NCBI GenBank assembly: GCA_000309945.1
Contig: CM001633.1
Span: 2,328,292-2,392,291 of the forward strand
Reading direction: 5' to 3'
Origin: Leptolyngbyaceae cyanobacterium JSC-12
GTDB taxonomy: Bacteria > Cyanobacteriota > Cyanobacteriia > Leptolyngbyales > Leptolyngbyaceae
DNA length: 64,000 nucleotides
In this document: positions 1 through 64,000 of the stretch, piece after piece
How the letters are laid out: every line of letters starts with the position of its first letter
Numbering within the stretch: the stretch's first letter is position 1
Made by a program: the position numbers and the translations under genes
Notes under the pieces: model-generated
Database searches by the model: none
Told to the model about the DNA's origin: nothing
Seen by the model: only the letters and a program-made list of their open reading frames with translations

Positions 1-837
1 TCGCAATTGATCGGCGATCGCAGGCAAATCCTGTAGCTCCGATTTTGCTACTTCAATCAGCCGTAAACCTTCCTTACCATAGCGATTCAGCAAGGCTTTC
101 ACCAATGAAGACTTGCCTGACCCGCGACTACCGTAGAGCAAAACGTGCAGCGCTGGAACCCCTCGCAGCAAAAATTCCGTATTCTTAACCAGGGCTTCTT
201 TTTGCCACTCATATCCAGTTAACTGGTTCAACTGCACTGGATCAGGATGAGGGATGCCAAGCAAAGCTCCCTGGTGCCAGCGGAGCGCATGATACCGAGC
301 AAACAATCCCGTGCCGTGCTGGTGATAATAGGTTGCGAATAGGGCAAGGGCATCTGCCCAGTCAGCGATCGCACTCAGTTTCACCCGCAACGGCTCCGAC
401 TCAGCCTGAAGCGAGTGCCACACCACGAGGGGCTGAGGCAAGGGAGAAACCGCTTGAATCCACAAATTGAATTGCTCACCATCACACCAATAGAGCCGTT
501 GGAGGATTTGCAAATCATGCCGGGCTGCTGCTAGCAAATGGGCAGGAATTTGCTCTAGGGGATGTCTTTGAGCTTGGCGAGTGAAAGGGTTGTCATCGTG
601 CAAAATTTGGGTAAGCAGATAATCTTGCCAGCTCTGGTTTAAGTCTGCTAGGAGACGAAACCAGCGACCATACGCCCGCAAACAACTCAACGTTTTTAAG
701 GTGGGTGCCCGTTTGGCGCGATGGATCGCCTGTAATAACTCCAGAAATGCCCGCCCCACTTCGGTCTCTAAAACGGATTGGTAAATCAAGAGCGAGGCAG
801 CGTGTTGCAGAATTCCATCAACGGAGACAGCAGACAT
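1..837 (-). CDS. DUF815-like P-loop ATPase (3' end outside window)
   Basis: The minus-strand frame is open from an ATG at 837 to the window edge (279 codons), so the C-terminus is missing. A long alpha-helical N-terminal part of about 230 residues precedes a clear Walker A motif, GSRGSGKSS, near residue 235. This is followed by text typical of the DUF815 family of AAA-like ATPases (SLVKALLNRYGKEGLRLIEV). The family is widespread in bacteria and its role is not well defined; cyanobacterial members share this long N-terminal extension. The gene lies upstream of, and is co-oriented with, the K+ channel gene, 19 bp from its end. The family call rests on the P-loop context and the length of the N-terminal region. 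A generic AAA protein is the alternative. Confidence 0.75.
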   Translation of the reverse strand, partial: MSAVSVDGILQHAASLLIYQSVLETEVGRAFLELLQAIHRAKRAPTLKTLSCLRAYGRWFRLLADLNQSWQDYLLTQILHDDNPFTRQAQRHPLEQIPAHLLAAARHDLQILQRLYWCDGEQFNLWIQAVSPLPQPLVVWHSLQAESEPLRVKLSAIADWADALALFATYYHQHGTGLFARYHALRWHQGALLGIPHPDPVQLNQLTGYEWQKEALVKNTEFLLRGVPALHVLLYGSRGSGKSSLVKALLNRYGKEGLRLIEVAKSELQDLPAIADQLR

Positions 838-856
838 GAACCAACGTATAGACGGC

Positions 857-1924
857 TTATTTCAGCCTACCGGAGAACTTCGCACCCCGGTACTGCATCT
901 GTCGCTTCATGGCATGGTGTTTGGCAAATTTGGGAATGTCGCCCTGGTGCCCCATCAAAATCAGAGTATCGCCTTCTTCCAAAAATGTTTCGCGATCGGG
1001 GTGAACGGTGATTGAACCATCGTGCCGCCGCAGTGCCACAACAATAAAGGTGCCTCTACCCCGCACTTCCACATTACCCACCGTAGAGCCGATTAGATTG
1101 GAGGCAGGAGTCACTGCCAATTCATCGATTTGAATATCAATTTGGGCCAGGATTTCGTTCAGGGTTTCGCGTCCGTGTGCCTGATCCAGAAAATCGAGAG
1201 AGGCAGGATGGGTAATCATGTGAGACATCCGCAGTGCCCCGATCGCAGCAGGAGAGACAACCTTATCCGCGCCTGCCTGCAACAGTTTCTTTTCAGTAGA
1301 AGGATATTCACCCCGCGCCAAAATAATCAGGTTGGGGTTGAGGCTGCGTGCCGTGAGGGTGATAAATACATTCGCGGCATCATCGGGTAAAACGGTTGCC
1401 AAAAATCGGGCACGATTAATGCCCACGGACTCTAACACGGTTTCATCCGTGGCGCTGCCCTGCCGCACCAGATAGCCTTTGGCTTCAGCTTCGACAGTAC
1501 GGCTAGGGTCGTTGTCGATCAGAACAAAGGGCTGTCCAGCTTCGTACATGTTGCGGGCCAGAATTTGCCCAATGCGACCATAGCCACAGATGATCACGTG
1601 GTTTTTCAACGTGTCAATTTCTCGCATCATGCGTCGTACTCCTAGTGCCCGTTTAATTTCACCTTCGGTGATCATTTGCAGGAACCCGCCTAAGACATAG
1701 GCAACGGAGGAACACCCAGCAATGATCACAATCATCGTGAAGACCCGCAGTTGGGGGGTCATGGGACCAATTTCACCAAAGCCTACTCCAAAGACCGTGA
1801 TCACGACTTGATAGACTGAGTCGAGCAGAGTCCAACCAGCCAGGATATAGCCCGCAACCGCGATGAGCAACGTCGCAAGGAAGAAGCCTCCTCCAATCAG
1901 CATTCGCTTGAGTGAACTTTGCAT
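857..1924 (-). CDS. Two-TM potassium channel with TrkA-N/TrkA-C (RCK) domains
   Basis: Predicted ligand-gated K+ channel of the MthK type in the cytoplasmic membrane. I chose the start at MQSSLKRML (1924); the frame extends 21 residues upstream but that part is not membrane-like. Seen in order: TM1 (about residues 9-29), a pore loop, TM2 (about 60-86), an NAD-binding RCK domain with the Rossmann motif GYGRIG near residue 115, and a C-terminal TrkA-C domain ending in a FAKHHAMKRQMQ-like tail. The pore loop reads TVFGVGFGEIGP, so the filter is GFGE rather than the canonical GYGD. From established knowledge, RCK domains couple nucleotide or Ca2+ binding to gating. The channel assignment is firm; ion selectivity is inferred. 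Confidence 0.88.
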   Translation of the reverse strand: MQSSLKRMLIGGGFFLATLLIAVAGYILAGWTLLDSVYQVVITVFGVGFGEIGPMTPQLRVFTMIVIIAGCSSVAYVLGGFLQMITEGEIKRALGVRRMMREIDTLKNHVIICGYGRIGQILARNMYEAGQPFVLIDNDPSRTVEAEAKGYLVRQGSATDETVLESVGINRARFLATVLPDDAANVFITLTARSLNPNLIILARGEYPSTEKKLLQAGADKVVSPAAIGALRMSHMITHPASLDFLDQAHGRETLNEILAQIDIQIDELAVTPASNLIGSTVGNVEVRGRGTFIVVALRRHDGSITVHPDRETFLEEGDTLILMGHQGDIPKFAKHHAMKRQMQYRGAKFSGRLK

Positions 1925-2017
1925 ACCGCGATCGCCCCAACATTCAGATTGATGATGCGCGAAAGTCAGGCTAGGAAAAGGTAGCACCTGTTACCAGAAG
2001 GTTGCTGCCAGAATCGG

Positions 2018-3775
2018 TTAGCGCAGGCGTTCGTAATACAGGCTAACAATATGGTCACAGACCTGATCGATGCTTAACCCGTCCGTATTTAGCTCGATCG
2101 CGTCCACTGCTTTGCGCAGGGGAGCAATTAACCGGGTGCTGTCTTTACGATCGCGATCGCTAATTGCCTGCTCCAGTTCATCCAGGTCTACCTCACCAAT
2201 GCCGCGATTCTGCAAATCTTTCTGACGACGGCGTGCCCGTTCCTGTACAGAAGCGGTGAGAAAAATCTTCAATTCCGCATCCGGAAAAACATGAGTGCCA
2301 ATATCTCGCCCTTCTACGACAATGCCGCCTTTGCATCCATATGCCTGCTGCTGTTTCACCAATTGTTCCCGCACAAAAGGCTGAGCAGCAATGGTCGAAA
2401 CATTGGTCGTTACTTCCAGGCTGCGAATAGCCTGAGTTACATCCTGACCATTCACAAAAACTAACGGAAAGGGAGAGACGCGATTCTTATCTTCTGACTC
2501 CTGATTCCTGAATTCAATCTGGCTGCGGCTAAGTAGTTCAGCGATCGCGGGTTCATCATCCAATGCCACACCCGACTGCAACACCAACCAGGTAATTGCC
2601 CGATACATAGAGCCTGTATCCAGATAAAACAGTCCTAATGCCTGGGCTACCATTCGGGCAACAGTAGATTTCCCCGCTCCCGCCGGACCATCAATCGCCA
2701 CAATCGGCTTGCGGTTGCTCAACACCAAATTATCAATCAAGCGCGTGGAACCCAGGCGAGCAGCAACTGCCAGCAAGCCTGTATCGGTGATTTCGTTTAA
2801 GGTCTCCATTGTATTTGGGTCTACAAGTTCAATATATTCCGGGACAATAGCAGGCACCATCCTTAATACTGCCTTAACCGCCTCAACCAGGTTACTACTC
2901 AATCGCTCACCAGAACGAAAGAGTTCTTCTGCCTGGCGTAATCCTTGATAAATTGTCGCCGCTTGCGATCGCTCCTCCGGACTGAGGTAGCGGTTGCGAG
3001 AACTCAGCGCTAACCCACTCGGCTCTCGCACAATCGGGCACGCCACTACTTCAACAGGTAGATTTAAATCCGCAACCAATCGCCGAATAATTGCCAACTG
3101 TTGAGCATCCTTCTGCCCAAAGTATGCCCGTGTCGGTTGCACAATATTCAACAACTTGGTGACAATTGTGGCAACTCCCTGAAAATGCCCCACACGAGAA
3201 CGACCACACAATTCGGAGGTCATGAATGGGGGTGGGAGAACCTGGGTGAGGAGAGCAGGGAATAGGGGAGAGGAGGGGAGAGGGGAGAGGGGCTGGGGAA
3301 TGGGGAATGGGGAAGAGGAGGAAGCAAGAAAGAAGAGATTGCTGTGATCTCCCCCACCTTCCTGAACATCCTCATCATCTGCTGGGTGCTGGCTGTTGGC
3401 TGCTGCCTCCTGCTTTCTGGCTGCCACTCCCATCTCTTCAGCAGATGGCACAAACAAAACATCAACTTCTGCCTGTTCGCAGAGGGCTTGATCGGCTTCT
3501 AAGGTGCGGGGATAACGCCCAAAGTCTTCTGTCGGTCCAAACTGGAGTGGGTTAACAAAAATACTGACGACGACAATTTTATTTTCGCGTCGTGCCTGCT
3601 GAATCAGGCTGAGATGCCCATCGTGCAGTGCCCCCATTGTGGGCACAAAACCAATTTCCAGGGGTAGGTTAATAGGGCAGGTTAGAGGACTGGAAACTGG
3701 CTCTAACCGCTGGTGGCTAAAGCGTTGCGAGTTCAAATAGCACTGTAAACCTGCAATTGACGTAAACAGACGCAC
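2018..3775 (-). CDS. panC/cmk: Bifunctional pantothenate synthetase / cytidylate kinase
   Basis: Fused enzyme typical of cyanobacteria. The N-terminal half (PanC) joins pantoate and beta-alanine for coenzyme A synthesis; the C-terminal half phosphorylates CMP/dCMP. The GTG at 3775 (reading VRLFTSIAG) matches the family start better than an upstream in-frame ATG at 3826. PanC signatures: the HIGH-like GALHDGH, FGQKDAQQLAI and SSRNRYLSPEER. Cmk signatures: the P-loop GPAGAGKST and the LDTGSMYRA segment. Two low-complexity insertions are seen. One of about 65 residues lies in PanC between SAEEM and QVLPP (about 3222-3425); one of about 15 residues lies in Cmk before VFVNGQDVT (about 2470-2515). 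Both keep frame and resemble DNA repeats normally found between genes. All catalytic motifs survive, so the enzyme is probably active. Confidence 0.93.
   Translation of the reverse strand: MRLFTSIAGLQCYLNSQRFSHQRLEPVSSPLTCPINLPLEIGFVPTMGALHDGHLSLIQQARRENKIVVVSIFVNPLQFGPTEDFGRYPRTLEADQALCEQAEVDVLFVPSAEEMGVAARKQEAAANSQHPADDEDVQEGGGDHSNLFFLASSSSPFPIPQPLSPLPSSPLFPALLTQVLPPPFMTSELCGRSRVGHFQGVATIVTKLLNIVQPTRAYFGQKDAQQLAIIRRLVADLNLPVEVVACPIVREPSGLALSSRNRYLSPEERSQAATIYQGLRQAEELFRSGERLSSNLVEAVKAVLRMVPAIVPEYIELVDPNTMETLNEITDTGLLAVAARLGSTRLIDNLVLSNRKPIVAIDGPAGAGKSTVARMVAQALGLFYLDTGSMYRAITWLVLQSGVALDDEPAIAELLSRSQIEFRNQESEDKNRVSPFPLVFVNGQDVTQAIRSLEVTTNVSTIAAQPFVREQLVKQQQAYGCKGGIVVEGRDIGTHVFPDAELKIFLTASVQERARRRQKDLQNRGIGEVDLDELEQAISDRDRKDSTRLIAPLRKAVDAIELNTDGLSIDQVCDHIVSLYYERLR
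3222..3425 (-). repeat. Low-complexity G-rich repeat inserted in frame inside panC
   Basis: On the plus strand, 3229-3330 is a run of GGGGAG, GGGGAAT and GGAGAGG units. It is read on the minus strand as a Ser/Pro/Leu-rich peptide. Such G-rich heptamer-like tracts are a known class of short tandem repeats in filamentous cyanobacterial intergenic DNA. Here the tract and flanking acidic/Gln-rich sequence interrupt the PanC fold without breaking frame. Confidence 0.7.
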
Positions 3776-3928
3776 TGAACTACCCCTCTGCGATCGCAGC
3801 TTCACCCGTTTTGGGATCCATACCAATAAAAACCTCTAATAAACTGTAGCCACTTCTTACTCAGGTTGCTAGCTGAATTTAAAAACAACGTTAGAATCTC
3901 GTTTGTAGCTTCTTCTCTTCCAGGCATT

Positions 3929-4681
3929 ATGGACTTTCTAACGCAAATTCTTCACTTGGTTGGCTCTGGAGCAACGGCTTACATCTCAGCTCGCAATATG
4001 CGTGATGCGCAAACGCGCCCCAATACTCTGGCAGCATTGCAAATGGCGGAAGCAGGATCGGTTCCCTTTTTGGAAGCACTACGCGATCGCGCCACTGCCG
4101 AGGGCGACCTCTGGTTGGCTGAACAGTTACAAAAACACGCGAATGATGAACGGCGACACGCACAAATCTTCGCTAATGGGCTAAAACAACTCAACAAACA
4201 GGTAATTGATTTCAAAAACGTGCCACAAACCACCACCGATGGCACTCCTGATGAACGCCGCCGCAGTCCATTTTTTGAAGCCTATTTTAATGGCTACAGT
4301 AGCGAAGACATGAAGCCAGCCAATATCGACTGGATCGTGTTCATTGCCAGCACCTATATCCTGGAACTGGATGCCAGCAAAGACTTTGTGAAAATGGCAA
4401 ATGCCCTGCCTGATGATGCTCAAAGCGCCAACTTGAAAAAAGGCATCTTGAGCGTGGCACAGGATGAAACTCGCCATGCTGCTTACCTGCGAGAAGCTCT
4501 AAAACGGCGGCTACCCCAAGCTGAAGCAGATGCTGTGTTGGATGAGTGGCGCACTCGCAAGGTAAAAGCCCTGCTGGCAATGGTCAGCAACTTCGTGCAG
4601 AAAGGCGGCAAATTACCCACCCTAACCCAGGAAGGCACACCTGCAGAGGTTGTGCAATCTGAGGTTGAGATAGCGGCGTAG
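3929..4681 (+). CDS. Ferritin-like di-iron protein
   Basis: A 250-residue protein starting at MDFLTQ (3929); upstream in-frame codons do not look coding. Two half-motifs of a four-helix di-iron site are visible: HANDERRHAQIF near residue 75 and AQDETRHAAY near residue 175 (ExxH pairs). Acidic residues in the preceding helices (MAEAGSVPFLEAL, ILELDASKDF) complete the pattern. The family is the ferritin-like superfamily that includes tRNA-hydroxylase MiaE-like and other cyanobacterial proteins of unknown substrate; no reaction can be assigned here. It is transcribed divergently from panC/cmk, sharing a roughly 150-bp promoter region (3776-3928). Confidence 0.78.
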   Translation: MDFLTQILHLVGSGATAYISARNMRDAQTRPNTLAALQMAEAGSVPFLEALRDRATAEGDLWLAEQLQKHANDERRHAQIFANGLKQLNKQVIDFKNVPQTTTDGTPDERRRSPFFEAYFNGYSSEDMKPANIDWIVFIASTYILELDASKDFVKMANALPDDAQSANLKKGILSVAQDETRHAAYLREALKRRLPQAEADAVLDEWRTRKVKALLAMVSNFVQKGGKLPTLTQEGTPAEVVQSEVEIAA

Positions 4682-4834
4682 AGAGAAGGAGGGATAGGGA
4701 AGATGAGAACTGGGAGGAGGAGTGACGAAGTGATGTCCCTACCTCCTCCCCCGCCTCGATTCCCGATTCCTCGCTCCCTGGTGCTCTCAGCGTCGCGTTA
4801 CAATGCGCAAGGTGGATTTTAAGGTTCGTGATTC

Positions 4835-5725
4835 ATGCAGCTTCTCTCAAAGGCGGAGGCGGTTCCAGGGCAATATTGGCAATGGCGCTCACAGCCAATC
4901 TATTACGTCAAAGCAGGGGAAAACCGGGCAGATCGTCCCCCATTACTTTTGATTCATGGGTTTGGGGCATCAACAGATCACTGGCGCAAGAATGTGGCAG
5001 GGCTGAGTTCCGAATTTGAGGTGTGGGCGATCGACTTGCTGGGATTTGGGCGATCAGCAAAACCAGACTGGCAATATAGCGGCAATGTTTGGCGCGATCA
5101 GTTGCATGACTTTATTACTGAGGTGATTGGGCAACCTGCAATTTTAGTTGGAAATTCGCTGGGGGGTTACGCGGCGCTGTGTGTTGGAGCCCAACGATCT
5201 GAATCCGCAGCAGGTGTGGTGCTGATTAACAGTGCGGGTCCATTTACAGATATTCAGGGCACCACCAAGCCTGATCCGCTGCGAGCCGTAATGGGCAATG
5301 TGGTAAGGATGTTATTTCAGCAAGATTGGGCAAGCTTTTTGTTGTTTCAGTATGTGCGGCAAAAGTCGGTGATTCGCAAGACGCTAGAAAAGGTTTATCT
5401 CGACCAGTCTGCAGTTACTCCCCAACTTGTTGAAGATATTTATCGTCCCTCTTGCGATCCGGGTGCGCCTAAAGTATTTGCCTCAGTGTTTCGCACACCT
5501 CAGGGAGAAAAGGTAGATGTGTTGTTACATCAGTTGACCAGTCCGTTATTAATGATTTGGGGCGAGGCTGATCCGTGGATTGATGCGCGAGAGCGAGGAG
5601 CGAAGTTCCGGCATTACCACCCCCAGTTGACAGAGTACTACCTTCAGGCAGGGCACTGTCCCCATGATGAGGTGCCTGATCAGGTGAATGAACTGATTCG
5701 TTCCTGGGTGTTGTCGCTGGCATAG
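4835..5725 (+). CDS. Alpha/beta-fold hydrolase
   Basis: A 296-residue cytosolic hydrolase. The oxyanion-hole motif HGFGAS is near residue 43, the nucleophile elbow GNSLGG near residue 108, an acid in the WGEADPWID segment, and the catalytic His in AGHCPHDE near the C-terminus, all correctly ordered. Plant and cyanobacterial relatives include chlorophyll-dephytylating and other ester hydrolases, but the substrate cannot be read from the sequence. The gene converges on rph with only one base between the two stop codons, so no separate terminator is possible there. Confidence 0.85.
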   Translation: MQLLSKAEAVPGQYWQWRSQPIYYVKAGENRADRPPLLLIHGFGASTDHWRKNVAGLSSEFEVWAIDLLGFGRSAKPDWQYSGNVWRDQLHDFITEVIGQPAILVGNSLGGYAALCVGAQRSESAAGVVLINSAGPFTDIQGTTKPDPLRAVMGNVVRMLFQQDWASFLLFQYVRQKSVIRKTLEKVYLDQSAVTPQLVEDIYRPSCDPGAPKVFASVFRTPQGEKVDVLLHQLTSPLLMIWGEADPWIDARERGAKFRHYHPQLTEYYLQAGHCPHDEVPDQVNELIRSWVLSLA

Positions 5726-5726
5726 T

Positions 5727-6443
5727 TCAGGCAAAGGACTGGCGCTGAAGCTCTAGCAGTTGTTGAATTCCAACTTCTGCAAGATCTAAAATCTGGTTGA
5801 GCTGCGATCGCGTAAATGAACCTGCTTCTGCTGTGCCCTGTAGCTCAATCACCTCTAGTTTTTCATTCATCACCACATTGAAGTCAGTATCTGCTGCTAC
5901 GTCTTCTTCGTAGTTGAGATCGAGTAGTGGTTCTCCATGCATGAGTCCGACGGAGATAGCAGCCACTTGATGGACGATGGGCGATCGCTCCAGTTCCCCT
6001 TTCTCGACTAACTTGTTGATTGCTTCCATGAGTGCCACAAATCCACCTGTGATTGCGATCGTGCGCGTTCCAGCATCAGCTTGAAGCACATCTGCATCAA
6101 CAATGACCGTTCGTTCGCCCAATACCTGCATATCAAGCGTTGACCGCAGACTGCGACCAATTAAACGTTGAATCTCTTGCGTTCGCCCAGACAGACGCAT
6201 AAATTCCCGTTCTTGCCGCTCAACCGTTGCAGTTGGGAGCATCCGATATTCTGCTGTCAACCATCCCTGTCCCTTACCTTCCAAAAAACGGGGAACTTTC
6301 GGTTGAATCGTAGCAGTACATAAAACCTGCGTACCACCGCACTTTGCTAGCACGGAACCTGCCGCAAACCGGGTGAAGTGTCGCTCAAACCGAACTGGAC
6401 GCAGTTCATTTGCCTGCCGACCATCGGAACGCTGCCAAGCCAT
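5727..6443 (-). CDS. rph: Ribonuclease PH
   Basis: Phosphorolytic 3'-5' exoribonuclease that trims tRNA 3' ends. It is 238 residues long from [10 protein letters not shown] (6443), the usual family start; the frame has a weaker Met six codons upstream. Recognisable motifs are [32 protein letters not shown], the phosphate-site [17 protein letters not shown]-type stretch (here [14 protein letters not shown]) and the catalytic [19 protein letters not shown]. The length is normal and there are no lesions. It converges with the alpha/beta hydrolase. Confidence 0.95.
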
Positions 6444-6771
6444 TGCTTTTGCCTCATGCACTTCTCAACCAGCAAGGATAGCAGGTTCCAGGGAAAGAAG
6501 AAGAAGAGTAAGAGAGGAAGAGGAACTGAAGGATAGGGCATTTCCCATTCCCTGCTATTATCAGTACAAAGATACGCATCTACCGATCGCAAAATGTAGT
6601 GTCAACCTGGTGGGAAAAATCCAAAAGTACGCTATATTTTGCCTAGCTTAGTTTCATCGGTGCTTCGAACAATTCAGCAATTGGCAGACTTGACAAACAG
6701 TGTCTGACCGATTCAGCGTGGCTTGTTCTAGTCTATCTATTCTTTGAAGTGCCCTGTTCTTCACCCAGGTA
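6444..6771. other. Intergenic region between rph and the CobO-like gene
   Basis: 328 bp without a recognisable gene. The part next to rph (about 6480-6540) is a purine-rich low-complexity tract. The rest must contain the divergent promoters of rph and the CobO-like/dcd pair; no operator or riboswitch could be identified. Confidence 0.5.
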
Positions 6772-7314
6772 ATGTGTATGGTTTCCCAGGTAGAAGCTCC
6801 CAACCTCAATCCGGCTCGTCATCCAGCCCCACGCATTGAAGGATTGGTACAGGTTTTTACGTCGGCTCATCGAAGCTTTTTCACCAATGTTATGGCACAG
6901 GCATTGCGCCTAGCTGGGCAGGGAACGCCCGTGTTGGTAATTCAGTTTATGAAAGGTGGGATTGCTCAGGGGTATGAGCATCCGGTGCAGCTAGGGCAGC
7001 ATCTGGATTGGATTCGCTGTAACTTGCCGCGTTGTATTGATTCGCCGCAGTTAGAGGAATCAGAACTGCAATCTTTGACAGAACTTTGGCAGTACACGCA
7101 AACAGTGGTAGCTGAAGGGAAATATGATCTGGTAGTGCTGGATGAGTTGAGCTTAGCGATTCACTTTGGTTTAATTTCGGAGATTGAAGTGCTGGCGTTG
7201 CTGAACAATCGCCCCAGTCACGTAGATGTGATTCTCACAGGACCGGACATGCCGCGATCGCTCCTGGATGTTGCTGACCAAATTACTGAACTGCGCCGGA
7301 GTCACCAACCATGA
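6772..7314 (+). CDS. CobO/BtuR-like protein lacking a P-loop
   Basis: A 180-residue protein with the overall pattern of CobO/BtuR corrinoid adenosyltransferases: a FMKGG segment near residue 59, a conserved YDLVVLDELSLAIHFGLI stretch, RPSHVDVILTGPDMP, and a C-terminal DQITELR. The N-terminal motif that is GKGKTTAALG-like in true enzymes reads TSAHRSFFTN, so the phosphate-binding Gly/Lys residues are missing. The adenosyltransferase reaction is therefore doubtful; a binding or regulatory role is an inference. The stop overlaps the dcd start by 4 bp (ATGA), so the two are translationally coupled. Start could be the ATG at 6772 or 6778. Confidence 0.75.
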   Translation: MCMVSQVEAPNLNPARHPAPRIEGLVQVFTSAHRSFFTNVMAQALRLAGQGTPVLVIQFMKGGIAQGYEHPVQLGQHLDWIRCNLPRCIDSPQLEESELQSLTELWQYTQTVVAEGKYDLVVLDELSLAIHFGLISEIEVLALLNNRPSHVDVILTGPDMPRSLLDVADQITELRRSHQP

Positions 7315-7892
7315 TTAAAAACGACACCTGGATTCAAGAAATGGCAGCAAAGGGGATGATTGCCCCCTTTGAGCCTCAGCTTGTCCGTCATCTTGATGAG
7401 ATCCCTGTCATTTCTTATGGACTCAGCAGTTTTGGATATGACATTCGATTATCTCCAGTTGAATTTAGAATCTTTCGACACATCCCAGGTACTGTAGTTG
7501 ACCCCAAACATTTCAATCCGGAGAATCTTGAACCAGCCAAATTGTTCAACGACTCCAATGGAAGTTATTTTATTTTGCCTGCTCATTCCTATGGCTTAGG
7601 AGTGGCACTTGAGCGTTTAGAAATCCCCAATAACATCACAGTAATCTGTCTTGGGAAAAGTACGTATGCTCGTTGTGGAATTATTGCTAATGTAACACCA
7701 GCAGAAGCGGCATGGCGCGGGCACTTAACTTTAGAGTTTTCTAACTCCTCAAGTGCAGATTGTCGAGTTTACGCAAATGAGGGAATTGTTCAGTTGCTGT
7801 TTCTTGAAGGTAAACCTTGTGCTGTTAGCTATGAAAGTCGTAAGGGCAAATACCAAGATCAACCGGAAAAAGTAGAGGTTGCACGAGTTTAA
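7311..7892 (+). CDS. dcd: dCTP deaminase
   Basis: Converts dCTP to dUTP for thymidylate synthesis. A 193-residue trimeric dUTPase-fold enzyme of normal length. Conserved segments: YGLSSFGYDIRL, the active-site GKSTYARCGI (Ser and Arg of the active site) and TPAEAAWRGHLTLEFSN with the catalytic Glu. Translationally coupled to the upstream CobO-like gene. A truncated relative of the same fold follows about 100 bp downstream. Confidence 0.95.
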   Translation: MIKNDTWIQEMAAKGMIAPFEPQLVRHLDEIPVISYGLSSFGYDIRLSPVEFRIFRHIPGTVVDPKHFNPENLEPAKLFNDSNGSYFILPAHSYGLGVALERLEIPNNITVICLGKSTYARCGIIANVTPAEAAWRGHLTLEFSNSSSADCRVYANEGIVQLLFLEGKPCAVSYESRKGKYQDQPEKVEVARV

Positions 7893-7988
7893 CTTTTTTA
7901 AGTTTAGCCATAAACTCTATCAGTGGCAGTAACCTGGTAATTATGTCAATCTCAACAGATAGAAACATAAACGAAATCTTGTCTATTG

Positions 7989-8378
7989 ATGAGGATACTT
8001 GGAACGAAAGTTGACCCCGGTTGGGCTGAAGGTGAGTTGTTGGTTCCAGTGCAAAACTTTTCCAGAGAAACGATTCGTCTTAAATATCAGGAAAAATTTT
8101 GCACAATAGTTTTCTTTCAAAATGAATCACCGCCTTTGGCTCCTTATACCAGTGGTTCAAGTAGGGCAAAGTTATTTAGACTGCTTGCTCAAATTAGTAC
8201 CGACTCATTTTGGAGAGAGGTTCTGGTAACTGCTCTTCCTGTTTTGGTAATAGTTGTTTTTGCTGTAGCTGGGTATTTCCTATTCGGTAATAATACAGGT
8301 TTTGCTGCATTAGTCGCTTGCGGTGTGGCTGTCTCAAGCATTACATCAACGATCCTTCAAAGAATTGTGAGAAGGTGA
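7989..8378 (+). CDS. Truncated dUTPase-fold (Dcd-like) protein with C-terminal membrane helices
   Basis: 129 residues from ATG at 7989. The first 50 residues (GTKVDPGWAEGELLVPVQN, then IRLKYQEKFCTIVFF) match only the C-terminal beta strands of the dCTP deaminase/dUTPase fold, beginning in the middle of the domain. The tail has two hydrophobic helices (about 78-97 and 100-120) and a basic end, so it would be membrane-anchored. A stop in frame at 7968 blocks extension upstream. A short open stretch in another frame (7943-8014) may be the eroded preceding part. I infer a remnant of a membrane-tethered Dcd paralogue; it may not be functional. It ends 4 bp before the rRNA methyltransferase start. 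Confidence 0.55.
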   Translation: MRILGTKVDPGWAEGELLVPVQNFSRETIRLKYQEKFCTIVFFQNESPPLAPYTSGSSRAKLFRLLAQISTDSFWREVLVTALPVLVIVVFAVAGYFLFGNNTGFAALVACGVAVSSITSTILQRIVRR

Positions 8379-8382
8379 AGTG

Positions 8383-9561
8383 ATGGCGGATTTTCCACGA
8401 GTGATTTTGCATAACCGTAAAGCTGATGCGGTGAAGCGGTTCCATCCCTGGATTTTTTCCGGCGCAATTCAGAAGGTGGAATCGGGTGTGGCAGAAGGCG
8501 ATGTGGTGGCAGTTTACAGTGCTAGCGGTGAGTATCTGGCAACCGGGCACTATGCTTCTGGCAACATTGCTGTCAAAATTCTCTCGTTTCAGCCTGTTGA
8601 GAGTCTGGAGCAGTTGTTTTTACAACGATTTCAAGCGGCGTATGACTTGAGGAAACAGGTGGGGTTAGTAGGCAACCCATCTACTACGTGTTACCGTCTG
8701 ATCAATGCGGAAGGGGATGGGCTGCCGGGGCTGATTGTGGATTGGTACGATGGCACAGCAGTTTTGCAGGCATATTCCCTGGGCATAGTGCAACAACGGG
8801 AATTGATGACAACCTGTTTACAAACAATCTATGGCAATGAGTTAAAAACAATTTATGACAAAAGTGCTGCGGTGATGCCGAAGTTGTCCCTGGAAAGTCC
8901 CTACTTGCTGGGCGATCGCTCCCACGGCGAGGTACGGGAATATGGGCATCGCCTGGAGGTGAATTGGGAAGAGGGTCAAAAAACAGGCTTATTTTTGGAT
9001 CAGCGGGAAAACCGTCAATTATTGACACATTACGCAACTGAAAAGCGGGTACTGAATGCATTTTGCTATTCCGGCGGATTTTCGGTGTATGCGGTGCAGG
9101 CAGGTGCAGAATTGGTGCATTCCGTAGATAGCTCTGTAAAAGCGATCGCCTGGACAGACCAAAACGTTGCCCTTAATAATCCGCAGCAGGTGCCGCACAA
9201 AGCGATCGCTGGAGATGTGTTTGAGTTTTTGAAAAACTGCGATGCAGACTATGACGTGATTGTGCTCGATCCACCTGCCTTTGCTAAAAACCTGTCTGCG
9301 CGGCACTCCGCTGTGATGGCATACAAACGCTTAAATAGGTTAGCGTTTGACAAACTCCGTCCCAACGGAATTATGTTCACTTTCTCCTGCTCTCAAGTGG
9401 TCACACCTGATCTGTTTCAGGGAGCCGTAATGGCAGGCGCGATCGAGTCTGGACGGCAGATTCGCGTGCTCAATCATCTGACCCAACCTGCTGATCACCC
9501 TGTCAGCATTTATCACCCAGAAGGGCTGTATTTAAAGGGGTTAGTGCTAGCAGTGGAGTGA
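8383..9561 (+). CDS. Class I SAM-dependent rRNA methyltransferase (RlmI-like, PUA domain)
   Basis: 393-residue family member counted from a GTG at 8380; the ATG at 8383 is the better start. The N-terminal PUA domain is seen (KRFHPWIFSGAI, then a beta-rich region to about residue 75). The Rossmann methyltransferase domain carries GLFLDQRENR, the SAM-binding NAFCYSGGFSVYA and the catalytic VLDPPAFAK (DPPxF motif). It closes with FTFSCSQ, whose Cys is the usual m5C-type residue. In E. coli RlmI makes m5C1962 of 23S rRNA; the exact target here is inferred. A strong hairpin terminator follows. Confidence 0.9.
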   Translation: MADFPRVILHNRKADAVKRFHPWIFSGAIQKVESGVAEGDVVAVYSASGEYLATGHYASGNIAVKILSFQPVESLEQLFLQRFQAAYDLRKQVGLVGNPSTTCYRLINAEGDGLPGLIVDWYDGTAVLQAYSLGIVQQRELMTTCLQTIYGNELKTIYDKSAAVMPKLSLESPYLLGDRSHGEVREYGHRLEVNWEEGQKTGLFLDQRENRQLLTHYATEKRVLNAFCYSGGFSVYAVQAGAELVHSVDSSVKAIAWTDQNVALNNPQQVPHKAIAGDVFEFLKNCDADYDVIVLDPPAFAKNLSARHSAVMAYKRLNRLAFDKLRPNGIMFTFSCSQVVTPDLFQGAVMAGAIESGRQIRVLNHLTQPADHPVSIYHPEGLYLKGLVLAVE

Positions 9562-9585
9562 GGGAAAGTGGAAAACGTCTCAGAA

Positions 9586-9638
9586 TACGAAAAATCCCCG
9601 AGCGTCTTACCTTGTTTCGACTTCGGGGATTTTTCGTA
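9586..9638. terminator. Bidirectional hairpin terminator
   Basis: A perfect 16-bp inverted repeat, with arms at 9586-9601 and 9623-9638, contains a GGGGA core flanked by A5/T5 runs on both strands, with a 21-nt loop. It lies between the methyltransferase (plus) and the WD40-kinase gene (minus), whose 3' ends converge here, so it can serve both. Confidence 0.85.
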
Positions 9639-9731
9639 GTTCACTTCACTCCTCACACCTTTAATCATGGGCGAAAACTGGCAGTATGCTTCCGACCCTA
9701 TGACAGATTTTGAACTGGACAACTGATTTCA

Positions 9732-11585
9732 TCAGGGGGTTGGCAGCCAGAGCTTGATGGTTTGATCCTGACTACCACTAGCTAGTATCGTGCCATCTGG
9801 ACTGAATGCTACAGTGCGAATAGGGTTAGTATGCCCAAGCAGGCGGTGTAGAAGATTTCCAGTTTGCGGATTCCATAGGGCTATTTCTTTGTCACCCCCA
9901 CTGGCAAGTACCTGACTGTTGGGGGTATATGCGATCGCTGAACTGCCATCAAAGGCATTATTCAATATTTGCAAGGGTTTATAGGTTTGAGCGTTCCAGA
10001 TCTGCACTGTTCTACCCACACTGCAAGCAAGAAAGCGCCCATCAGCGCTCACTGCAATCGATGTTACCCCGCCCATATGGCTAGAGACAGCGTAAACTAG
10101 TTGTCCTGTATGCGGATTCCAAACCTCCAGCCTTCCATCCAGATAGCCAAGCACACAGGTTTTGCCATCGGCATTAAAAGCGATCGCACGTACATTATCG
10201 GTTTCCGAGTCGGACAGCGATCGCAATAAACGCCCGGTTTGCACGGACCAGATATTGATTTCCCGACTGGAACTGCTGATTAAAATGCGCCCATTGGGGC
10301 TGAAAATAACCTGGTTAACTCGATGCCTATGCCCGGTTAGGGTTTGCTGCAAGTTCCCTGTCGGCAGCGACCACAAACAAATGGTTTTATCAAAACTGCT
10401 GCTGGCAAAGCAATCACTATTGGGGCTAATGGCGACATTTGTGACGCGATCGCTATGCTGACACAGCGTTTCGAGCAGGTTCTTAGAGCGTAAGGACCAG
10501 AGCTTAATCGTTGTGTCGTAGCTGCCACTGATTAATAAGTGATGTTCTGCGCTCATCGCGATCGTTGCGACCGTGCCGGTATGTCCTAACAATGTTCCTC
10601 GTAGTGCAACTCGTTTCCAGGAAACTGAAGGATCAGATGAGGCACGAAAAACGATGCCTAGCTTTTGTAGTAGTGATCGCTGGAGTGGCGGAGATTGGCG
10701 AGAAGGTCGATTGATGAGAGTTTGAGGGCGATCGGGGAGTGTAGTAGGAGCACTCAGTTCGTCAAGATACTTCAAAATCAACTGGGGCGTTCGAGGGCGA
10801 CGACTGGGTAACAGTGCCATCAAATAATCAATCAAATCCGCTAGAGGCTCGGAAATTTGAGAAGCACGGTCACGCCATAACAGTTTGCCAGTCCGGGGAT
10901 CTTTCTCCAGATCAATTGGGTGAGTGCCAGTTATTAAATGCACTAGAGTTCGTCCCAGAGCAAAAAAGTCTGATTGCAAAACCGCTTTCCCATCTGCTTG
11001 CTCAGGAGGGGTGTAACCAGGAGAGATCAGTCCAGTTCCAGTGACATTACGCAAATAGGTTTCGGTGATTTCACGAACGCCGCCAAAATCAATTAAAACC
11101 AGTTGTCCGTCTGGTTTTAACATGATGTTGGATGGTTTAATATCGCGATGAATAAGTCCTTCTTGATGAAGTTTTTCTAAAATCGTCACCAGTTGCTTCA
11201 GCCATGCGATCGCGTGGTCTTGAGTTATGGGTTGACTATGTTCTTGCTCTAACCACTGCTGTAAGTTCAACCCGTGAATTTTTTCCATCACCAGGCAATG
11301 AATCGGTTCTTGCTCCGGCTCAGATAGCACAAAATATCCATCTGAATCAACGTTGGGGATACCTGGGTAGTTCAAGCGGCTGAGCACGTCAGCTTCTCGC
11401 TGAAATAGCGCGATCGTTTTTTTCTTGCCTTCGGTGTTGTCAAACCGCTGCAGATTCAGCACTTTTAATACCTTAGTTATGCCTGCATCATCTACATCAA
11501 AGGTCTGGCTCAATCCACCTTTGCCAATCGGTTGTAGAACACGATAGCGATTATTTAACAATGCTCCTGGATAAACGAAGTTCAC
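9732..11585 (-). CDS. Serine/threonine protein kinase with C-terminal WD40 propeller
   Basis: 617 residues. The kinase domain (about 14-275) has the Gly-rich GKGGLSQTF, catalytic HRDIKPSN (146-153) and DFGG (166-169). After a linker (about 276-325), at least six to seven WD40 repeats fill residues 330-617, each with a GH...D..IKLW/ICLW-type pattern, predicted to form a protein-binding propeller. No membrane segment. The start codon overlaps the stop of the upstream NB-ARC ATPase gene by 4 bp (ATGA), so the two are made together. In many cyanobacteria the WD40 propeller is fused directly to the NB-ARC ATPase; here it is on the partner kinase. Substrate and signal are unknown. Confidence 0.9.
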   Translation of the reverse strand: MNFVYPGALLNNRYRVLQPIGKGGLSQTFDVDDAGITKVLKVLNLQRFDNTEGKKKTIALFQREADVLSRLNYPGIPNVDSDGYFVLSEPEQEPIHCLVMEKIHGLNLQQWLEQEHSQPITQDHAIAWLKQLVTILEKLHQEGLIHRDIKPSNIMLKPDGQLVLIDFGGVREITETYLRNVTGTGLISPGYTPPEQADGKAVLQSDFFALGRTLVHLITGTHPIDLEKDPRTGKLLWRDRASQISEPLADLIDYLMALLPSRRPRTPQLILKYLDELSAPTTLPDRPQTLINRPSRQSPPLQRSLLQKLGIVFRASSDPSVSWKRVALRGTLLGHTGTVATIAMSAEHHLLISGSYDTTIKLWSLRSKNLLETLCQHSDRVTNVAISPNSDCFASSSFDKTICLWSLPTGNLQQTLTGHRHRVNQVIFSPNGRILISSSSREINIWSVQTGRLLRSLSDSETDNVRAIAFNADGKTCVLGYLDGRLEVWNPHTGQLVYAVSSHMGGVTSIAVSADGRFLACSVGRTVQIWNAQTYKPLQILNNAFDGSSAIAYTPNSQVLASGGDKEIALWNPQTGNLLHRLLGHTNPIRTVAFSPDGTILASGSQDQTIKLWLPTP

Positions 11586-13261
11586 AGCAACTGACTCTCA
11601 GTAATCCGTTGCAAGTTTGTGAGATTAATCGTTGCGTATCCAATTGCTTGAGTTGCTCTTTGGTGGAGTGTCAGCAGCAAATGATTAAATCTCTGATTAA
11701 TTTCAGTACGATCGCCCAATGTTGTTTGTAAGTTATTCACAAGTAATTGCGTCATCAAATAGGCGTGGGTTTGCCGATGGTTGTATAATCGGTCATCTGA
11801 GAAGAGCGCATGACTTCTCAATAAACCTAGACTTTGAAGCGATTGAGTTTGAATAGTATTCAAAATATCATCCAATGTCTGCTCAGCTAGCTTCCTTAAG
11901 CTATAGCGCAACACAACAGGTTGTAACGTGAACAAAGGTTCCCCAGTCCGATCGCAGACTTCCTCCTCCAGGAGCGATCGCCGCTTTAAAGATTGCAGTG
12001 TTTTCAGCAACTCAGAGGATGAGGACACAATAAATCGAGCATTTTCTTTGAGCTTATCTAAGGATTGTTTTTCCAATGCCAACCAAAACATCACGTCCCT
12101 TTCAAGTGCAGAGAGCCGTTCAAACTGTTCATCGAGCAAACTTAATAAGCTATCGCCGATAATCACCGTGCTTTGCTTTAGTAACTGCGCGACATTGCCA
12201 TCAAACAGGTCTTGAATCGTGGTTGCGATAAATTGAAGTGCCAACGGATTGCCTCGTTTCAGTTGAATCAGTTCCTCGATTCCTGCTTGTGAACTGTTCA
12301 CCCCTTTCGCCTCCAACAGTTGCCTAGCATCAGTCGGAAGTAACCCTTTCAATCGCAAAGCTCGAACAGGTAGGGTGTCTCCCGCCAAAGACGCGATCTC
12401 AGAGGGTTGTTCCCGTCCAATCAACACCAAGCAACCTTGATGCTCATCCTCAGCAATGCGCCGAAAGAACTCCCCAAAACTCTGAAATCCCTGGCGATAC
12501 TGCCCTACTAGTTCACCACTTTGCAAAATGCCTTCCACGTTGTCTAACACCAGTAAGCAACGGTGTCCCCGCAAATACTCCAATAATTGCACCATGCGTC
12601 CGTTAGCATTACTTGCCAGCTCAATCTCTTCTCCTATCAATCCTTTAAGAAGGGTTGCTATGACATCAGCAAACGGTAGCGCATTGTTGAGCGATTGCCA
12701 AACAATTACCTCAAATGGGGATTGCAACTGACGTGCGAACTTGGTAACCAGAGCAGTTTTGCCGATTCCCCCTAAACCAGATAGCAGCATTAAAGAACAG
12801 CAGCCAGATTTGCCAGTCCCTTGAGAATCACCAACAATCCACTGCTGAAGTACATCGAACTCTTGAGTGCGTCCAAAAAAGACAGAAACATGGGGTACTC
12901 CAACCAGCCTGGATAGAACGGGTTGAGCCGAGTATCGCCCTGTAGGATTGCTAACAGGATCAGTTCTTGGCTGAAAGTGAGCTGCCTGTAGCGATATTTC
13001 TCGCTTTGCTCGCGCCAATGCCGCCTGAAAATTCGTTTTACTGACAGGTTCACCTAAGCCTTCAGAAAGAAGACTCCACAGAGCAGGACCTGCGAATTTC
13101 TTGATATAGCTAACAGAATAGTGTGAGTTTTGAGCAATCTGCTCATAGGTTAACCCCTGCAGAGAACCTTGCAATATCAACATCTGGACATCACTTAAAT
13201 GCTGCCCCGCTCTCGCAAACACAGCATTATCAGCTGCTCTACAAGCTTCCTCCACATTCAT
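11582..13261 (-). CDS. NB-ARC (STAND) ATPase with N-terminal vMAP-type HTH domain
   Basis: 559 residues. The N-terminus (1-90) has a helix-turn-helix-like region, TYEQIAQNSHYSVSYIKKF, typical of the vWA-MoxR-associated (vMAP) domain found on cyanobacterial STAND proteins. The NTPase follows: Walker A GLGGIGKT (162-169), Walker B CLLVLDN (D240), and a GNPLAL motif. A helical arm continues to the end with no repeat sensor. STAND ATPases act as signal-dependent switches in defence, death and regulation; the usual C-terminal sensor repeats are absent here and may be supplied in trans by the coupled WD40-kinase. Function is inferred from architecture only. Confidence 0.85.
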   Translation of the reverse strand: MNVEEACRAADNAVFARAGQHLSDVQMLILQGSLQGLTYEQIAQNSHYSVSYIKKFAGPALWSLLSEGLGEPVSKTNFQAALARAKREISLQAAHFQPRTDPVSNPTGRYSAQPVLSRLVGVPHVSVFFGRTQEFDVLQQWIVGDSQGTGKSGCCSLMLLSGLGGIGKTALVTKFARQLQSPFEVIVWQSLNNALPFADVIATLLKGLIGEEIELASNANGRMVQLLEYLRGHRCLLVLDNVEGILQSGELVGQYRQGFQSFGEFFRRIAEDEHQGCLVLIGREQPSEIASLAGDTLPVRALRLKGLLPTDARQLLEAKGVNSSQAGIEELIQLKRGNPLALQFIATTIQDLFDGNVAQLLKQSTVIIGDSLLSLLDEQFERLSALERDVMFWLALEKQSLDKLKENARFIVSSSSELLKTLQSLKRRSLLEEEVCDRTGEPLFTLQPVVLRYSLRKLAEQTLDDILNTIQTQSLQSLGLLRSHALFSDDRLYNHRQTHAYLMTQLLVNNLQTTLGDRTEINQRFNHLLLTLHQRATQAIGYATINLTNLQRITESQLL

Positions 13262-13497
13262 GGGCTATCGGTTTCGGTAGGTTCCCTGAATACACTGCCT
13301 AGATTAGCATGAACTTTTATGGTCTTTTATGGTCTACAGGCGTTTCTTCAAAATTTTCTTTGATTTCTGGAAAAACTAGACTGCACAAGTTCATCATCAA
13401 CCGCTTCCATTCACTAAATAAGTGAACAAATTACATTCCCTATCCGCCATCATCCCCTTTCCTCACCAAAGCACTCTCTTTGAGCCAGAAATCTCTA

Positions 13498-14739
13498 TCA
13501 AGTAGTGTATTCCGCGTTGATCTTGACGTAGTCATAGCTGAGATCACACCCCCAAGCGGTGCCAGAGCCAGGGCCAGAGCCAACACTGAGGGAAATCAAC
13601 ACCGTGTCTTCTTTTAAGTAATTGCCTTGAGCCGCCTGATTGAGGTAGGCGTTTGCCGCAGTGCGATCAAACGGCTGAGGTTGTCCGTGTTCCATCATTA
13701 AAAAGTCGCCTAGTTTGATTTGTAATTCCTCTTGATTAAAGGCAACTCCTGCCCGTCCAGCAGCGGCGGCAATTCTGCCCCAGTTTGGATCTCGTCCAAA
13801 AATCGCCGCTTTAACCAGGGATGAGCTGGCGATCGTTCGGGCAATTTTGCGAGCATCTGCATCATCGCTGGCTCCACTCACCTGCACTTCTACCAGACAG
13901 GTTGCGCCTTCGCCATCACGAGCGATCGCCTTCGCCAGATGGATACACACCTCGGTTAGCATTGCCTCCAATTTTTCCGCCTCTGTGCCCATTTCCGTAA
14001 TTGCGGGAGTGCGGGATTCGCCGTTTGCTAGTGCCAATACGGTGTCATTAGTACTGGTATCACCATCAACGGTAATTTGATTAAAGCTTTTATCCACGGC
14101 TCGCCCCAGCATTTCTTGCCAAAGATGGGGCGAAACTGCCGCATCACAGGTAACGAAGCCAAGCATGGTTGCCATGTTGGGATGGATCATGCCTGCACCT
14201 TTACAGATGCCACCAATCCGAACTGGGCGACCATCTATCGTCGTTTCCAAAGCGATCGCTTTAGTAACCGTATCTGTGGTGCAAATGGCTTTCGCTGCTG
14301 CATCAGACCCCGTATTGGACAGTTCGCTTACCAGTTTTGGTAGTGCGGCTTTGAGAATATCCATCTTAATCCGCTGCCCAATCACCCCAGTCGATGCCAG
14401 TAACACCATATCCGACTGAATTCCTAATACCTGACTCAATGCCTGAGCCGATTCGATCGCATCAATCAATCCCTGCTCTCCCGTTGCAGCATTCGCCTGC
14501 CCCGCGTTGCATAAAATGGCACGAGCAGTATGTTTTTCACGAAGTTTTTCACGGCAAAAATCAACGCAAGCTGCCCGTACCACACTGGTGGTGAAGACTC
14601 CTGCCGCGATCGCTTCCACATCCGACACGATCAACGCCAGATCCGGCAATCCCGATGGTTTCAAGCCTGCAGTGATACCTGCGGCTTTGTATCCCTTCGG
14701 TGCGGTGACTCCACCCGGTACTTCTTTCCAATTTGCCAT
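13498..14739 (-). CDS. argJ: Bifunctional glutamate N-acetyltransferase / amino-acid acetyltransferase
   Basis: Ornithine acetyltransferase of the arginine pathway: it recycles the acetyl group from N-acetylornithine to glutamate. 413 residues, normal length. The autoprocessing site is visible as KGAGMIHPNMATML, where the Thr of MATML becomes the new N-terminus of the beta chain. The substrate-binding VDGDTSTNDT and the C-terminal YVKINAEYTT end are both intact. Start at MANWKEVPGG, preceded by a purine-rich ribosome site. Monocistronic by spacing (236 and 162 bp gaps). Confidence 0.95.
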   Translation of the reverse strand: MANWKEVPGGVTAPKGYKAAGITAGLKPSGLPDLALIVSDVEAIAAGVFTTSVVRAACVDFCREKLREKHTARAILCNAGQANAATGEQGLIDAIESAQALSQVLGIQSDMVLLASTGVIGQRIKMDILKAALPKLVSELSNTGSDAAAKAICTTDTVTKAIALETTIDGRPVRIGGICKGAGMIHPNMATMLGFVTCDAAVSPHLWQEMLGRAVDKSFNQITVDGDTSTNDTVLALANGESRTPAITEMGTEAEKLEAMLTEVCIHLAKAIARDGEGATCLVEVQVSGASDDADARKIARTIASSSLVKAAIFGRDPNWGRIAAAAGRAGVAFNQEELQIKLGDFLMMEHGQPQPFDRTAANAYLNQAAQGNYLKEDTVLISLSVGSGPGSGTAWGCDLSYDYVKINAEYTT

Positions 14740-14901
14740 GACTATTCTCCGTGCAAACCACTTGCGAGGGGATTATAGCAGGGCAATTCACTGAATAGAC
14801 GATTGGCGGAAACGAATCATGATCGAGTTGTGAGGGTTCGATAGAATTGGGCTACTAAACCAACCCTCAGCAATACTATCTCCATTTCCAGGAATGAACC
14901 C

Positions 14902-15819
14902 CTATCTCGAAACCCCTGGCCTTTTCTTCTGCAAAAACTCCCGCACGACCTCTTTGACATCGCGTAGTTCGCCTTCCACTTCGTAATTCAGGCGTTGCAT
15001 TTCGTCTGCGGTGATGCGTCCAGCCAAGTCTGCGATCGCGGCTCGAACTTGAGGATACTTATTTAAGATTGCTTCTCGCACAATCGGAACCGCTTCATAG
15101 GGCGGAAAGTAGCGTTTGTCGTCTTGCAAGATTACAAATCCCAGTCGAGCAATTTGTCCATCGGTAGAATTGCCTGCGGTCAGGTCAATTTGTTGTTGCA
15201 GTAAGGCTCGATAAATCAGTCCTAAATCCATAATTTGGGGTGGTTTAGCAAACTGCAAATTATAGGTTTTTGCCAGTCCAGGTAAGCCATCTTGCCGTTC
15301 AGAAAACTCATAGCCAAACCCCGCTTGCCATTGGGGCGTGTATTGCGCGGCTTGGGAAAGGGTCTGGATATTATGACGTTTTGCTTCATCGCCTCGAATC
15401 ACGATCGCAAAGGTATTTTCAAACCCCAATCCAGGCATCACGCTTAGTTGAAACGACTTGGCATAGCCCTGCTTTAATGCTTGAAATAGGGTTTTTGGAT
15501 CAGAGGGAATCTTTTGGTTTTCAAACAGCTTACTTACCGTTGCGGCTGTTCCCGTGTACTCAATGTAGGCATCAATTTTGCCATTGATGATTGCCTGATG
15601 ACAGACGTAGGAACCGCCTAATCGAGGGCGACGATCAACCTTCAACCCAGTTTTATTTTCAATTTGCTGCGCTAGCAATTCACCCAAAATATCTTGTTCC
15701 GTGAAATCCTTGGATGCCACGATGATGTCACCCCCGCTACTCCCGGAATTGGGTTGACAGGCAGTGATGCTAAAAATGAGTGCTGCGAGAAAAACCCGCC
15801 GACTGCTTTTAATGCTCAT
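14902..15819 (-). CDS. Osmoprotectant/glycine-betaine-type ABC substrate-binding lipoprotein
   Basis: Periplasmic binding protein of the OpuAC/ProX family. The start at MSIKSSRRVFL (15819) gives a lipoprotein signal peptide ending in the lipobox SITAC; the open frame runs 32 residues further upstream without coding character. The mature part begins IIVASKDFTEQDILGE, a typical family opening, followed by GKIDAYIEYTGTA and DLTAGNSTDGQIA, which line the ligand pocket. No permease or ATPase gene is adjacent, so this is an orphan binding protein or its partners lie elsewhere. Ligand is inferred from the family. Confidence 0.85.
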   Translation of the reverse strand: MSIKSSRRVFLAALIFSITACQPNSGSSGGDIIVASKDFTEQDILGELLAQQIENKTGLKVDRRPRLGGSYVCHQAIINGKIDAYIEYTGTAATVSKLFENQKIPSDPKTLFQALKQGYAKSFQLSVMPGLGFENTFAIVIRGDEAKRHNIQTLSQAAQYTPQWQAGFGYEFSERQDGLPGLAKTYNLQFAKPPQIMDLGLIYRALLQQQIDLTAGNSTDGQIARLGFVILQDDKRYFPPYEAVPIVREAILNKYPQVRAAIADLAGRITADEMQRLNYEVEGELRDVKEVVREFLQKKRPGVSR

Positions 15820-15853
15820 CCTTTTACTGTAAGACACTAGGGAGGCATCAACC

Positions 15854-16465
15854 ATGAGTGATGCTAATAAACCTTCGAAAGAAACCCCAGACCAGCCACA
15901 ACCCAAAGCGAACAATCAAAGTGTACTCATCGGCGGCATTGCTGGACTGATCGCCGCGATCGCCGCATTGGTAACCGCCTTTGGGGGAGCCGATGGAATC
16001 ATTAAAATATTGCGTGAGTCGGACATTAGCAAACCTGAACTATCTCCTACTCCAACAACTTCTAATACTGTCGTGCCTACTCCCAATTTAGAGTCTCCGA
16101 AGGCTACACCCAAAACATCCCCTAACCAACAGTCTGAAGAAACTCCTTTGTCTCCCAGCTACAATACTCAGGGTAATGGGCGATATGTTGTCTCAGTAAT
16201 TTATCGAGAACGCAATCGGAGAGTTGCAGAGAATATTTGCGATATATTGCGATTAGCCAATTATCAACTCAATCGATGCAATCCCGATGATTTGGCTGAG
16301 GCTAGAGTTCAGCATCCCACTGGAACAGTATCAATTTTGTATTCTGAAATTAGTGAAGCAGAAATTCAAGAAATAAAATCTCACTTTACATCAGCGGGAC
16401 TTAGAAATCTGACATTTCGCAAATCTCTTTTACGGCGAGATGACATTCAAATTCAGGTTTTTTGA
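15854..16465 (+). CDS. Hypothetical single-pass membrane protein with Pro/Thr-rich linker
   Basis: 203 residues, not recognised as a named family. A short hydrophilic N-terminus, one transmembrane helix (about 24-44, GGIAGLIAAIAALVTAFGG), a Pro/Thr/Ser-rich linker (about 58-100), and a C-terminal alpha/beta domain of about 95 residues starting RYVVSVIYRERNRR. The topology resembles envelope proteins with an exposed C-terminal binding domain. Divergent from the osmoprotectant-binding protein gene, 34 bp away. Confidence 0.7.
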   Translation: MSDANKPSKETPDQPQPKANNQSVLIGGIAGLIAAIAALVTAFGGADGIIKILRESDISKPELSPTPTTSNTVVPTPNLESPKATPKTSPNQQSEETPLSPSYNTQGNGRYVVSVIYRERNRRVAENICDILRLANYQLNRCNPDDLAEARVQHPTGTVSILYSEISEAEIQEIKSHFTSAGLRNLTFRKSLLRRDDIQIQVF

Positions 16466-16531
16466 GGTTTAGTTCTGTGATATTTCAAACTTTAATCGTG
16501 GCTTTTTCGTCGGTCTCATGAGCCTGCTTCT

Positions 16532-16642
16532 GTTCAATATCCAGTCATTGATCGCGTCTTTGAATTTCACCAAGCAACGGAAGCAGTGGCGTATTTGGAA
16601 AGCGGCGCTCACTTCGGCAAAATCGTCATCAAAATTCAGTAA
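16532..16642 (+). pseudogene. C-terminal remnant of a zinc-type alcohol dehydrogenase/quinone oxidoreductase
   Basis: The frame from about 16532 to TAA at 16640-16642 reads PVIDRVFEFHQATEAVAYLE followed by SGAHFGKIVIKI. This is the standard last 35 residues of medium-chain NAD(P)-dependent oxidoreductases. Upstream the similarity stops and an in-frame stop occurs at 16493, so the rest of the gene is gone. It sits in front of the coiled-coil gene below and is not part of it. Confidence 0.75.
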
Positions 16643-16706
16643 TCTAACTGATTCTAGTTTCTTGTCGTGCCAATTCTATAATGAAAAAAACGGATGGTGC
16701 GATGGA

Positions 16707-17084
16707 ATGACAGACGACGAACTCAAGCAATTGGTTGAAAGCAATGCTCGCTCCATTCAAGCTTTGTCTGACCAGACAGCTAACTCCATTCAAGCTCTGT
16801 CTGAAGAAGTAAGAGCGGTGTCTGAAGAAGTAAGAGCAGTGTCTGAAGAAAACAGACGGGGTAATGAAGAATTGAGACGAGCAATTCAATCATTTGCGGA
16901 TCAGGTTACTGCATTGAATCAGCAAGCTTACCAGGAGCGGCAGGAACTGCGTCAGGCAATGCTTGGGCTTGCAAACTTGATGTCGTCACTGGATAGCGAT
17001 CGCCCCACCGTTTTGAGAAAGCTCAATACTATTGAAGCTAAAGTAGACCAGTTGCTAGAGCGCTCTGAAAGCGACCAAAATTAG
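16707..17084 (+). CDS. Small coiled-coil protein
   Basis: 125 residues from ATG at 16707 (MTDDELKQLVESN); the longer upstream frame overlaps the dehydrogenase remnant and is not credible. Almost wholly helical, with near-perfect repeats of a SIQALSxQ and an AVSEEVR unit (about residues 15-50), then a Gln/Glu-rich coiled coil. It resembles widespread cyanobacterial short coiled-coil proteins of unknown function; another of similar design is at 51316. Confidence 0.7.
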   Translation: MTDDELKQLVESNARSIQALSDQTANSIQALSEEVRAVSEEVRAVSEENRRGNEELRRAIQSFADQVTALNQQAYQERQELRQAMLGLANLMSSLDSDRPTVLRKLNTIEAKVDQLLERSESDQN

Positions 17085-17193
17085 GTGCGAAAGGGGACAA
17101 GGACTGGAGTAACTTTCTGGATTGATAGCAGTGCTCCCTACGTTAAGCTGTATTACAGATGGTTACGATCCCTAACACCCCGTCCCTAAACCA

Positions 17194-18498
17194 ATGAATT
17201 CTGAAGAAACAATCGTAGTGAATTCGCGCAACCCGTTTTTAGCTGCGCTGAGTTTGTCGAATCAGCAAGTTTGGCTGCAAGCGTTGGGGCGATCGCTGTG
17301 CCAAATTAGTGCAGGCTTAGTTTACTTCTACATTCCGCTGGTGTTTGTCAACCAGGTGGGACTATCTGCTACTTCGGTTGGCTTTAGCGTGGGCTTAAGT
17401 TCGCTTACGGGCGTTGCAGGGCATATTCTGGGTGGAGTCTTAGCAGATGCTCCTCGCTTCGGACGCAAAACCACGCTGATTTTCTCCGGCGGAATTGGAG
17501 CCTTAGTTGCGTTCATTTTGGCGTTTACGCAAACCTTGCTGCTTTTGATGGTCGCCAGCCTGCTATTAGGCTTGAGTGTAGGTTTTTATTGGACAGCCGC
17601 CGATGCAGCCGTGATGGATGTGACTGTGCCTGAAGAGCGATCGCAGGCGTTTGCACTCATGAGTGTCGCCGAAAACTTAGGCAATGGAGTTGGGATTTTG
17701 GGAGGGGGCACCCTATTGACCTTGCTGCAGCGATCGCACCAGTGGCTATTTATTGCATGTGGGTTAATTTACTTGGCGTTTGTGCTAATGGTGCAGTTTA
17801 CTATGCCAGAGACACGACAACCACACCCATCCGAAGATCACAGCACCACTGGATTGCTCGTGGCATTAAAAGATAAATCGCTGCTGATTTTCATTCTGGC
17901 AAATGTGCTATTTACCACTTACATTGCTCTAGTCAACAGTACCATTCCGCTGTACTTCACGAATTTTGTGCCTGCTATTTCAGGCGGCGCAGGGGCGACA
18001 GTTGGCAGTACAGCCAATTTATTCACTTGGTGCTACATCGGTGCAGGTGCAGTCTTGCAACTCCCCATTGCCCAACTGTTCAAACGACTGCCGAAAGTGC
18101 GCGTGTTGATGCTAGCTCTAATTTTATGGGCAACAGGTTTTGTCTTTGCCTGGATTACGGGAACCCTGCCAGTCGCACAGTTTGCTTGGGGGGTCGTGAC
18201 GCTGTGTGTCATGTCTTTAGCCACCATTACGTACAAGCCTTTTGCAGCGGCGATCGTGGCAGAACTAGCTCCAGTTTCGTTGCGGGGAGCTTACGTGGCA
18301 ATTAGTTCTCAGTGTTGGGCGATCGGGTATTTTATCGGTCCCACGCTAGGCGGCTGGGGCATGGATCAACCAGCCAACGTTGCAGCGGAATTTTGGTTAG
18401 GTGGGGCAGCCACTACGATACTGGGGGTGATAGCTCTCATGATTTTCAATCAGGTTCACAAGGTCGCGATCGCCCAATCTCCAACCTCCAATCCTTAA
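17194..18498 (+). CDS. MFS transporter
   Basis: 434 residues with about twelve predicted membrane helices. The family loop motif between TM2 and TM3 is present (GGVLADAPRFGRKT, a G-x-LaD-r-GRK pattern), and the TM5 region GNGVGILGGGTLL resembles the antiporter motif. The second half is intact. Substrate unknown. It converges with a 40-residue minus-strand gene, 3 bp away. Confidence 0.88.
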   Translation: MNSEETIVVNSRNPFLAALSLSNQQVWLQALGRSLCQISAGLVYFYIPLVFVNQVGLSATSVGFSVGLSSLTGVAGHILGGVLADAPRFGRKTTLIFSGGIGALVAFILAFTQTLLLLMVASLLLGLSVGFYWTAADAAVMDVTVPEERSQAFALMSVAENLGNGVGILGGGTLLTLLQRSHQWLFIACGLIYLAFVLMVQFTMPETRQPHPSEDHSTTGLLVALKDKSLLIFILANVLFTTYIALVNSTIPLYFTNFVPAISGGAGATVGSTANLFTWCYIGAGAVLQLPIAQLFKRLPKVRVLMLALILWATGFVFAWITGTLPVAQFAWGVVTLCVMSLATITYKPFAAAIVAELAPVSLRGAYVAISSQCWAIGYFIGPTLGGWGMDQPANVAAEFWLGGAATTILGVIALMIFNQVHKVAIAQSPTSNP

Positions 18499-18501
18499 TT
18501 C

Positions 18502-18624
18502 CTATTGACCTAAAAATCCTGTGATCAGCAGCGGCAGCAAAATCAAGGCAGACATAATCAAAAGCAACGTTCCCGGTTCAATTTTGAGCACAGTTTGCTT
18601 GGATGATTTGGGTGGTTCAGTCAT
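18502..18624 (-). CDS. 40-residue single-TM membrane protein
   Basis: ATG at 18624 to TAG at 18502: a short hydrophilic N-terminus (MTEPPKSSKQ) then one strong helix (TLLLIMSALILLPLLITGFL). It fits the class of small, conserved cyanobacterial membrane proteins often missed by gene finders. Family not recognised; coding is supported by amphipathic design and by a HIP1-containing upstream region, not by homology. Confidence 0.55.
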   Translation of the reverse strand: MTEPPKSSKQTVLKIEPGTLLLIMSALILLPLLITGFLGQ

Positions 18625-18748
18625 CTCTGCGATCGCTCAGTGCAACACTCTTACCCTAGCGAATACCAGCCCCGTTCTCAAGAATCCTGGTTCAGTTTAA
18701 GAACTGCTTTGTGTACGAAGCAATTGGCGGAGTGTACTCGATAAGGTT

Positions 18749-19642
18749 TTGATTTTAGATAACGCGACGTTTCATTATGGGGACGGATTGCCCAACTGGT
18801 TGAGTCTGTGGAGTGTCGTTTGGGCTCCAACAGGGCGGTCAAATCCAGCCTGCCTGATGCGCACCCTCGTCACCCTCCAGGAAGCCACCGAGGGCACCAT
18901 CCAGTGGGGCGATATTAATGTTCTGGAAGAAAAAGTCAAGGTGCGCCAGGTGCTGGGCTATTTGCCCCAATCCTTTGGCGTGTACCCAGGGGTGTCTGCC
19001 GAAAAGCTGCTGGATCACTTTGCGGCGCTGAAGGGGATTACCCACGGCAAAGAGCGCAAAGAGTTGGTGAAGCACCTGCTGCACCAGGTGAATTTGTACG
19101 AAGCTCGCGATCGCGCCGTCAGTGGCTTTTCTGGCGGCATGCGGCAGCGGTTTGGCATTGCCCAGGCCCTCGTAGGCGATCCGCGCCTGGTGATTGTGGA
19201 TGAACCCACCGCTGGCCTAGATCCGGCAGAACGGGTGCGCTTCCTCAACCTGCTGAGCGAAATTTCGGAAAGAGCCGCGATCATTCTCTCAACTCATATT
19301 GTGGAAGACGTGAGCGAACTCTGTCCTCAGATGGCAGTCCTGATCGCTGGACAGATTCGCGCCACCGGGCAGCCCAGTACCATGATGCAAGAACTGGCAG
19401 GCAAGGTCTGGCGTACCCGGATCAAACGGGATGAGTTGCCCGCCTGCGAGCAAAAGTATCAGGTGCTTTCTACTCGCTTTTTCATGGGCGATATTATTGC
19501 CCGGATTTACAGCGAGTCCGACCCCGGTGCGGGCTTTGAGGGGGTGGAGCCAGACCTGGAGGATGTCTACTTCTCTGTAATGAAGGAGATTCCCGCCTTG
19601 CAGTCCCACAACGGAAACATCGCCACTGCGCCCCATATCTAG
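18749..19642 (+). pseudogene. ABC transporter ATP-binding protein with destroyed Walker A
   Basis: 297 codons from a weak TTG start. From about residue 30 onward this is a normal ABC ATPase: Q-loop GYLPQSFGVYPG, signature SGFSGGMRQ, Walker B LVIVDEPTAGLDP and H-loop STHIVED. The Walker A region is wrecked. The frame reads APTGRSNPACLMRT, whereas the +1 frame reads GSNRAVKSSL, a recognisable decayed GPNGAGKSSL. The frame returns after a short extra CCTG, and about 20 nt seem to be missing just before. It probably cannot bind ATP; a sequencing or assembly error is the alternative. It belongs with the permease/aminopeptidase at 21154. Confidence 0.7.
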
Positions 19643-19697
19643 AATCCTGGTTTCTCGCAGTACCGGGGTTCTGAAGCTCTCGCCACCCACCAAACGG

Positions 19698-20279
19698 CTA
19701 TGCAAACATATCGGCAGGGGTTAACCCAAACTCAGGCACTACCGTGGACTCAATTCGTTCATTACCGCTGTAGACCTGGTCTTCGTACTGACCACTCACC
19801 CAGCGGCAGAGGGTTACCTGGCGGGTCTCGGGGTCCACAATCCAGTATTCGGCAATGCCCCGTGCCGCATACTCCGTATGTTTGTAGCGGTAGTCCCGTT
19901 CCCGGTTGTCCTGTCCGGGGCTGACCACTTCCACCACCAGGGCCGGAGGAGGCATATCGCGGATCAGGGTAGCGCGGGGGGCACCGGCCAGAGCTGCAGC
20001 AGATTCTTCTGTATGCACCAGCACATCAGGAATGCGGCACCGTGCCCGTCGGCCTGTCACCTCAATCTCAGTGTCTTTGTGACCCAGCAGGGCAATTGGA
20101 AAATGTTTAGCTAGTTCAAACAGAAGGATTTTGGCAATGGTGTTGTTCTCGACTGACTCAGGCGGCATTTCGACTAACACTCCATCCACCAGCTCATATC
20201 GCCTATCGGTGCCGTCGTCGTAGGCCAAATAATCCTCAAAGGTTAGATAGGCAGCGGGAGATGAGACAGCTTGACCCAT
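19698..20279 (-). CDS. Uma2 family (DUF820) restriction-like endonuclease
   Basis: 193 residues from MGQAVSSPAAYLTFEDYLAY (20279); the 29 upstream codons are not coding. It has the PD-(D/E)XK-like pattern of this very common cyanobacterial family: RYELVDGVLVEMPPES, then PALVVEVVSPGQDNRERD and YAARGIAEYWIVDPE. The function of the family is unsettled (often linked to mobile DNA). It lies inverted between the ABC ATPase and AIM24 genes in the GC-rich block and breaks up what looks like their operon. Confidence 0.88.
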   Translation of the reverse strand: MGQAVSSPAAYLTFEDYLAYDDGTDRRYELVDGVLVEMPPESVENNTIAKILLFELAKHFPIALLGHKDTEIEVTGRRARCRIPDVLVHTEESAAALAGAPRATLIRDMPPPALVVEVVSPGQDNRERDYRYKHTEYAARGIAEYWIVDPETRQVTLCRWVSGQYEDQVYSGNERIESTVVPEFGLTPADMFA

Positions 20280-20383
20280 GAGCAAAACGCTCCATGCATC
20301 GACGTTGATGTTTCTTATTCTACTGATTCTGAAAATCCGGCCCATGATTTCAATGACCCATCCCACCCTAGGAATGATTTACT

Positions 20384-21079
20384 ATGCAAGTTGAATTGAT
20401 GTATCAGCCCGCCTACCCCATCAGTCGGGTGCGTTTGGCCGGGGGTGAACAGGTGCGGGTGGAGGCCGCCTCCATGGTGGGCATGTCTGCTGGCATCACC
20501 CTGGAGACCACCACCACCGGGGGCTTTATGCAATCCTTGAAGCGATCGCTGCTCGGCGGCGAGAGCCTGTTTCAAAACGTCTACACCGCGCCACCCCAGG
20601 GCGGCGAGGTGTGGGTCGCGCCCTCCCTGCCGGGGGATTTGAATGTGTTGACGATCACCGAGCCGATGCTGATCCAGTCCGGGGCCTACGTGGCCTCGGA
20701 TGTAACCATTGCCCTGGATACCAAGTGGGGCGGCTCCAAGTCGTTTTTTGGCACCGGCGGCGGCCTATTTATGCTGCGGGCTGAAGGTCAGGGCCAGGTG
20801 GTGGTGTCCTCCTACGGGGCGATCCATGAAATGACTCTGGCTCCTGGCGAATCCTTTACCCTCGATACCGGGCACCTGGTGGCCCTGAGTGAATCCATGC
20901 AGTTCAAAACCCGCTCCATTGGCGGCATCAAAACCTTTATGTTTAGCGGCGAAGGTTTTGTGGCCGACCTCACCGGGCCGGGAAGATTTCTGATGCAGAC
21001 GCGATCTCAAGACCAATTCCTTTCCTGGCTGATCCCCAAACTGCCCAAAACTACCAGCTATAGCAGCAGCAGTAGCTGA
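20384..21079 (+). CDS. AIM24 family protein (TIGR00266)
   Basis: 231 residues; a double-psi/jelly-roll-like beta protein. Recognised by MVGMSAGITLET, LTITEPMLIQSGAYVAS, LRAEGQGQVVVSSYGAI and DTGHLVALSESM, the ordered signatures of the family. The Ser-rich tail after residue 215 is low complexity. Bacterial members have no agreed function; several have been tied to membrane or protein-export processes. The gene ends 75 bp before the ABC-2/M1 gene in the same orientation. Confidence 0.88.
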   Translation: MQVELMYQPAYPISRVRLAGGEQVRVEAASMVGMSAGITLETTTTGGFMQSLKRSLLGGESLFQNVYTAPPQGGEVWVAPSLPGDLNVLTITEPMLIQSGAYVASDVTIALDTKWGGSKSFFGTGGGLFMLRAEGQGQVVVSSYGAIHEMTLAPGESFTLDTGHLVALSESMQFKTRSIGGIKTFMFSGEGFVADLTGPGRFLMQTRSQDQFLSWLIPKLPKTTSYSSSSS

Positions 21080-21153
21080 TCGGCTCCCCTCAGATTCTAG
21101 GTTTTTCCAAGAACCCTGGGATCTCCCACCCATCCACCCACCCACCCCTGACC

Positions 21154-24100
21154 ATGACCACCCAAACCACCATCACCCCACCACCCCATCACCCCGTAAT
21201 CTCCCCTTGGCAGCCCGTCTGGGAAATCATTCGCTTTGAGCTACAAGAAAGTCTGCGAACTCGCTTTGTGCTGCTGTCCTTTGGGTTTTTCTTCGCCCTG
21301 GGGCTGCTGGTGATTCATTTACTCGGCACCGATTGGCCCACCACGATAATGCTGCGGCAAGCGATGGATATGGCCACCAAACCCGGAGAACTGGTGCCCT
21401 ACGCCAATGCTCCCCTGCGACTGATGCAAACCGTAAACTCTGTCGCCAGTATTCCCCTGGCGATTGTGGTGGCGGGCATTTTTGCAGAACGGGCCACCAA
21501 AGATTTCACAGCCAGCATGGACGGGCTGCTGTTTACCTCACCGCTGAAGGAATGGCAGTTTTTGGTGGGGCGGTTTACCTCCAGTTTCTTGATTAGTCTG
21601 GTGGTTTTCCTGGGGTTGGGGCTAGGGTTGCTGCTGGGGTCGGCCCTGCCCTGGATGGCTGCGGATCGCATTGGCCCCTTTAGCCTGTTGGGCTATCTTC
21701 AGCCGTACCTCTATTTTGTCATTCCCAATATTTTGATTTTTGGCCTATTGAGCTTTGCCCTGGGGCTGCAAACCCGCCGCACCCTGCCCAGCTACTTGGC
21801 CATTGTGGGGGTGTTTTTTGTCTTTCTTATAGTTGCTGTCGTCATTGACGTTCTCCAGCTCGGTATATTCATTAAGTTACTCGTCAATCCCTTCGGTATG
21901 TCCTCGGTGGAGTACATTACCCAGTTTTGGACGCAGGTGGAGCGCAATACTCGGCTGGTGCCCTTTGCCCCGGTAATCTGGCTCTCGCGGTTGCTATGGC
22001 TGGGGTTGAGTGGGGCATTTTTTGCCTCGGTGTGGCGGCAGTTTAGCTTTTCTGGTCCACCCGAATCTCGGCCCAATGTGCAGGTAGAGCGGTTGCTAGA
22101 TTGGGTTGATCAACGCTTTGGCAAGCAGGCTGCGTCCAACCCCGTGGCCCCCGCCGAATCACCCAGACGTGATTCGGCTCTGATGGCAGCCCCCGCCGCC
22201 CAGTTCCACTACGGCCCCTCTGCTCAGTTTGGCCATGTCTGGCGCATTGCCCGCATGGAGGTCAAACGCCTGATCTGGAATCCGCTGGTGCTGGCGGTGC
22301 TAGTGATCAGCATTCTCGTGCTGCTGGGGTTGATTGCCGCATCCATGAAGGATGGCTCTGGTTTGCCAGTCCTGCCCACGACGGGCTACATCGTGGAAAC
22401 GACCTCTATTCTAGTAGGCTTGTTGGCTCCGTTGTTGATTGTGTTTCTGGCGGGGGATTTGGTCTGGCGCGATCGCGATGCCAGAGTCGATCCCCTGACT
22501 GACCCGCTACCCGTGCGCAGTTGGGTACTGGTGCTGGGCAAGCTGCTGGCCCTGGGGCTGATCTTGGCGCTGGTGCTGGTGTTGATGACGGTGGGGGGCG
22601 TGCTGGCCCAAACCTTGAATCAATACACCGACTACGAGTTCGGGGCTTACGCCGTTGGGCTGTTTGGCCTAGTGCTGGTAGATTTGCTGCTGATCAGCGT
22701 CTTGGCCGTTACCATTCAGGTGTTGGTGAACCAGAAGTTTTTGGGCTATGCCATCTCCGCTTTCATCATCATTGTGTTAGCCCAAGGATCGAACCTGTTC
22801 CGGTCGGTGCGGCTGTTGCAGTATGGCTACAGGCCAAAAGCCTACTACAGCGAGATTAACGGCTTTGGCACCATGCTGGAGCCGGTGCGCTGGTTCCAGG
22901 CCTACTGGATGATGGTGGCCCTGCTGCTGATCTGTGTGGCCACCCTATTTTGGGTGCGCGGGGTGGATACGGCCCCCAAACAACGCTGGCGCATTGCCCG
23001 TCAGCGCTTTACCCGACCCATGCAAACGGTGATGGGGCTGAGTGCCGTTGCTGCCCTGCTGCTGGGAAGCTGGATTTTCTACAACACCCACCTCCTCAAC
23101 CCCAGCCTCAGCCGTGCCCAGCGCGAAGCTCAGTTCATCGCCTATGAACAAGCCTATGGCGACCTGATCGACGCCCAGCCTAAAGTTACAGCGGTAGATC
23201 TCCAGGGCGACCTCTACCCCGAGCAAGACGGACGCATGGCCCTGCGCGGCACCTACACCCTGGAAAACCAGACCCAGCAGCCCATCGACAGGCTAGTGTT
23301 CAATATCCCCAACGAGCTTCAGGTCAACCAAGTGGCGGTGAACGGCAACCCAGCCCAGGCCACCCTATCCCATCCCTTTTTCCATGTCTACGAATTAGCC
23401 CTGACCTCGCCCCTTGCCCCAGGGGCCACCGCCGAGGCCAGTTTTGACCTGCTGCTCAAGCCCGGCGGTTTTACCGGAGAAGACCCGGAACTCAGCAGCT
23501 TTTTGGACAACGGCATGAACGTGGGTCTGCTGGAAGCTCTGCCCATCGTCGGCTACTACGCCCAAGCCAAGGTGCGGGACGAGCAAACCCGTGAGGCCGC
23601 CGGATTGCCCCCCATTGACCCCGTTGCCGAGGCCGCCCGCAAGACCCAGCACCACGCCGCCCGTGCCGATGCGGATCGGGTGCAATTCACGGCCACCCTC
23701 AGCACCGCCGCCGACCAGATTGCCATTACCTCCGGCGAACTGGTGAAAGACTGGATCGAGGGCGATCGCCGCTACTTCCAATACCAAACCCAGGCCCCCA
23801 TTGAACTCAACGCCACGGTGATCTCAGGCCGCTACGAGGTGCTGCGCGACCAGTGGCAGGACGTGCAGCTTGAGATGTATTACCACCCAGGGCACGATCG
23901 CAACCTGGAACGCATGGTGCGCGGTACCCAACAAGCATTAGCCTACGCCTCCCAACAGTTCGGCCCCTTTCCCCACCAGACCCTGCGCACCGTTGAAGTG
24001 CCCCACCAAACCCTGGCCATGAGCTTTCCGACCACCATTATTCGGGGTGAACGGTTTGGCTACCTGGCTAAATTCAATGACGACGACCCTACCAGCGTCG

Positions 24101-24888
24101 ATGAAGCCTTCCGCGTTGCCGCCCACGAAACCGCCCACCAGTGGTGGGGGCAGCAGTTGATCCCCTCGGCCACACCAGGGGCAAAATTTCTGATAGAGTC
24201 CCTGTCAGAATACACCGCCAACCAGGTCTATGCCAAGGAATACGGGCTGGAAAAACTGGGGCCGGCCCTGCGTCGCAACCTGGATTACTACCTGAAGAAT
24301 CGAAGCAAATCCGATGTGCCCCTGGTGGAGGCCGAAGAGCAACATCTGGTTTACCAAAAAGGTTCCCTGGCCCTCTTTGCCCTGCAAGACTACATCGGCG
24401 AAGACGTGGTGAACAAAGCTCTGGCAAACCTGTTGCGGCAGTTTTCAGACGTTCCCCCCTACCCCTCGGCACAGGATCTGGTGGCGGCCCTGCGGGAAGT
24501 CACCCCCGCTAAGTACCAATACCTGATCACCGACCTATTTGAAACGGTGACGCTTTACGATAACAGCGCCGAATCCGCCACCGTGCAGCCGCGTCCCGAT
24601 GGCAAGTTCAACGTGACCCTCAGGGTGAATGCGGTCAAGGTACGCTCTGATGGGGTGGGCAACGAAACCCCCGCCGAGATCAATAACGAGGAGATCGACA
24701 TTGGGATTTATAATGCCGAGAACAAGCTGATTTATCTGAAAAAACATCCCATTCGGACGGGTAATATGGAACTCACCATCACCGTCGATCAACAGCCCGC
24801 CAGGGCGGGCATTGATCCGCTGCATAAGCTGATCGATAAAGTGCCCAATGACAATCTCGTCAATGTGAATCCCGTCAATGTAAATTAG
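21154..24888 (+). CDS. ABC-2 permease fused to M1 aminopeptidase
   Basis: 1244 residues. The N-terminal half (1 to about 640) holds two sets of ABC-2-type membrane helices separated by a soluble linker near 310-365. The C-terminal half is periplasmic in topology and carries an M1 metallopeptidase domain with zinc motif HETAHQWW (near residue 992) and a downstream ESLSEYTA helix supplying the third ligand. This fused architecture is known in bacteria next to a matching ATPase, which is here the damaged gene at 18749. GC content and codon choice (CTG, GCC, GGC) clearly exceed those of the flanking genes. Substrate unknown; a role in peptide export and processing is inference. Confidence 0.88.
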   Translation: MTTQTTITPPPHHPVISPWQPVWEIIRFELQESLRTRFVLLSFGFFFALGLLVIHLLGTDWPTTIMLRQAMDMATKPGELVPYANAPLRLMQTVNSVASIPLAIVVAGIFAERATKDFTASMDGLLFTSPLKEWQFLVGRFTSSFLISLVVFLGLGLGLLLGSALPWMAADRIGPFSLLGYLQPYLYFVIPNILIFGLLSFALGLQTRRTLPSYLAIVGVFFVFLIVAVVIDVLQLGIFIKLLVNPFGMSSVEYITQFWTQVERNTRLVPFAPVIWLSRLLWLGLSGAFFASVWRQFSFSGPPESRPNVQVERLLDWVDQRFGKQAASNPVAPAESPRRDSALMAAPAAQFHYGPSAQFGHVWRIARMEVKRLIWNPLVLAVLVISILVLLGLIAASMKDGSGLPVLPTTGYIVETTSILVGLLAPLLIVFLAGDLVWRDRDARVDPLTDPLPVRSWVLVLGKLLALGLILALVLVLMTVGGVLAQTLNQYTDYEFGAYAVGLFGLVLVDLLLISVLAVTIQVLVNQKFLGYAISAFIIIVLAQGSNLFRSVRLLQYGYRPKAYYSEINGFGTMLEPVRWFQAYWMMVALLLICVATLFWVRGVDTAPKQRWRIARQRFTRPMQTVMGLSAVAALLLGSWIFYNTHLLNPSLSRAQREAQFIAYEQAYGDLIDAQPKVTAVDLQGDLYPEQDGRMALRGTYTLENQTQQPIDRLVFNIPNELQVNQVAVNGNPAQATLSHPFFHVYELALTSPLAPGATAEASFDLLLKPGGFTGEDPELSSFLDNGMNVGLLEALPIVGYYAQAKVRDEQTREAAGLPPIDPVAEAARKTQHHAARADADRVQFTATLSTAADQIAITSGELVKDWIEGDRRYFQYQTQAPIELNATVISGRYEVLRDQWQDVQLEMYYHPGHDRNLERMVRGTQQALAYASQQFGPFPHQTLRTVEVPHQTLAMSFPTTIIRGERFGYLAKFNDDDPTSVDEAFRVAAHETAHQWWGQQLIPSATPGAKFLIESLSEYTANQVYAKEYGLEKLGPALRRNLDYYLKNRSKSDVPLVEAEEQHLVYQKGSLALFALQDYIGEDVVNKALANLLRQFSDVPPYPSAQDLVAALREVTPAKYQYLITDLFETVTLYDNSAESATVQPRPDGKFNVTLRVNAVKVRSDGVGNETPAEINNEEIDIGIYNAENKLIYLKKHPIRTGNMELTITVDQQPARAGIDPLHKLIDKVPNDNLVNVNPVNVN

Positions 24889-25581
24889 ACGGTAAATTAG
24901 ACGTGCTGAAATAAAATTGATGAGTCAATGTCAGTTGTCAGTTCAACCATCCTGTAGCGGTTACTGATCGGACAAGGTACACCAGAAGCCTTGCCAGACA
25001 GGCGTTACAGGCATCGCCATGTACCTCACACCAGCGCAAACCGCTATCAAGAGGACAAAATCCATGATTGCTTTGAAAAACTTTGCTGTAAGACTGTCGC
25101 TTGAGGTAGGGTTATGCCTTATGCAGTAAATTGCATAGGCTACCTGAGTCCGGTGATTGCGAACGTTAGCTGCCTGCCTTCCGTTCGAGGCTGTCGTTTC
25201 TGGAAGATCTGGAAGACCATGGATGAGGGGCGAGCCTTGAGTCAGCAAAGGTCGGAGCGATTGGGGCGATCAGTGCTCCAGCTAACACAGCAGTGCAGCG
25301 GACTGACGGGCACGGCTGGTGCTGAGTTTAAGTTACTCTGCAACCGCTGACTTTTGCCGTTAGCTGGCTCCGCTTACAGGTCTTGCACTTGTGAGTGAGG
25401 GCGATCGATTTCTCCAAAAATCTCTCAAGTGATTGGTTGTGGCAGTGGGTGAGACAATCGGCAAAACCACAACTTTATTGAGCGAGCGGGGATGGACCTG
25501 TGCATAAAAGCGATCGCACGCCTCCAACCACCCAGCTTTTATGAGAAACTATCTCAATAACGCCAATCGTACCCACCTTCA
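24889..25581. other. Gene-free junction region holding attC-like structures
   Basis: About 690 bp with no convincing gene between the aminopeptidase and the AraC regulator. It holds the attC-like hairpin at 25278-25367 and a second, weaker inverted repeat (TAGCGGTT at 24955-24962, AACCGCTA at 25039-25046; spacing similar to the first). A GTTCAAC box lies just before the latter. Short open frames here do not resemble known proteins. Confidence 0.5.
25278..25367 (+). repeat. Putative integron attC recombination site
   Basis: The 90-bp structure has the order expected of an attC site. R'' CCAGCTAAC (25278-25286); spacer; L'' AGTGCAGCGG (25292-25301); variable loop of 42 nt; L' CCGCTGACT (25344-25352); spacer; R' GTTAGCTGG (25359-25367). 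R''/R' pair over 9 bp. L''/L' pair over 9 bp with one unpaired G in L'', the hallmark extrahelical base of attC. No integrase gene is present, so this would be an orphan (CALIN-type) site. Other imperfect palindromes cannot be excluded. Confidence 0.5.
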
Positions 25582-26565
25582 ATGACCATCACCCTTTCCG
25601 AGCAAGCCTATGACGAGCTGTGGCAAGCCCAGGAGCCGGCCGTGCAGCTCGACCCCCTCGATCCGCTGGATGTGACCTATCGCTATCCCCCCCTCCTGGG
25701 GCAGGGATGGTGCCGCTGGATTCAACTGCGGTCCGGGCTGGAGGTGGAAATTTTTAAGGCCCGGTTGCGCGATCGCGTGATTATGCGGTGTGCCGATCGC
25801 CCCAGTGGGCTACATTATCACTTCCATTTGTTTGGGCAGCATCGAGATCGGCATACAACAGTGGGCGATCAAGAGTTTGCGCTGTATGGCAGTGGACTGG
25901 CGACCCATCAGCAGTTTGATGGACCCGCACAGCAAGCCCTTGAGGTGAGTATTCATATGCATCCAACGGTCTTGGGTGCGTTTGTCGGCGACCTGACCGG
26001 AGGACTTCCGGCGGATTTGCAGCAACTGGTGCGCCCTGTGGATCAGGAGCATTATACGCGGGTAGGCGTTGTAACGCCGTTGATGGAGCATGGGTTATGG
26101 CAGATTGTGCGCTGCCCCTATCGAGGACTGTCGAAGCGGATGTACCTGGAAGGCAAGGCATTGGAGGTCGTGAGTTTAGTCCTGGAGCAGGAGCAACAAG
26201 TGCAACGGGGCAGCCCGCCCACCATGCCCCCCTTAACTCCCGACAGTCTGGAACGAATTCACCAGGCCAGAACGGTTCTGTTGCAACAGATGGCAAATCC
26301 GCCGTCCCTGGCGGAGCTAGCCCAACAGGTGCAGTTGAATGAATACACCTTAAAGCGAGGCTTTCGCCAGGTGTTTGGCAAGCCCGTATTCGAATATTTG
26401 CATGACTATCGGCTGGAGCAGGCACGGCAACTATTGGAAATGGGGGGATTGAGCGTCACAGCCGTGGTGAAGCAGGTGGGATTGAGCGATCGCAGTTACT
26501 TTGCCGCTGCCTTTCGCAAGAAGTTTGGCTACAATCCCAGCGCCCTCAAACGCAAGCGCCGCTAA
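25582..26565 (+). CDS. AraC-family transcriptional regulator (PchR-like)
   Basis: 327 residues. An N-terminal ligand-sensing part of about 220 residues (LHYHFHLFGQHRDRHT, ALEVSIHMHP) precedes the C-terminal double helix-turn-helix: SLAELAQQVQLNEYTLKRGFRQVFG, then SDRSYFAAAFRKKFGYNPS. This layout is that of the PchR type, regulators that usually sense siderophores and drive an adjacent TonB receptor. That fits here, as a siderophore receptor gene begins about 110 bp downstream in the same direction. GC-rich like the preceding block. Confidence 0.88.
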   Translation: MTITLSEQAYDELWQAQEPAVQLDPLDPLDVTYRYPPLLGQGWCRWIQLRSGLEVEIFKARLRDRVIMRCADRPSGLHYHFHLFGQHRDRHTTVGDQEFALYGSGLATHQQFDGPAQQALEVSIHMHPTVLGAFVGDLTGGLPADLQQLVRPVDQEHYTRVGVVTPLMEHGLWQIVRCPYRGLSKRMYLEGKALEVVSLVLEQEQQVQRGSPPTMPPLTPDSLERIHQARTVLLQQMANPPSLAELAQQVQLNEYTLKRGFRQVFGKPVFEYLHDYRLEQARQLLEMGGLSVTAVVKQVGLSDRSYFAAAFRKKFGYNPSALKRKRR

Positions 26566-26650
26566 AAAAACTCCGCCTAGCCACCACAAAAATTCCGTCT
26601 AGCCATCAGTGCGATCGCCTCAGTGCGCTTACCAATCTGTAAGCTAATTG

Positions 26651-26666
26651 AGAATAGTTATTATCT
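26651..26666 (+). promoter_or_regulatory. Possible Fur-type site before the TonB receptor
   Basis: GAGAATAGTTATTATC, an AT-rich imperfect palindrome resembling the GATAATnATTATC Fur core, lies just upstream of the receptor start. Iron repression would be expected for this gene, but the match is partial. Confidence 0.25.
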
Positions 26667-26678
26667 GGTGTGAGTGTG

Positions 26679-29259
26679 ATGGTCAAAAAGTTGCAAGGAC
26701 TCCTGTGGGCAATTGGTATGGTGTCGGGGATGGCGGCATCGGCGGCGGCTCAGGAACCGCTCTCTCCTGATTCCCCGGTGCTTCGCGTGGGTGATTCTCC
26801 TGTAGAGACACTTCGTGAACGCCCGAAGCCTGCCACCACCGTCAAAGAATGGGTTGCCCAAATCGAAGCGGCAACCGTGCAAGTGACTGGGGTGAAACTG
26901 GAGCGCAGCGAAACCGGACTGGATATTGTGCTGGAAACCGCTGAGGGCAAACCCTTACAAGTGGATGCGACCAAGTTTCGCGCTGAGGGCAATCGCCTGA
27001 TTGCCGAGATTCCCAATGCGGTGCTGGCGTTGCCGGATGTACCGGGCTTTAGCGCCGAAAACCCCACGGCGGATATTGCCACAGTGCAAGTAGTGCAGCA
27101 GGATATAAATAGCATTCGGGTGATTGTCACCGGAACCAATGCCCTGCCCAAACAAGAGGTGACGCTGAAAACAGGAGAACTCGCCTACAGCCTCAACCCG
27201 GTAGGGGATGAACCGGATGAGGAAATTGTGGTGACGGGAGAGGGGCAGCGAGGGTATCGAGTGCCGAATGCTTCTGTTGGCACTCGAACTGATACCCCTA
27301 CAAGAGACGTTCCTTTTTCAGTTCAGGTGCTGCCTAGAGATTTGCTTCGCGATCAGAATGTAACCAGTATCAATGACGCTCTAAGAAACGTCCCTGGGGC
27401 TGTGCCCACTTTGATCCCCTCATTCAATAACGCTTCTTTTAATATTCGGGGATTTAGAACTGGGAATTTTGTTAACCTTAGCCCAAATTCAGATATCTTG
27501 AAAGATGGCATCGCCGATCCAACAAACTTATTTGGTGTTCAGTTTACTAATATCGAACGAATAGAAGTTCTAAAAGGTCCAGCATCTGTTCTTTTTGGTC
27601 GTGGCACTCCAAGGGGGAACGATAAATCTAATCACGAAACAACCTCTGAGTAGCCCCCTGTACGAAGTTGAAGCAACCGTTGGCAGTTTTGATTTCTATC
27701 GCGGAGCAATCGATTTTTCAGGACCTCTGAATGAAAGCAAAACAATTTTGTACCGCTTGAATGCCTCTTATCAAGACTCGGGTAGCTTTGTCGATTTCTT
27801 GGAAAATCGAAATATCCTTGTTGCACCTGTTATTAGTTTTGCTTTGAGCGATCGCACAAAATTAACGCTAGATTTTGAGTATCGAGAGGCGCGTACCGAT
27901 GGTTTCTCTACAGGATTACCTCTTGTAGGTACAATTCTTTCTAATCCAAACGGAAAGATTCCTCGGAGCCGAAACGTTGGTGAACCCTACTTCTTCTCCG
28001 ACACAAAAATCATTTCCGCTGGCTATAATCTTGAACATAAATTTAGCGATGATTGGTCAATTCGCAATGTCTTCCGCGCATCATTTTATGATCTTGATGA
28101 AATCCGCAATTCAGTCAGTCGCCTAGGTGCAGACAATCGCACGGTTAGCAGAGACATTTTTGATACTATTACTTACTATAATGCCTACACTCTGGTAACA
28201 GATGTCACTGGCAAATTCAATACTGGCTCAGTTGAACACAAATTACTTTTTGGGTTTGATCTCAGTCGTGTTGATAACACACGCACTTTTTTTGGTGATG
28301 GCACAATTTCTCCTCTTGATATTTTCAATCCTGTCTACAATCAGCCTTTTTCCATAATTCCTGGAGGAGGAGAATTTCGTTTCGATCAAGCATCCTTGAC
28401 CGACTCATTGGGAATATACGTTCAAGACCAGATCAAGCTGGCAGAGAATCTAAAGTTACTGTTGGGAGTACGATTTGATGCTTATAAGCAAACCGATCGC
28501 GACTTTGTAAGCAATGATAGTTTTTCTCAATCTGGTAGTAATTGGAGTCCACGTTTTGGCTTAGTTTACCAACCGATTCAGCCTATTTCCCTTTACGCTA
28601 GTTATAGCGAATCATTCACACCTGTAATTTCTGGAGTATTTAGCAATCGTGCTGATGGTAGCCCCTTTAAACCTGAGCGCGGTAGACAGTATGAGGTAGG
28701 AATCAAAGTAGATCTAAGCAATAAACTCTCAGCAACTTTGGCATTTTTTGATTTGACTCGCTCTAATGTGCTGACCGATGATCCAAATGATTCTCGCTTC
28801 TCTATACAGACGGGTGAACAGAACAGTCAAGGGATCGAACTCAACGTATCAGGTGAAATTCTACCAGGTTGGAACATCTATGGTGGCTATACCTATACGA
28901 ATGCTCGCTTGACCTCTGATACAACTTTTCCCGTAGGTAATCGCTTGCAAGCTTCCCCTCAAAATGCCTTCAGCTTGTGGACAAGTTACGAACTTCAGAA
29001 AGGTGATTTGAAAGGGCTTGGGTTCGGGCTAGGTTTTTTCTATGTGGGCGATCGCGCGGGTGATCTTGCGAATAGTTTTACGATTCCAAGCTATCTTCGT
29101 ACTGATGCTTCTATCTTCTACAAACAAGATCGATTGCGTATTTCTCTAAATTTCAGAAACCTGTTTAATATTGATTACTTTGAAACTGCTCAAAATAGAA
29201 ATAGAATTGTTCCCAGTGCTCCATTTGAAGTGCAAGGAACAATTTCTTGGAGGTTTTGA
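26679..29259 (+). pseudogene. TonB-dependent siderophore receptor, frameshifted and mosaic
   Basis: Outer-membrane siderophore receptor: signal peptide (MVKKLQGLLWAIGMVSGMAA...), AMIN domain (about residues 60-160), plug domain (VPFSVQVLPRDLLRDQNV, RIEVLKGPASVLFGRGTP) and a 22-strand barrel ending ...VQGTISWRF. The frame breaks at 27611-27612. One extra A turns the conserved TPGGTINLITKQP into TPRGNDKSN and a stop at 27653; removing it restores the whole 860-residue protein to 29259. The part up to about 27250 is GC-rich, while the rest is AT-richer with different codons, which suggests the plug/barrel came from another receptor. Likely inactive unless the extra base is an error. Confidence 0.88.
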
Positions 29260-29507
29260 GTCAGAGTTTCTTTGGTTTGGGACAGTTTTATATTGGCGAG
29301 CGGCAAGGCGATTTGGCTAACACATTGCAACTAGGGGATCACCTACGCCCTGATGCCGCACTTTTCTATCGAAAAGGGTGTTTTAGAGGTGCGATCAATC
29401 TCCGTAACCTGTTTGATGTCGATGCGGCTGCTTATACCTTCAGCAGAACTCTCGCACAAAGAACTGAACCCTTTACCATCGTCGGTTCTATCAGTTGGGA
29501 ATTTTAA
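29260..29507 (+). pseudogene. C-terminal scrap of a second TonB receptor
   Basis: Open frame immediately after the receptor stop, reading GLGQFYIGERQGDLANTLQL, then PDAALFYRKG, FRGAINLRNLFDVD and ending FTIVGSISWEF. These are the last barrel strands of a TonB receptor, paralogous to the last 80 residues of the gene just before (GLGFFYVGDRAGDLANS). No start belongs to it. Best explained as the original 3' end left behind when a different barrel was recombined into the gene. Confidence 0.8.
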
Positions 29508-29621
29508 CGTAACTGTCTAACTGGGCGATCGCCGATTGCCCTTTGTCTCCAAATTTGTCTCTAAAAAAGTGAGGCGATCGCTTCCCAAAATTGTTCTTCA
29601 CACGACTTCAATCTTTTTCCC

Positions 29622-30794
29622 ATGACATCTATTCACTTCCCCCAAGCACGAAAACGCTTCAAGCGGCGATCGCTATTTTTCCACGTCCACCGTTGGCTAG
29701 GACTGACCGCTGGCATTTTACTCTGCATCGCCGGACTCACGGGCAGTATCCTCGTTTTCTGGCACGAAATCGATCATCTGGTAATTGCCCAGCGATTGGG
29801 TTCACTCACTCCAACGGGAGCGCCGTCAACAATCGCCGCGATTATGGACACGGTAAAAGCCGCCTATGCTTCTCGAAACTTGATCTTGAGCAGCATCACG
29901 ATGCCAGGGAATGCCCATCAGCCCTATGAAGTCTGGTTTCAAGACCCTGCCGAGCATTACCTTCAGGTATTCGTCAATCCCTACACGGGGCAGATTCTGG
30001 GCGATCGGCAATGGGAAACCAGTTGGGCTGGCATCATCTTCGAGCTACACTACAAACTGCTGGCAGGTGAAACGGGCACCCTGGTTATGGGCATCGTTGC
30101 CCTGCTGACCTTGATCTTGAGTATAACTGGGATTGTGCTGTGGCCCGGCTGGCGTAAACTTGCCGCAGGCTTCAAAATCAAGTGGAAGCATGCCCACATC
30201 AAACGGATTAATTTCGATATTCACAAAGTCGCTGGCATCATCACTGCCATCTTTCTCGCGTTCATTGGCTTTACCGGATTTGCCTGGAATGTCCCCCAGG
30301 CGAAAGTCACCGAAGCTATCCATGCCGTTACTTTTACACCGCAGCCTGCTGACCCCGTTTCCAAACCGGTTCCTGGCAAACAGCCCTTGCCCATTGCTGA
30401 CCTGATGCAAAGGGCGGATGCGGCGGTTCCCAATGCCACCACGACCTACATTGCCTTCCCCCAGAAGCCCGAAGGCGTCTTCACCGTTGGCAAAAGACAA
30501 CCGCAAGAAAGAAATAAATATGGAAATACGCGCATCAGATTGGATCAATTTTCGGGGCAAGTGGTGCAATTGCAAGATGGAATGAACCCGAACCGGGCTG
30601 AGGCGATTATCAACCAGTTTGCCCCGGTTCATTTCGGGACGTTTGGGGGGTTGCCCACTCGCATTCTCTATGTGTTTGTAGGGTTAGCGCCATCGGTTTT
30701 GTTTATCACTGGATTGATTATGTGGTGGCATCGCAAGCGCAAGAAGAACAAGGGCGATCGCGAAGGGGCATCAACCTTGATTCAATCTCGATAA
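29622..30794 (+). CDS. PepSY-associated TM helix protein
   Basis: 390 residues; an inner-membrane protein of the type encoded beside siderophore receptors and thought to act in iron release or ferric-siderophore reduction. Start at MTSIHFPQARKRFKRR. Four membrane helices: about 28-50 (RWLGLTAGILLCIAGLTGSI), 155-176, 205-228 and 350-370. PepSY-like soluble regions lie between. Conserved FHVHRWLG and HKVAGIITAI helices carry His residues likely to bind heme or metal. It completes the AraC-receptor-PepSY iron set. Confidence 0.87.
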   Translation: MTSIHFPQARKRFKRRSLFFHVHRWLGLTAGILLCIAGLTGSILVFWHEIDHLVIAQRLGSLTPTGAPSTIAAIMDTVKAAYASRNLILSSITMPGNAHQPYEVWFQDPAEHYLQVFVNPYTGQILGDRQWETSWAGIIFELHYKLLAGETGTLVMGIVALLTLILSITGIVLWPGWRKLAAGFKIKWKHAHIKRINFDIHKVAGIITAIFLAFIGFTGFAWNVPQAKVTEAIHAVTFTPQPADPVSKPVPGKQPLPIADLMQRADAAVPNATTTYIAFPQKPEGVFTVGKRQPQERNKYGNTRIRLDQFSGQVVQLQDGMNPNRAEAIINQFAPVHFGTFGGLPTRILYVFVGLAPSVLFITGLIMWWHRKRKKNKGDREGASTLIQSR

Positions 30795-30821
30795 TCCAAT
30801 TCTTCAATTCAATTCTTCCTT

Positions 30822-31501
30822 CTACTCACGACCCAACTGCTGCACAAATTTCTGATGCTCTGGCGAATTCAACCCTTGTTGCAATACCGATAACACCCTT
30901 GCCATTTCTCCTGCTAACAAAGCAGATACGGCTAACCACAAACCAGGAAAAACCTGACTCCGAAGGATTCCTTGCTCATCGGGTAGTTGCATCACATACT
31001 CCTCCGCTTCCAGCCGGAACCAATCCAACTGACCCTCTAATGTTCGCCAAACGATGTATTCCCGCACCTGATTCCGCCGATAGGCTCGTTTTTTATCATG
31101 CAGATCGATCGCCGCACTACTGGCTGCCACTTCCACAATAAACTCTGGTGCCCCTTAAATGTAGTCATCTGCACCGATGGTCGCCTGTCTACCTGGCACC
31201 AAAAGTACGGTATCCGGCTAGGGTTCATTCTCCAAATCCAGCTTCACCATTGGTTCAATGCCCAGAACCACCCCTAGAGTAAATGCCTCATAAGTACCTA
31301 ACCAGGTTACCAGTCGCCCATAGGGTTGTCCGTGACTTGCAATCCATAGCAGTGATGCCATGTAAACAACCCCTTCTACCAATTCAGCCTTTTCCTCACG
31401 GGCGGCATTGCCTCATAGCACCGCTCAAATTCACACCGCGAGAGGCGATCGCCATTTTCCAGCGGTGGAATCGGTAGCCAGGGTTCTGGAGTGGTTACCA
31501 T
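30822..31501 (-). pseudogene. Broken Uma2 family (DUF820) gene
   Basis: From ATG at 31501 the sequence reads MVTTPEPWLPIPPLENGDRL, a typical start for one Uma2 subgroup. It is then broken by a frameshift near the KRLNW* stop. In the other frame, stops interrupt EP*PD and YI*GAP. The C-terminal 104 residues (AASSAAIDLHDKKRAYRRNQ, QVFPGLWLAV) remain open to 30822. One frameshift and two nonsense changes make it a clear pseudogene. It converges with the PepSY gene. Confidence 0.85.
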
Positions 31502-31739
31502 TGCGCTTGCTTGAAATCACTCCCTCATTTTAAGCTCTCCCCACAGGGATTTTATCGATCATCAGCAAGCACTTTTTTAACAAAAAATTATCCTATCTGA
31601 AATCAGATTGAACTCTCCATAGGACTAGAATGGAAATAAGTTGAATCACTACTGAAAAACTCACTAAAGCAATCAGAGAGTAATCATATAAGATACCCAT
31701 CAAAGCACTCCCGACAAACCAGGCCAGTCCATACCCAGT

Positions 31740-32266
31740 AATGAACTACCCCGCTGCAAGCAGACGGGGTATCAGAATCAAAAAAGAGTAAGCTGCTCAT
31801 CTCGGTGTAGCTTGAGATATTCGTTACCCTGATTTTTGACGTAGTTCGCAATCATCCCTTCATCCCCGTGTTTCCCAACTGTACTTGCAAAATAGCCATC
31901 ACTCCAAAACTCTCCACCCCATAGCTTTTGCTTCACCTGAGGACAACGCCGAAACACTTCCCTTGCGGTCAAACTCTTGATCATTTTGACCAATTTGGTC
32001 ACGCTGTATGTCGGCACCGATTGGACTAAAAAGTGCACATGGTCTTTGTCTACACCGATTTCTATAAATTTAATCTCGTAGCGTTTCTCAATCTCCAGGC
32101 AAACTTCTCGCAAAACTTCATCGACCTGTTCATCAAACACAGCCCGCCGATACTTTGCTGGAAACACAAGGTGGTATAGCAAAACCGTAACGTTATGACT
32201 TTTGTGGATGTACTCGCTCATCCCTGCATTTTACGCTGCAGAGCAGCGGGGAATTGACCCATAGAG
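31740..32266 (-). mobile_element. IS200/IS605-type element (tnpA only)
   Basis: About 527 bp inserted in the MFS gene. Its ends carry small hairpins: TACCCCG...CGGGGTA near 31747-31771 at one end and GCTGC-AGA-GCAGC near 32235-32247 at the other. No terminal inverted repeats or target duplication are seen, as expected for this family. It contains a single Y1 transposase gene and no tnpB. The exact ends are uncertain by several bases. Confidence 0.8.
31778..32221 (-). CDS. tnpA: IS200-type Y1 transposase
   Basis: 147 residues, full length for the family. HUH motif as HVHFLV (in DKDHVHFLVQS), the WGGEFWSDGYF segment, and the catalytic Tyr in GMIANYVKNQ. It cuts and joins single-stranded DNA at the element's hairpin ends. 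Intact, so the element may be mobile. Confidence 0.93.
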   Translation of the reverse strand: MSEYIHKSHNVTVLLYHLVFPAKYRRAVFDEQVDEVLREVCLEIEKRYEIKFIEIGVDKDHVHFLVQSVPTYSVTKLVKMIKSLTAREVFRRCPQVKQKLWGGEFWSDGYFASTVGKHGDEGMIANYVKNQGNEYLKLHRDEQLTLF

Positions 32267-33311
32267 ATTAAAAATGCCATAGGCAGAACCACGTCGCTCC
32301 GGTGGTACCATGCCCGCAATGACTGCTTTCAAAATGGATTCCTGTGCACCCATGCCGATCCCCCACAAAATCATGCCCAACACTGCCATGCCAGTACCAC
32401 CCCAGAAAATCGCAGGGGCAAACCCTAGAGACAGCACAATTGCCAGGATTAACGTGACGATCCCAATTCGGTCAAACCAGTAGCCAAAGATCAGAGCAGC
32501 GATCGCATCCACACCCATAGCCAGTGCGTAAAGCAGGGGAATCTGAGTTGGCTGATCCAGTCCAGTCTGTTGCAAATGAAAGGCAATCAGGGGAAAGTCT
32601 ACAAACCCTGCGGCAATCAGGGCAACGGCAATCAGGTAAATCCAAAAGCGGCGCGGCAACCCCTCACCATGCAGATTTTGGATGGTGGGTTCAAACTCTC
32701 GCGGGTTGGGATAAATCCATTGACCGACCAACAACGCTATCAGTCCCAATACGGCTGGAATCACGAGAATGGCAAACCCAGATGGATAGCCCTTTTGTAA
32801 GGCTAGAACTAGCGTCACGAGCAACGGTCCCGCCACTGCTCCAATCTGATCCATTGCCTCATGGAGTCCAAAGCCAAAGCCTTTACCAACCCGGATAGCA
32901 GCATGCGACAGTAACACATCTCTGGGGGGAGTCCGAATCGCTTTGCCCATGCGTTCGGCAATCATCAGCCCTGCGAGAATTTCCCAGCGTCCTGCCAGTG
33001 CCATGAGGGGAACAGCAGCCGTGTTGATAGCATAGCCCACGGTTGTAATGCGCCAATACTGCTGGGTGCGATCGCTAAGATAACCTGTGACCAGCCGCAA
33101 GCTATAGCCAATCAGTTCCCCTAACCCTGCCGTTAACCCCACAACCGTGCCGCTGGCTCCTAAGATTGCCAGATAGGCTCCAGTGATGCTGCGTGCCCCT
33201 TCATAGGTAGCATCGGCACAGAGACTCACAAATCCCAGTAGCACAACGAATTTGAGGGCAGCACGAGATTTAGACATGGAAAGTCCTGGTTATTGGTCTA
33301 CTGCTTGCACT

Positions 33312-33336
33312 CAGGGGATAGCTTAACGATCCCCTG
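33312..33336 (-). terminator. Hairpin downstream of mop
   Basis: Perfect 8-bp stem CAGGGGAT / ATCCCCTG with a 9-nt loop between the end of mop (33349) and the start of the MFS gene (33277). There is no T-run, so it is a weak terminator or attenuator candidate. Confidence 0.45.
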
Positions 33337-33348
33337 GACTGAGCCTGA

Positions 33349-33558
33349 TCAATCCATTGCGATCATGACATCCGACGCTTTCACGATGGCATAAACTTCT
33401 TTGCCCTCTGCCAGTCCCAGTTTTTCCGCCGAAGATTTGGTAATAATCGCCACAACCTCGATCCCTGGAGCCACTTCAACCGTGACTTCTGCATTCACAG
33501 CCCCAACCACTAGAGCTTTAACTTTCCCCTTCAAAGCATTGCGTGCGCTAACTTCCAT
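33349..33558 (-). CDS. mop: Molybdenum-binding protein (Mop/TOBE)
   Basis: 69 residues, a single molbindin domain: SARNALKGKVKALVVGAVNAEV and EVVAIITKSSAEKLGLAEG are the family signatures. Mop proteins form hexamers that store molybdate or tungstate in the cytosol. It is divergent from modA, with a shared 163-bp promoter region, in keeping with coordinated molybdate control. Confidence 0.92.
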   Translation of the reverse strand: MEVSARNALKGKVKALVVGAVNAEVTVEVAPGIEVVAIITKSSAEKLGLAEGKEVYAIVKASDVMIAMD

Positions 33559-33721
33559 TGTTTGAGAACCTTCCTGATTATGAACAAGTCAACTCCTACA
33601 TCATTTGCTGACTTGGCTCAAACGTTTTGATACCTAAGCTACAAACCTTCAGCAGGTATATTGGCATAGTGTTAATAATACTTGCCTGAGGTACTGAGTT
33701 TGCCAGGGAGTTATCAGGATA

Positions 33722-34537
33722 ATGATCAAAAGGCGAAGATGGTTTTGGGTGCTGGGGCTTGTGGGTTTATTGGCAGCATGTGGTGTGTCTACGGTGGAGC
33801 AGTCGTCCTCACCTTCTGCAACTTCTATGGCTGAGCCAATTACCTTAACGGTGTCTGCGGCGGCTGATTTGAATGACGTATTTCCAGAAATCGGCAAGTT
33901 GTGGGAGCAAGAAACTGGACATCGAGTGGCGTTTAACCTAGGTTCCACAGGACAACTGGCGCAGCAGATCGAACGGGGTGCGCCGGTGGATCTATTTGCG
34001 GCAGCCAATAAGAAATTTGTCGAGGATTTAGACAAAAAAGGGCTGGTGCATTCAGACACGAAGCAGCTATATGGTGTGGGACGGCTTACCCTGTGGCAGC
34101 GGGAAGAGGGCACTCACGAGATTAAGGACATCCAAGACTTAATGAAACCTGACATTAGGCGGGTGGCGATCGCTAATCCCGATCACGCCCCCTATGGTGT
34201 GGCGGCACGGGAAGCGTTGCAATCCGCAGGTATTTGGGAGACGATTCAACCCAAGTTGATTCTGGGGGAAAACATTAAGCAAACCCAGCAGTATGCCCAA
34301 ACCGGCAATGTGGATGTGGCGATCGCGGCGCTCTCGATCAGCGTGGGAAAGCCTGGGAAATGGGTGCTGGTGCCTGAGAAACTCCACCAGCCCCTGGAGC
34401 AGATGCTGGCAGTTCCTAAAAGCGCTCCTCATCCAGAGCCAGCCAGACAGTTTGCTGCCTTTATTAATGGGAAGAAGGGAAGACCCCTAATGCGGAAGTA
34501 TGGTTTTGTTCTGCCCGGAGAGGAGCCTGTGTCATGA
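33722..34537 (+). CDS. modA: Molybdate ABC transporter substrate-binding protein
   Basis: 271 residues. Lipoprotein signal peptide with lipobox LLAAC (Cys at about 20), then LTVSAAADLNDVFPEI, the standard ModA opening whose Ser/Ala residues bind the oxyanion, NLGSTGQLAQQIERGAPVDL and a C-terminal FVLPGEEP. Captures molybdate in the periplasm. The stop overlaps the modB start by 4 bp. Confidence 0.94.
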   Translation: MIKRRRWFWVLGLVGLLAACGVSTVEQSSSPSATSMAEPITLTVSAAADLNDVFPEIGKLWEQETGHRVAFNLGSTGQLAQQIERGAPVDLFAAANKKFVEDLDKKGLVHSDTKQLYGVGRLTLWQREEGTHEIKDIQDLMKPDIRRVAIANPDHAPYGVAAREALQSAGIWETIQPKLILGENIKQTQQYAQTGNVDVAIAALSISVGKPGKWVLVPEKLHQPLEQMLAVPKSAPHPEPARQFAAFINGKKGRPLMRKYGFVLPGEEPVS

Positions 34538-35292
34538 TCTGGCAATCCTCCATTTTGTCGCTCCAGGTGACTGTCCTGGCAAGTGTTCTAATTCTGATCC
34601 TGGGTCTCAGCGCAGGAATATTTTTAGCCCGAAAGCAATTTCCAGGACAGATTGTTGTTTCGACCTTACTCAACTTGCCGCTGGTATTACCCCCTAGTGT
34701 GGTGGGCTATTTCTTACTTCTGGCATTGGGACGGGGTAGCCCGGTCAAGGAATGGTTGGGCATCGATTTGCTATTTACCTGGCAAGCAGCAGCGATCGCC
34801 TCGACGGTGGTTGCTTTGCCTTTAATGGTGGAATCGACCCGAGCAGCGATCGCCAACGTCAACCCGGAGTTGGAAGCCGCCGCCCGCACGCTGGGTTCGA
34901 CCGAGTGGGAAGTCCTGCGACGGATTACTATCCCCGTGGCGTATCGAGGGATTTTGGCTGGGTTCGGACTGAGTGTCGCTCGCGGATTAGGGGAATTTGG
35001 CGCGACGCTGATGGTGGCAGGCAGCATTCCCGGACGCACGCAAACCCTCCCGCTAGCCATTTACGATGCCGTGCAAATGCAGCGCTACGGACTGGCTAAC
35101 GTTATGGTGCTGATGATGACGACAATCGCCTTCGCCCTGTTGTGGTGGGTCAGGCACCTGGAAGCCCAACATCCTCAAAATCAAACCCAAAGGCAGCGAC
35201 AACCGCAACCCGAAAAGAATCGCCATGAAACTCATCGTCGATATTCAAAAACAGCTTCCTCATTACGATCTGGAAGTGAGCTTTTCCGTTGA
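34534..35292 (+). CDS. modB: Molybdate ABC transporter permease
   Basis: 252 residues, five predicted helices, and the EAA loop: LEAAARTLGSTEWEVLRRI with the downstream GLGEFGATLMVAGSIPG typical of ModB. The last 30 residues are a hydrophilic Gln/Arg-rich tail that overlaps the modC start by 68 bp, unusual for the family and possibly an extension by loss of an earlier stop. Confidence 0.93.
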   Translation: MIWQSSILSLQVTVLASVLILILGLSAGIFLARKQFPGQIVVSTLLNLPLVLPPSVVGYFLLLALGRGSPVKEWLGIDLLFTWQAAAIASTVVALPLMVESTRAAIANVNPELEAAARTLGSTEWEVLRRITIPVAYRGILAGFGLSVARGLGEFGATLMVAGSIPGRTQTLPLAIYDAVQMQRYGLANVMVLMMTTIAFALLWWVRHLEAQHPQNQTQRQRQPQPEKNRHETHRRYSKTASSLRSGSELFR

Positions 35293-36304
35293 GGGAGAAA
35301 CTCTGGGATTGTTAGGCAGTTCCGGTTCCGGTAAAAGCATGACCTTGCGCTGTATTGCCGGAATTGACACTCCAACTCAGGGAACGATTGTATTGAACGA
35401 TCGCGTTTTATATGACTCTCACAAAGGGATTAATTTGCCCAGTCGCGATCGCAAAGTTGGTTTTTTATTTCAACACTACGCCCTGTTTCCCCATCTGACC
35501 GTTGCTCAAAATGTTGCGTATGGGTTGCGTGGTGTCTCAAAAAATGGCACTCATCGCCAAGTCAACGAGCAACTAGAGCAGGTACATCTGTTGGGATTTG
35601 GCGATCGCTATCCCCATCAACTTTCTGGCGGACAACAGCAGAGAGTCGCCTTAGCCAGAGCACTTGCAACAGAACCCGATGTATTGTTACTGGACGAACC
35701 ATTTTCAGCGCTGGATACTCATTTACGGAATGAACTCGAAAAGCAATTGATCAAAACCCTCTCCCGCTATCAGGGACTCACACTTTTTGTCAGCCACAAC
35801 GTGGAAGAAGCCTATCGCGTTTGCCAGAAATTACTGGTACTGGATCAGGGTAAAGTTGCTGCCGCTGGGGATAAGCAGGCAATTTTTGATCGCCCCGGTA
35901 CCCTTACTGTTGCCCAACTCACAGGCTGTAAAAATTATTCCTGCATTCAGCCGATTGATCACCATACCGTTCGTGCTATCGATTGGAACTGCACGCTTCA
36001 AACCACAGATCCCGTTTCCCCTTTCCACACTCACATCGGGATTCGCGCTCATCAAATCACCTTTTTGGATAGCCTCGAGCAGTCCAATTCTCCGCCTAAT
36101 ACATTCCCTACCTGGGTGGCTTGGACCAGCGAAACCCCGCACCGCATGACGATCTATCTGAAACTAGGAGAACCGCCGATCAATGCGGATGATTATCATC
36201 TCCAGGCAGAAGTTTTCAAAGAAAAATGGGAGGTTTTGAAAGATCGCTCATTTCCCTGGTTGGTTAGGTTGAATCCACAAAAATTACTGTTACTCAAGCC
36301 TTAA
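35225..36304 (+). CDS. modC: Molybdate ABC transporter ATP-binding protein
   Basis: 359 residues. Walker A GSSGSGKSM (about 31-39), Q-loop FLFQHYALFPH, signature LSGGQQQR, Walker B VLLLDEPFSALD, H-loop SHNVEE, then a C-terminal regulatory (TOBE-like) region from about 235. Completes the modABC operon by overlap with modB. Confidence 0.94.
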   Translation: MKLIVDIQKQLPHYDLEVSFSVEGETLGLLGSSGSGKSMTLRCIAGIDTPTQGTIVLNDRVLYDSHKGINLPSRDRKVGFLFQHYALFPHLTVAQNVAYGLRGVSKNGTHRQVNEQLEQVHLLGFGDRYPHQLSGGQQQRVALARALATEPDVLLLDEPFSALDTHLRNELEKQLIKTLSRYQGLTLFVSHNVEEAYRVCQKLLVLDQGKVAAAGDKQAIFDRPGTLTVAQLTGCKNYSCIQPIDHHTVRAIDWNCTLQTTDPVSPFHTHIGIRAHQITFLDSLEQSNSPPNTFPTWVAWTSETPHRMTIYLKLGEPPINADDYHLQAEVFKEKWEVLKDRSFPWLVRLNPQKLLLLKP

Positions 36305-36485
36305 AGGTGTGCCATGAAATTACGCCACATGATTTCCTCTTTTATCGGTGCATTCGTGCGCTAGCATTTGTCGTAAGCTTCGAGACTTCGGTTCTTTCTA
36401 ACGCTCCCCTAAAACCTACTGATGGAGGTTTGAGATTATCTTATTCACCTGAAAAACCCCTCCCCTCGCCCCTCTCTGAATTACC

Positions 36486-37664
36486 GTGAAGCAAGACCAT
36501 GACCTTTTCAATAACCTGAAGCAAATTCGGCTGCGGCTAGGGATGAGTCAGCAGGATTTAGCGGCGATCGCCGGAGTGTCTCGCCAAACGATTGGTGGAG
36601 TAGAAGCCGGACAGTACGCGCCTTCCACTACCGTGGCACTTCGGTTGGCAAAAGCCCTGGGCTGTCAGGTCGAAGATCTCTTTTGGCTGGAACAAGAAAC
36701 GCCAGAACTGGAAGCGATTCCCACCCAAGATTGTCCCACTGGCACTCCACTGCGCTTGAGTCTGGCACGAGTTGGTGGGCGCTGGATTGCGAATCCCTTA
36801 GTGGGAGAAAATGCCTTCCGACTGGAAATGATTCCAGCCGATGGTGAAGCCGTTTATGATGCCAACTCACCGACCCTGGCAGTTAAATTACTGGATGATC
36901 CAGAAAAACTTCAGCATACGGTCGTCTTAGCAGGCTGCACGCCAGCCCTTTCTCTCTGGGCACGAGCAGCTGAAATCTGGCATCCCAATTTGCGCGTCCA
37001 CTGGACATTTGATAACAGCATGAGTGCTCTGGAGCGGCTCTGTCGGGGAGAAGTTCATGTTGCGGGAATGCACCTATATGACTCTATGACTCAGGAACAT
37101 AACATTTCGTTTGTGCAGTCCGCTTTGCAAGCGATGGATCAAGAGACGGCAGCCGTGTTGATTAATTTAGGCAGTTGGGAAGAGGGATTGTTGATCCATC
37201 CTGATAATGCTTGCAAACTGCAGACCATTCATGATTTAACCCAGCCCAATGTCATGATCGTGAACCGAGAAGCAGGGGCTGGTAGCCGTCAACTACTGGA
37301 GCGATCGCTGAAACAAGCTGACATTCCCTTTCATGCAGTAAACGGGTTTGATCAGATTGTTCATGGGCATTTAGAAGTAGCTCATGCGATCGCTACTGGG
37401 AAAGCAACCACAGGGGTAAGTACGGCATCCGTTGCCAAAGCATTCGGGTTGGGGTTTATTCCTTTGCACCGTGCCCGCTATGATTTAGTCATCCTCAAGC
37501 CTTATTTGGATGAAACACCCGTGCAACAATTGCTCAGTACATTGGGGCATCGGCGTGTGTTGTCACAACTGGCTGCTTTAGGTGGATACGACACCAGCCA
37601 AACGGGTGAAGTAGTCGCAACCATTGAGCCGCGACCTTTGAATCGAGAACAAAAAAATGTCTGA
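36486..37664 (+). CDS. HTH regulator fused to a periplasmic-binding-like domain
   Basis: 392 residues from a GTG start. An XRE-type helix-turn-helix at the N-terminus (LGMSQQDLAAIAGVSRQTIGGVEAG, residues 17-41) is followed by a substrate-binding-like domain (about 85-380) with VVLAGCTPALSLWARAAE and REAGAGSRQLLERSL, the family pattern of ModA/LysR-like anion sensors. Adjacent and co-oriented with modABC, so it is probably the molybdate- or tungstate-responsive regulator of that operon; cyanobacteria often lack classical ModE. Ligand is inferred. The end overlaps the first codons of the CDF remnant. Confidence 0.85.
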   Translation: MKQDHDLFNNLKQIRLRLGMSQQDLAAIAGVSRQTIGGVEAGQYAPSTTVALRLAKALGCQVEDLFWLEQETPELEAIPTQDCPTGTPLRLSLARVGGRWIANPLVGENAFRLEMIPADGEAVYDANSPTLAVKLLDDPEKLQHTVVLAGCTPALSLWARAAEIWHPNLRVHWTFDNSMSALERLCRGEVHVAGMHLYDSMTQEHNISFVQSALQAMDQETAAVLINLGSWEEGLLIHPDNACKLQTIHDLTQPNVMIVNREAGAGSRQLLERSLKQADIPFHAVNGFDQIVHGHLEVAHAIATGKATTGVSTASVAKAFGLGFIPLHRARYDLVILKPYLDETPVQQLLSTLGHRRVLSQLAALGGYDTSQTGEVVATIEPRPLNREQKNV

Positions 37665-37881
37665 TTGTGGATGTGATGACGTTAAAGCAACCAATCCAGT
37701 GCAGCAAAACGCCAGGGTGGTTGCTAGCGATTAATGTCCTGATGTTTGGGTTGGAGTTTGGGACGGGGCTGCTGGCGGGTTCAATCGCACTCGTGGCAGA
37801 TTCCCTCGATATATTTGCCGATGCAACGGTCTATGGCATTTCCCCACCCATGATGCTTAAAGCTTGCTGTAATGGCATATA
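37657..37881 (+). pseudogene. N-terminal remnant of a cation diffusion facilitator
   Basis: From ATG at 37657: MSDCGCDDVKATNPVQQNA, then a frameshift into the frame reading GWLLAINVLMFGLEFGTGLL and AGSIALVADSLDIFADATVY. These are the first two helices of a CDF-type divalent metal exporter. Similarity stops after GIS at about 37840 and the frame closes at 37881, so four helices and the metal site are lost. It directly precedes an ArsR gene, a usual partner in metal efflux. Confidence 0.8.
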
Positions 37882-37903
37882 GTTATGCAATAACGATGCC
37901 ATT
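37871..37903 (+). promoter_or_regulatory. Palindromic operator before arsR
   Basis: Outer arms AATGGCAT (37871-37878) and ATGCCATT (37896-37903) enclose inner arms GTTAT and ATAAC, a 33-bp near-perfect dyad ending 18 bp before the ArsR start. The size and place fit an ArsR/SmtB autoregulatory operator. Confidence 0.6.
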
Positions 37904-37921
37904 GGTTACTTTAGTCTATCT

Positions 37922-38278
37922 ATGCCTGCCAAAAAACGAACTCAGCCTGATCTTGACACTCTAGCATCGGTTGCTGAGTATTTTAAGGTACTGTCTGAAA
38001 CCAGTCGGCTACAAATTTTGCATCATCTTCGTACCAGTCCAATGAATGTGATGGAGCTATGTGAAGCCACAGGGTTAGGTCAGGCAAATCTATCAAAACA
38101 TTTGAAGGTGCTAACGCAAGCCGGAATCTTATCTCGCCAACCCAAAGGCACCAGTGCTTACTATGAAATTATTGACCCCGCCGTATTTGAGTTTTGTGAT
38201 CTGGCGTGCGATCGCATTCATGACCGAATTTTGAAACAAACAAGAACATTGAAGCAACTCAAGAAGCTACAACAATAG
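37922..38278 (+). CDS. ArsR/SmtB-family regulator
   Basis: 118 residues with a winged helix: LSETSRLQILHHLR, MNVMELCEATGLGQANLSKH (recognition helix), and YYEIIDPAVFEFCDLACDRI. Cysteines in ELCEA and FCDLACD may sense metal or oxidant. Its close relative at 41820 shares this layout. The remains of a CDF gene upstream suggest it once controlled metal efflux. Confidence 0.88.
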   Translation: MPAKKRTQPDLDTLASVAEYFKVLSETSRLQILHHLRTSPMNVMELCEATGLGQANLSKHLKVLTQAGILSRQPKGTSAYYEIIDPAVFEFCDLACDRIHDRILKQTRTLKQLKKLQQ

Positions 38279-39068
38279 AACTGATATTGTTGCATAAATT
38301 GGCTGAAACTCTTGTCAAATAAAGATTCCTCAATACCTCCTCTAATTGCAAAACTCTTATTTTATAAGACTTCTAAGAGAGTGTTTAAAGAGGGTAGTGG
38401 TGGTTAAAATCATCACTACAAGCCCCAAAAACAGCCGCACTGATTAGTGTTCTTAATGTTTGTAGTAACGACTTTAGTCGTCCAAATCACTAGAAGCCAG
38501 GCTTTTAAGACATACTCTAACTAATAGAGTTATGCAAAAACACCATTTTTGACTGCCAGTGTTAACAAGTGGATTCATTAATAGGCTGCTACATGTTAGC
38601 TGTCAAATGTGGCAGCCTATCCGGTCACTCAACAGGCGCTTGACGAGAAGACCTTAATACTATCTAGTTATATAGATAAACCTTGATAAATTCTCTTCTC
38701 TTTAAGTAATTAGGGAGCATGTCAGTTTTGCAAGTCTCTGCATTTGCCCTCATCCCCCAACCCCTTCTTCTCCCAAGTTTGGGAGAAGGGGAGTCAAAGC
38801 TTCAAGTCCCTCTCCCAAGCTTGGGAGAGGGATTTAGGGTGAGGGCGCAAAGGTGACACGCTCCCAGTAATTAGCAGGATTGGGTGGTCTGCCTACTGCC
38901 TGTGGACGTGTCGAAAACGGGGCAGATGACGGAAGCAAAAGGAATGGCAGTGGCACACAACATTGCAATTGACCTTGGTGAAAGTTCTGCTCAACCTGTT
39001 ACTCCCACCCCTGGCAACTTCCCCATCAACCAATTGTTTACATAGAACATGTTGTTGAGGCAGTCTCA
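38279..39068. other. Repeat-rich intergenic region
   Basis: 790 bp without a gene. It contains a short dispersed-repeat-like palindrome around 38460-38485 (TAGTAACGACTTTAGTCGT), a strong hairpin (ATAGGCTGC at 38581-38589, GCAGCCTAT at 38612-38620) and the palindromic element at 38707-38873. Confidence 0.6.
38707..38873. repeat. MITE-like palindromic element
   Basis: 167-bp element whose ends are inverted repeats (GGGAGCATGTCA at 38713-38724, TGACACGCTCCC at 38854-38865) flanked by TAATTA on both sides. Inside are paired CCCTCA/TGAGGG arms and two near-perfect hairpins built on CTCCCAAG...TTGGGAG (38767-38788 and 38808-38831). The inner part is the CCCTCTCCC-type dispersed repeat common in filamentous cyanobacteria. 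Confidence 0.7.
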
Positions 39069-39259
39069 ATGGATTGGATAACGAACCTAAAACGCCTGGA
39101 AGAGATAGCAGATCGATTTCGGATGATGTCTGACCCAACGCGTCTACACATTCTGACGGTATTAGGGGAACAAGAATTAAGCGTTCAAGACATTTGTGAT
39201 CGCACCAAGCTTAAACACACAACTTGGCAAGTTACCGAAGTAGAAAAAACGATCGCCAA

Positions 39260-40600
39260 TCAACTGGGGAGGAGAGCTTGTAAAATCTGTTCATTTGTAT
39301 GTCCGTGAGAACATCGCGTCACAATGAATTGCAGCAAATCATCAAAGGCTTGACGAGTGAGGGTATAGAGCTTCTGTCCCACCGTTTGCTTGCCTTGAGC
39401 AAACTCAAATCGTTCAGATTGTGCGCCAGAACAGGCAGTCCGTTGCAGAATCGACTGCGCCACGCAACTAAGACGGAAGTGACGGTTGACCGCTTCCTCG
39501 TTCCGCACCTGAGCCGACTCTAGCCCGGTGTGCTGTTTGCTCACCTCATGAAAGACCTCGCAGGACCATCGATAACTCCAAGTCTGCATGACTCGCCCAC
39601 TTTCCCAATGCAACGCATCGGTGAGCAGGAAGCGAGGTGGGTCTTGTAAATCTGCTTGCTCGTGGACGATGACCAATCGCTTGCGTCCAAACTTCTTGAG
39701 GCGCACGACTTTGGTAAATGCCCAAATCGGTTTCGTTTCGCCGTTGCGGCAAGTGACTTGAATCGGGCGAAAGCTCTCTGGGTGATGGATTCTGAGTTCT
39801 AAACCAATCGCATCTACCCGTTGCCATTGGTCATTCCACAAGATGTTGCGAGAACTTTCAACTTCACTCACCCAGTGTTTTCCTGCGGACTCAATCATGG
39901 TGGTTAACTCAACAGTCAACACCCCATTGTCAAACGCATAATCGGCGGTGGGAAATTGTCCTTCCGCTTCCACTTGGCGCACAATCTCGACGGCAATCTC
40001 GGTGCGTTTGCGATACTCCAATCGATTCTTGTGATAATGCAACATCTCAATCAGTCGTTCTCGCACTTGGTCTAAATCGTCATAGTGGGATTTTGCCGTC
40101 ACCTTCAGATACTCCCGTTCTGCCACTGAAAAATCTGGAAACTGCACCACCACGTCAATCCCATCAATTAGGTGGCGGTTCGCAATCGTCGCCGTCACCA
40201 CCGTTTGAAAGCAACTCATCCGATGTTCCACATAATCATAGGATCGCTTCACCCCAAAGATCTGCTTGCCCCAATCGTGATGGCTGAGCGTCCAATCCAG
40301 ACTGATGACTTCTCGCCCTCGCCCCTGATGCTCTTTGGCTATCACAGCACGATGATGGGACATTAACTCTGAACTCCTCCAGCCCGCCTCAAACACCGCT
40401 GCGTGCATCGCTCTTCGTCCGCCGACCTCCCCACCTGCTACCCATTGTCCGGCAATCCCTTGCAAGGTTTTGTTCTCACTCAACAGCAATCCGGTCACAT
40501 AGCGACTCACCTGCTCAAAGCCTGCGCCTCGGCAGAACAGGTCTCGATATTTCCCAAACTCTTGAGCAATCGTCGATGGCACAGCGACAAAGGGCAGCAT
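39260..40600 (-). CDS. DDE transposase (IS701-like)
   Basis: 446 residues. SLDWTLSHHDWGKQIFGVKR supplies the first acidic residue. Other family text is VVVQFPDFSVAEREYLKV, PTADYAFDNGVLT and the C-terminal SYRWSCEVFHEVSKQHTGLE, with the Glu and the YxxR-like Arg region of IS4-superfamily transposases. It appears complete. The IS701 assignment rests on the 4-bp target duplication and cyanobacterial context; IS4-group is the wider call. Confidence 0.85.
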   Translation of the reverse strand: MLPFVAVPSTIAQEFGKYRDLFCRGAGFEQVSRYVTGLLLSENKTLQGIAGQWVAGGEVGGRRAMHAAVFEAGWRSSELMSHHRAVIAKEHQGRGREVISLDWTLSHHDWGKQIFGVKRSYDYVEHRMSCFQTVVTATIANRHLIDGIDVVVQFPDFSVAEREYLKVTAKSHYDDLDQVRERLIEMLHYHKNRLEYRKRTEIAVEIVRQVEAEGQFPTADYAFDNGVLTVELTTMIESAGKHWVSEVESSRNILWNDQWQRVDAIGLELRIHHPESFRPIQVTCRNGETKPIWAFTKVVRLKKFGRKRLVIVHEQADLQDPPRFLLTDALHWESGRVMQTWSYRWSCEVFHEVSKQHTGLESAQVRNEEAVNRHFRLSCVAQSILQRTACSGAQSERFEFAQGKQTVGQKLYTLTRQAFDDLLQFIVTRCSHGHTNEQILQALLPS

Positions 40601-40638
40601 GATACGGCTACGGCTAACGTCTCCTACATTTTCTGCTT

Positions 40639-40710
40639 ATCTTTTTCCTTTCTGGGTAACTTGCCAAGTCGTGTATCTTTTTCCTTTCTGGGTAACTTGC
40701 CAAGTCGTGT
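40639..40710. repeat. Tandem duplication of the IS right terminus
   Basis: Two identical 36-bp copies, each containing TTTCTGGGTAACTTGCCAAG, i.e. the inner terminal repeat plus subterminal sequence. Either copy could serve as the transposon end. Confidence 0.85.
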
Positions 40711-40870
40711 AAACAAGCGAATGTTTCGAAGCATCTGCGAGTGCTACGCGAAATTGGGGCAATCACCTGCGAACAACGTAGTTACTACCACTACTATCGC
40801 GTCATCGATCCACAAATTTTAAGCTGCTGGCGTTGTGCCAAAACTGCTTGCAATGAATCAGGAGAACCTC

Positions 40871-41263
40871 ATGTCAAAGCCGATTCAAAAACCGATGCAA
40901 AACTGCCAGGCTATCCTGAAACCTGTTCTCAAACTAGTTATCACGATCAGTTTCATTCTGGGGCTATTCAGTTGGCAAACCACAGTAGCGTTAGCAGTTC
41001 CGAATATTCCCAAGCCAAGTGAATTATCCCACGCGGTTCAGGAAATTGAAAATCTGGATGCCATGCGGTCTGGATTAGCTGCTTCTCTGGAAGGGCGTAC
41101 AGAAGAACCCACCATGCAAACCATGCAGGAAGTTTGCCGCCCGGTAGGAATCCGTGCCATGCAACTGAGCCAGGAGAATGGCTGGCAGGTGAAGCAGATT
41201 GCAAAGAAATATCGTAACCCCGCCCATGTGAAATGTATTCCGTATTCATTCCTGATGATGTGA
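40871..41263 (+). CDS. Tll0287-like / DUF3365 exported protein, 3' end frameshifted
   Basis: 130 residues from MSKPIQKP (40871). Signal peptide with hydrophobic core (LKLVITISFILGLFSW...VALAVP), then a helical domain containing CRPVGIRAMQLSQENGWQVK and KKYRNPAHV. This resembles the heme-binding DUF3365 domain of Tll0287 (C..A...GW.V...S.K.RNP.N). Normally RNPAxx is followed by PD. Here the current frame ends KCIPYSFLMM, while another frame just downstream reads PDDVKQLLQNAVNP and stops at 41296, so the gene is probably frameshifted near 41225-41250. Overlaps the tail of the broken ArsR frame. Confidence 0.6.
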   Translation: MSKPIQKPMQNCQAILKPVLKLVITISFILGLFSWQTTVALAVPNIPKPSELSHAVQEIENLDAMRSGLAASLEGRTEEPTMQTMQEVCRPVGIRAMQLSQENGWQVKQIAKKYRNPAHVKCIPYSFLMM

Positions 41264-41335
41264 AACAATTACTTCAAAATGCAGTAAATCCATAGTGTTG
41301 AAGCTGATTGTTAATGATGTCAAAATGGGTTCTTA

Positions 41336-41671
41336 ATGACGAAAATAATTTCACTGTATCGGTTGATTAGGTTTATTCTTTTTTCTGGGATTTTAGCATT
41401 GGTACTGAATGTCGGAGTTTTGGTTCATTCGGTTCAGGCTACTATTCGTCAATTGGAAGAAGCACCTGGACAGATAGTGTATCAGTCTCGCCAAACGCTG
41501 AAGGATCAGCAGGGTAACAGTTGGCAAGCGATCGCCTTCAAACGGGTGCGACCGGACGGTACAGCGAATATTTATTTGCGCCTGATTGGGTTTCCTGATG
41601 TTGCAGAAGTGGATCGTACTCGTCCACTCAAACTGATTAATTCGCTCGGAAAAACCTGGACCATCAACTAG
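41336..41671 (+). CDS. DUF3122 family exported protein (short)
   Basis: 111 residues. One N-terminal hydrophobic helix or signal (LIRFILFSGILALVLNVGVL), then QLEEAPGQIVYQSRQTLKDQ, WQAIAFKRVRPDGTANIYLR and LIGFPDVAEVDRTRPLKLI, the ordered motifs of DUF3122, a cyanobacterial family of unknown function. Family members usually continue beyond LGKTW; this one stops at TIN, so it may be C-terminally truncated. Confidence 0.75.
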   Translation: MTKIISLYRLIRFILFSGILALVLNVGVLVHSVQATIRQLEEAPGQIVYQSRQTLKDQQGNSWQAIAFKRVRPDGTANIYLRLIGFPDVAEVDRTRPLKLINSLGKTWTIN

Positions 41672-41766
41672 CAGCCAGGATTACAAAACAGTCCTGTAAG
41701 TTTTCTCCAGGTTGCTAAGGCAAGATAGCGTAGTGCCAGATTCGCTGAATGCTGATTATATCTACT

Positions 41767-41790
41767 TTTACTACTGTGTGGTAATATAAT
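41767..41790 (+). promoter_or_regulatory. Putative sulfide-regulon operator/promoter (arsR)
   Basis: TTTACTACTGTGTGGTAATA followed by TAAT. Half-sites TTACTA and TGGTAAT with a 5-nt gap; the second overlaps a TATAAT -10 box. The same motif occurs before sqr, both ETHE1-like genes, and here before their regulator. Confidence 0.6.
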
Positions 41791-41819
41791 GATGAGAATA
41801 GATTCATCAAATTTGTGGA

Positions 41820-42263
41820 ATGCCTCCCATGCCTACAAAGTCAGCTAAGAAACCTGTTGCTGTTCAAGAAAGCGTACCAAAACAAGCCAACGTAAAATCA
41901 GTGGAGGAGTGTGGCATTTCCAAACTCACGCCCGAAGCATTGAGCCTGATGGCAGACTTCTTCAAAGTTTTATCGGAAGTGAGTCGGCTTCAGATTGTGT
42001 GTTCCCTGAAAACAGGCGCAAAGAACGTGACAGAAATCATTGAAGAAACGGGGTTAGGACAGGCAAATGTCTCCAAGCATCTAAAGATGCTGACTCAGGC
42101 TGGGGTGGTTGCTCGTGAGCAACGGGGGGTTTGTGTTTACTATCGCATTGCCAATCCATTTTTGTTTGAACTCTGTGATTTAGTTTGTGATGTGCTGACA
42201 ATTCAGGTCGAACAGCACAGTCAGCAGCTTCAGCAATTGTCCCAGTTAAGACAGAGCCGTTGA
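41820..42263 (+). CDS. ArsR-family regulator of the sulfide island (BigR/SqrR-like)
   Basis: 147 residues from 41820 (ATG at 41829 also possible). Winged helix: LSEVSRLQIVCSLKTG, TEIIEETGLGQANVSKHLKM, VYYRIANPFLFELCDLVCDV. Five cysteines include one in IVCSLK and one in RGVCVYY, positions suited to the two-cysteine persulfide switch known from SqrR/BigR regulators; that they act so here is inference. It stands divergent/convergent with sqr and has the shared operator in its promoter, so it is the best candidate for the island's repressor. Confidence 0.85.
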   Translation: MPPMPTKSAKKPVAVQESVPKQANVKSVEECGISKLTPEALSLMADFFKVLSEVSRLQIVCSLKTGAKNVTEIIEETGLGQANVSKHLKMLTQAGVVAREQRGVCVYYRIANPFLFELCDLVCDVLTIQVEQHSQQLQQLSQLRQSR

Positions 42264-42303
42264 GAGGATGGTGACGGTTCATCCATCCTCTGCACGATCG
42301 CAT

Positions 42304-43632
42304 TTAGCGGCGGAGCAACTTGTTAATAGGTTTGAAGATATCGGCTTCAAATCCTTCACCCTTCAACATCCGATTCCAGTAAAGCCATGGCAACACATAA
42401 GCTTTTGCCAGATACATTGAGTAGCGTTCTTTGGTTGGATCAAGCGGAAACGAGGGAGCCAGTTTCCCGCCATAGGCAAACTCTGCCATGATCGTCGAGT
42501 TGTAGCCCGTGATTAATGGGCAGCAGGTGTAGCCATCGTATTGAGCGACGATTGATTTGGATTGAATCAGCGAAAGCAAGTTTTGCACCACGATTGGGGC
42601 TTGTTTGCGGGCGGCAGCTGCTGTTTTAGAAGTGGGTAGAGAAGAGGCATCGCCAAGTGAAAATACATTGGCATAGCGAATGTGTTGCAGTGTAGCTTTA
42701 TCGACATCCACCCAGCCGCTAGCCCCCGCCAGCGAGCTTTGTTTAATAAAATCAGGGGCACTCATAGGGGGAGCGACGTGGATCATGTCGTAACGAATAC
42801 TGACTTCTTCAACGCCGCCATCTGTAGTGACATCGAAAATTGCTTCTTGTGTATCTGCCTTGATTTCCTTGAGGTTATGCTTGAATTTCGTGACGATGCC
42901 GCGTCTCGCCACCACTTTATCCAGGGAAGCAGAATATTTTGGCACGGCAAACATGGATGCTCCAGCCGTGCAAAACATAACGGTTGTGTTAACGCCTATG
43001 CCACTCTTGCGTTTGAAGATGTCATCAGCCATGTACATTACTTTTTGGGGCGCACCACCACACTTAATGGGTGTAGCGGGATAGGTGAAAAGGGCATTCC
43101 CACCTTTGAAGGTTTGGATGGTTTCCCAGGTGTAGGGGGCGTAGTCTTTGGAGTAGTTACTGGTGACTCCGCCTCGACCTAGCGCTTCCTTTAAGCCTTT
43201 GATCAGATGCCAATCGATCTGAATGCCAGGACATAGAACCAGATAATCATACTCAATAACTTGCCCAGCTTCGGTGATGACCGTATTGCAATCGGGATCA
43301 AGTTTCGCCACACGGGCTTGAATCCAGTTTGCTCCTCTAGGAATTACATCCTTTTCATCCCGAATGAATTTGTCAATGGGGGCAACACCGCCGCCCACCA
43401 GTGTCCAACCCGGTTGGTAGTAGTGTTTGTCAGATGGTTCGATGATGGCAATATCAAGGGCACGGTTGCGCTTCAGCAGTTGGGCTGCGACCGTAATCCC
43501 AGCGGCTCCTCCTCCCACAATCACGATTTGGTGGTGCTTTACTGGAAGGGCGATCGCCTCAGAGACTGAGAGATTTTGGTCAATGCGTTCAGCGAGTTCT
43601 GTTGTTTGGGTTTGCTGTGCAGTCGGTGACAC
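42304..43632 (-). CDS. sqr: Type II sulfide:quinone oxidoreductase
   Basis: 442 residues. Oxidises sulfide with transfer of electrons to quinone at the membrane. FAD-binding VIVGGGAAG (37-45), redox Cys191 in IKCGGAPQK, a Cys pair at 370-371 in YTCCPLITGYN, and a C-terminal amphipathic region (YLAKAYVLPWLYWNRML) for membrane contact. The CGGAPQK pattern and Cys positions match the type II (human SQOR-like) group rather than the classical photosynthetic type I. Start at MSPTAQQTQ. The operator motif is about 70 bp upstream. Confidence 0.92.
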   Translation of the reverse strand: MSPTAQQTQTTELAERIDQNLSVSEAIALPVKHHQIVIVGGGAAGITVAAQLLKRNRALDIAIIEPSDKHYYQPGWTLVGGGVAPIDKFIRDEKDVIPRGANWIQARVAKLDPDCNTVITEAGQVIEYDYLVLCPGIQIDWHLIKGLKEALGRGGVTSNYSKDYAPYTWETIQTFKGGNALFTYPATPIKCGGAPQKVMYMADDIFKRKSGIGVNTTVMFCTAGASMFAVPKYSASLDKVVARRGIVTKFKHNLKEIKADTQEAIFDVTTDGGVEEVSIRYDMIHVAPPMSAPDFIKQSSLAGASGWVDVDKATLQHIRYANVFSLGDASSLPTSKTAAAARKQAPIVVQNLLSLIQSKSIVAQYDGYTCCPLITGYNSTIMAEFAYGGKLAPSFPLDPTKERYSMYLAKAYVLPWLYWNRMLKGEGFEADIFKPINKLLRR

Positions 43633-43702
43633 GATGGTTCCTCAAATGTAACGAAGAGTATGAAAACTGAGTGGATAACACAAGTTATTAATTATGTGTA
43701 CC

Positions 43703-43722
43703 ATACTACCAAGTGGTAATAT
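43703..43722 (-). promoter_or_regulatory. Putative sulfide-regulon operator/promoter (sqr)
   Basis: ATACTACCAAGTGGTAATAT, a near-palindrome (TACTACC/GGTAATA). It lies about 70 bp upstream of the sqr start; it is symmetric enough to be read in either direction. Confidence 0.55.
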
Positions 43723-43788
43723 GATTGTGTTTTCTAAAAAAACTTTAAGCTTGCCTGAATCACTTGACGAAAATTAGATTTTCAGTCC

Positions 43789-43810
43789 ATATTACTATAT
43801 GGTAATCTAA
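43789..43810 (+). promoter_or_regulatory. Putative sulfide-regulon operator/promoter (microprotein-ETHE1 operon)
   Basis: TTACTATATGGTAATCTAAT: half-sites TTACTA and TGGTAAT with a 2-nt gap, second half overlapping a TCTAAT -10-like box. It lies 43 bp before the microprotein start. Confidence 0.6.
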
Positions 43811-43852
43811 TATGTAAGCTATCTGAATTGACTCTACAAAGCGATCGCATTC

Positions 43853-43927
43853 ATGGTTGCTGGCTATCTCACGTTTTTCTCAATCTTAGTTGTCATCGCC
43901 ATTCTGTTCGTGATCGGTGACACCTAG
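43853..43927 (+). CDS. 24-residue membrane microprotein
   Basis: ATG at 43853 to TAG at 43925: MVAGYLTFFSILVVIAILFV followed by IGDT. A single hydrophobic helix with a short polar end, between the operator and the ETHE1-like gene, and so expected to be on the same transcript. Too short for homology; coding is inferred from the clean membrane-helix composition and position. Confidence 0.45.
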   Translation: MVAGYLTFFSILVVIAILFVIGDT

Positions 43928-43972
43928 AACGCAAGATCTTTGATGCAATACTATCTAATGAGCTAAGAAACG

Positions 43973-44680
43973 ATGCTATTTCGCCAATTGTTTGATCAAG
44001 ACACCTGGACTTATACCTATCTCATTGCTGACCCCAATACCAGGGAAGCAGTTTTGGTTGACTCAGTGATTGAGCAGGTCGAGCGCGATTACAAGTTGAT
44101 GAATGAATTGGGCTTGACCTTGAAATACTGCCTGGAAACCCATGTCCACGCTGATCATATTACGGGGGCTGGAAAACTGCGGGAGTTAACAGGCTGCGAG
44201 ACCATTGTGCCAGAGAATGCTCAAGTTTCCTGTGCTGATCGCCATATTCAGCATGGGGAAGTCCTGAAAGTCGGAGAGATTGAAATTCGAGCGATCGCTA
44301 CTCCAGGGCATACTGACAGCCACATGTCATATCTGGTAAATGGGGACAGAGTGTTGACAGGAGATGCCTTGTTTGTTCGTGGCTGCGGACGCACTGATTT
44401 TCAAAGTGGTGATGCAGGTACCCTCTATGACTCTGTGACAGAGAACCTATTCACGCTGCCAGATGGCACGCTTGTTTATCCAGCCCATGACTATCGCGGG
44501 CACACCGTCTCTACGATTGGCGAAGAAGAACAGTGGAACCCTCGCTTTGTTGGACGCACTCGTGAGCAGTTTATTGAGTTTATGAACGGGCTGAATCTTC
44601 CGGATCCGAAAAAGATTATGGAAGCGGTTCCTGCCAATGAACGGTGTGGCAACATGTTTACAACTACCCAGGCAAACTGA
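43973..44680 (+). CDS. ETHE1-like persulfide dioxygenase (MBL fold)
   Basis: 235 residues. Oxidises glutathione persulfide to sulfite in this family. Metallo-beta-lactamase signature THVHADHITG (H57, H59, D61, H62), H113 in PGHTDSH, D131, and the ETHE1-specific GCGRTDFQSG near 137-146. The C-terminal NLPDPKKIMEAVPAN is also characteristic. Downstream of sqr on the opposite strand and upstream of the rhodanese. Paralogue at 47774. Confidence 0.9.
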   Translation: MLFRQLFDQDTWTYTYLIADPNTREAVLVDSVIEQVERDYKLMNELGLTLKYCLETHVHADHITGAGKLRELTGCETIVPENAQVSCADRHIQHGEVLKVGEIEIRAIATPGHTDSHMSYLVNGDRVLTGDALFVRGCGRTDFQSGDAGTLYDSVTENLFTLPDGTLVYPAHDYRGHTVSTIGEEEQWNPRFVGRTREQFIEFMNGLNLPDPKKIMEAVPANERCGNMFTTTQAN

Positions 44681-44745
44681 ACTCCATATCAACTAATCTT
44701 TTGCAGACTATATCACTCAACATCTTGAAAAGTTAGGAGAACTTG

Positions 44746-45318
44746 ATGACAAGCATGAACGAGACCTATTTCAATTATCCAAGCCAAACGCGACACGATC
44801 GCCTGAAAACTATCGATCCATCTTCTCTAAATACATTATTGAATCAGCAAGCGGTCACGTTAGTAGATGTGCGTGAACCATCCGAACATACGGGTGAAAG
44901 GATTCCTGGTTCGATTCTGATGCCGTTGTCCAGGTTTAATCCAGACCACGTTCCGTTTGATGCCAACAAACCCACAGTACTGTATTGTCGAACAGGTAAT
45001 CGGTCGGCTCAAGCGGCACAGAAGTTATTTGCAGCAGGAGCTAATGAAGTCATGCATCTGGAAGGGGGATTGTCAGCTTGGGTGCAGGCAGGTTATCCAA
45101 CGCAGGTGAACAAAAATGCACCCATTAGCCTGATGCGCCAGGTGCAAATTGTGGCAGGTTCCCTAGTGGTAATTGGCACTATACTAGGCGCATTCGTGTC
45201 TCCCTGGTTTTTGATTCTCAGCGGGTTTGTTGGCTCTGGGCTGGTGTTCGCTGGAATTACCAATACCTGTGCCTTAGGGATGCTACTTGCCAAATTACCT
45301 TATAACCAGCAGGTTTGA
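44746..45318 (+). CDS. Rhodanese with C-terminal membrane domain (DUF2892)
   Basis: 190 residues. Rhodanese domain (about 20-120) with active-site loop YCRTGNRSA (Cys81) and entry motif VDVREPSEHTGERIPGS. The tail has two helices (about 132-152 and 158-180) that anchor it in the membrane. Transfers sulfane sulfur; placed 65 bp after the persulfide dioxygenase, so likely co-transcribed. A terminator follows. Confidence 0.9.
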   Translation: MTSMNETYFNYPSQTRHDRLKTIDPSSLNTLLNQQAVTLVDVREPSEHTGERIPGSILMPLSRFNPDHVPFDANKPTVLYCRTGNRSAQAAQKLFAAGANEVMHLEGGLSAWVQAGYPTQVNKNAPISLMRQVQIVAGSLVVIGTILGAFVSPWFLILSGFVGSGLVFAGITNTCALGMLLAKLPYNQQV

Positions 45319-45324
45319 TGTTCC

Positions 45325-45354
45325 AGGACGTTCGTAAGAGCGTCCTAATTTTTT
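45325..45354 (+). terminator. Rho-independent terminator after rhodanese
   Basis: Stem AGGACG(TTC)...(GAG)CGTCCT followed by AATTTTTT. Ends the ETHE1-rhodanese transcript, so the exporter gene probably has its own promoter. Confidence 0.85.
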
Positions 45355-45439
45355 AGAGCGGTTGCTGCAAGGAGTATATCAAAATCAGCGATCGCTCAAT
45401 TTGGCATGACTTGGTAAACAAATTTAGGAAAACTCATCA

Positions 45440-46219
45440 ATGTTGATTACCATCATTGGGCACTTGCTAGCAATTTGTATTGGCATCAGCCTGGGATTGA
45501 TTGGTGGGGGTGGTTCTATTCTGGCGGCTCCTGTTTTGATCTACGTCATGTCAGTTCCGGCAAAGTCTGCTTTTGCCATGACTTTGGTAATTGTAGGAGT
45601 CGCGAGCGTGATCGGTGCGATTCCCCATTGGCGACAGGGGAATGTTAATCCTAAAATCATCGCACTGTTCGCACCTGCTTCCATGCTGGGGGCTTATCTG
45701 GGAGCGCGATTAGCCTCGTTGCCGTTCATTACACCTACCATCCAACTAGTAACCTTTGGCGTGATAATGCTGATTGCCTCGATCAGTATGATTCGTAAAG
45801 GAGCTAGCAAATCGGAAAAATCACTTGATAAAACTGATCATCACGAGCAACACACAGGCATACCCAGATGGCTGGCGATCGCCCTGGAAGGTCTTGCAGT
45901 CGGGACTCTCACAGGCTTCATTGGTATTGGCGGTGGGTTTCTGGTCATTCCGGCACTGGTGCTGCTGGGAAAAACCCCGATGAAAGAGGCAGTGGGAACG
46001 TCGTTGATTATCCTGGCACTGAAATCTGTGACTGGGTTTGCCGGATATTTTGGTCACGTTCCAATTGATTGGAATTTACTCCTATCGTTCACGATCGCAT
46101 CCAGCGCCGGTATCCTTTTAGGTTCTTACTTAAATCAATTTGTGAGTGCCAAGCAACTCGAGAAAGGATTTGGCTACTTTGTCTTAGCAGTTGCCATCTT
46201 TGTTTTGATTAAGCGGTAA
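45440..46219 (+). CDS. TauE/SafE family sulfite/sulfonate exporter
   Basis: 259 residues, about eight helices in two repeats. Each repeat has the family motif: GISLGLIGGGGSILAAPVL and GTLTGFIGIGGGFLVIPALV. Exports sulfur anions; next to sulfide-oxidising genes it is likely to clear sulfite made by the persulfide dioxygenase. Overlaps the DUF190 gene by 36 bp at the 3' ends. Confidence 0.9.
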   Translation: MLITIIGHLLAICIGISLGLIGGGGSILAAPVLIYVMSVPAKSAFAMTLVIVGVASVIGAIPHWRQGNVNPKIIALFAPASMLGAYLGARLASLPFITPTIQLVTFGVIMLIASISMIRKGASKSEKSLDKTDHHEQHTGIPRWLAIALEGLAVGTLTGFIGIGGGFLVIPALVLLGKTPMKEAVGTSLIILALKSVTGFAGYFGHVPIDWNLLLSFTIASSAGILLGSYLNQFVSAKQLEKGFGYFVLAVAIFVLIKR

Positions 46220-46561
46220 TTGGATGGCATGATGAACTACATTAATCGTCTCTTGAGTAACCAGTCCCACTGTAACCATTGCTTGCACGGTTGGAAGAAA
46301 TTGGGCGATCGCCTCTGCTCGATCAATGAGAGTCACTACAATTGGCAAATCTGCTAGCTCCATAATGCGTGCAGTGTGAATTTGGTGGTGTTGGCGAACG
46401 CCAAATCCCTCGATACCTCTAGTCACCGTCGCTCCGATAAGTCCTTGCTTTCGAGCTTCTTCTATCAATGCCGTAGAAAGTGGTTTGCCATGCCAGTGAT
46501 CGCTTTCATCAATGTAGATTGTTAGTTTTTCGTAGATTGTTAGTTTTTCCCAACTGCTCAT
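46184..46561 (-). CDS. DUF190 protein (PII-like fold)
   Basis: 125 residues from MSSWEKLTIY (46561). DUF190 proteins are PII-like and usually sit next to crcB. HWHGKPLSTALIEEARKQGL and TVTRGIEGFG are the family signatures. Residues 5-16 contain EKLTIY twice; the cause is a perfect 18-bp tandem duplication at 46514-46549. The start overlaps the upstream crcB stop by 4 bp. Confidence 0.85.
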   Translation of the reverse strand: MSSWEKLTIYEKLTIYIDESDHWHGKPLSTALIEEARKQGLIGATVTRGIEGFGVRQHHQIHTARIMELADLPIVVTLIDRAEAIAQFLPTVQAMVTVGLVTQETINVVHHAIQLPLNQNKDGNC

Positions 46562-47013
46562 GGTAGCCTCCTGGCTAGAAAATTTCCCAATTCCAAACAC
46601 AACACTCCTAAAGTGGCAGTGCACACCCAATACACTGCTGTAATCTCCCAATGCCCGCTGATTAGTAGCTTTTCGGTATCCAGTTCATAGGTAGAGAACG
46701 TGGTATACGATCCTAAAAAGCCGACAGCAACCAAAACGCGCAAATCTGGAGATGCTTTGATTCGTTCAATGACAAGCGTGGTGAAAAAGCCCATCAGGAA
46801 TGAGCCTGAAAGGTTGATCAATAAAGTCCCGTAGGGAAAGGCTGTTCCGAGCCACTGATTGCAACCGAGGGTAAGATAGTAACGACATAAGGCTCCTGCG
46901 ATCGCGCCAAGACTAACTGCCAGAGGCAACCGAAGCTGGGGATTTTGAGTGCGTAGTACAGAGAACAGAGCAGCTAAAAAACCTCTGCTAGATGAATGCT
47001 GTTGTTTAGGCAT
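46558..47013 (-). CDS. crcB: CrcB/Fluc fluoride channel (second copy)
   Basis: 151 residues, four helices. SLGAIAGALCRYYLT, FPYGTLLINLSGSFLMGFF and [15 protein letters not shown] (Phe box and central Na+ site) are the family motifs. With the 47026 copy it may form the heterodimer seen where crcB genes are paired. A 30-residue hydrophilic N-terminus is unusual. Confidence 0.92.
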   Translation of the reverse strand: MPKQQHSSSRGFLAALFSVLRTQNPQLRLPLAVSLGAIAGALCRYYLTLGCNQWLGTAFPYGTLLINLSGSFLMGFFTTLVIERIKASPDLRVLVAVGFLGSYTTFSTYELDTEKLLISGHWEITAVYWVCTATLGVLCLELGNFLARRLP

Positions 47014-47025
47014 CTTTCTCTCCAG

Positions 47026-47466
47026 TTAGCCAAGCAGTTGAGCCAGCCGAATGCCAATTTCCAGACAAGCCCCTCCCAGCACGACACTGCCTGCCCAATA
47101 AAAAAGAGTTAGCGATTGATTGCCTGTTCGCCGCAGATTTGCAGTATCTAAGGCATAGGTAGAAAAGGTCGTATATGACCCTAGAAACCCAGTGGTAACC
47201 AGAAGTTGCAACTCTGATGAGGGAATGATGCGCTCAATTGCTAAGGCTGCGAAAAAGCCCATGAACAGAGAGCCTGATAAGTTAATTAGAAATGTACCAA
47301 AGGGAAAACTAATTCCCAACCACCGAGCACACAGGAGAGTGAGATAGTACCGACTCAATGCTCCGGGAATAGCCCCCAGGCTAACTGCGACTGGTGCACT
47401 TAGCTCACCTGTTAAGGTCATCAACAGCCCAATCAAATGAATTGGGGGCGATAAGATAACAACCAT
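47026..47466 (-). CDS. crcB: CrcB/Fluc fluoride channel (first copy)
   Basis: 146 residues with the same motifs: [49 protein letters not shown]. First gene of a three-gene minus-strand operon (crcB-crcB-DUF190). Exports F- passively; oppositely oriented dimers form the channel. I did not find a fluoride riboswitch upstream. Confidence 0.92.
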
Positions 47467-47773
47467 CTAAAACTCCAAAACAGCACTTATTGTCATTTTC
47501 TCAGTGCTTCAGGAGAGGGTTAGTGTTTTCGACCACATAGCCCCTACTTCCCTGAAGCGATTTGGGAAAGTAGGAGCCATCATCCATCGACGTTGGCAAC
47601 CCAGTTGAGGGCATGTCAAGATCCAATGGCGGTTGTGGCAAGCTCCATTGCCATAGTCCAGTTATAGCTCTAAAACGTCATTTATGATGATGAAAAGCCC
47701 TCTTTACACTGGGTAGAAGAGGGCTAAGTTGCCGGAAGGTTTGATTGGATAGAGCAGACTTCAGTAACAAGCT
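47467..47773. other. Intergenic region with terminator
   Basis: 307 bp holding the crcB operon promoter side and the terminator at 47696-47725. A second weak hairpin (CTACTTCCC...GGGAAAGTAG, near 47546-47572) is visible. Confidence 0.6.
47696..47725 (-). terminator. Terminator of the second ETHE1-like gene
   Basis: Stem AGCCCTCTT / AAGAGGGCT with a 12-nt loop, followed on the minus strand by TTTTCATC. Located 49 bp after the stop of the gene at 47774. Confidence 0.8.
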
Positions 47774-48481
47774 TTATCGAACTGCGATCGCTACCTTGCC
47801 GCATTCCTGATTGGCGGGCACTGCTTCCATGATTTTCTTAGGATTGGGCAGGTTGAGATTTGCCATCAGGTTAATAAAGCTTTCCCGTGTTTGCCCCACA
47901 AAGCGAGGATTCCACTGCTTTTCTTCGCCAATCGTAGAGACTGTTTCACCCTTATAATCATGCCCTGGATAAACCAGGGTTTCATCCGGTAGAGTAAACA
48001 GGCGCTGAGTAATCGCATCGTACATTGCCCCAGCATTGCCACTTTGAAAGTCGGTACGTCCGCAGCCGCGAATGAAGAGGGAATCACCCGTCAGCAAATG
48101 AGTACCATTGACCAGATAGGCCATGTGGCTGTCAGTGTGTCCAAGAGTCGCGATGGTCTCAATCCGAATCGAACCCATTTGCAACACTTCACCATCCTGA
48201 ATAAAGCGATCGGCACAAGTTGCTTGGGCACCCGCAGGAACAATCCCCAAACACCCTGTAGCGTCCCGCAGTTTGCCTGTACCCGTAATATGGTCGGCAT
48301 GAATGTGGGTTTCCAAACAGTAGCGCAGAGTCAGTCCTAATTCTTTTAAGATACGCAGATCGCGTTCCACTTGCTCAGCTACTGGATCAATCAAGATAGC
48401 TTCGTGGGTGTCTGGGTCGGCAATCAGATACGTGTAGGTCCAGGTAGCTTCATCAAAGAGCTGGCGAAATAGCATTATCAC
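47774..48481 (-). CDS. Second ETHE1-like persulfide dioxygenase (MBL fold)
   Basis: 235 residues, closely similar to the product at 43973. THIHADHITG supplies the metal ligands, GCGRTDFQSG the ETHE1 signature and NLPNPKKIMEAVPAN the end. One change: the GHTDSH loop is preceded by L (TLGHT) rather than the usual Pro. Start is 48481 (MIMLFRQ) or 48475. The operator motif lies about 90 bp upstream, so it belongs to the same regulon though on the opposite strand from the first copy. Confidence 0.9.
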   Translation of the reverse strand: MIMLFRQLFDEATWTYTYLIADPDTHEAILIDPVAEQVERDLRILKELGLTLRYCLETHIHADHITGTGKLRDATGCLGIVPAGAQATCADRFIQDGEVLQMGSIRIETIATLGHTDSHMAYLVNGTHLLTGDSLFIRGCGRTDFQSGNAGAMYDAITQRLFTLPDETLVYPGHDYKGETVSTIGEEKQWNPRFVGQTRESFINLMANLNLPNPKKIMEAVPANQECGKVAIAVR

Positions 48482-48569
48482 AGTTCTCCTTTGGTTGAAA
48501 GGTTGAAGGTTACAAAGTTTTGAAAGGTAACGTGGAAGAAAAGCATCTTTGCAGGAGATCTTTTCTGAT

Positions 48570-48592
48570 TATATCACCATATAGCTATATTT
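48570..48592 (-). promoter_or_regulatory. Putative sulfide-regulon operator/promoter (second ETHE1-like gene)
   Basis: Read on the minus strand: TAGCTATATGGTGATATAAT. Half-sites GCTA/TGGTGAT and a TATAAT -10 box; best match to the copy at 43789. Confidence 0.55.
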
Positions 48593-48684
48593 TTTGAAAT
48601 TAATACTTTGATACAACGGTGCTGATTCTAGGAATGAAAAAGTTGCTGTATAGCGTAGTTTGTCAACAGGCTATAATCTCGGGG

Positions 48685-49656
48685 CTATTGACGATGAGCA
48701 GGCACCGTTGGAGAAGCGAACTTTACCTCCCGATGGGGAACTTCAAACGTCCAGAAGTCACTTGCCAATTCCGTGTTTGGAAAAATTGATCGCGCTTCCA
48801 TCAACAAATCTTTTGCCTCAATCGCATTGCCAGGTGCATACCGAGGGCTAATGTGCGTGATAATCAACTGCTGAACTTGCGCGGCAAGAGCGACCTGCGC
48901 TGCCATCGTTGATGTGGAGTGCAAGCGTTGATATGCCAGTTCTGCATCTTGATGGGCAAATGTTGCCTCATGAATTAGCACATCCGCATCGGTTGCCAAT
49001 TCCACGGCTGAATCACAATAAACCGTGTCTGTACAGTAAACAAGTTTTCGTCCTAACTGAGTCGGTCCACATAAATCAGTCCCGTGAATCCGTCGTCCGT
49101 CCGGTAGAGTAATGGTTTCTCCTCGCTTCAACTTGCCATAGAGCGGACCGGACGGAATCCCTAAAGCCTGTGCTTTTTCCACATTGAAGTGTCCAGGGCG
49201 GTCTTTTTCCATCACGCGATAGCCAAATGCCGGAACCCGGTGCTTGAGCAACTGGCAACTTACCACAAACTCGTCGTCTTCATACAGTACCCCAGGACGA
49301 ACGGTATGCACTTTCACTGGGTACGAGAAGTAGGTTTGGGAATATCGCCGACAGGCTTTCAGGTAGTCTTCTAAATCAGGTGGACCGTAGATATCAATGC
49401 GTTCTGGATGACCCGCTAAACCACAGCTTGCCAGTAGCCCCATCAATCCAAAAATGTGATCTCCATGCATGTGAGTGATGAAGATCCGGGTTAATTGACT
49501 CACACGCAAGTCACTCCGCAAAAATTGGTGCTGGGTTCCTTCGCCACAATCAAAAAGCCAAACCTCGGCTCTCTGAGGCAAACGCAGTGCCACACCGGAA
49601 ACATTGCGCGATCGCGTGGGTACTCCAGAACTGGTTCCTAAAAATGTAATCTGCAA
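48685..49656 (-). CDS. rnz: Ribonuclease Z
   Basis: 323 residues, normal length. [21 protein letters not shown] at the start (only the first residues quoted: [14 protein letters not shown]), [13 protein letters not shown] zinc motif near residue 60, and HEATFAHQD and ITHISPRY motifs. Makes tRNA 3' ends by endonucleolytic cut. Monocistronic. Confidence 0.95.
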
Positions 49657-50094
49657 GCTATTGCAACCTAATTGTGATCTGTCCTGAAACTATAGTGACA
49701 TAGGGGAAGGAAATGAGAGGGTACGAACAAACGTTCAAAATGTGATAAAAAACGATTGGAGAAATATTCAGGAAAATTTATATTTTTCTCTTAGCGCTAT
49801 ATGAAAGGGATGGAACTGAATTGCTCTTGATGACGACCATACATCTAGTGAAGGCACTAGTACCTATTGGGGGCAAGGTAGTGCGCTGATTAAGTAGACA
49901 AGATGCTCGACTTTTCTGAAATTGAGTTACATTAAGCAACGTTGCAATGTGGTTTCAAACTGTTATACAGAAACCCTCGGGTCTACATCAAATCGTAGAA
50001 CTTTACAGGTATGAGCGATTTCGCTGGAAGCGTTGCCAAAGTTTGCAATATCGCACTTTTGGGCAACTGGCCGAACTGTTTGAGGAGTGAAGAG
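49657..50094. other. Intergenic region between rnz and the SpoIID-like gene
   Basis: 438 bp, AT-rich, no recognisable gene; it must hold the divergent promoters. A purine-rich GAGGAGTGAAGAG ribosome site directly precedes the ATG at 50095 and decides that start. Confidence 0.5.
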
Positions 50095-51288
50095 ATGAGG
50101 CTGAAACGTTTCTCTGGACAAGTATTGTCTGAAATGGCAGTGCTGGTTCAAGCAAGTGGTCGAGGGTGGCTAGTTTCTGCGTTTATATGGCTGGCGATCG
50201 CCGTTCCTGCTGAGGCAGCGGTTGAAATGCGGATTGCGATCGAAGATGGAGTCAACCAAGTGACGGTTGGAAGCTCCACTCGTGCCCTTGTGAGAGATGC
50301 GGCAGGTAAAGAAGTGGGCGAAATTGCCGCAATGAATGCATTTATTGCCCAGCCTGATGTAGGTAAAGTTAAGCTAGATCGCTGGCAGGGTCAGCAATTC
50401 TGGATTGAGCCGACAAATGGTGGGTATGTGTTTATCGGTGATCGCTGGTATCGTGGACGCACGTTAGTGGTTCCCACCACTAAAGGAATAACAGCTGTCA
50501 ATTACGTTAACCTTGAGCAGTATCTTTACAGTGTCGTGGGTGGTGAAATGGTGCCATCCTGGCCCCTAGAAGCATTGAAAGCACAAGCCGTTGCAGCCCG
50601 CTCCTATGCTCTGTATCAACGTGAAAATGCTGCGAACAGTGTGTATGACTTAGGAGATACCACTGCCTGGCAAGTGTATCGTGGCATCAGCGATGAAACG
50701 GCTTCTACCCAGGCAGCCGTCAATGCGACCGCCAGTCAAGTGTTAATCCATCAGGGACGCATCATCGAAGCTGTTTTCCACGCTTCATCAGGTGGACATA
50801 CTGAAAACGTGGAAAATGTGTGGACACGGCCGCTTCCCTACCTGCGTGGTGTTCCAGATTATGACCAGGGAACTCCAGTCTACGAATGGAGCAAAAAATA
50901 TACTCGTGCAGACCTGAGTGCTGCTATTCCAGGAGTTGGTAATATTATCTCTATGGAACCAGAACGCACCACTCCCCATGGACGGGTAATTTCCATGCGG
51001 ATTGTGGGAGATGCTGGGACTCGTAGTGTTAGCGGAGATACGCTACGTAATGTTTTGGATTTGAGAAGTACTAAATTTAAAGTGATCCCAGAGTATGCTC
51101 CAGCCGCCAATAAAGAGAAAGCTCAAGCTGTTCCGGTTGGATTTCAAATCCAGGGGAATGGATTTGGGCATGGGTTAGGTTTAAGCCAGTGGGGAGCTTA
51201 TAACATGGCACGGCAAGGAATGGACTACCGCCAAATTGTTTTGCATTACTACAAAAACACTATCCTCGCTAAAATCCAGGTCAAGTAA
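50095..51288 (+). CDS. SpoIID/LytB domain protein
   Basis: 397 residues from MRLKRFSGQ (50095). Signal peptide (LVSAFIWLAIAVPAEA), then the SpoIID domain: YLYSVVGGEMVPSWPLEAL and KAQAVAARSYAL, TAWQVYRGISDE, and FHASSGGHTENVENVW, ending GFGHGLGLSQWGA. SpoIID proteins cut peptidoglycan glycan chains; in cyanobacteria the role is unclear but envelope-related. Confidence 0.92.
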   Translation: MRLKRFSGQVLSEMAVLVQASGRGWLVSAFIWLAIAVPAEAAVEMRIAIEDGVNQVTVGSSTRALVRDAAGKEVGEIAAMNAFIAQPDVGKVKLDRWQGQQFWIEPTNGGYVFIGDRWYRGRTLVVPTTKGITAVNYVNLEQYLYSVVGGEMVPSWPLEALKAQAVAARSYALYQRENAANSVYDLGDTTAWQVYRGISDETASTQAAVNATASQVLIHQGRIIEAVFHASSGGHTENVENVWTRPLPYLRGVPDYDQGTPVYEWSKKYTRADLSAAIPGVGNIISMEPERTTPHGRVISMRIVGDAGTRSVSGDTLRNVLDLRSTKFKVIPEYAPAANKEKAQAVPVGFQIQGNGFGHGLGLSQWGAYNMARQGMDYRQIVLHYYKNTILAKIQVK

Positions 51289-51315
51289 CGAATAAAGATA
51301 AGGATAAGGTTCGAG

Positions 51316-51591
51316 GTGGATGTACAAACTCATCAATTAGCCGCGATCATCCAGCAGATCGGAGAAGCGATGCTTGCCTCTACTGAAACAGTGGATGTGT
51401 TGTCTGAGCGGATGGAATCGCTTGCGAACCAAGTTCAGCAGCAAGGTTACCAAATTTTTGCCCTGAGTGACGCAGTACAGAATTTGGCAGAAGCACAGGA
51501 ACGGTCGCTCCAACGTCTGGATCGCTTGACTGATGCCCTGGAACGACTCGTCAACATTATTGAGCAACCGAATGAAGCGTCGCCTCAGTAA
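51316..51591 (+). CDS. Small coiled-coil protein
   Basis: 91 residues from GTG 51316 (MDVQTHQLAAIIQQIGEAML). Almost wholly helical with heptads (VLSERMESLANQVQQQGYQI, LQRLDRLTDALERLV). Unknown family; 27 bp after the SpoIID-like gene and co-oriented, so likely co-transcribed. Confidence 0.65.
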   Translation: MDVQTHQLAAIIQQIGEAMLASTETVDVLSERMESLANQVQQQGYQIFALSDAVQNLAEAQERSLQRLDRLTDALERLVNIIEQPNEASPQ

Positions 51592-51594
51592 TCC

Positions 51595-52010
51595 CTACCA
51601 GCGACGGTAGGATTTCCAGTAAGGCTGTCCTTTCCAAAAAATCCCCACAATCATTCCCACAATTTGGGGGTAACTCACACCAACTAATCCAACTGGTAAA
51701 ACTCCCACAAACCTGACAAGTAGCAGCACAATTATCAGGCAAAGCCCCAGAGCCCAAGGCTTCCGGTTGTAATCAGGGAGCGATTGAGTCGTTCAAAGAT
51801 GAAAACAGCTAGAGCACCTACCCCAATCGCGATCGCAAACACGGTTATTATCCCTAGCACGGGTGATAGTAGCAGCCTGAACACAGGTTGAAACGTTGGA
51901 ACGGAAGCACTCAAGCCAATAACCCATTCCAGCGCCACTACAGCGATTGTTGCTACAATCGCCACCTGAAACAACACTAACTATGGCAAGCGTTTTAAGC
52001 GGTCTAACAT
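51595..52010 (-). pseudogene. Broken four-helix membrane protein gene
   Basis: From ATG at 52010 the frame reads MLDRLKRLP, then a TAG stop, then LVLFQVAIVATIAVVALEWV and SPVLGIITVFAIAIGVGALA in the same frame. A frameshift near the FERLNRS / LPDYNRK join follows. The other frame continues DYNRKPWALGLCLIIVLLLV, ending FWKGQPYWKSYRRW at 51595. One nonsense and one frameshift in what was one hydrophobic protein of about 137 residues. Family not named; it sits just behind leuA. Confidence 0.75.
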
Positions 52011-52032
52011 GAGTCATCACTCCTATACGCTT

Positions 52033-53685
52033 TTAGCTGGCAGTAGCAGGGGTTGGACTGGCAGCAGTCTCTAGGCTGGAATGTTGAGCATTAATCCGAC
52101 CTGCTTTCAGTTGGAGGGCAGCATAGAGACGGTTGAGGGCGTTGATATATGCCTGGGCAGATGCCACGATAATATCGGTGTTGGCAGCGTGTCCTGAAAA
52201 GATGCGATCGTCGTGCCGGAGTCGAATCGTCACTTCCCCAATTGCGTCAATCCCCGCAGTGACAGATTGCACCGAAAACTCAATCAATTGGTTAGGGACA
52301 TTCACAACTCGGTTAATCGCCTTGTATACAGCATCTACCGGTCCTGTTCCTGTTGCTGCATCCGTGAGTTCATGACCATCGGGTGTTTGCAGTGTCACGG
52401 TTGCGGTTGGGCAGGCATGATCCCCACAGGAAACCTGAACCAGTTCCAGTTTGAACAGGTCTGGAGACTGCTGAATTTCGTCATTGACGATCGCTTCCAG
52501 ATCCCAATCAGTAATTTCTTTTTTCTTGTCTGCCAGTTCCTTAAAGCGCAGGAAGGCTTTGTTTAACTCCTGCTCTGAAAGATCAAAGCCCAACTCTTTG
52601 AGTCGAGACCGAAAGGCATTGCGTCCAGACAGTTTGCCCAATACGATCTGGTTATCGGTTAACCCAATCAGTTGGGCATCCATAATCTCGTAGGTAAGCT
52701 TATTCTTCAGCACTCCATCCTGGTGAATGCCTGATTCATGAGCAAAGGCATTCGTCCCCACGATCGCCTTATTGGGTTGTACCAGCATTCCTGTCAAGTT
52801 AGAGACAAGACGGGAGGTTTTGTAAATTTGCCGCGTGTCAATATTGGTCAGCGGGGCTTCAGAGTCCACTGGACGCCCTAGAAATGGATTGAAATACTGC
52901 CTGCGCACGTGCAACGCCATAACAAGCTCTTCCATCGCGGCATTTCCTGCTCGTTCCCCAATCCCGTTAATAGTGCATTCTAGTTGACGTGCTCCATTCT
53001 TGACTGCTTCCAGAAAATTGGCGACAGCTAGCCCCAAATCATTATGCCCATGAACAGAAATAACAGCATTGTCGATGTTGGGCACATTTTCTTTGATGCC
53101 TCGAATCAGTGCTCCAAATTCGGCTGGGGTGAGGTATCCGACGGTATCGGGAATATTGACCGTAGTGGCTCCAGCGGCAATCGCTCGCTCTAACATTTCG
53201 TATAAAAATTCTGGATCGCTACGTCCGGCATCTTCAGGTGAAAACTCAATATCATCCATGAAGGTTTTGGCATAAGCAACCATTTCTTCGGCGATCGCCA
53301 ACACCTCTTTGCGGGTTTTCCGCAGCTTATACTCCAGGTGAATATCAGAGGTAGCAATAAAAGTATGAATCCGCGAACGCGCCGCAGGTTTCAGTGCTTC
53401 TGCCGCTGTTTTGATATCTTGGCGGGTAGCCCGTGCCAGTCCGCAAATCACTGGTCCTTGTTCCGTACCTACCGTCTGAGCGATTTTTTGTACTGCCTCA
53501 AAATCCCCTGGACTGGAATAGGGAAAGCCTGCTTCAATCACGTCTACGCCCAGTCGCGCTAGTTGCCGGGCGATCGTCAGCTTTTCATCCACGTTCAAGG
53601 TGGCACCCGGAGATTGTTCCCCATCTCGAAGGGTGGTGTCAAAGATGATGATCCGGTCTAGCGGCGAAGACGTGCTTATGCTCAT
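52033..53685 (-). CDS. leuA: 2-isopropylmalate synthase
   Basis: 550 residues, the full-length form with the C-terminal regulatory domain. First step of leucine synthesis. [35 protein letters not shown] (metal-binding HGH), [13 protein letters not shown] and the LeuA dimer domain beginning [15 protein letters not shown]. Catalytic and effector regions are intact. The last 20 residues are Ala/Thr/Ser-rich. Confidence 0.96.
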
Positions 53686-53773
53686 AGGATGTACAAAAAC
53701 GGCGAATGCAATTCATTACTAGCCTACCGTTTCTGTTCGGCGTCGGTGCATCCCCAATCAGATTTTGTTCAGT

Positions 53774-54292
53774 TTAGTAATCGGTTTTTTCAATTTCTTT
53801 ACGGATGTCGTTTAAGTCGATGTAGCGATCAGTCGCATTTCGCAATTCGCGAGCAATCATACCTTCGGTTGAAACTACGGTGATGTGGGTATTTTTGCCT
53901 CTCAGAAGCTCGATCGCTCGTTCAAAGTCTCCGTCGCCACTAAAAAGCACCACGCGATCGTACTGATCTACGGTATTAAACATATCAACCACAATTTCAA
54001 TATCCAGGTTTGCCTTCTGCGAGTACCGTCCAGAATTATCGTCGTAGTACTCCTTCAAAATCTTGGTACGCACGGTATAACCTAAGCTAATCAGTGCATC
54101 CCGGAATCCTCGCTGGTCTTGTAAATCTTTCAGTCCGGTGTACCAGAATGCGTTGACTAATGCGGTGTCTTGATCGCGGGTAAAGTACTCTAAAACTCGT
54201 TTTGGGTCAAAAAACCATCCATTTTTCTGCTGGGCATAGAACATATTGTTGCCGTCTACAAAAATAGAAAGACGGTTTGACGTTTTTTGCAT
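53774..54292 (-). CDS. LabA-like NYN domain protein (DUF88)
   Basis: 172 residues. PIN-like NYN domain: SIFVDGNNMFYAQ, ALVNAFWYTGL, IEIVVDMFNTVDQYDRVVLF and SGDGDF supply the acidic metal site. Related to LabA/LabA-like regulators of cyanobacterial circadian output; target unknown. Start MQKTSNRLS. Confidence 0.88.
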   Translation of the reverse strand: MQKTSNRLSIFVDGNNMFYAQQKNGWFFDPKRVLEYFTRDQDTALVNAFWYTGLKDLQDQRGFRDALISLGYTVRTKILKEYYDDNSGRYSQKANLDIEIVVDMFNTVDQYDRVVLFSGDGDFERAIELLRGKNTHITVVSTEGMIARELRNATDRYIDLNDIRKEIEKTDY

Positions 54293-54979
54293 AGAAATTA
54301 ATGCCTATAAGATAAATTAATTGGATGACTAATTGTAACAGCCATGTTTCAGGACATTTCTGTAGAGCGTTATATCTCTTCTACAAGATGCTATTTAACA
54401 AACTGCGATAAAGTTATCCCAGCTTGGAGGCTATACAAGCAGAGAAATGAGCGATCGCCTGCGTAAAGGTGCTTACAAATGTTTGTATCGAGGCACAGTT
54501 TTAGTGTGAATAAGCATAGAAAAGTTAGCTAGAAACAATAAAGAAGTTTTTTACTTTATAGAGTCATCCCAATTGGAGCGTTCAGCATCTATAGAAAATC
54601 TTGACAAATGCTGACCAATTCTCTCAACTGAGATTCGGTATCTCTTGTCCTTATTATTGCAAAAAATAAAGTGTTGTCATGACCTCGCAAGTCAGGAGGT
54701 CAGTGCGGGTACTGTCTTAAGGTGTCGCTATGCCAAGGGCAACCTGAACAGATAGAAAATAAAAGTGTTGTAATAGTAAAAGTTTGTTACTTAGGATAGT
54801 CGCCTGGTAACCAAACAGGGTGCTAAAGACCTGAAGATTTGATAAGTCTGGAATTGGTCAGGTAGGACGCAGTTACCGACAAAAGCTTTTCGGTGATTGT
54901 TTGCAATCTTCGCATAATCTTTTCCGGGGTTACTCATCTCAGATTTTCACGTGGTAGGTTCTTTGCATCAAGTGCAACC
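54293..54979. other. Long intergenic region before the CHASE2 kinase
   Basis: 687 bp without a clear gene. The segment 54690-54880 is richer in G/C with short stems (GGTAACC-type) and might hold a 5' leader or small RNA, but I cannot identify one. The ATG at 54980 is chosen as the kinase start; a GTG frame to 54893 is the alternative. Confidence 0.4.
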
Positions 54980-57538
54980 ATGTCTGAAAAAAAATCTTTG
55001 CCCCAAACAGAGACTCTGGAGACTGGTTCTCAGCCATCTCGTAGTCGCCAATCTGGGAAGCGCATGTTCAAAGTTTGGAATCAAAAAATTCGGTCTCGTA
55101 CGTTTGTTCAACTCAAGTTCTCACACGTTGGGCATGTGTTGATGGGTGCGATCGCGCTTGGGGCAGCCTTTGCAACCGCCAAAAATTCTAACTTCGTTCA
55201 CTTACAAGAGCGCCATATTCAAACCTCATTTTTTGACATTCGCGGCAAGGTTGATTTTCCCAATACTGCTACTGCGCCTGACAAGGCTGGAATCATGATT
55301 CTGGCAGTTGATGGTGATTCAATGACGCAGGGAACCCAGATTTATTCGAGTGATCCTAGCCAGTATGCTTATCTGGAACCGATTGAGCGCTGGCCCTGGA
55401 AACGAACAGCCTATGCGATCGCCATCGATCGACTGATGCAAGCAGGTGCACGGGCTGTCGTGCTCGACATTGTTCTTGATGCCTCAAGCAGTTACGGACA
55501 GCAAGACGATGAGCGACTACGCCAAATTCTCAAGAAGTATCCAGGTCGAGTGACACTCGCAGCTCAATATCTGGATGAAGTTAAGCGAACTGGAGAAGAA
55601 ATTCGGTTACTCACCCCGAATCCAACGTTTCAGGAAGCCTCTCCGCTCATTGGGTTCATTAACTTTTACCTTAGCCCCGATGGTCGAATTCATGAGATGG
55701 GCAGTGAATATCTCAAACGCTTGGTTCAATCCAATAAGGAATTGGGGAAAGTTATTCCACAAGCTCCTTCTTTGGCAGAAGCTGCTCTGAAATCAGCGCA
55801 AATTCCCTATCCCCTTCCCACAGGAGAAAATATTTTTTTCTATGGTCCTAGCAAAACGGTGGAACAAGTTCCCTTCTGGCACGTACTCGATCCAGTCAAT
55901 TGGAACAACTATCATCTTAAAAATCAGACGTTTAAGGACAAGATTGTTTTAATTGGACCGACAGGCGGCGGCGAATCATTTCAAGACTTTCATGCTGCTC
56001 CGTTTTCCGGCACTTTGCGCTACCCGGAGAAAATGGCTGGCGTAGAAATTCAGGCAAATGCGATTGCCACCCTGATGGAAGGTAAAACGATCACCCATGC
56101 TTTTCCTAATCTCCTGGTAAGAGGTGGAGTGGTCATGGTAATTGTGCTGCTGGCTGCCTATCTGCAAACGCTCACTTCTCATCCTCTCCGGCGCTTTGGG
56201 TACGGGATCGCAATTGCGCTGGTGTGGGGAGTTGTTAGCTATAGCGTGTTTGTGAGAGGACGCTTGATTTTACCAACTGCCGTCCCTATGATTGCGATCG
56301 CCCTTAGCAGCGGCTCCTACCTATTTACTGGGATCATCAGCAAGCAGATTCAACTGCTGCGTTCAGCAAGAGCCTTCAAAGGGTCTGAAGAGGTTCGAGA
56401 ATTTCTCAGTTCTACCCAACAAGAAGAATTTATGCAGGTGGTCGATGGATATGATCAGAAAATGCTAGGGCGCAAACTCAGAGGGCGTTACAAGATTGTG
56501 GAAGATTTAGGCGCAGGTGGACAAGGGCAAACCTATCTGGCTCAAGATATTGATCGCCCTGGTAACCCTGCCTGCGTAGTGAAACGCCTGCGTCCAGCAT
56601 ACAAAGGGCAAAAATTTCTCCGCATTGCCGAGAACTTATTTCAGCGAGAAGCCGTTGCCCTTGAAAAACTGGGTAAGCATGATCAAATTCCCCAGTTACT
56701 TGCCTATTTTGAGGAAGATTACGACTTTTATCTAGTGCAAGAATATATCGAAGGAAAATCCCTAGCAGATGAACTCAAACTGCACAATTTTTTGTCGAAA
56801 CCAATTAATGAGCAAAAAGTGGTGATGGTGTTGTATGAATTGTTGCAAGTGCTTGACTTTGTCCACCAGCATGGGGTAATTCATCGAGACATTAAACCAG
56901 CCAATGTGATTCGGCGAAAATCTGATGGAAAATTGGTGTTGATTGATTTTGGTGCAGTAAAGCAGATTGAAAAACTAGAAGAAACCCCTGAAGGGACAGC
57001 GCTCACGGTTGCGATTGGAACTAAGAACTATATGGCACCTGAACAGGCGGCTGGTAGACCATGCCCAGCCAGTGACATTTATTCATTGGGTATCACTGGG
57101 CTGCAAGCACTTACAGGACTAGACGCCAGTGAATTAGAGAAACACCGTGATTCCCAAACACACGAACTGCACTGGAAACAGAATGTGCAAGTGAGTCATA
57201 CACTGGCAGAGATTTTAGACCGCATGGTATGCCTTAACCTTACTGATCGCTACCAGTCTGCCCACGATGCCCTGATCGATCTGACCCCCCTGGCAGAGTA
57301 TGCTCAAAAGTCTGGTTTTGCAAATATAGATGCCTGGGGGAACCCCATCCCCTTTTCTCTAGAGGATAGAAACACCGATGAGGAAGAAACAAAGCCGTGG
57401 TTGGAAGGAGCCAATGTGGGAGAACTTCCTCCTACTGATCCGGATGGGGACTGTCAAGAGAATGAAGGGATCGATTCAATCCATGTGGACGATACCAAAT
57501 TGTGGCAAAAGGAGAGCGATGGCGATACGTGGGAGTGA
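54980..57538 (+). CDS. CHASE2-domain serine/threonine protein kinase
   Basis: 852 residues. After a basic N-terminus and TM1 (about 48-66), the CHASE2 sensor (about 70-350) is predicted to lie outside the membrane. Two or three helices (about 365-435; GGVVMVIVLLAAYLQTL, MIAIALSSGSYLFTG) precede the kinase domain: LGAGGQGQTYLA near 510, HRDIKPANV near 635 and DFGAVKQ near 655. The C-terminus is an acidic Asp/Glu-rich tail. Sensor kinase for an external signal; the signal is unknown. Confidence 0.93.
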   Translation: MSEKKSLPQTETLETGSQPSRSRQSGKRMFKVWNQKIRSRTFVQLKFSHVGHVLMGAIALGAAFATAKNSNFVHLQERHIQTSFFDIRGKVDFPNTATAPDKAGIMILAVDGDSMTQGTQIYSSDPSQYAYLEPIERWPWKRTAYAIAIDRLMQAGARAVVLDIVLDASSSYGQQDDERLRQILKKYPGRVTLAAQYLDEVKRTGEEIRLLTPNPTFQEASPLIGFINFYLSPDGRIHEMGSEYLKRLVQSNKELGKVIPQAPSLAEAALKSAQIPYPLPTGENIFFYGPSKTVEQVPFWHVLDPVNWNNYHLKNQTFKDKIVLIGPTGGGESFQDFHAAPFSGTLRYPEKMAGVEIQANAIATLMEGKTITHAFPNLLVRGGVVMVIVLLAAYLQTLTSHPLRRFGYGIAIALVWGVVSYSVFVRGRLILPTAVPMIAIALSSGSYLFTGIISKQIQLLRSARAFKGSEEVREFLSSTQQEEFMQVVDGYDQKMLGRKLRGRYKIVEDLGAGGQGQTYLAQDIDRPGNPACVVKRLRPAYKGQKFLRIAENLFQREAVALEKLGKHDQIPQLLAYFEEDYDFYLVQEYIEGKSLADELKLHNFLSKPINEQKVVMVLYELLQVLDFVHQHGVIHRDIKPANVIRRKSDGKLVLIDFGAVKQIEKLEETPEGTALTVAIGTKNYMAPEQAAGRPCPASDIYSLGITGLQALTGLDASELEKHRDSQTHELHWKQNVQVSHTLAEILDRMVCLNLTDRYQSAHDALIDLTPLAEYAQKSGFANIDAWGNPIPFSLEDRNTDEEETKPWLEGANVGELPPTDPDGDCQENEGIDSIHVDDTKLWQKESDGDTWE

Positions 57539-57605
57539 CCCCTACAAAACACCTACAAACTACCCTAACCTGATGCCACGAACCCAGAAACCTGAACTGT
57601 TTGCC

Positions 57606-58208
57606 TTATTGCAGAGTGTCTTCCCGGTCATCACTCCAGAGCAGTTCAATCTCAGAAGATACCGCATTTTCCTCAGTCATACTTTCGGGCGATCGCCGTG
57701 TCACAAAGGGCAGATAAGCTCCTTTTAGTCCTCGTTTCACCCGCCCCGGAGTTCCCTCAAAGATCACAAACAGGGGATAAGTACTGTCTGAGCCTTCACT
57801 CATAATATGACGATGCCGCAGTGGCATATCCCATTCGTAACCGCGGCTCAAGTGAACTTGAGTCTGTCGCCATCGACTCAGTAAGTCTGAAAAATCTTCT
57901 TGAGGACGATGGATATAAATGAAAATCTCAACGCCAGTCTTAATCTTCCACTCCGGATCGCACATCAGGATAGAAATGTCACAAGGCAAACAGATCGATT
58001 CAGCACCAGCACCCACACTAGAACCCACAGAGGTTGTTCCACGTAACCTGACAATTGGGAATGGAATCGCAATCACGCTCTCATCAGGACGACGCATGCT
58101 GGGAATCATCTCCAGATACGGACGATATTGCCTGAGTAAGGCGATCGCATCAAGAGAGTTACTGTACTCTGCCAGTGCCTCCTCATACTGAGCTTTTTGA
58201 ATAGACAT
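57606..58208 (-). CDS. Hypothetical cyanobacterial protein
   Basis: 200 residues, soluble, no known family recognised. Alternating beta content with VEIFIYIHRPQEDFSDLLSR and GYEWDMPLRHRHIMSEGSDS. Its stop is 67 bp past the kinase stop and it ends convergently; its start is 16 bp from the pilC stop. Possibly co-transcribed after pilC. Confidence 0.65.
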   Translation of the reverse strand: MSIQKAQYEEALAEYSNSLDAIALLRQYRPYLEMIPSMRRPDESVIAIPFPIVRLRGTTSVGSSVGAGAESICLPCDISILMCDPEWKIKTGVEIFIYIHRPQEDFSDLLSRWRQTQVHLSRGYEWDMPLRHRHIMSEGSDSTYPLFVIFEGTPGRVKRGLKGAYLPFVTRRSPESMTEENAVSSEIELLWSDDREDTLQ

Positions 58209-58224
58209 GAGACAAATTATTGAA

Positions 58225-59448
58225 CTAGCCTAATTGCTCAAACACTGCAAACATCGGTAAATACATTGATAGCAGAATAGCGCCAACCATCCCACCCAAA
58301 AGCACGATCATGATTGGCTCCAAAATACTCGTGAGTGCCTTGACTGCCTGCTCCACCTCATCCTCATAAAAGTCCGCAACTTTCGTCAACATCTTATCGA
58401 TTTCGCCTGTCTCCTCACCAATACTAATCATCTGAATTGCCATTAGGGGAAATACTTGCTCTTTTTGGAGAGCTATACTGATCATGCCCCCAGTCTGAAT
58501 TTCCCGTCGCGCTTCATCTACAGCATTCGCAATTACCTGGTTGCCTGCTGTATCTCGCACAATCTCTAGGCACGTCAAAATTGGCACACCAGAACGAGTC
58601 AGAGCACCGAAAGTGCGGCAGAAACGTGCTGTCGCTGTTTTTTGAATCAAATCGCCAAAAATCGGCATTTTGAGCATAAAACGGTCAACAGTTTCACGTC
58701 CCACACGAGTTTTGTAGTACTGACGGAATGCAAAAACTGCAACCCCAGCAATTACCAAAACCAGTAAAACATTCCGAAAATCCTGCACAAATTCACTAAT
58801 CCCCATCATGAATTTGGTAAAAGCAGGTAACTCTACCCCCAAATCTTTGAAAATGTTGGCAAAAATAGGCAGCAAAAACCGCACCATCCCGAAGAAAATA
58901 ATCAACGCCAATACCCCAACTGTCACTGGGTAGGACATTGCAGATTTAATTTGGTTTTGCAAACGAGCAATATCTTCTAGTAATTTGGCAAGCCGATTCA
59001 GCACCTCATCCAATACACCACCTACTTCACCCGCTTGAATCATACTCACATACAGCCCATCAAAGCACTCCGGATGCTTCCGCATTGAATCAGATAGGCT
59101 AATCCCTTGCTGTACGTCAGAGCTAATGTTCAATAGGGCCTTTTTCAACTTAGGGTTTTGACATTGCTCTGCCAAGACTCCCAGCCCACGAACCAATGCA
59201 ACCCCAGCATTTACCAATGCAGCGAACTGCCGTGAAAAGACAGCCTTGTCTTTAACAGAGACTTTCGCCAGAGAGTCGCTAATGCTTTTGGGGCTTAAAT
59301 CTAACGAGAAACCACTGTCTTGCTTCAGTTCTTGAACAAACAACCCTCGCTCTCTTAGGGTGGCGCGAGCATCTCTCAAGTTATCTGCAACAATTTTCTC
59401 TTTACGAACGCCCCTCGCATCTTGAACACGAGCGATAAAGGTAGGCAT
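58225..59448 (-). CDS. pilC: Type IV pilus inner-membrane platform protein PilC
   Basis: 407 residues. GspF/PilC fold: two repeated T2SSF domains (FSRQFAALVNAGVALVRGLG about residue 70; ARFCRTFGALTRSGVPILTC about 275) and three membrane helices. It forms the base of the pilus motor and contacts PilB and PilT. Third gene of the minus-strand pilB-pilT-pilC group. Confidence 0.95.
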   Translation of the reverse strand: MPTFIARVQDARGVRKEKIVADNLRDARATLRERGLFVQELKQDSGFSLDLSPKSISDSLAKVSVKDKAVFSRQFAALVNAGVALVRGLGVLAEQCQNPKLKKALLNISSDVQQGISLSDSMRKHPECFDGLYVSMIQAGEVGGVLDEVLNRLAKLLEDIARLQNQIKSAMSYPVTVGVLALIIFFGMVRFLLPIFANIFKDLGVELPAFTKFMMGISEFVQDFRNVLLVLVIAGVAVFAFRQYYKTRVGRETVDRFMLKMPIFGDLIQKTATARFCRTFGALTRSGVPILTCLEIVRDTAGNQVIANAVDEARREIQTGGMISIALQKEQVFPLMAIQMISIGEETGEIDKMLTKVADFYEDEVEQAVKALTSILEPIMIVLLGGMVGAILLSMYLPMFAVFEQLG

Positions 59449-59556
59449 AGGTCGTCACCTGTGGAACAATGGGGACAGGAAGGTGAAACTACTTGCTTCT
59501 GTACTGTTTGAACTAATCACCAGGATAGAAGCAAGCATCTTCAATGTTAGTGAATG

Positions 59557-60669
59557 TTAGCGTCTTGCGGCTCCAGCGGCAGCAGCGCCTGTTGGAGCAC
59601 CACCAATTAACCGCTGCAACTCATCGGGTCTAGATGTTTTAGACATGGCAGCTTCAAAAGTGATCAAGCCGCTCTTGTACTGATCTGCCAACACCTTTTC
59701 AAGGGTTTGCATCCCTAATTTACCTCCAGTTTGAATAGCGGAGTAAATTTGTGCTGTTTTTCCTTCTCGAATCAGGTTGGAGATAGCAGGGGTTACGATC
59801 ATGATTTCTTGCGCCATTGTGCGCCCGTACTCGCCTGGCTTGGGGTTTTTCTTGGGAACAAGTGTCTGGCTAAATACAGCGACGAGGGAGTTAGACAGCT
59901 GTACCCGTACTTGGGTTTGCTTATCAGCGGGGAATACGTCAATAATCCGGTCTACTGTTTGGGCAGCGGAACTGGTGTGTAGAGTACCAAAGACTAGGTG
60001 ACCTGTTTCAGCGGCAGAGATTGCCAGGGAGATGGTTTCCAAATCACGCATTTCACCTACCAGAATAATGTCTGGGTCTTCGCGTAGTGCCGCTTTTAAG
60101 GCATTGGCAAAGCTCTTGGTGTCTTCTCCAAGTTGCCGTTGGTGAATCAAGCTTTTGATTGGTTCGTAGACGAATTCGATGGGGTCTTCAATAGTGAGGA
60201 TGTGTTCCGCACGGGTGCGATTGATCAAGTCAATCATGGCTGCCAGTGTGGTTGTTTTGCCGGAGCCTGTCGGTCCGGTCACCAGAATTAAGCCTCTGGG
60301 TTTTTCTGCCATTTCCCGGACAACATCGGGTAGTCCCAGTTTTTCAAAGTTGGGAATTTTGGAGCTAAGCGCCCGAAGACAAGCAGCATAGGTTCCGCGG
60401 TCTTTATAAACGTTGACTCGGAAGCGGGCAAGTCCTCTGACACCGTAGGAACAGTCAAGCTCCCAGTTTTGCTCCAAGTTTTTGCGCTGGGTATTGTTGA
60501 GCATACTGAAGATCAGGCGTTGGCACTCTTCAGCCGTCAGAGCTTGGTCGCCGATGGGTTGTAGTTTACCGCTAATACGAAAGTAGGGAGGAAGCCCTGC
60601 GGTGAGGTGCAGGTCTGAGCCACCCATCTCGATTAACTGTTCCATCAAGTCTTCAATCATTAACTCCAT
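59557..60669 (-). CDS. pilT: Twitching motility retraction ATPase PilT
   Basis: 370 residues. LTAGLPPYFRISGKL opens the N-terminal domain; Walker A GPTGSGKTT (near 133); Asp box IEDPIEF; Walker B ILVGEMRDLETI; AIRAGKT-like IREGKTAQIY. Hydrolyses ATP to retract the pilus. Ala-rich tail (GAAAAGAARR). Confidence 0.96.
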   Translation of the reverse strand: MELMIEDLMEQLIEMGGSDLHLTAGLPPYFRISGKLQPIGDQALTAEECQRLIFSMLNNTQRKNLEQNWELDCSYGVRGLARFRVNVYKDRGTYAACLRALSSKIPNFEKLGLPDVVREMAEKPRGLILVTGPTGSGKTTTLAAMIDLINRTRAEHILTIEDPIEFVYEPIKSLIHQRQLGEDTKSFANALKAALREDPDIILVGEMRDLETISLAISAAETGHLVFGTLHTSSAAQTVDRIIDVFPADKQTQVRVQLSNSLVAVFSQTLVPKKNPKPGEYGRTMAQEIMIVTPAISNLIREGKTAQIYSAIQTGGKLGMQTLEKVLADQYKSGLITFEAAMSKTSRPDELQRLIGGAPTGAAAAGAARR

Positions 60670-60819
60670 GAGGTATGCTCCTTACGGATGAGGTGTCTAG
60701 GGTGGGTGGATGGCACGATCGCTGACTTGGTGTCAGCGAACCCAAAAGTGGGTTAGTGACAGTTTACCCAGATGAATTCGAATGATTTCAACAGTTGACC
60801 AACTGCGATCGCTACCTGG

Positions 60820-62817
60820 TTAATCCTGGAAGCGGGGAGTCAAACAATATGGGCAATCGAGCCACTCCTGCTTCAGTTCAGCACTACAAGCCCGACAGGT
60901 GAGCGAAGTTTTGCGTTTTGCTTTGAGTTCTGCTTCCAGCCCAGAGTCAGTAAATGTTACCCGCTCTACTTCTTCGAGAGTCGTTTGTCCCTCACGAACT
61001 AGATTTAGGCTATAAGCCAGGAGGGTTTTCATTCCCTCTTCGACGGCTGCTTCCTTAATTCGGTCAGTGGGTGCCCCCTGGTTAATCAGGGTTTGAAGCC
61101 GCTCAGTGATTCGCATGACTTCATAAACCCCGCAGCGACCTTTATAGCCAACCCCCTTACATTTCGGGCACAATTGGTTGCGGGAACCAGCTTCTTGAAT
61201 TTCATGGGGCTGGAGGGTATTTGCTTTGTAGAGTGTAATTTCTCCATCTCGTGAGGCTGTTAAACCAAATCGAGCAAGTTCTTCCCGGCTAGGAGTATAA
61301 GGAATGCGGCATTCATCGCACACACGACGCACTAGCCGTTGAGCTACAACTCCGATCAGCGCCCCTGACACCATGAATGGTTCAACCCCCATTTCATCTA
61401 AGCGGGCGATCGCGCCTGCGGCATCGTTTGTGTGAAGCGTTGTTAATACCAAGTGCCCGGTAAGAGCAGCCTCAATCGCGGTCTTTGCCGTTTCTCGGTC
61501 GCGCGTTTCACCTACCAGAATCACATCTGGATCTTGCCGCAAAAATGCTCGCAAGATCATGGCAAAGTCCATCCCTTTTTCTCGAATCACCTGAACCTGG
61601 GTTAAACCAGCCAGAGTATATTCAATGGGGTCTTCTGCCGTACAAATATTGACTCCTGGATCGTTCCGTTCAGACAACGCAGAGTAGAGAGTAGTTGTTT
61701 TACCAGAGCCAGTTGGACCCGTTACTAGAATCAGCCCAAATGGACGAGCAATCATATCTTGAACAATCTTGAGCGTTTCTGAGTCGCCAATGAGTTTTTC
61801 CAGTCCCAATTGGGTTGCGGAGTTATCCAGAATCCGCAGTACGACCTTCTCGCCATGCTTACTGGGCAGCGTGCTCACCCGAAAGTCAATGTTGCGATTA
61901 TCGTAGCGACGACGAATTCGACCATCCTGTGGCACCCGGCGTTCGGCAATATCCAACTGAGCCATAATTTTGAAACGCGCCGTAACTGCCGGAATAATCT
62001 TTTTCGGGAATGGCTCAAATGCTTCCCGGAGCACACCATCTTTCCGGAAGCGAACCCGCAAAAATTCTTCCTGTGGCTCGATATGAATATCAGATACCCC
62101 CTCTTGCAGAGCTTTGATTAGGATTTTGTTTGCTAATGCAATTACGGGAGCTGCTTCAGCATCGGCAACATCCAGATCTGCATCTGTTTCTTCAGGTGCA
62201 TCTTGCAAGTCCATGTAACCCAAGCCTTCCAGGTCTGCTTGGATGTCAACTTTTGCTTGTTGTTCAATTTGCTTTTGACGCTCAACCTGTTCATCCAGGT
62301 ATTTGGAGATAAGGCGTTGGTAATCCTCGTTGGTAATAACCATGCGCTGAAGCGCGAAACCCCGTGCTCGCAAAACCCGATTCAGATCATCTTGTGCTCT
62401 CAAATCGTCTGGGTTTACCATTGCCACCAGAACAGATGGCGGTTCATTCTCAGACTTAGAGAGCGGAACGAGCTTGTGATTGCGGCACATGTCAATCGGA
62501 ATGAGCTGATCAATCAGATCACCAACTTCCGCTGTTGGAATTTGGCTGACCTCTGGATCTAGCGATTCTACTCCATAGAGAATTTTAAGTTCAAATAGCT
62601 GTTGCTTCTTATATTGCCGAATTAGATCAGGGGGAAGTTGCTGCCCAGTGAGACTTTCTAGAACATCAACGAGGGGTCTGCCAGTTTTGCGACTTTCCAC
62701 GAGGGCTTGCTGCATCTGGTCAGTGTTAACGTAGCCAGACTGAACAAGCTTATTCCCGAATGGAGAGAAATTATTTTGGACGACAAGTGCACGACGTGGA
62801 GACGAGGAGTTGGTCAT
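60820..62817 (-). CDS. pilB: Type IV pilus extension ATPase PilB
   Basis: 665 residues. N-terminal MshEN-type domain, then SDIHIEPQEEFLRVRFRKDG, Walker A GPTGSGKTTT, Walker B VILVGETRDRET, and the zinc-binding CDECRIPY...CPKCKG tetracysteine. An additional C-terminal zinc ribbon (CRACSAEL...CPYCLTP) extends beyond the E. coli-type enzyme. Drives pilus assembly. Gene order pilB-pilT-pilC with 107-150 bp gaps. Confidence 0.95.
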   Translation of the reverse strand: MTNSSSPRRALVVQNNFSPFGNKLVQSGYVNTDQMQQALVESRKTGRPLVDVLESLTGQQLPPDLIRQYKKQQLFELKILYGVESLDPEVSQIPTAEVGDLIDQLIPIDMCRNHKLVPLSKSENEPPSVLVAMVNPDDLRAQDDLNRVLRARGFALQRMVITNEDYQRLISKYLDEQVERQKQIEQQAKVDIQADLEGLGYMDLQDAPEETDADLDVADAEAAPVIALANKILIKALQEGVSDIHIEPQEEFLRVRFRKDGVLREAFEPFPKKIIPAVTARFKIMAQLDIAERRVPQDGRIRRRYDNRNIDFRVSTLPSKHGEKVVLRILDNSATQLGLEKLIGDSETLKIVQDMIARPFGLILVTGPTGSGKTTTLYSALSERNDPGVNICTAEDPIEYTLAGLTQVQVIREKGMDFAMILRAFLRQDPDVILVGETRDRETAKTAIEAALTGHLVLTTLHTNDAAGAIARLDEMGVEPFMVSGALIGVVAQRLVRRVCDECRIPYTPSREELARFGLTASRDGEITLYKANTLQPHEIQEAGSRNQLCPKCKGVGYKGRCGVYEVMRITERLQTLINQGAPTDRIKEAAVEEGMKTLLAYSLNLVREGQTTLEEVERVTFTDSGLEAELKAKRKTSLTCRACSAELKQEWLDCPYCLTPRFQD

Positions 62818-63535
62818 AACAATTGCAAGATGAACTCCTTATAGAGTATTCCCAAAACTTTAATTGTTTCGAACTGATCGTCTAGAACGATGAATGATGC
62901 AGAAGAAGCAAAATTGCGAACAGAAGAACACACTCTTTTAAGAGTAAATTATGCACCGACAGATTGGATGGTTGCATCTAATTACTTTATGGATAAACAG
63001 ATAATAGCTTTTACTGCAGTTTTCGTCAGGTTTTCCCATGAATCCAGGAATCACGTTGTTTAATTAAGTGATATTTGCAGCATGGCTAAACAGTATTTTT
63101 GCGGTTGTGCCAGGTTGCCCTTGTGTGATCTATGCTTTTGTTATCGCTCATTCGAAGGCTTGATTGAGACTCTGATAAGAGGTTTTTGAATTAATTCTTC
63201 TGATAATCTGTTGGCATCAAAAACGCGATCGCTGTAACAATTGATCGAAAACCAATCAGGCATCCTAGAGTTTGACCACAGTTGAATTAAACCGACATTT
63301 ACGATTTGTTACAAATTTATTAGACTCCCAATTCCTCTAAAGTGTCCTGGCTGGAAAGGAAAGGGCTACTGAGGTAATTGATTCCCAAGAAAATTTTGAT
63401 TAAATGAACTCAAGGCATCGCAAGTGGGGCAGACTTGTAGAGGGTCTACTTAGTGGCTGTTCAATCCCTAGAATGACTAGGATTAAGTTTAGTTAGTACA
63501 TAGGTGACACAGTCTTCATATTTGGGAAACCCACA
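62818..63535. other. Divergent promoter region of pilB and grpE
   Basis: 718 bp, AT-rich, no gene seen. It must contain the promoters for the pil group (minus) and grpE (plus). No CIRCE element for HrcA control could be recognised. Confidence 0.5.
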
Positions 63536-64000
63536 ATGATTGACGAAGAATATCAGGTAGAGGGAATGCAAGGTTCATCATCAGTAGAGTCTGAAACAAC
63601 AGGGATCCCTCCTGAGCGGGAGGAACCAGGCGATGTAGACTTGAATGCATCACTGGAGGACACGCCAGAAGCAAGTGAGGGCACGCCCGATTTATCGCTT
63701 GGAGCAGTAGAATTCCCGGATTTGGAAGAAGATGAATTGTCTGCGGGGCAGTCGCCCAGCGGGGTTGACTATGCCAAGCTATCAGCGCTAGAGGGTGAAA
63801 TTCAATCGCTGAAAGCCCAACTAGAAGAGCGAACTGGGCAGTATATGCGAATTGCGGCAGATTTTGATAACTACCGTAAGCGTACTCAGCGCGAGAAGGA
63901 AGAGTTTGAGCAGCAGATTAAGTGCTCAACTATTAATGAATTGTTGCCAGTTGTTGACAATTTTGAGCGGGCGCGATCGCAGCTTAAGCCTCAAACTGAG
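63536..64000 (+). CDS. grpE: Nucleotide exchange factor GrpE (3' end outside window)
   Basis: First 155 codons of GrpE, the DnaK nucleotide exchange factor. An acidic low-complexity N-terminus of about 80 residues (EREEPGDVDLNASLEDT) precedes the long coiled coil LKAQLEERTGQYMRIAADFD and the signature FDNYRKRTQREKEE. Cyanobacterial GrpE commonly has such an extended acidic head. Truncated by the window edge. Confidence 0.93.
   Translation, partial: MIDEEYQVEGMQGSSSVESETTGIPPEREEPGDVDLNASLEDTPEASEGTPDLSLGAVEFPDLEEDELSAGQSPSGVDYAKLSALEGEIQSLKAQLEERTGQYMRIAADFDNYRKRTQREKEEFEQQIKCSTINELLPVVDNFERARSQLKPQTE

Follow-up and report, generated by a model that had tools for sequence, protein, structure and literature searches.

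Hanks-type Ser/Thr kinases and NB-ARC ATPases are numerous in cyanobacterial genomes, where few of their substrates or signals are known. A Ser/Thr kinase, a STAND-like ATPase, a GAF domain and a histidine kinase share one chain in HstK of Nostoc; in AfsK of Streptomyces the tail of the kinase is a beta-propeller. Excerpts of the work on AfsK and its partner AfsR describe phosphorylation of AfsR by AfsK, resulting in stronger binding of AfsR to the afsS promoter (PMC10972967), and the presence of NB-ARC and TPR parts in AfsR (PMC1262709). Ternary vWA-MoxR-VMAP systems are described, in the available portion of PMC7159879, as regulated NTPase systems that are widespread and occur in cyanobacteria. 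No description of the operon presented here was found in the available portions of the open-access literature, including PMC11119718, PMC4773052, PMC5587647, PMC2877116, PMC11863333 and PMC12691664.

The operon lies within a 64,000-nucleotide stretch of the Leptolyngbyaceae cyanobacterium JSC-12 genome, referred to in its entirety as the window. A STAND ATPase of 559 aa with HTH-like and NB-ARC domains begins with ATG and occupies 11582..13261 of the minus strand (open reading frame, Pfam, AF2 and sister-species ortholog), followed on the same strand by a Ser/Thr kinase of 617 aa with a C-terminal WD40 propeller, which begins with GTG and occupies 9732..11585 (open reading frame and Pfam). The ATPase stop and the kinase GTG overlap by 4 bp (11582..11585, minus strand), identically in the sister species, and both reading frames and their overlap are as the original prediction had placed them. 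Like AfsK and AfsR, as portrayed in the excerpts of PMC10972967 and PMC1262709, the pair combines a Ser/Thr kinase bearing a putative C-terminal sensory part with a candidate NB-ARC regulator; in the Streptomyces system that regulator binds DNA and is a substrate of the kinase, as may also be the case here. Unlike AfsR, with its SARP/BTAD and C-terminal TPRs, the window ATPase has an HTH-like domain of another type and no TPR (Pfam matches neither SARP/BTAD nor TPR on it), and unlike those of AfsK/AfsR the window genes overlap. HstK, as generally described, resembles the pair in joining a Hanks kinase to an ATPase module and differs in that all its parts lie on one chain, whose output is a histidine kinase. 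Single-chain NB-ARC-WD40 (APAF1-like) proteins share with the window ATPase the HTH-like N-terminus (in those aligned), the NB-ARC, the winged helix and the helical region, and unlike it they have WD40 in the same chain as the ATPase (L089, for instance, with 14 stretches).

In the sister species the ATPase-kinase pair, its 4-bp overlap and the argJ neighbour are all retained at a syntenic chromosomal site, with an ATPase ortholog of about 76% identity. For either gene, pN/pS between the window and its sister species comes to about 0.2 (0.141/0.687 and 0.113/0.624), showing purifying selection on both, and this ratio together with the retained overlap indicates that the pair is not a product of chance. 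The overlap probably couples translation of the two genes. The original prediction had named a lack of conservation as an argument against itself; the pair is conserved in the sister species and recurs in other cyanobacteria. Between the kinase and a convergent methyltransferase gene, inspection and RNA folding identify a strong hairpin with A/T-run flanks (9586..9638), which is terminator-like on both strands and folds at -38.3 kcal/mol in a segment of 100 nt; it is missing from the six terminator-like sites returned by a consensus scan (3.7 expected). A promoter scan returned three promoter-like sites against 5.2 expected.

The ATPase scores 43.9 bits for NB-ARC in Pfam against a cut-off of 23.5, and its P-loop (GLGGIGKT) and Walker B (CLLVLD) are both present. 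The AF2 model (mean pLDDT 71.8, pTM 0.39) contains HTH-like helices at residues 3-94 with pLDDT of about 80-92, an NB-ARC core, a winged helix at 370-447, and solely helices at 448-558. In VIA-align the core matches 6j6i (Z 12.5, 3.3 A, 146 residues) and residues 369-461 match the 5yi0 winged helix (Z 11.5, 3.4 A, 85 residues), with rmsd mostly >10 A in whole-length rows. Searched against PDB sequences, the ATPase profile matches AfsR (8k60), among others, at E 1.6e-4. The HTH-like domain (aa 1-92, 12986..13261, minus strand), delimited by AF2, sub-threshold Pfam matches and alignment, is conserved across 10 aligned relatives that include paired, solo and fused ATPases, and its fold is not addressed by VIA-align, as the rows scarcely cover residues 1-127. 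The PDB sequences matched by the HTH profile we regard as fortuitous; the top one is a repeat protein whose individual repeats score near 5 bits. Since the Sigma70_r4_2/HTH matches of the window protein fall below the Pfam threshold, DNA binding by this domain is uncertain; a LuxR-type GerE domain is above the cut-off in one paired ATPase of another genome (L155). The 'vMAP' label that the original prediction gave the ATPase fails here, as no VMAP family is matched in Pfam and the N-terminus yields sub-threshold HTH matches only; furthermore, unlike vWA-MoxR-VMAP systems, MoxR, vWA and VMAP-C are absent from both proteins and from the nine near neighbours flanking them (Pfam, E 1e-8). Its claim that the ATPase lacks C-terminal sensor repeats agrees with Pfam, which recognises no WD40, TPR, LRR or other repeat family, and with the purely helical end of the model, in which a cryptic helical sensor may escape recognition at this model quality. 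That helical region (aa 450-559, 11585..11914, minus strand; AF2, alignments and translations) has a GYAxxN motif near its end, and a similar region precedes the propeller in aligned WD40 fusions.

The kinase scores 105.6 bits for Pkinase and has seven WD40 stretches in Pfam. Its kinase domain (aa 1-285, 10731..11585, minus strand) retains HRDIKPSN, DFG and the catalytic Lys by alignment and motif check, and its propeller (aa 326-617, 9735..10610, minus strand; AF2 and Pfam) is modelled at residues 326-615 with 28 strands, or seven blades, and ten-residue pLDDT means of 74-94 save for one block at 62, in keeping with the prediction of a WD40 propeller on a Ser/Thr kinase. The kinase half of a two-sequence AF2 model has pLDDT <50 and is unusable. 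Elsewhere in the window genome, 20 other stretches resemble kinases or WD40. The kinase domain is 45-61% identical to those of cyanobacterial 4-Cys (zinc-ribbon-like) Hanks kinases, some of which also have WD40, TPR or CHASE2 tails; unlike them the window kinase has no 4-Cys N-terminus, and 55 of their 69 evaluable members are without an ATPase partner.

Among the loci examined, at least 24 ATPase-kinase pairs were found, spread over 24 genomes and 11 cyanobacterial family codes, so that the gene-pair survey proposed with the original prediction shows the pairing to recur. Their intergenic gaps range from -26 to 307 bp, six of them, the window included, being -4. Kinase contexts comprised the 30 first loci, the next 40 rows in table order and 12 lower rows hand-picked for the length of their frame or the start of their alignment. 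The rank-ordered part gave 18 paired loci out of 70, with one more cut by a contig edge, the hand-picked part a further 4 of 12, and the ATPase side the remaining two; 66 further listed rows and all unlisted ones lie outside this count. The edge locus (L173) is so counted through a neighbouring, cut kinase of G107; for the intended kinase there is no ATPase match in the stretch, and row G107:C14:92707 was not itself queried. Both partners were identified from their BLAST similarity to the window proteins, by which distant partners may be missed, within about 1.4 kb of upstream room for L118-L147 and mostly about 2.5 kb elsewhere. The catalytic Lys, HRD and DFG patterns are present in all 24 paired kinases and the P-loop pattern in all 22 assessable ATPases; a simple.PEQ pattern is missing in 13 of the 24 kinases, which counts against the phospho-signalling model proposed below. 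Behind the kinase domain there is WD40 in three, TPR in seven, CHASE2 in four and nothing or a short tail in ten, where CHASE2 in L198 and WD40 in the sister were assigned from BLAST or alignment and eight of the ten short kinases are classed from length alone. The suggestion that the kinase carries the sensor agrees with the 14 that have a TPR, CHASE2 or WD40 tail and, given the 10 without a recognised added domain, is not general; the 10 paired ATPases checked in Pfam are all free of repeat domains.

Each partner also exists alone. Look-alike kinases have no neighbouring ATPase at 58 of 82 evaluable loci; the survey includes many WD40 kinases with no such partner, one of them, from G020 (L195), being the closest non-orthologous kinase among the matches listed. 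The ATPase-side loci were selected mainly for short frames, with 14 other loci and four places in the window's own genome. Among WD40-less ATPases resembling that of the window with >=800 bp downstream (window excluded), 30 of 33, 13 of the 33 coming from the single family f23, are without an adjacent kinase; as only three have one, the ATPase can exist without it. No kinase adjoins any of the 14 evaluable single-chain NB-ARC-WD40 fusions. A profile of the window's five closest ATPases, run on 388 genomes, gave no clear sixth member among the matches listed (own rows 884-940 bits; next listed row, a fusion, 565), and the window's own ATPase subtype appears rare; few candidates per genome were scored, and a missing match does not equal absence from a genome.

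Trees of both proteins were built, that of the ATPases after removal of 12 near-duplicate loci (one restored as representative) and of the partial pair L167. The paired kinases fall in two groups, making up 10 of 16 rows in one (93/84) and 14 of 15 in the other (100/98), with six paired/unpaired label changes against 21.1 in shuffles. All 17 WD40 fusions of the ATPase tree fall in one group of 30 rows (97/100), which also includes truncated relatives and none of the 23 paired rows. Partner distances correlate at r=0.79 over 23 pairs, a value reached in 0 of 5000 permutations, and at r=0.35 after dereplication to 13 pairs (22 of 5000), a correlation that also arises from shared species history. 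The two trees are not fully congruent, as the window ATPase groups weakly (92/58) with partners of CHASE2 kinases and the window kinase is in the other kinase group. The ATPase and the kinase are a genuine and conserved module, probably one coupled in translation.

We propose a model for this pair that is plausible though tentative, in which it acts as a cyanobacterial two-gene phospho-signalling module resembling AfsK/AfsR. The HTH-NB-ARC STAND ATPase and the Hanks-type kinase would be produced from one coupled message, the kinase bearing an interchangeable input domain, WD40 here and TPR or CHASE2 elsewhere, or sometimes none. We infer a physical interaction between the two, with the direction running from kinase to ATPase: engaged by its signal, the kinase would phosphorylate its partner, phosphorylation would shift the ADP/ATP state and oligomerisation of that partner, and the partner, through its HTH, would bind DNA and alter transcription of target genes as the output. 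This reading draws on the HTH-like domain with which the ATPase begins, LuxR-type and above cut-off in one partner. It does not by itself account for the genes that follow several pairs. A DUF928 gene lies directly 3' of three pairs (L053, L193 and L198), with a TPS exoprotein gene also next at L193, and four pairs (L188, L190, L191 and L155) are followed by an unnamed family with signal-peptide-like starts, as in DUF928 proteins (hhalign probability for a relationship between the two families 0.2%, none being shown). CHAT-protease genes are close to two pairs. The position of DUF928 after three pairs suggests an envelope role, unexplained by a transcription-factor model alone. DUF928 has nine matches in the window genome.

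These downstream genes would fit two proteins that are co-expressed and mechanistically separate regulators, the operon setting the dose of each for a common envelope or surface process in which they make no contact; we consider this improbable, as 4-bp overlaps in 6 of the 24 pairs and the co-variation of partners speak against it, and no third gene of the DUF928 or signal-peptide kind follows the window pair. The order of events could also be reversed, a triggered STAND ATPase oligomerising in NLR-like fashion and activating the kinase by induced proximity; the kinase would then be the effector, its output being stress, cell death or defence, and its WD40, TPR or CHASE2 tail would serve in docking or localisation. 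Fold matches of the ATPase include the cores of plant NLR resistosomes, the ATPase gene comes first, and a kinase in need of no sensor of its own would fit the 10 of 24 without a recognised extra domain; against this, no sensor repeats are recognised on the ATPase, those window neighbours that could be recognised are of housekeeping type, 50,697 phage records hold no match and the 10 flanking genes include no defence neighbours, a generic methyltransferase match aside, leaving this order somewhat unlikely. That the pair arose by splitting of a single-chain NB-ARC-WD40 switch, the propeller having moved to the kinase, would explain why NB-ARC-WD40 frames of about 1200 aa align in their N-terminal half with ATPase residues 1-550 and why WD40 sits on the neighbouring protein. 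As none of the paired ATPases in the tree falls within the fusion clade, the ATPase is not a plain half of such a protein and a split is largely refuted by the tree; with 21 of 24 partner kinases having TPR, CHASE2 or nothing recognised in place of WD40, and partnerless WD40 kinases being common, it is highly improbable.

STAND ATPases and Hanks kinases are both found in defence systems, and phage defence had been raised in the original prediction. The best PADLOC match of the kinase is PD-T4-6 at 357 bits, and 76 of 72,556 plasmid records, of which 22 are typed conjugative, carry relatives of the ATPase at <60% identity. All four unpaired cyanobacterial kinases used as controls score higher on the PD-T4-6 model (382-492 bits), and that score is accordingly rejected as a ground for defence. 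Across the 10 flanking genes the sole PADLOC match is a PUA/SAM methyltransferase to a methyltransferase model (69 bits), which is generic, and the chromosomal location, syntenic between window and sister species, and the housekeeping neighbours likewise argue against an anti-phage system, which we regard as quite improbable. The pair is best seen as a probable signalling module, as yet unstudied, and not as a demonstrated defence system.

It is possible, and we advance it with reserve, that these pairs form an undescribed class of cyanobacterial two-gene phosphorylation switches, in which a core of HTH-NB-ARC ATPase and Hanks kinase with exchangeable inputs (WD40, TPR, CHASE2 or none) would be a Ser/Thr counterpart of two-component systems with the STAND ATPase as response element, several being followed by genes for secreted or surface proteins (DUF928, TPS exoprotein). 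The conserved pair supplies an orphan kinase with a candidate partner, and its exchangeable inputs would permit sensor swaps. It would also link two large orphan families, with a bacterial kinase controlling an NLR-type switch, or the reverse.

The window carries, on the minus strand, an ATPase reading frame of 559 amino acids (11582-13261) followed by a kinase frame of 617 amino acids with a GTG start (9732-11585), this start overlapping the ATPase stop by 4 bp. Pfam places NB-ARC in the ATPase and matches no repeat family there, and resolves the kinase into a Pkinase domain and seven WD40 stretches; in the AlphaFold2 model, residues 326-615 of the kinase form 28 strands, or seven blades. The modelled ATPase runs from an HTH-like N-terminus through an NB-ARC core and a winged helix to a tail made up entirely of helices, and the solved structures it matches best come from plant NLR resistosomes and ORC/Cdc6 ATPases, as a STAND ATPase would predict. 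Reading frames, Pfam and AlphaFold2 bear out the original prediction of a repeat-less NB-ARC ATPase with the WD40 part on an overlapping kinase gene; its name for the ATPase, vMAP, is not upheld.

Both genes, with the identical 4-bp overlap and adjoining argJ, are present in the sister species Leptolyngbyaceae cyanobacterium C42_A2020_001 (locus L036). Comparing the two species gives a pN/pS of 0.141/0.687 for the ATPase gene and of 0.113/0.624 for the kinase gene, within which the kinase domain (0.062/0.560) is under tighter constraint than the propeller (0.141/0.683); argJ is slower than both genes (0.018/0.411). One such pair was seen in the JSC-12 genome, where the window ATPase has five further matches, all weaker and with no kinase-like gene found near them in the fetched stretches (L070-L073), and the window kinase has 20 further stretches of kinase or WD40 similarity. 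In one fetched stretch (L070, C1 about 1767082-1772255) an NB-ARC-WD40 gene is split into two pieces, with about 1.4 kb between them containing a long frame that by eye is transposase-like.

The survey of same-order gene pairs that had been called for found 24 pairs in 24 cyanobacterial genomes. Relatives of the window ATPase occur at E 1e-60 in 226 of the 388 genomes of the class, most of those among the matches listed having frames of about 1200 amino acids, and in two genomes (G202 and G129) a shorter ATPase frame has a CHASE2 kinase behind it on the same strand. Kinase loci were drawn from a kinase-domain search of the 388 genomes (194 with E 1e-50) and the region upstream of each was inspected for an ATPase. 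An NB-ARC ATPase lies directly upstream in 8 of the first 30 loci, window and sister included and one more locus being cut by a contig edge, in 10 of the next 40, where L173 was scored on a neighbouring G107 kinase that the fetched stretch cuts, and in 4 of 12 further hand-picked rows; adding G202 and G129 brings the total to 24 pairs among 84 kinases, across 11 family codes. Gaps in the 23 pairs outside the window range from -26 to 307 bp, five being -4, and in G116, from the family of G129, a single contig carries both genes at a distance of about 55 kb. At locus L199 (G289) an NB-ARC piece and an unrecognised 529-amino-acid ORF precede a short kinase, 26 bp on, a possible three-gene variant of the pair.

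Three of the 24 paired kinases have a WD40 C-terminal part (window, sister, L192), four a CHASE2 part (L051, L053, L193, L198) and seven a TPR part (L155, L159, L167, L188, L190, L191 and L153, where the best TPR model falls slightly under its cut-off). In the other ten this part is absent or short (L158, L160, L163, L168, L176, L184, L189, L204, L205, L206), with Pfam run on L163 and L189; the L189 gene may be broken or misassembled. All 24 kinases keep the catalytic Lys, HRD and DFG patterns and 11 have the.PEQ pattern, the glycine loop is degenerate among paired kinases with a four-cysteine, zinc-ribbon-like N-terminus, and all 22 paired ATPases complete enough to score have the P-loop.

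Taking the ATPase as the starting point gives a much weaker association. Among loci fetched for likeness to the window ATPase and scored where at least 800 bp lay downstream, a kinase is adjacent to 3 of 33 WD40-less ATPases and to 0 of 14 NB-ARC-WD40 fusions. Thirteen of the 33 come from a solo lineage within family f23, three loci of which (L059, L061, L067) have a gene of 410-415 amino acids starting 98 bp downstream; in L059, the one scanned with Pfam, it is a class III (adenylate/guanylate) cyclase, perhaps another output partner. Unpaired kinases number 58 of 82 evaluable, and among the rows examined the closest non-orthologous WD40 kinase to the window's (L195) is unpaired. A profile of the five ATPases closest to the window's, run on the 388 genomes, scored its own rows at 884-940 bits and next a fusion at 565 bits, with no sixth clear member of the subtype found. 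In the kinase-domain tree of 84, the 24 paired rows need 6 label changes against 21.1 in shuffles; ten pairs, the window's among them, lie in a group of 16 rows (support 93/84) and 14, with the G116 kinase, in a group of 15 (100/98). The unrooted tree of 62 ATPases places all 17 WD40 fusions in one 30-row group (97/100) together with 13 WD40-less relatives and 0 of 23 pairs, so that ATPases without WD40 are found within the fusion clade and also in lineages apart from it, the paired ones being among the latter. Partner distances correlate at r=0.79 (23 pairs; 0/5000 permutations) and, after dereplication, at r=0.35 (13 pairs; 22/5000), a correlation partly fed by common descent of the hosts; the two trees disagree in places.

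NB-ARC-WD40 proteins are already known. So are kinases with WD40, TPR and CHASE2 (PMC2877116). A 2017 survey of WD40 proteins in prokaryotes reports that their genes are frequently found beside Ser/Thr kinases, and it presents one Nostoc cluster that combines WD40, CHASE2 and DUF928 genes (PMC5587647). No description of the ATPase-kinase operon was found in the open-access literature searched.

We propose a model for the pair by analogy with AfsK/AfsR, in which a kinase phosphorylates an NB-ARC regulator whose DNA binding then rises (PMC10972967, PMC1262709). The pairs resemble it in setting a kinase gene beside that of an HTH-NB-ARC protein, and on this resemblance the kinase is taken as the input and the ATPase as the response element. 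The kinase, on the input side, would interact with and phosphorylate its ATPase partner, which would respond by nucleotide switching and DNA binding; what is observed is the overlapping gene pair, its recurrence and its conserved active-site patterns. The N-terminal domain of the ATPase looks HTH-like, its helices in the window protein being modelled at high confidence by AlphaFold2; sigma-region-4 and HTH matches there are all sub-threshold, and the ATPase of the L155 pair has a LuxR-type GerE match exceeding its cut-off. The main rival reverses the order: the ATPase would be an NLR-like hub and switch on the kinase. At L153 (4806-5501) a protein starting behind the paired kinase has an N-terminus that by eye is like those of the L158 and L192 ATPases.

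The suggestion of a defence role finds no backing in the surroundings of the pairs. The window pair sits in a housekeeping region, its flanks encoding by Pfam an alpha/beta hydrolase, RNase PH, corrinoid adenosyltransferase, a dCTP deaminase-like protein, a PUA/SAM methyltransferase, ArgJ and a glycine-betaine binding protein, with two more genes giving no Pfam match; PADLOC matched one flanking gene, a methyltransferase. Plasmid records with a relative of the ATPase number 76, and no phage record has one. Elsewhere in the window (54893-57538, plus strand) a second kinase has the opposite order, an N-terminal CHASE2 and then the kinase domain. Behind five short paired kinases (L160, L163, L168, L205, L206) lies a convergent gene, alike by sequence start, that overlaps the kinase end in 4/5 loci and at L163, the one scanned, is an extracellular solute-binding protein by Pfam. 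CHAT-domain genes lie near the L051 and L159 pairs and, in a single case, a TPS exoprotein gene near that of L193. The window pair has no third gene of the two kinds that follow pairs elsewhere. One is a DUF928 gene directly behind the CHASE2 kinase (L053 3924-4772, L193 1917-2735, L198 4795-5628), spaced from a 4-bp overlap to an 18-bp gap. The other is a conserved family behind TPR kinases (L188 2273-3214, L190 2433-3311, L191 2123-3028, L155 4393-5301), without a Pfam name in the L188 and L155 members scanned; the L188 protein has a TPR-like C-terminal part. Judged by eye, genes of both kinds encode proteins whose starts are signal-peptide-like, and such neighbours in other genomes point to signalling at the envelope or cell surface and not to phage defence.
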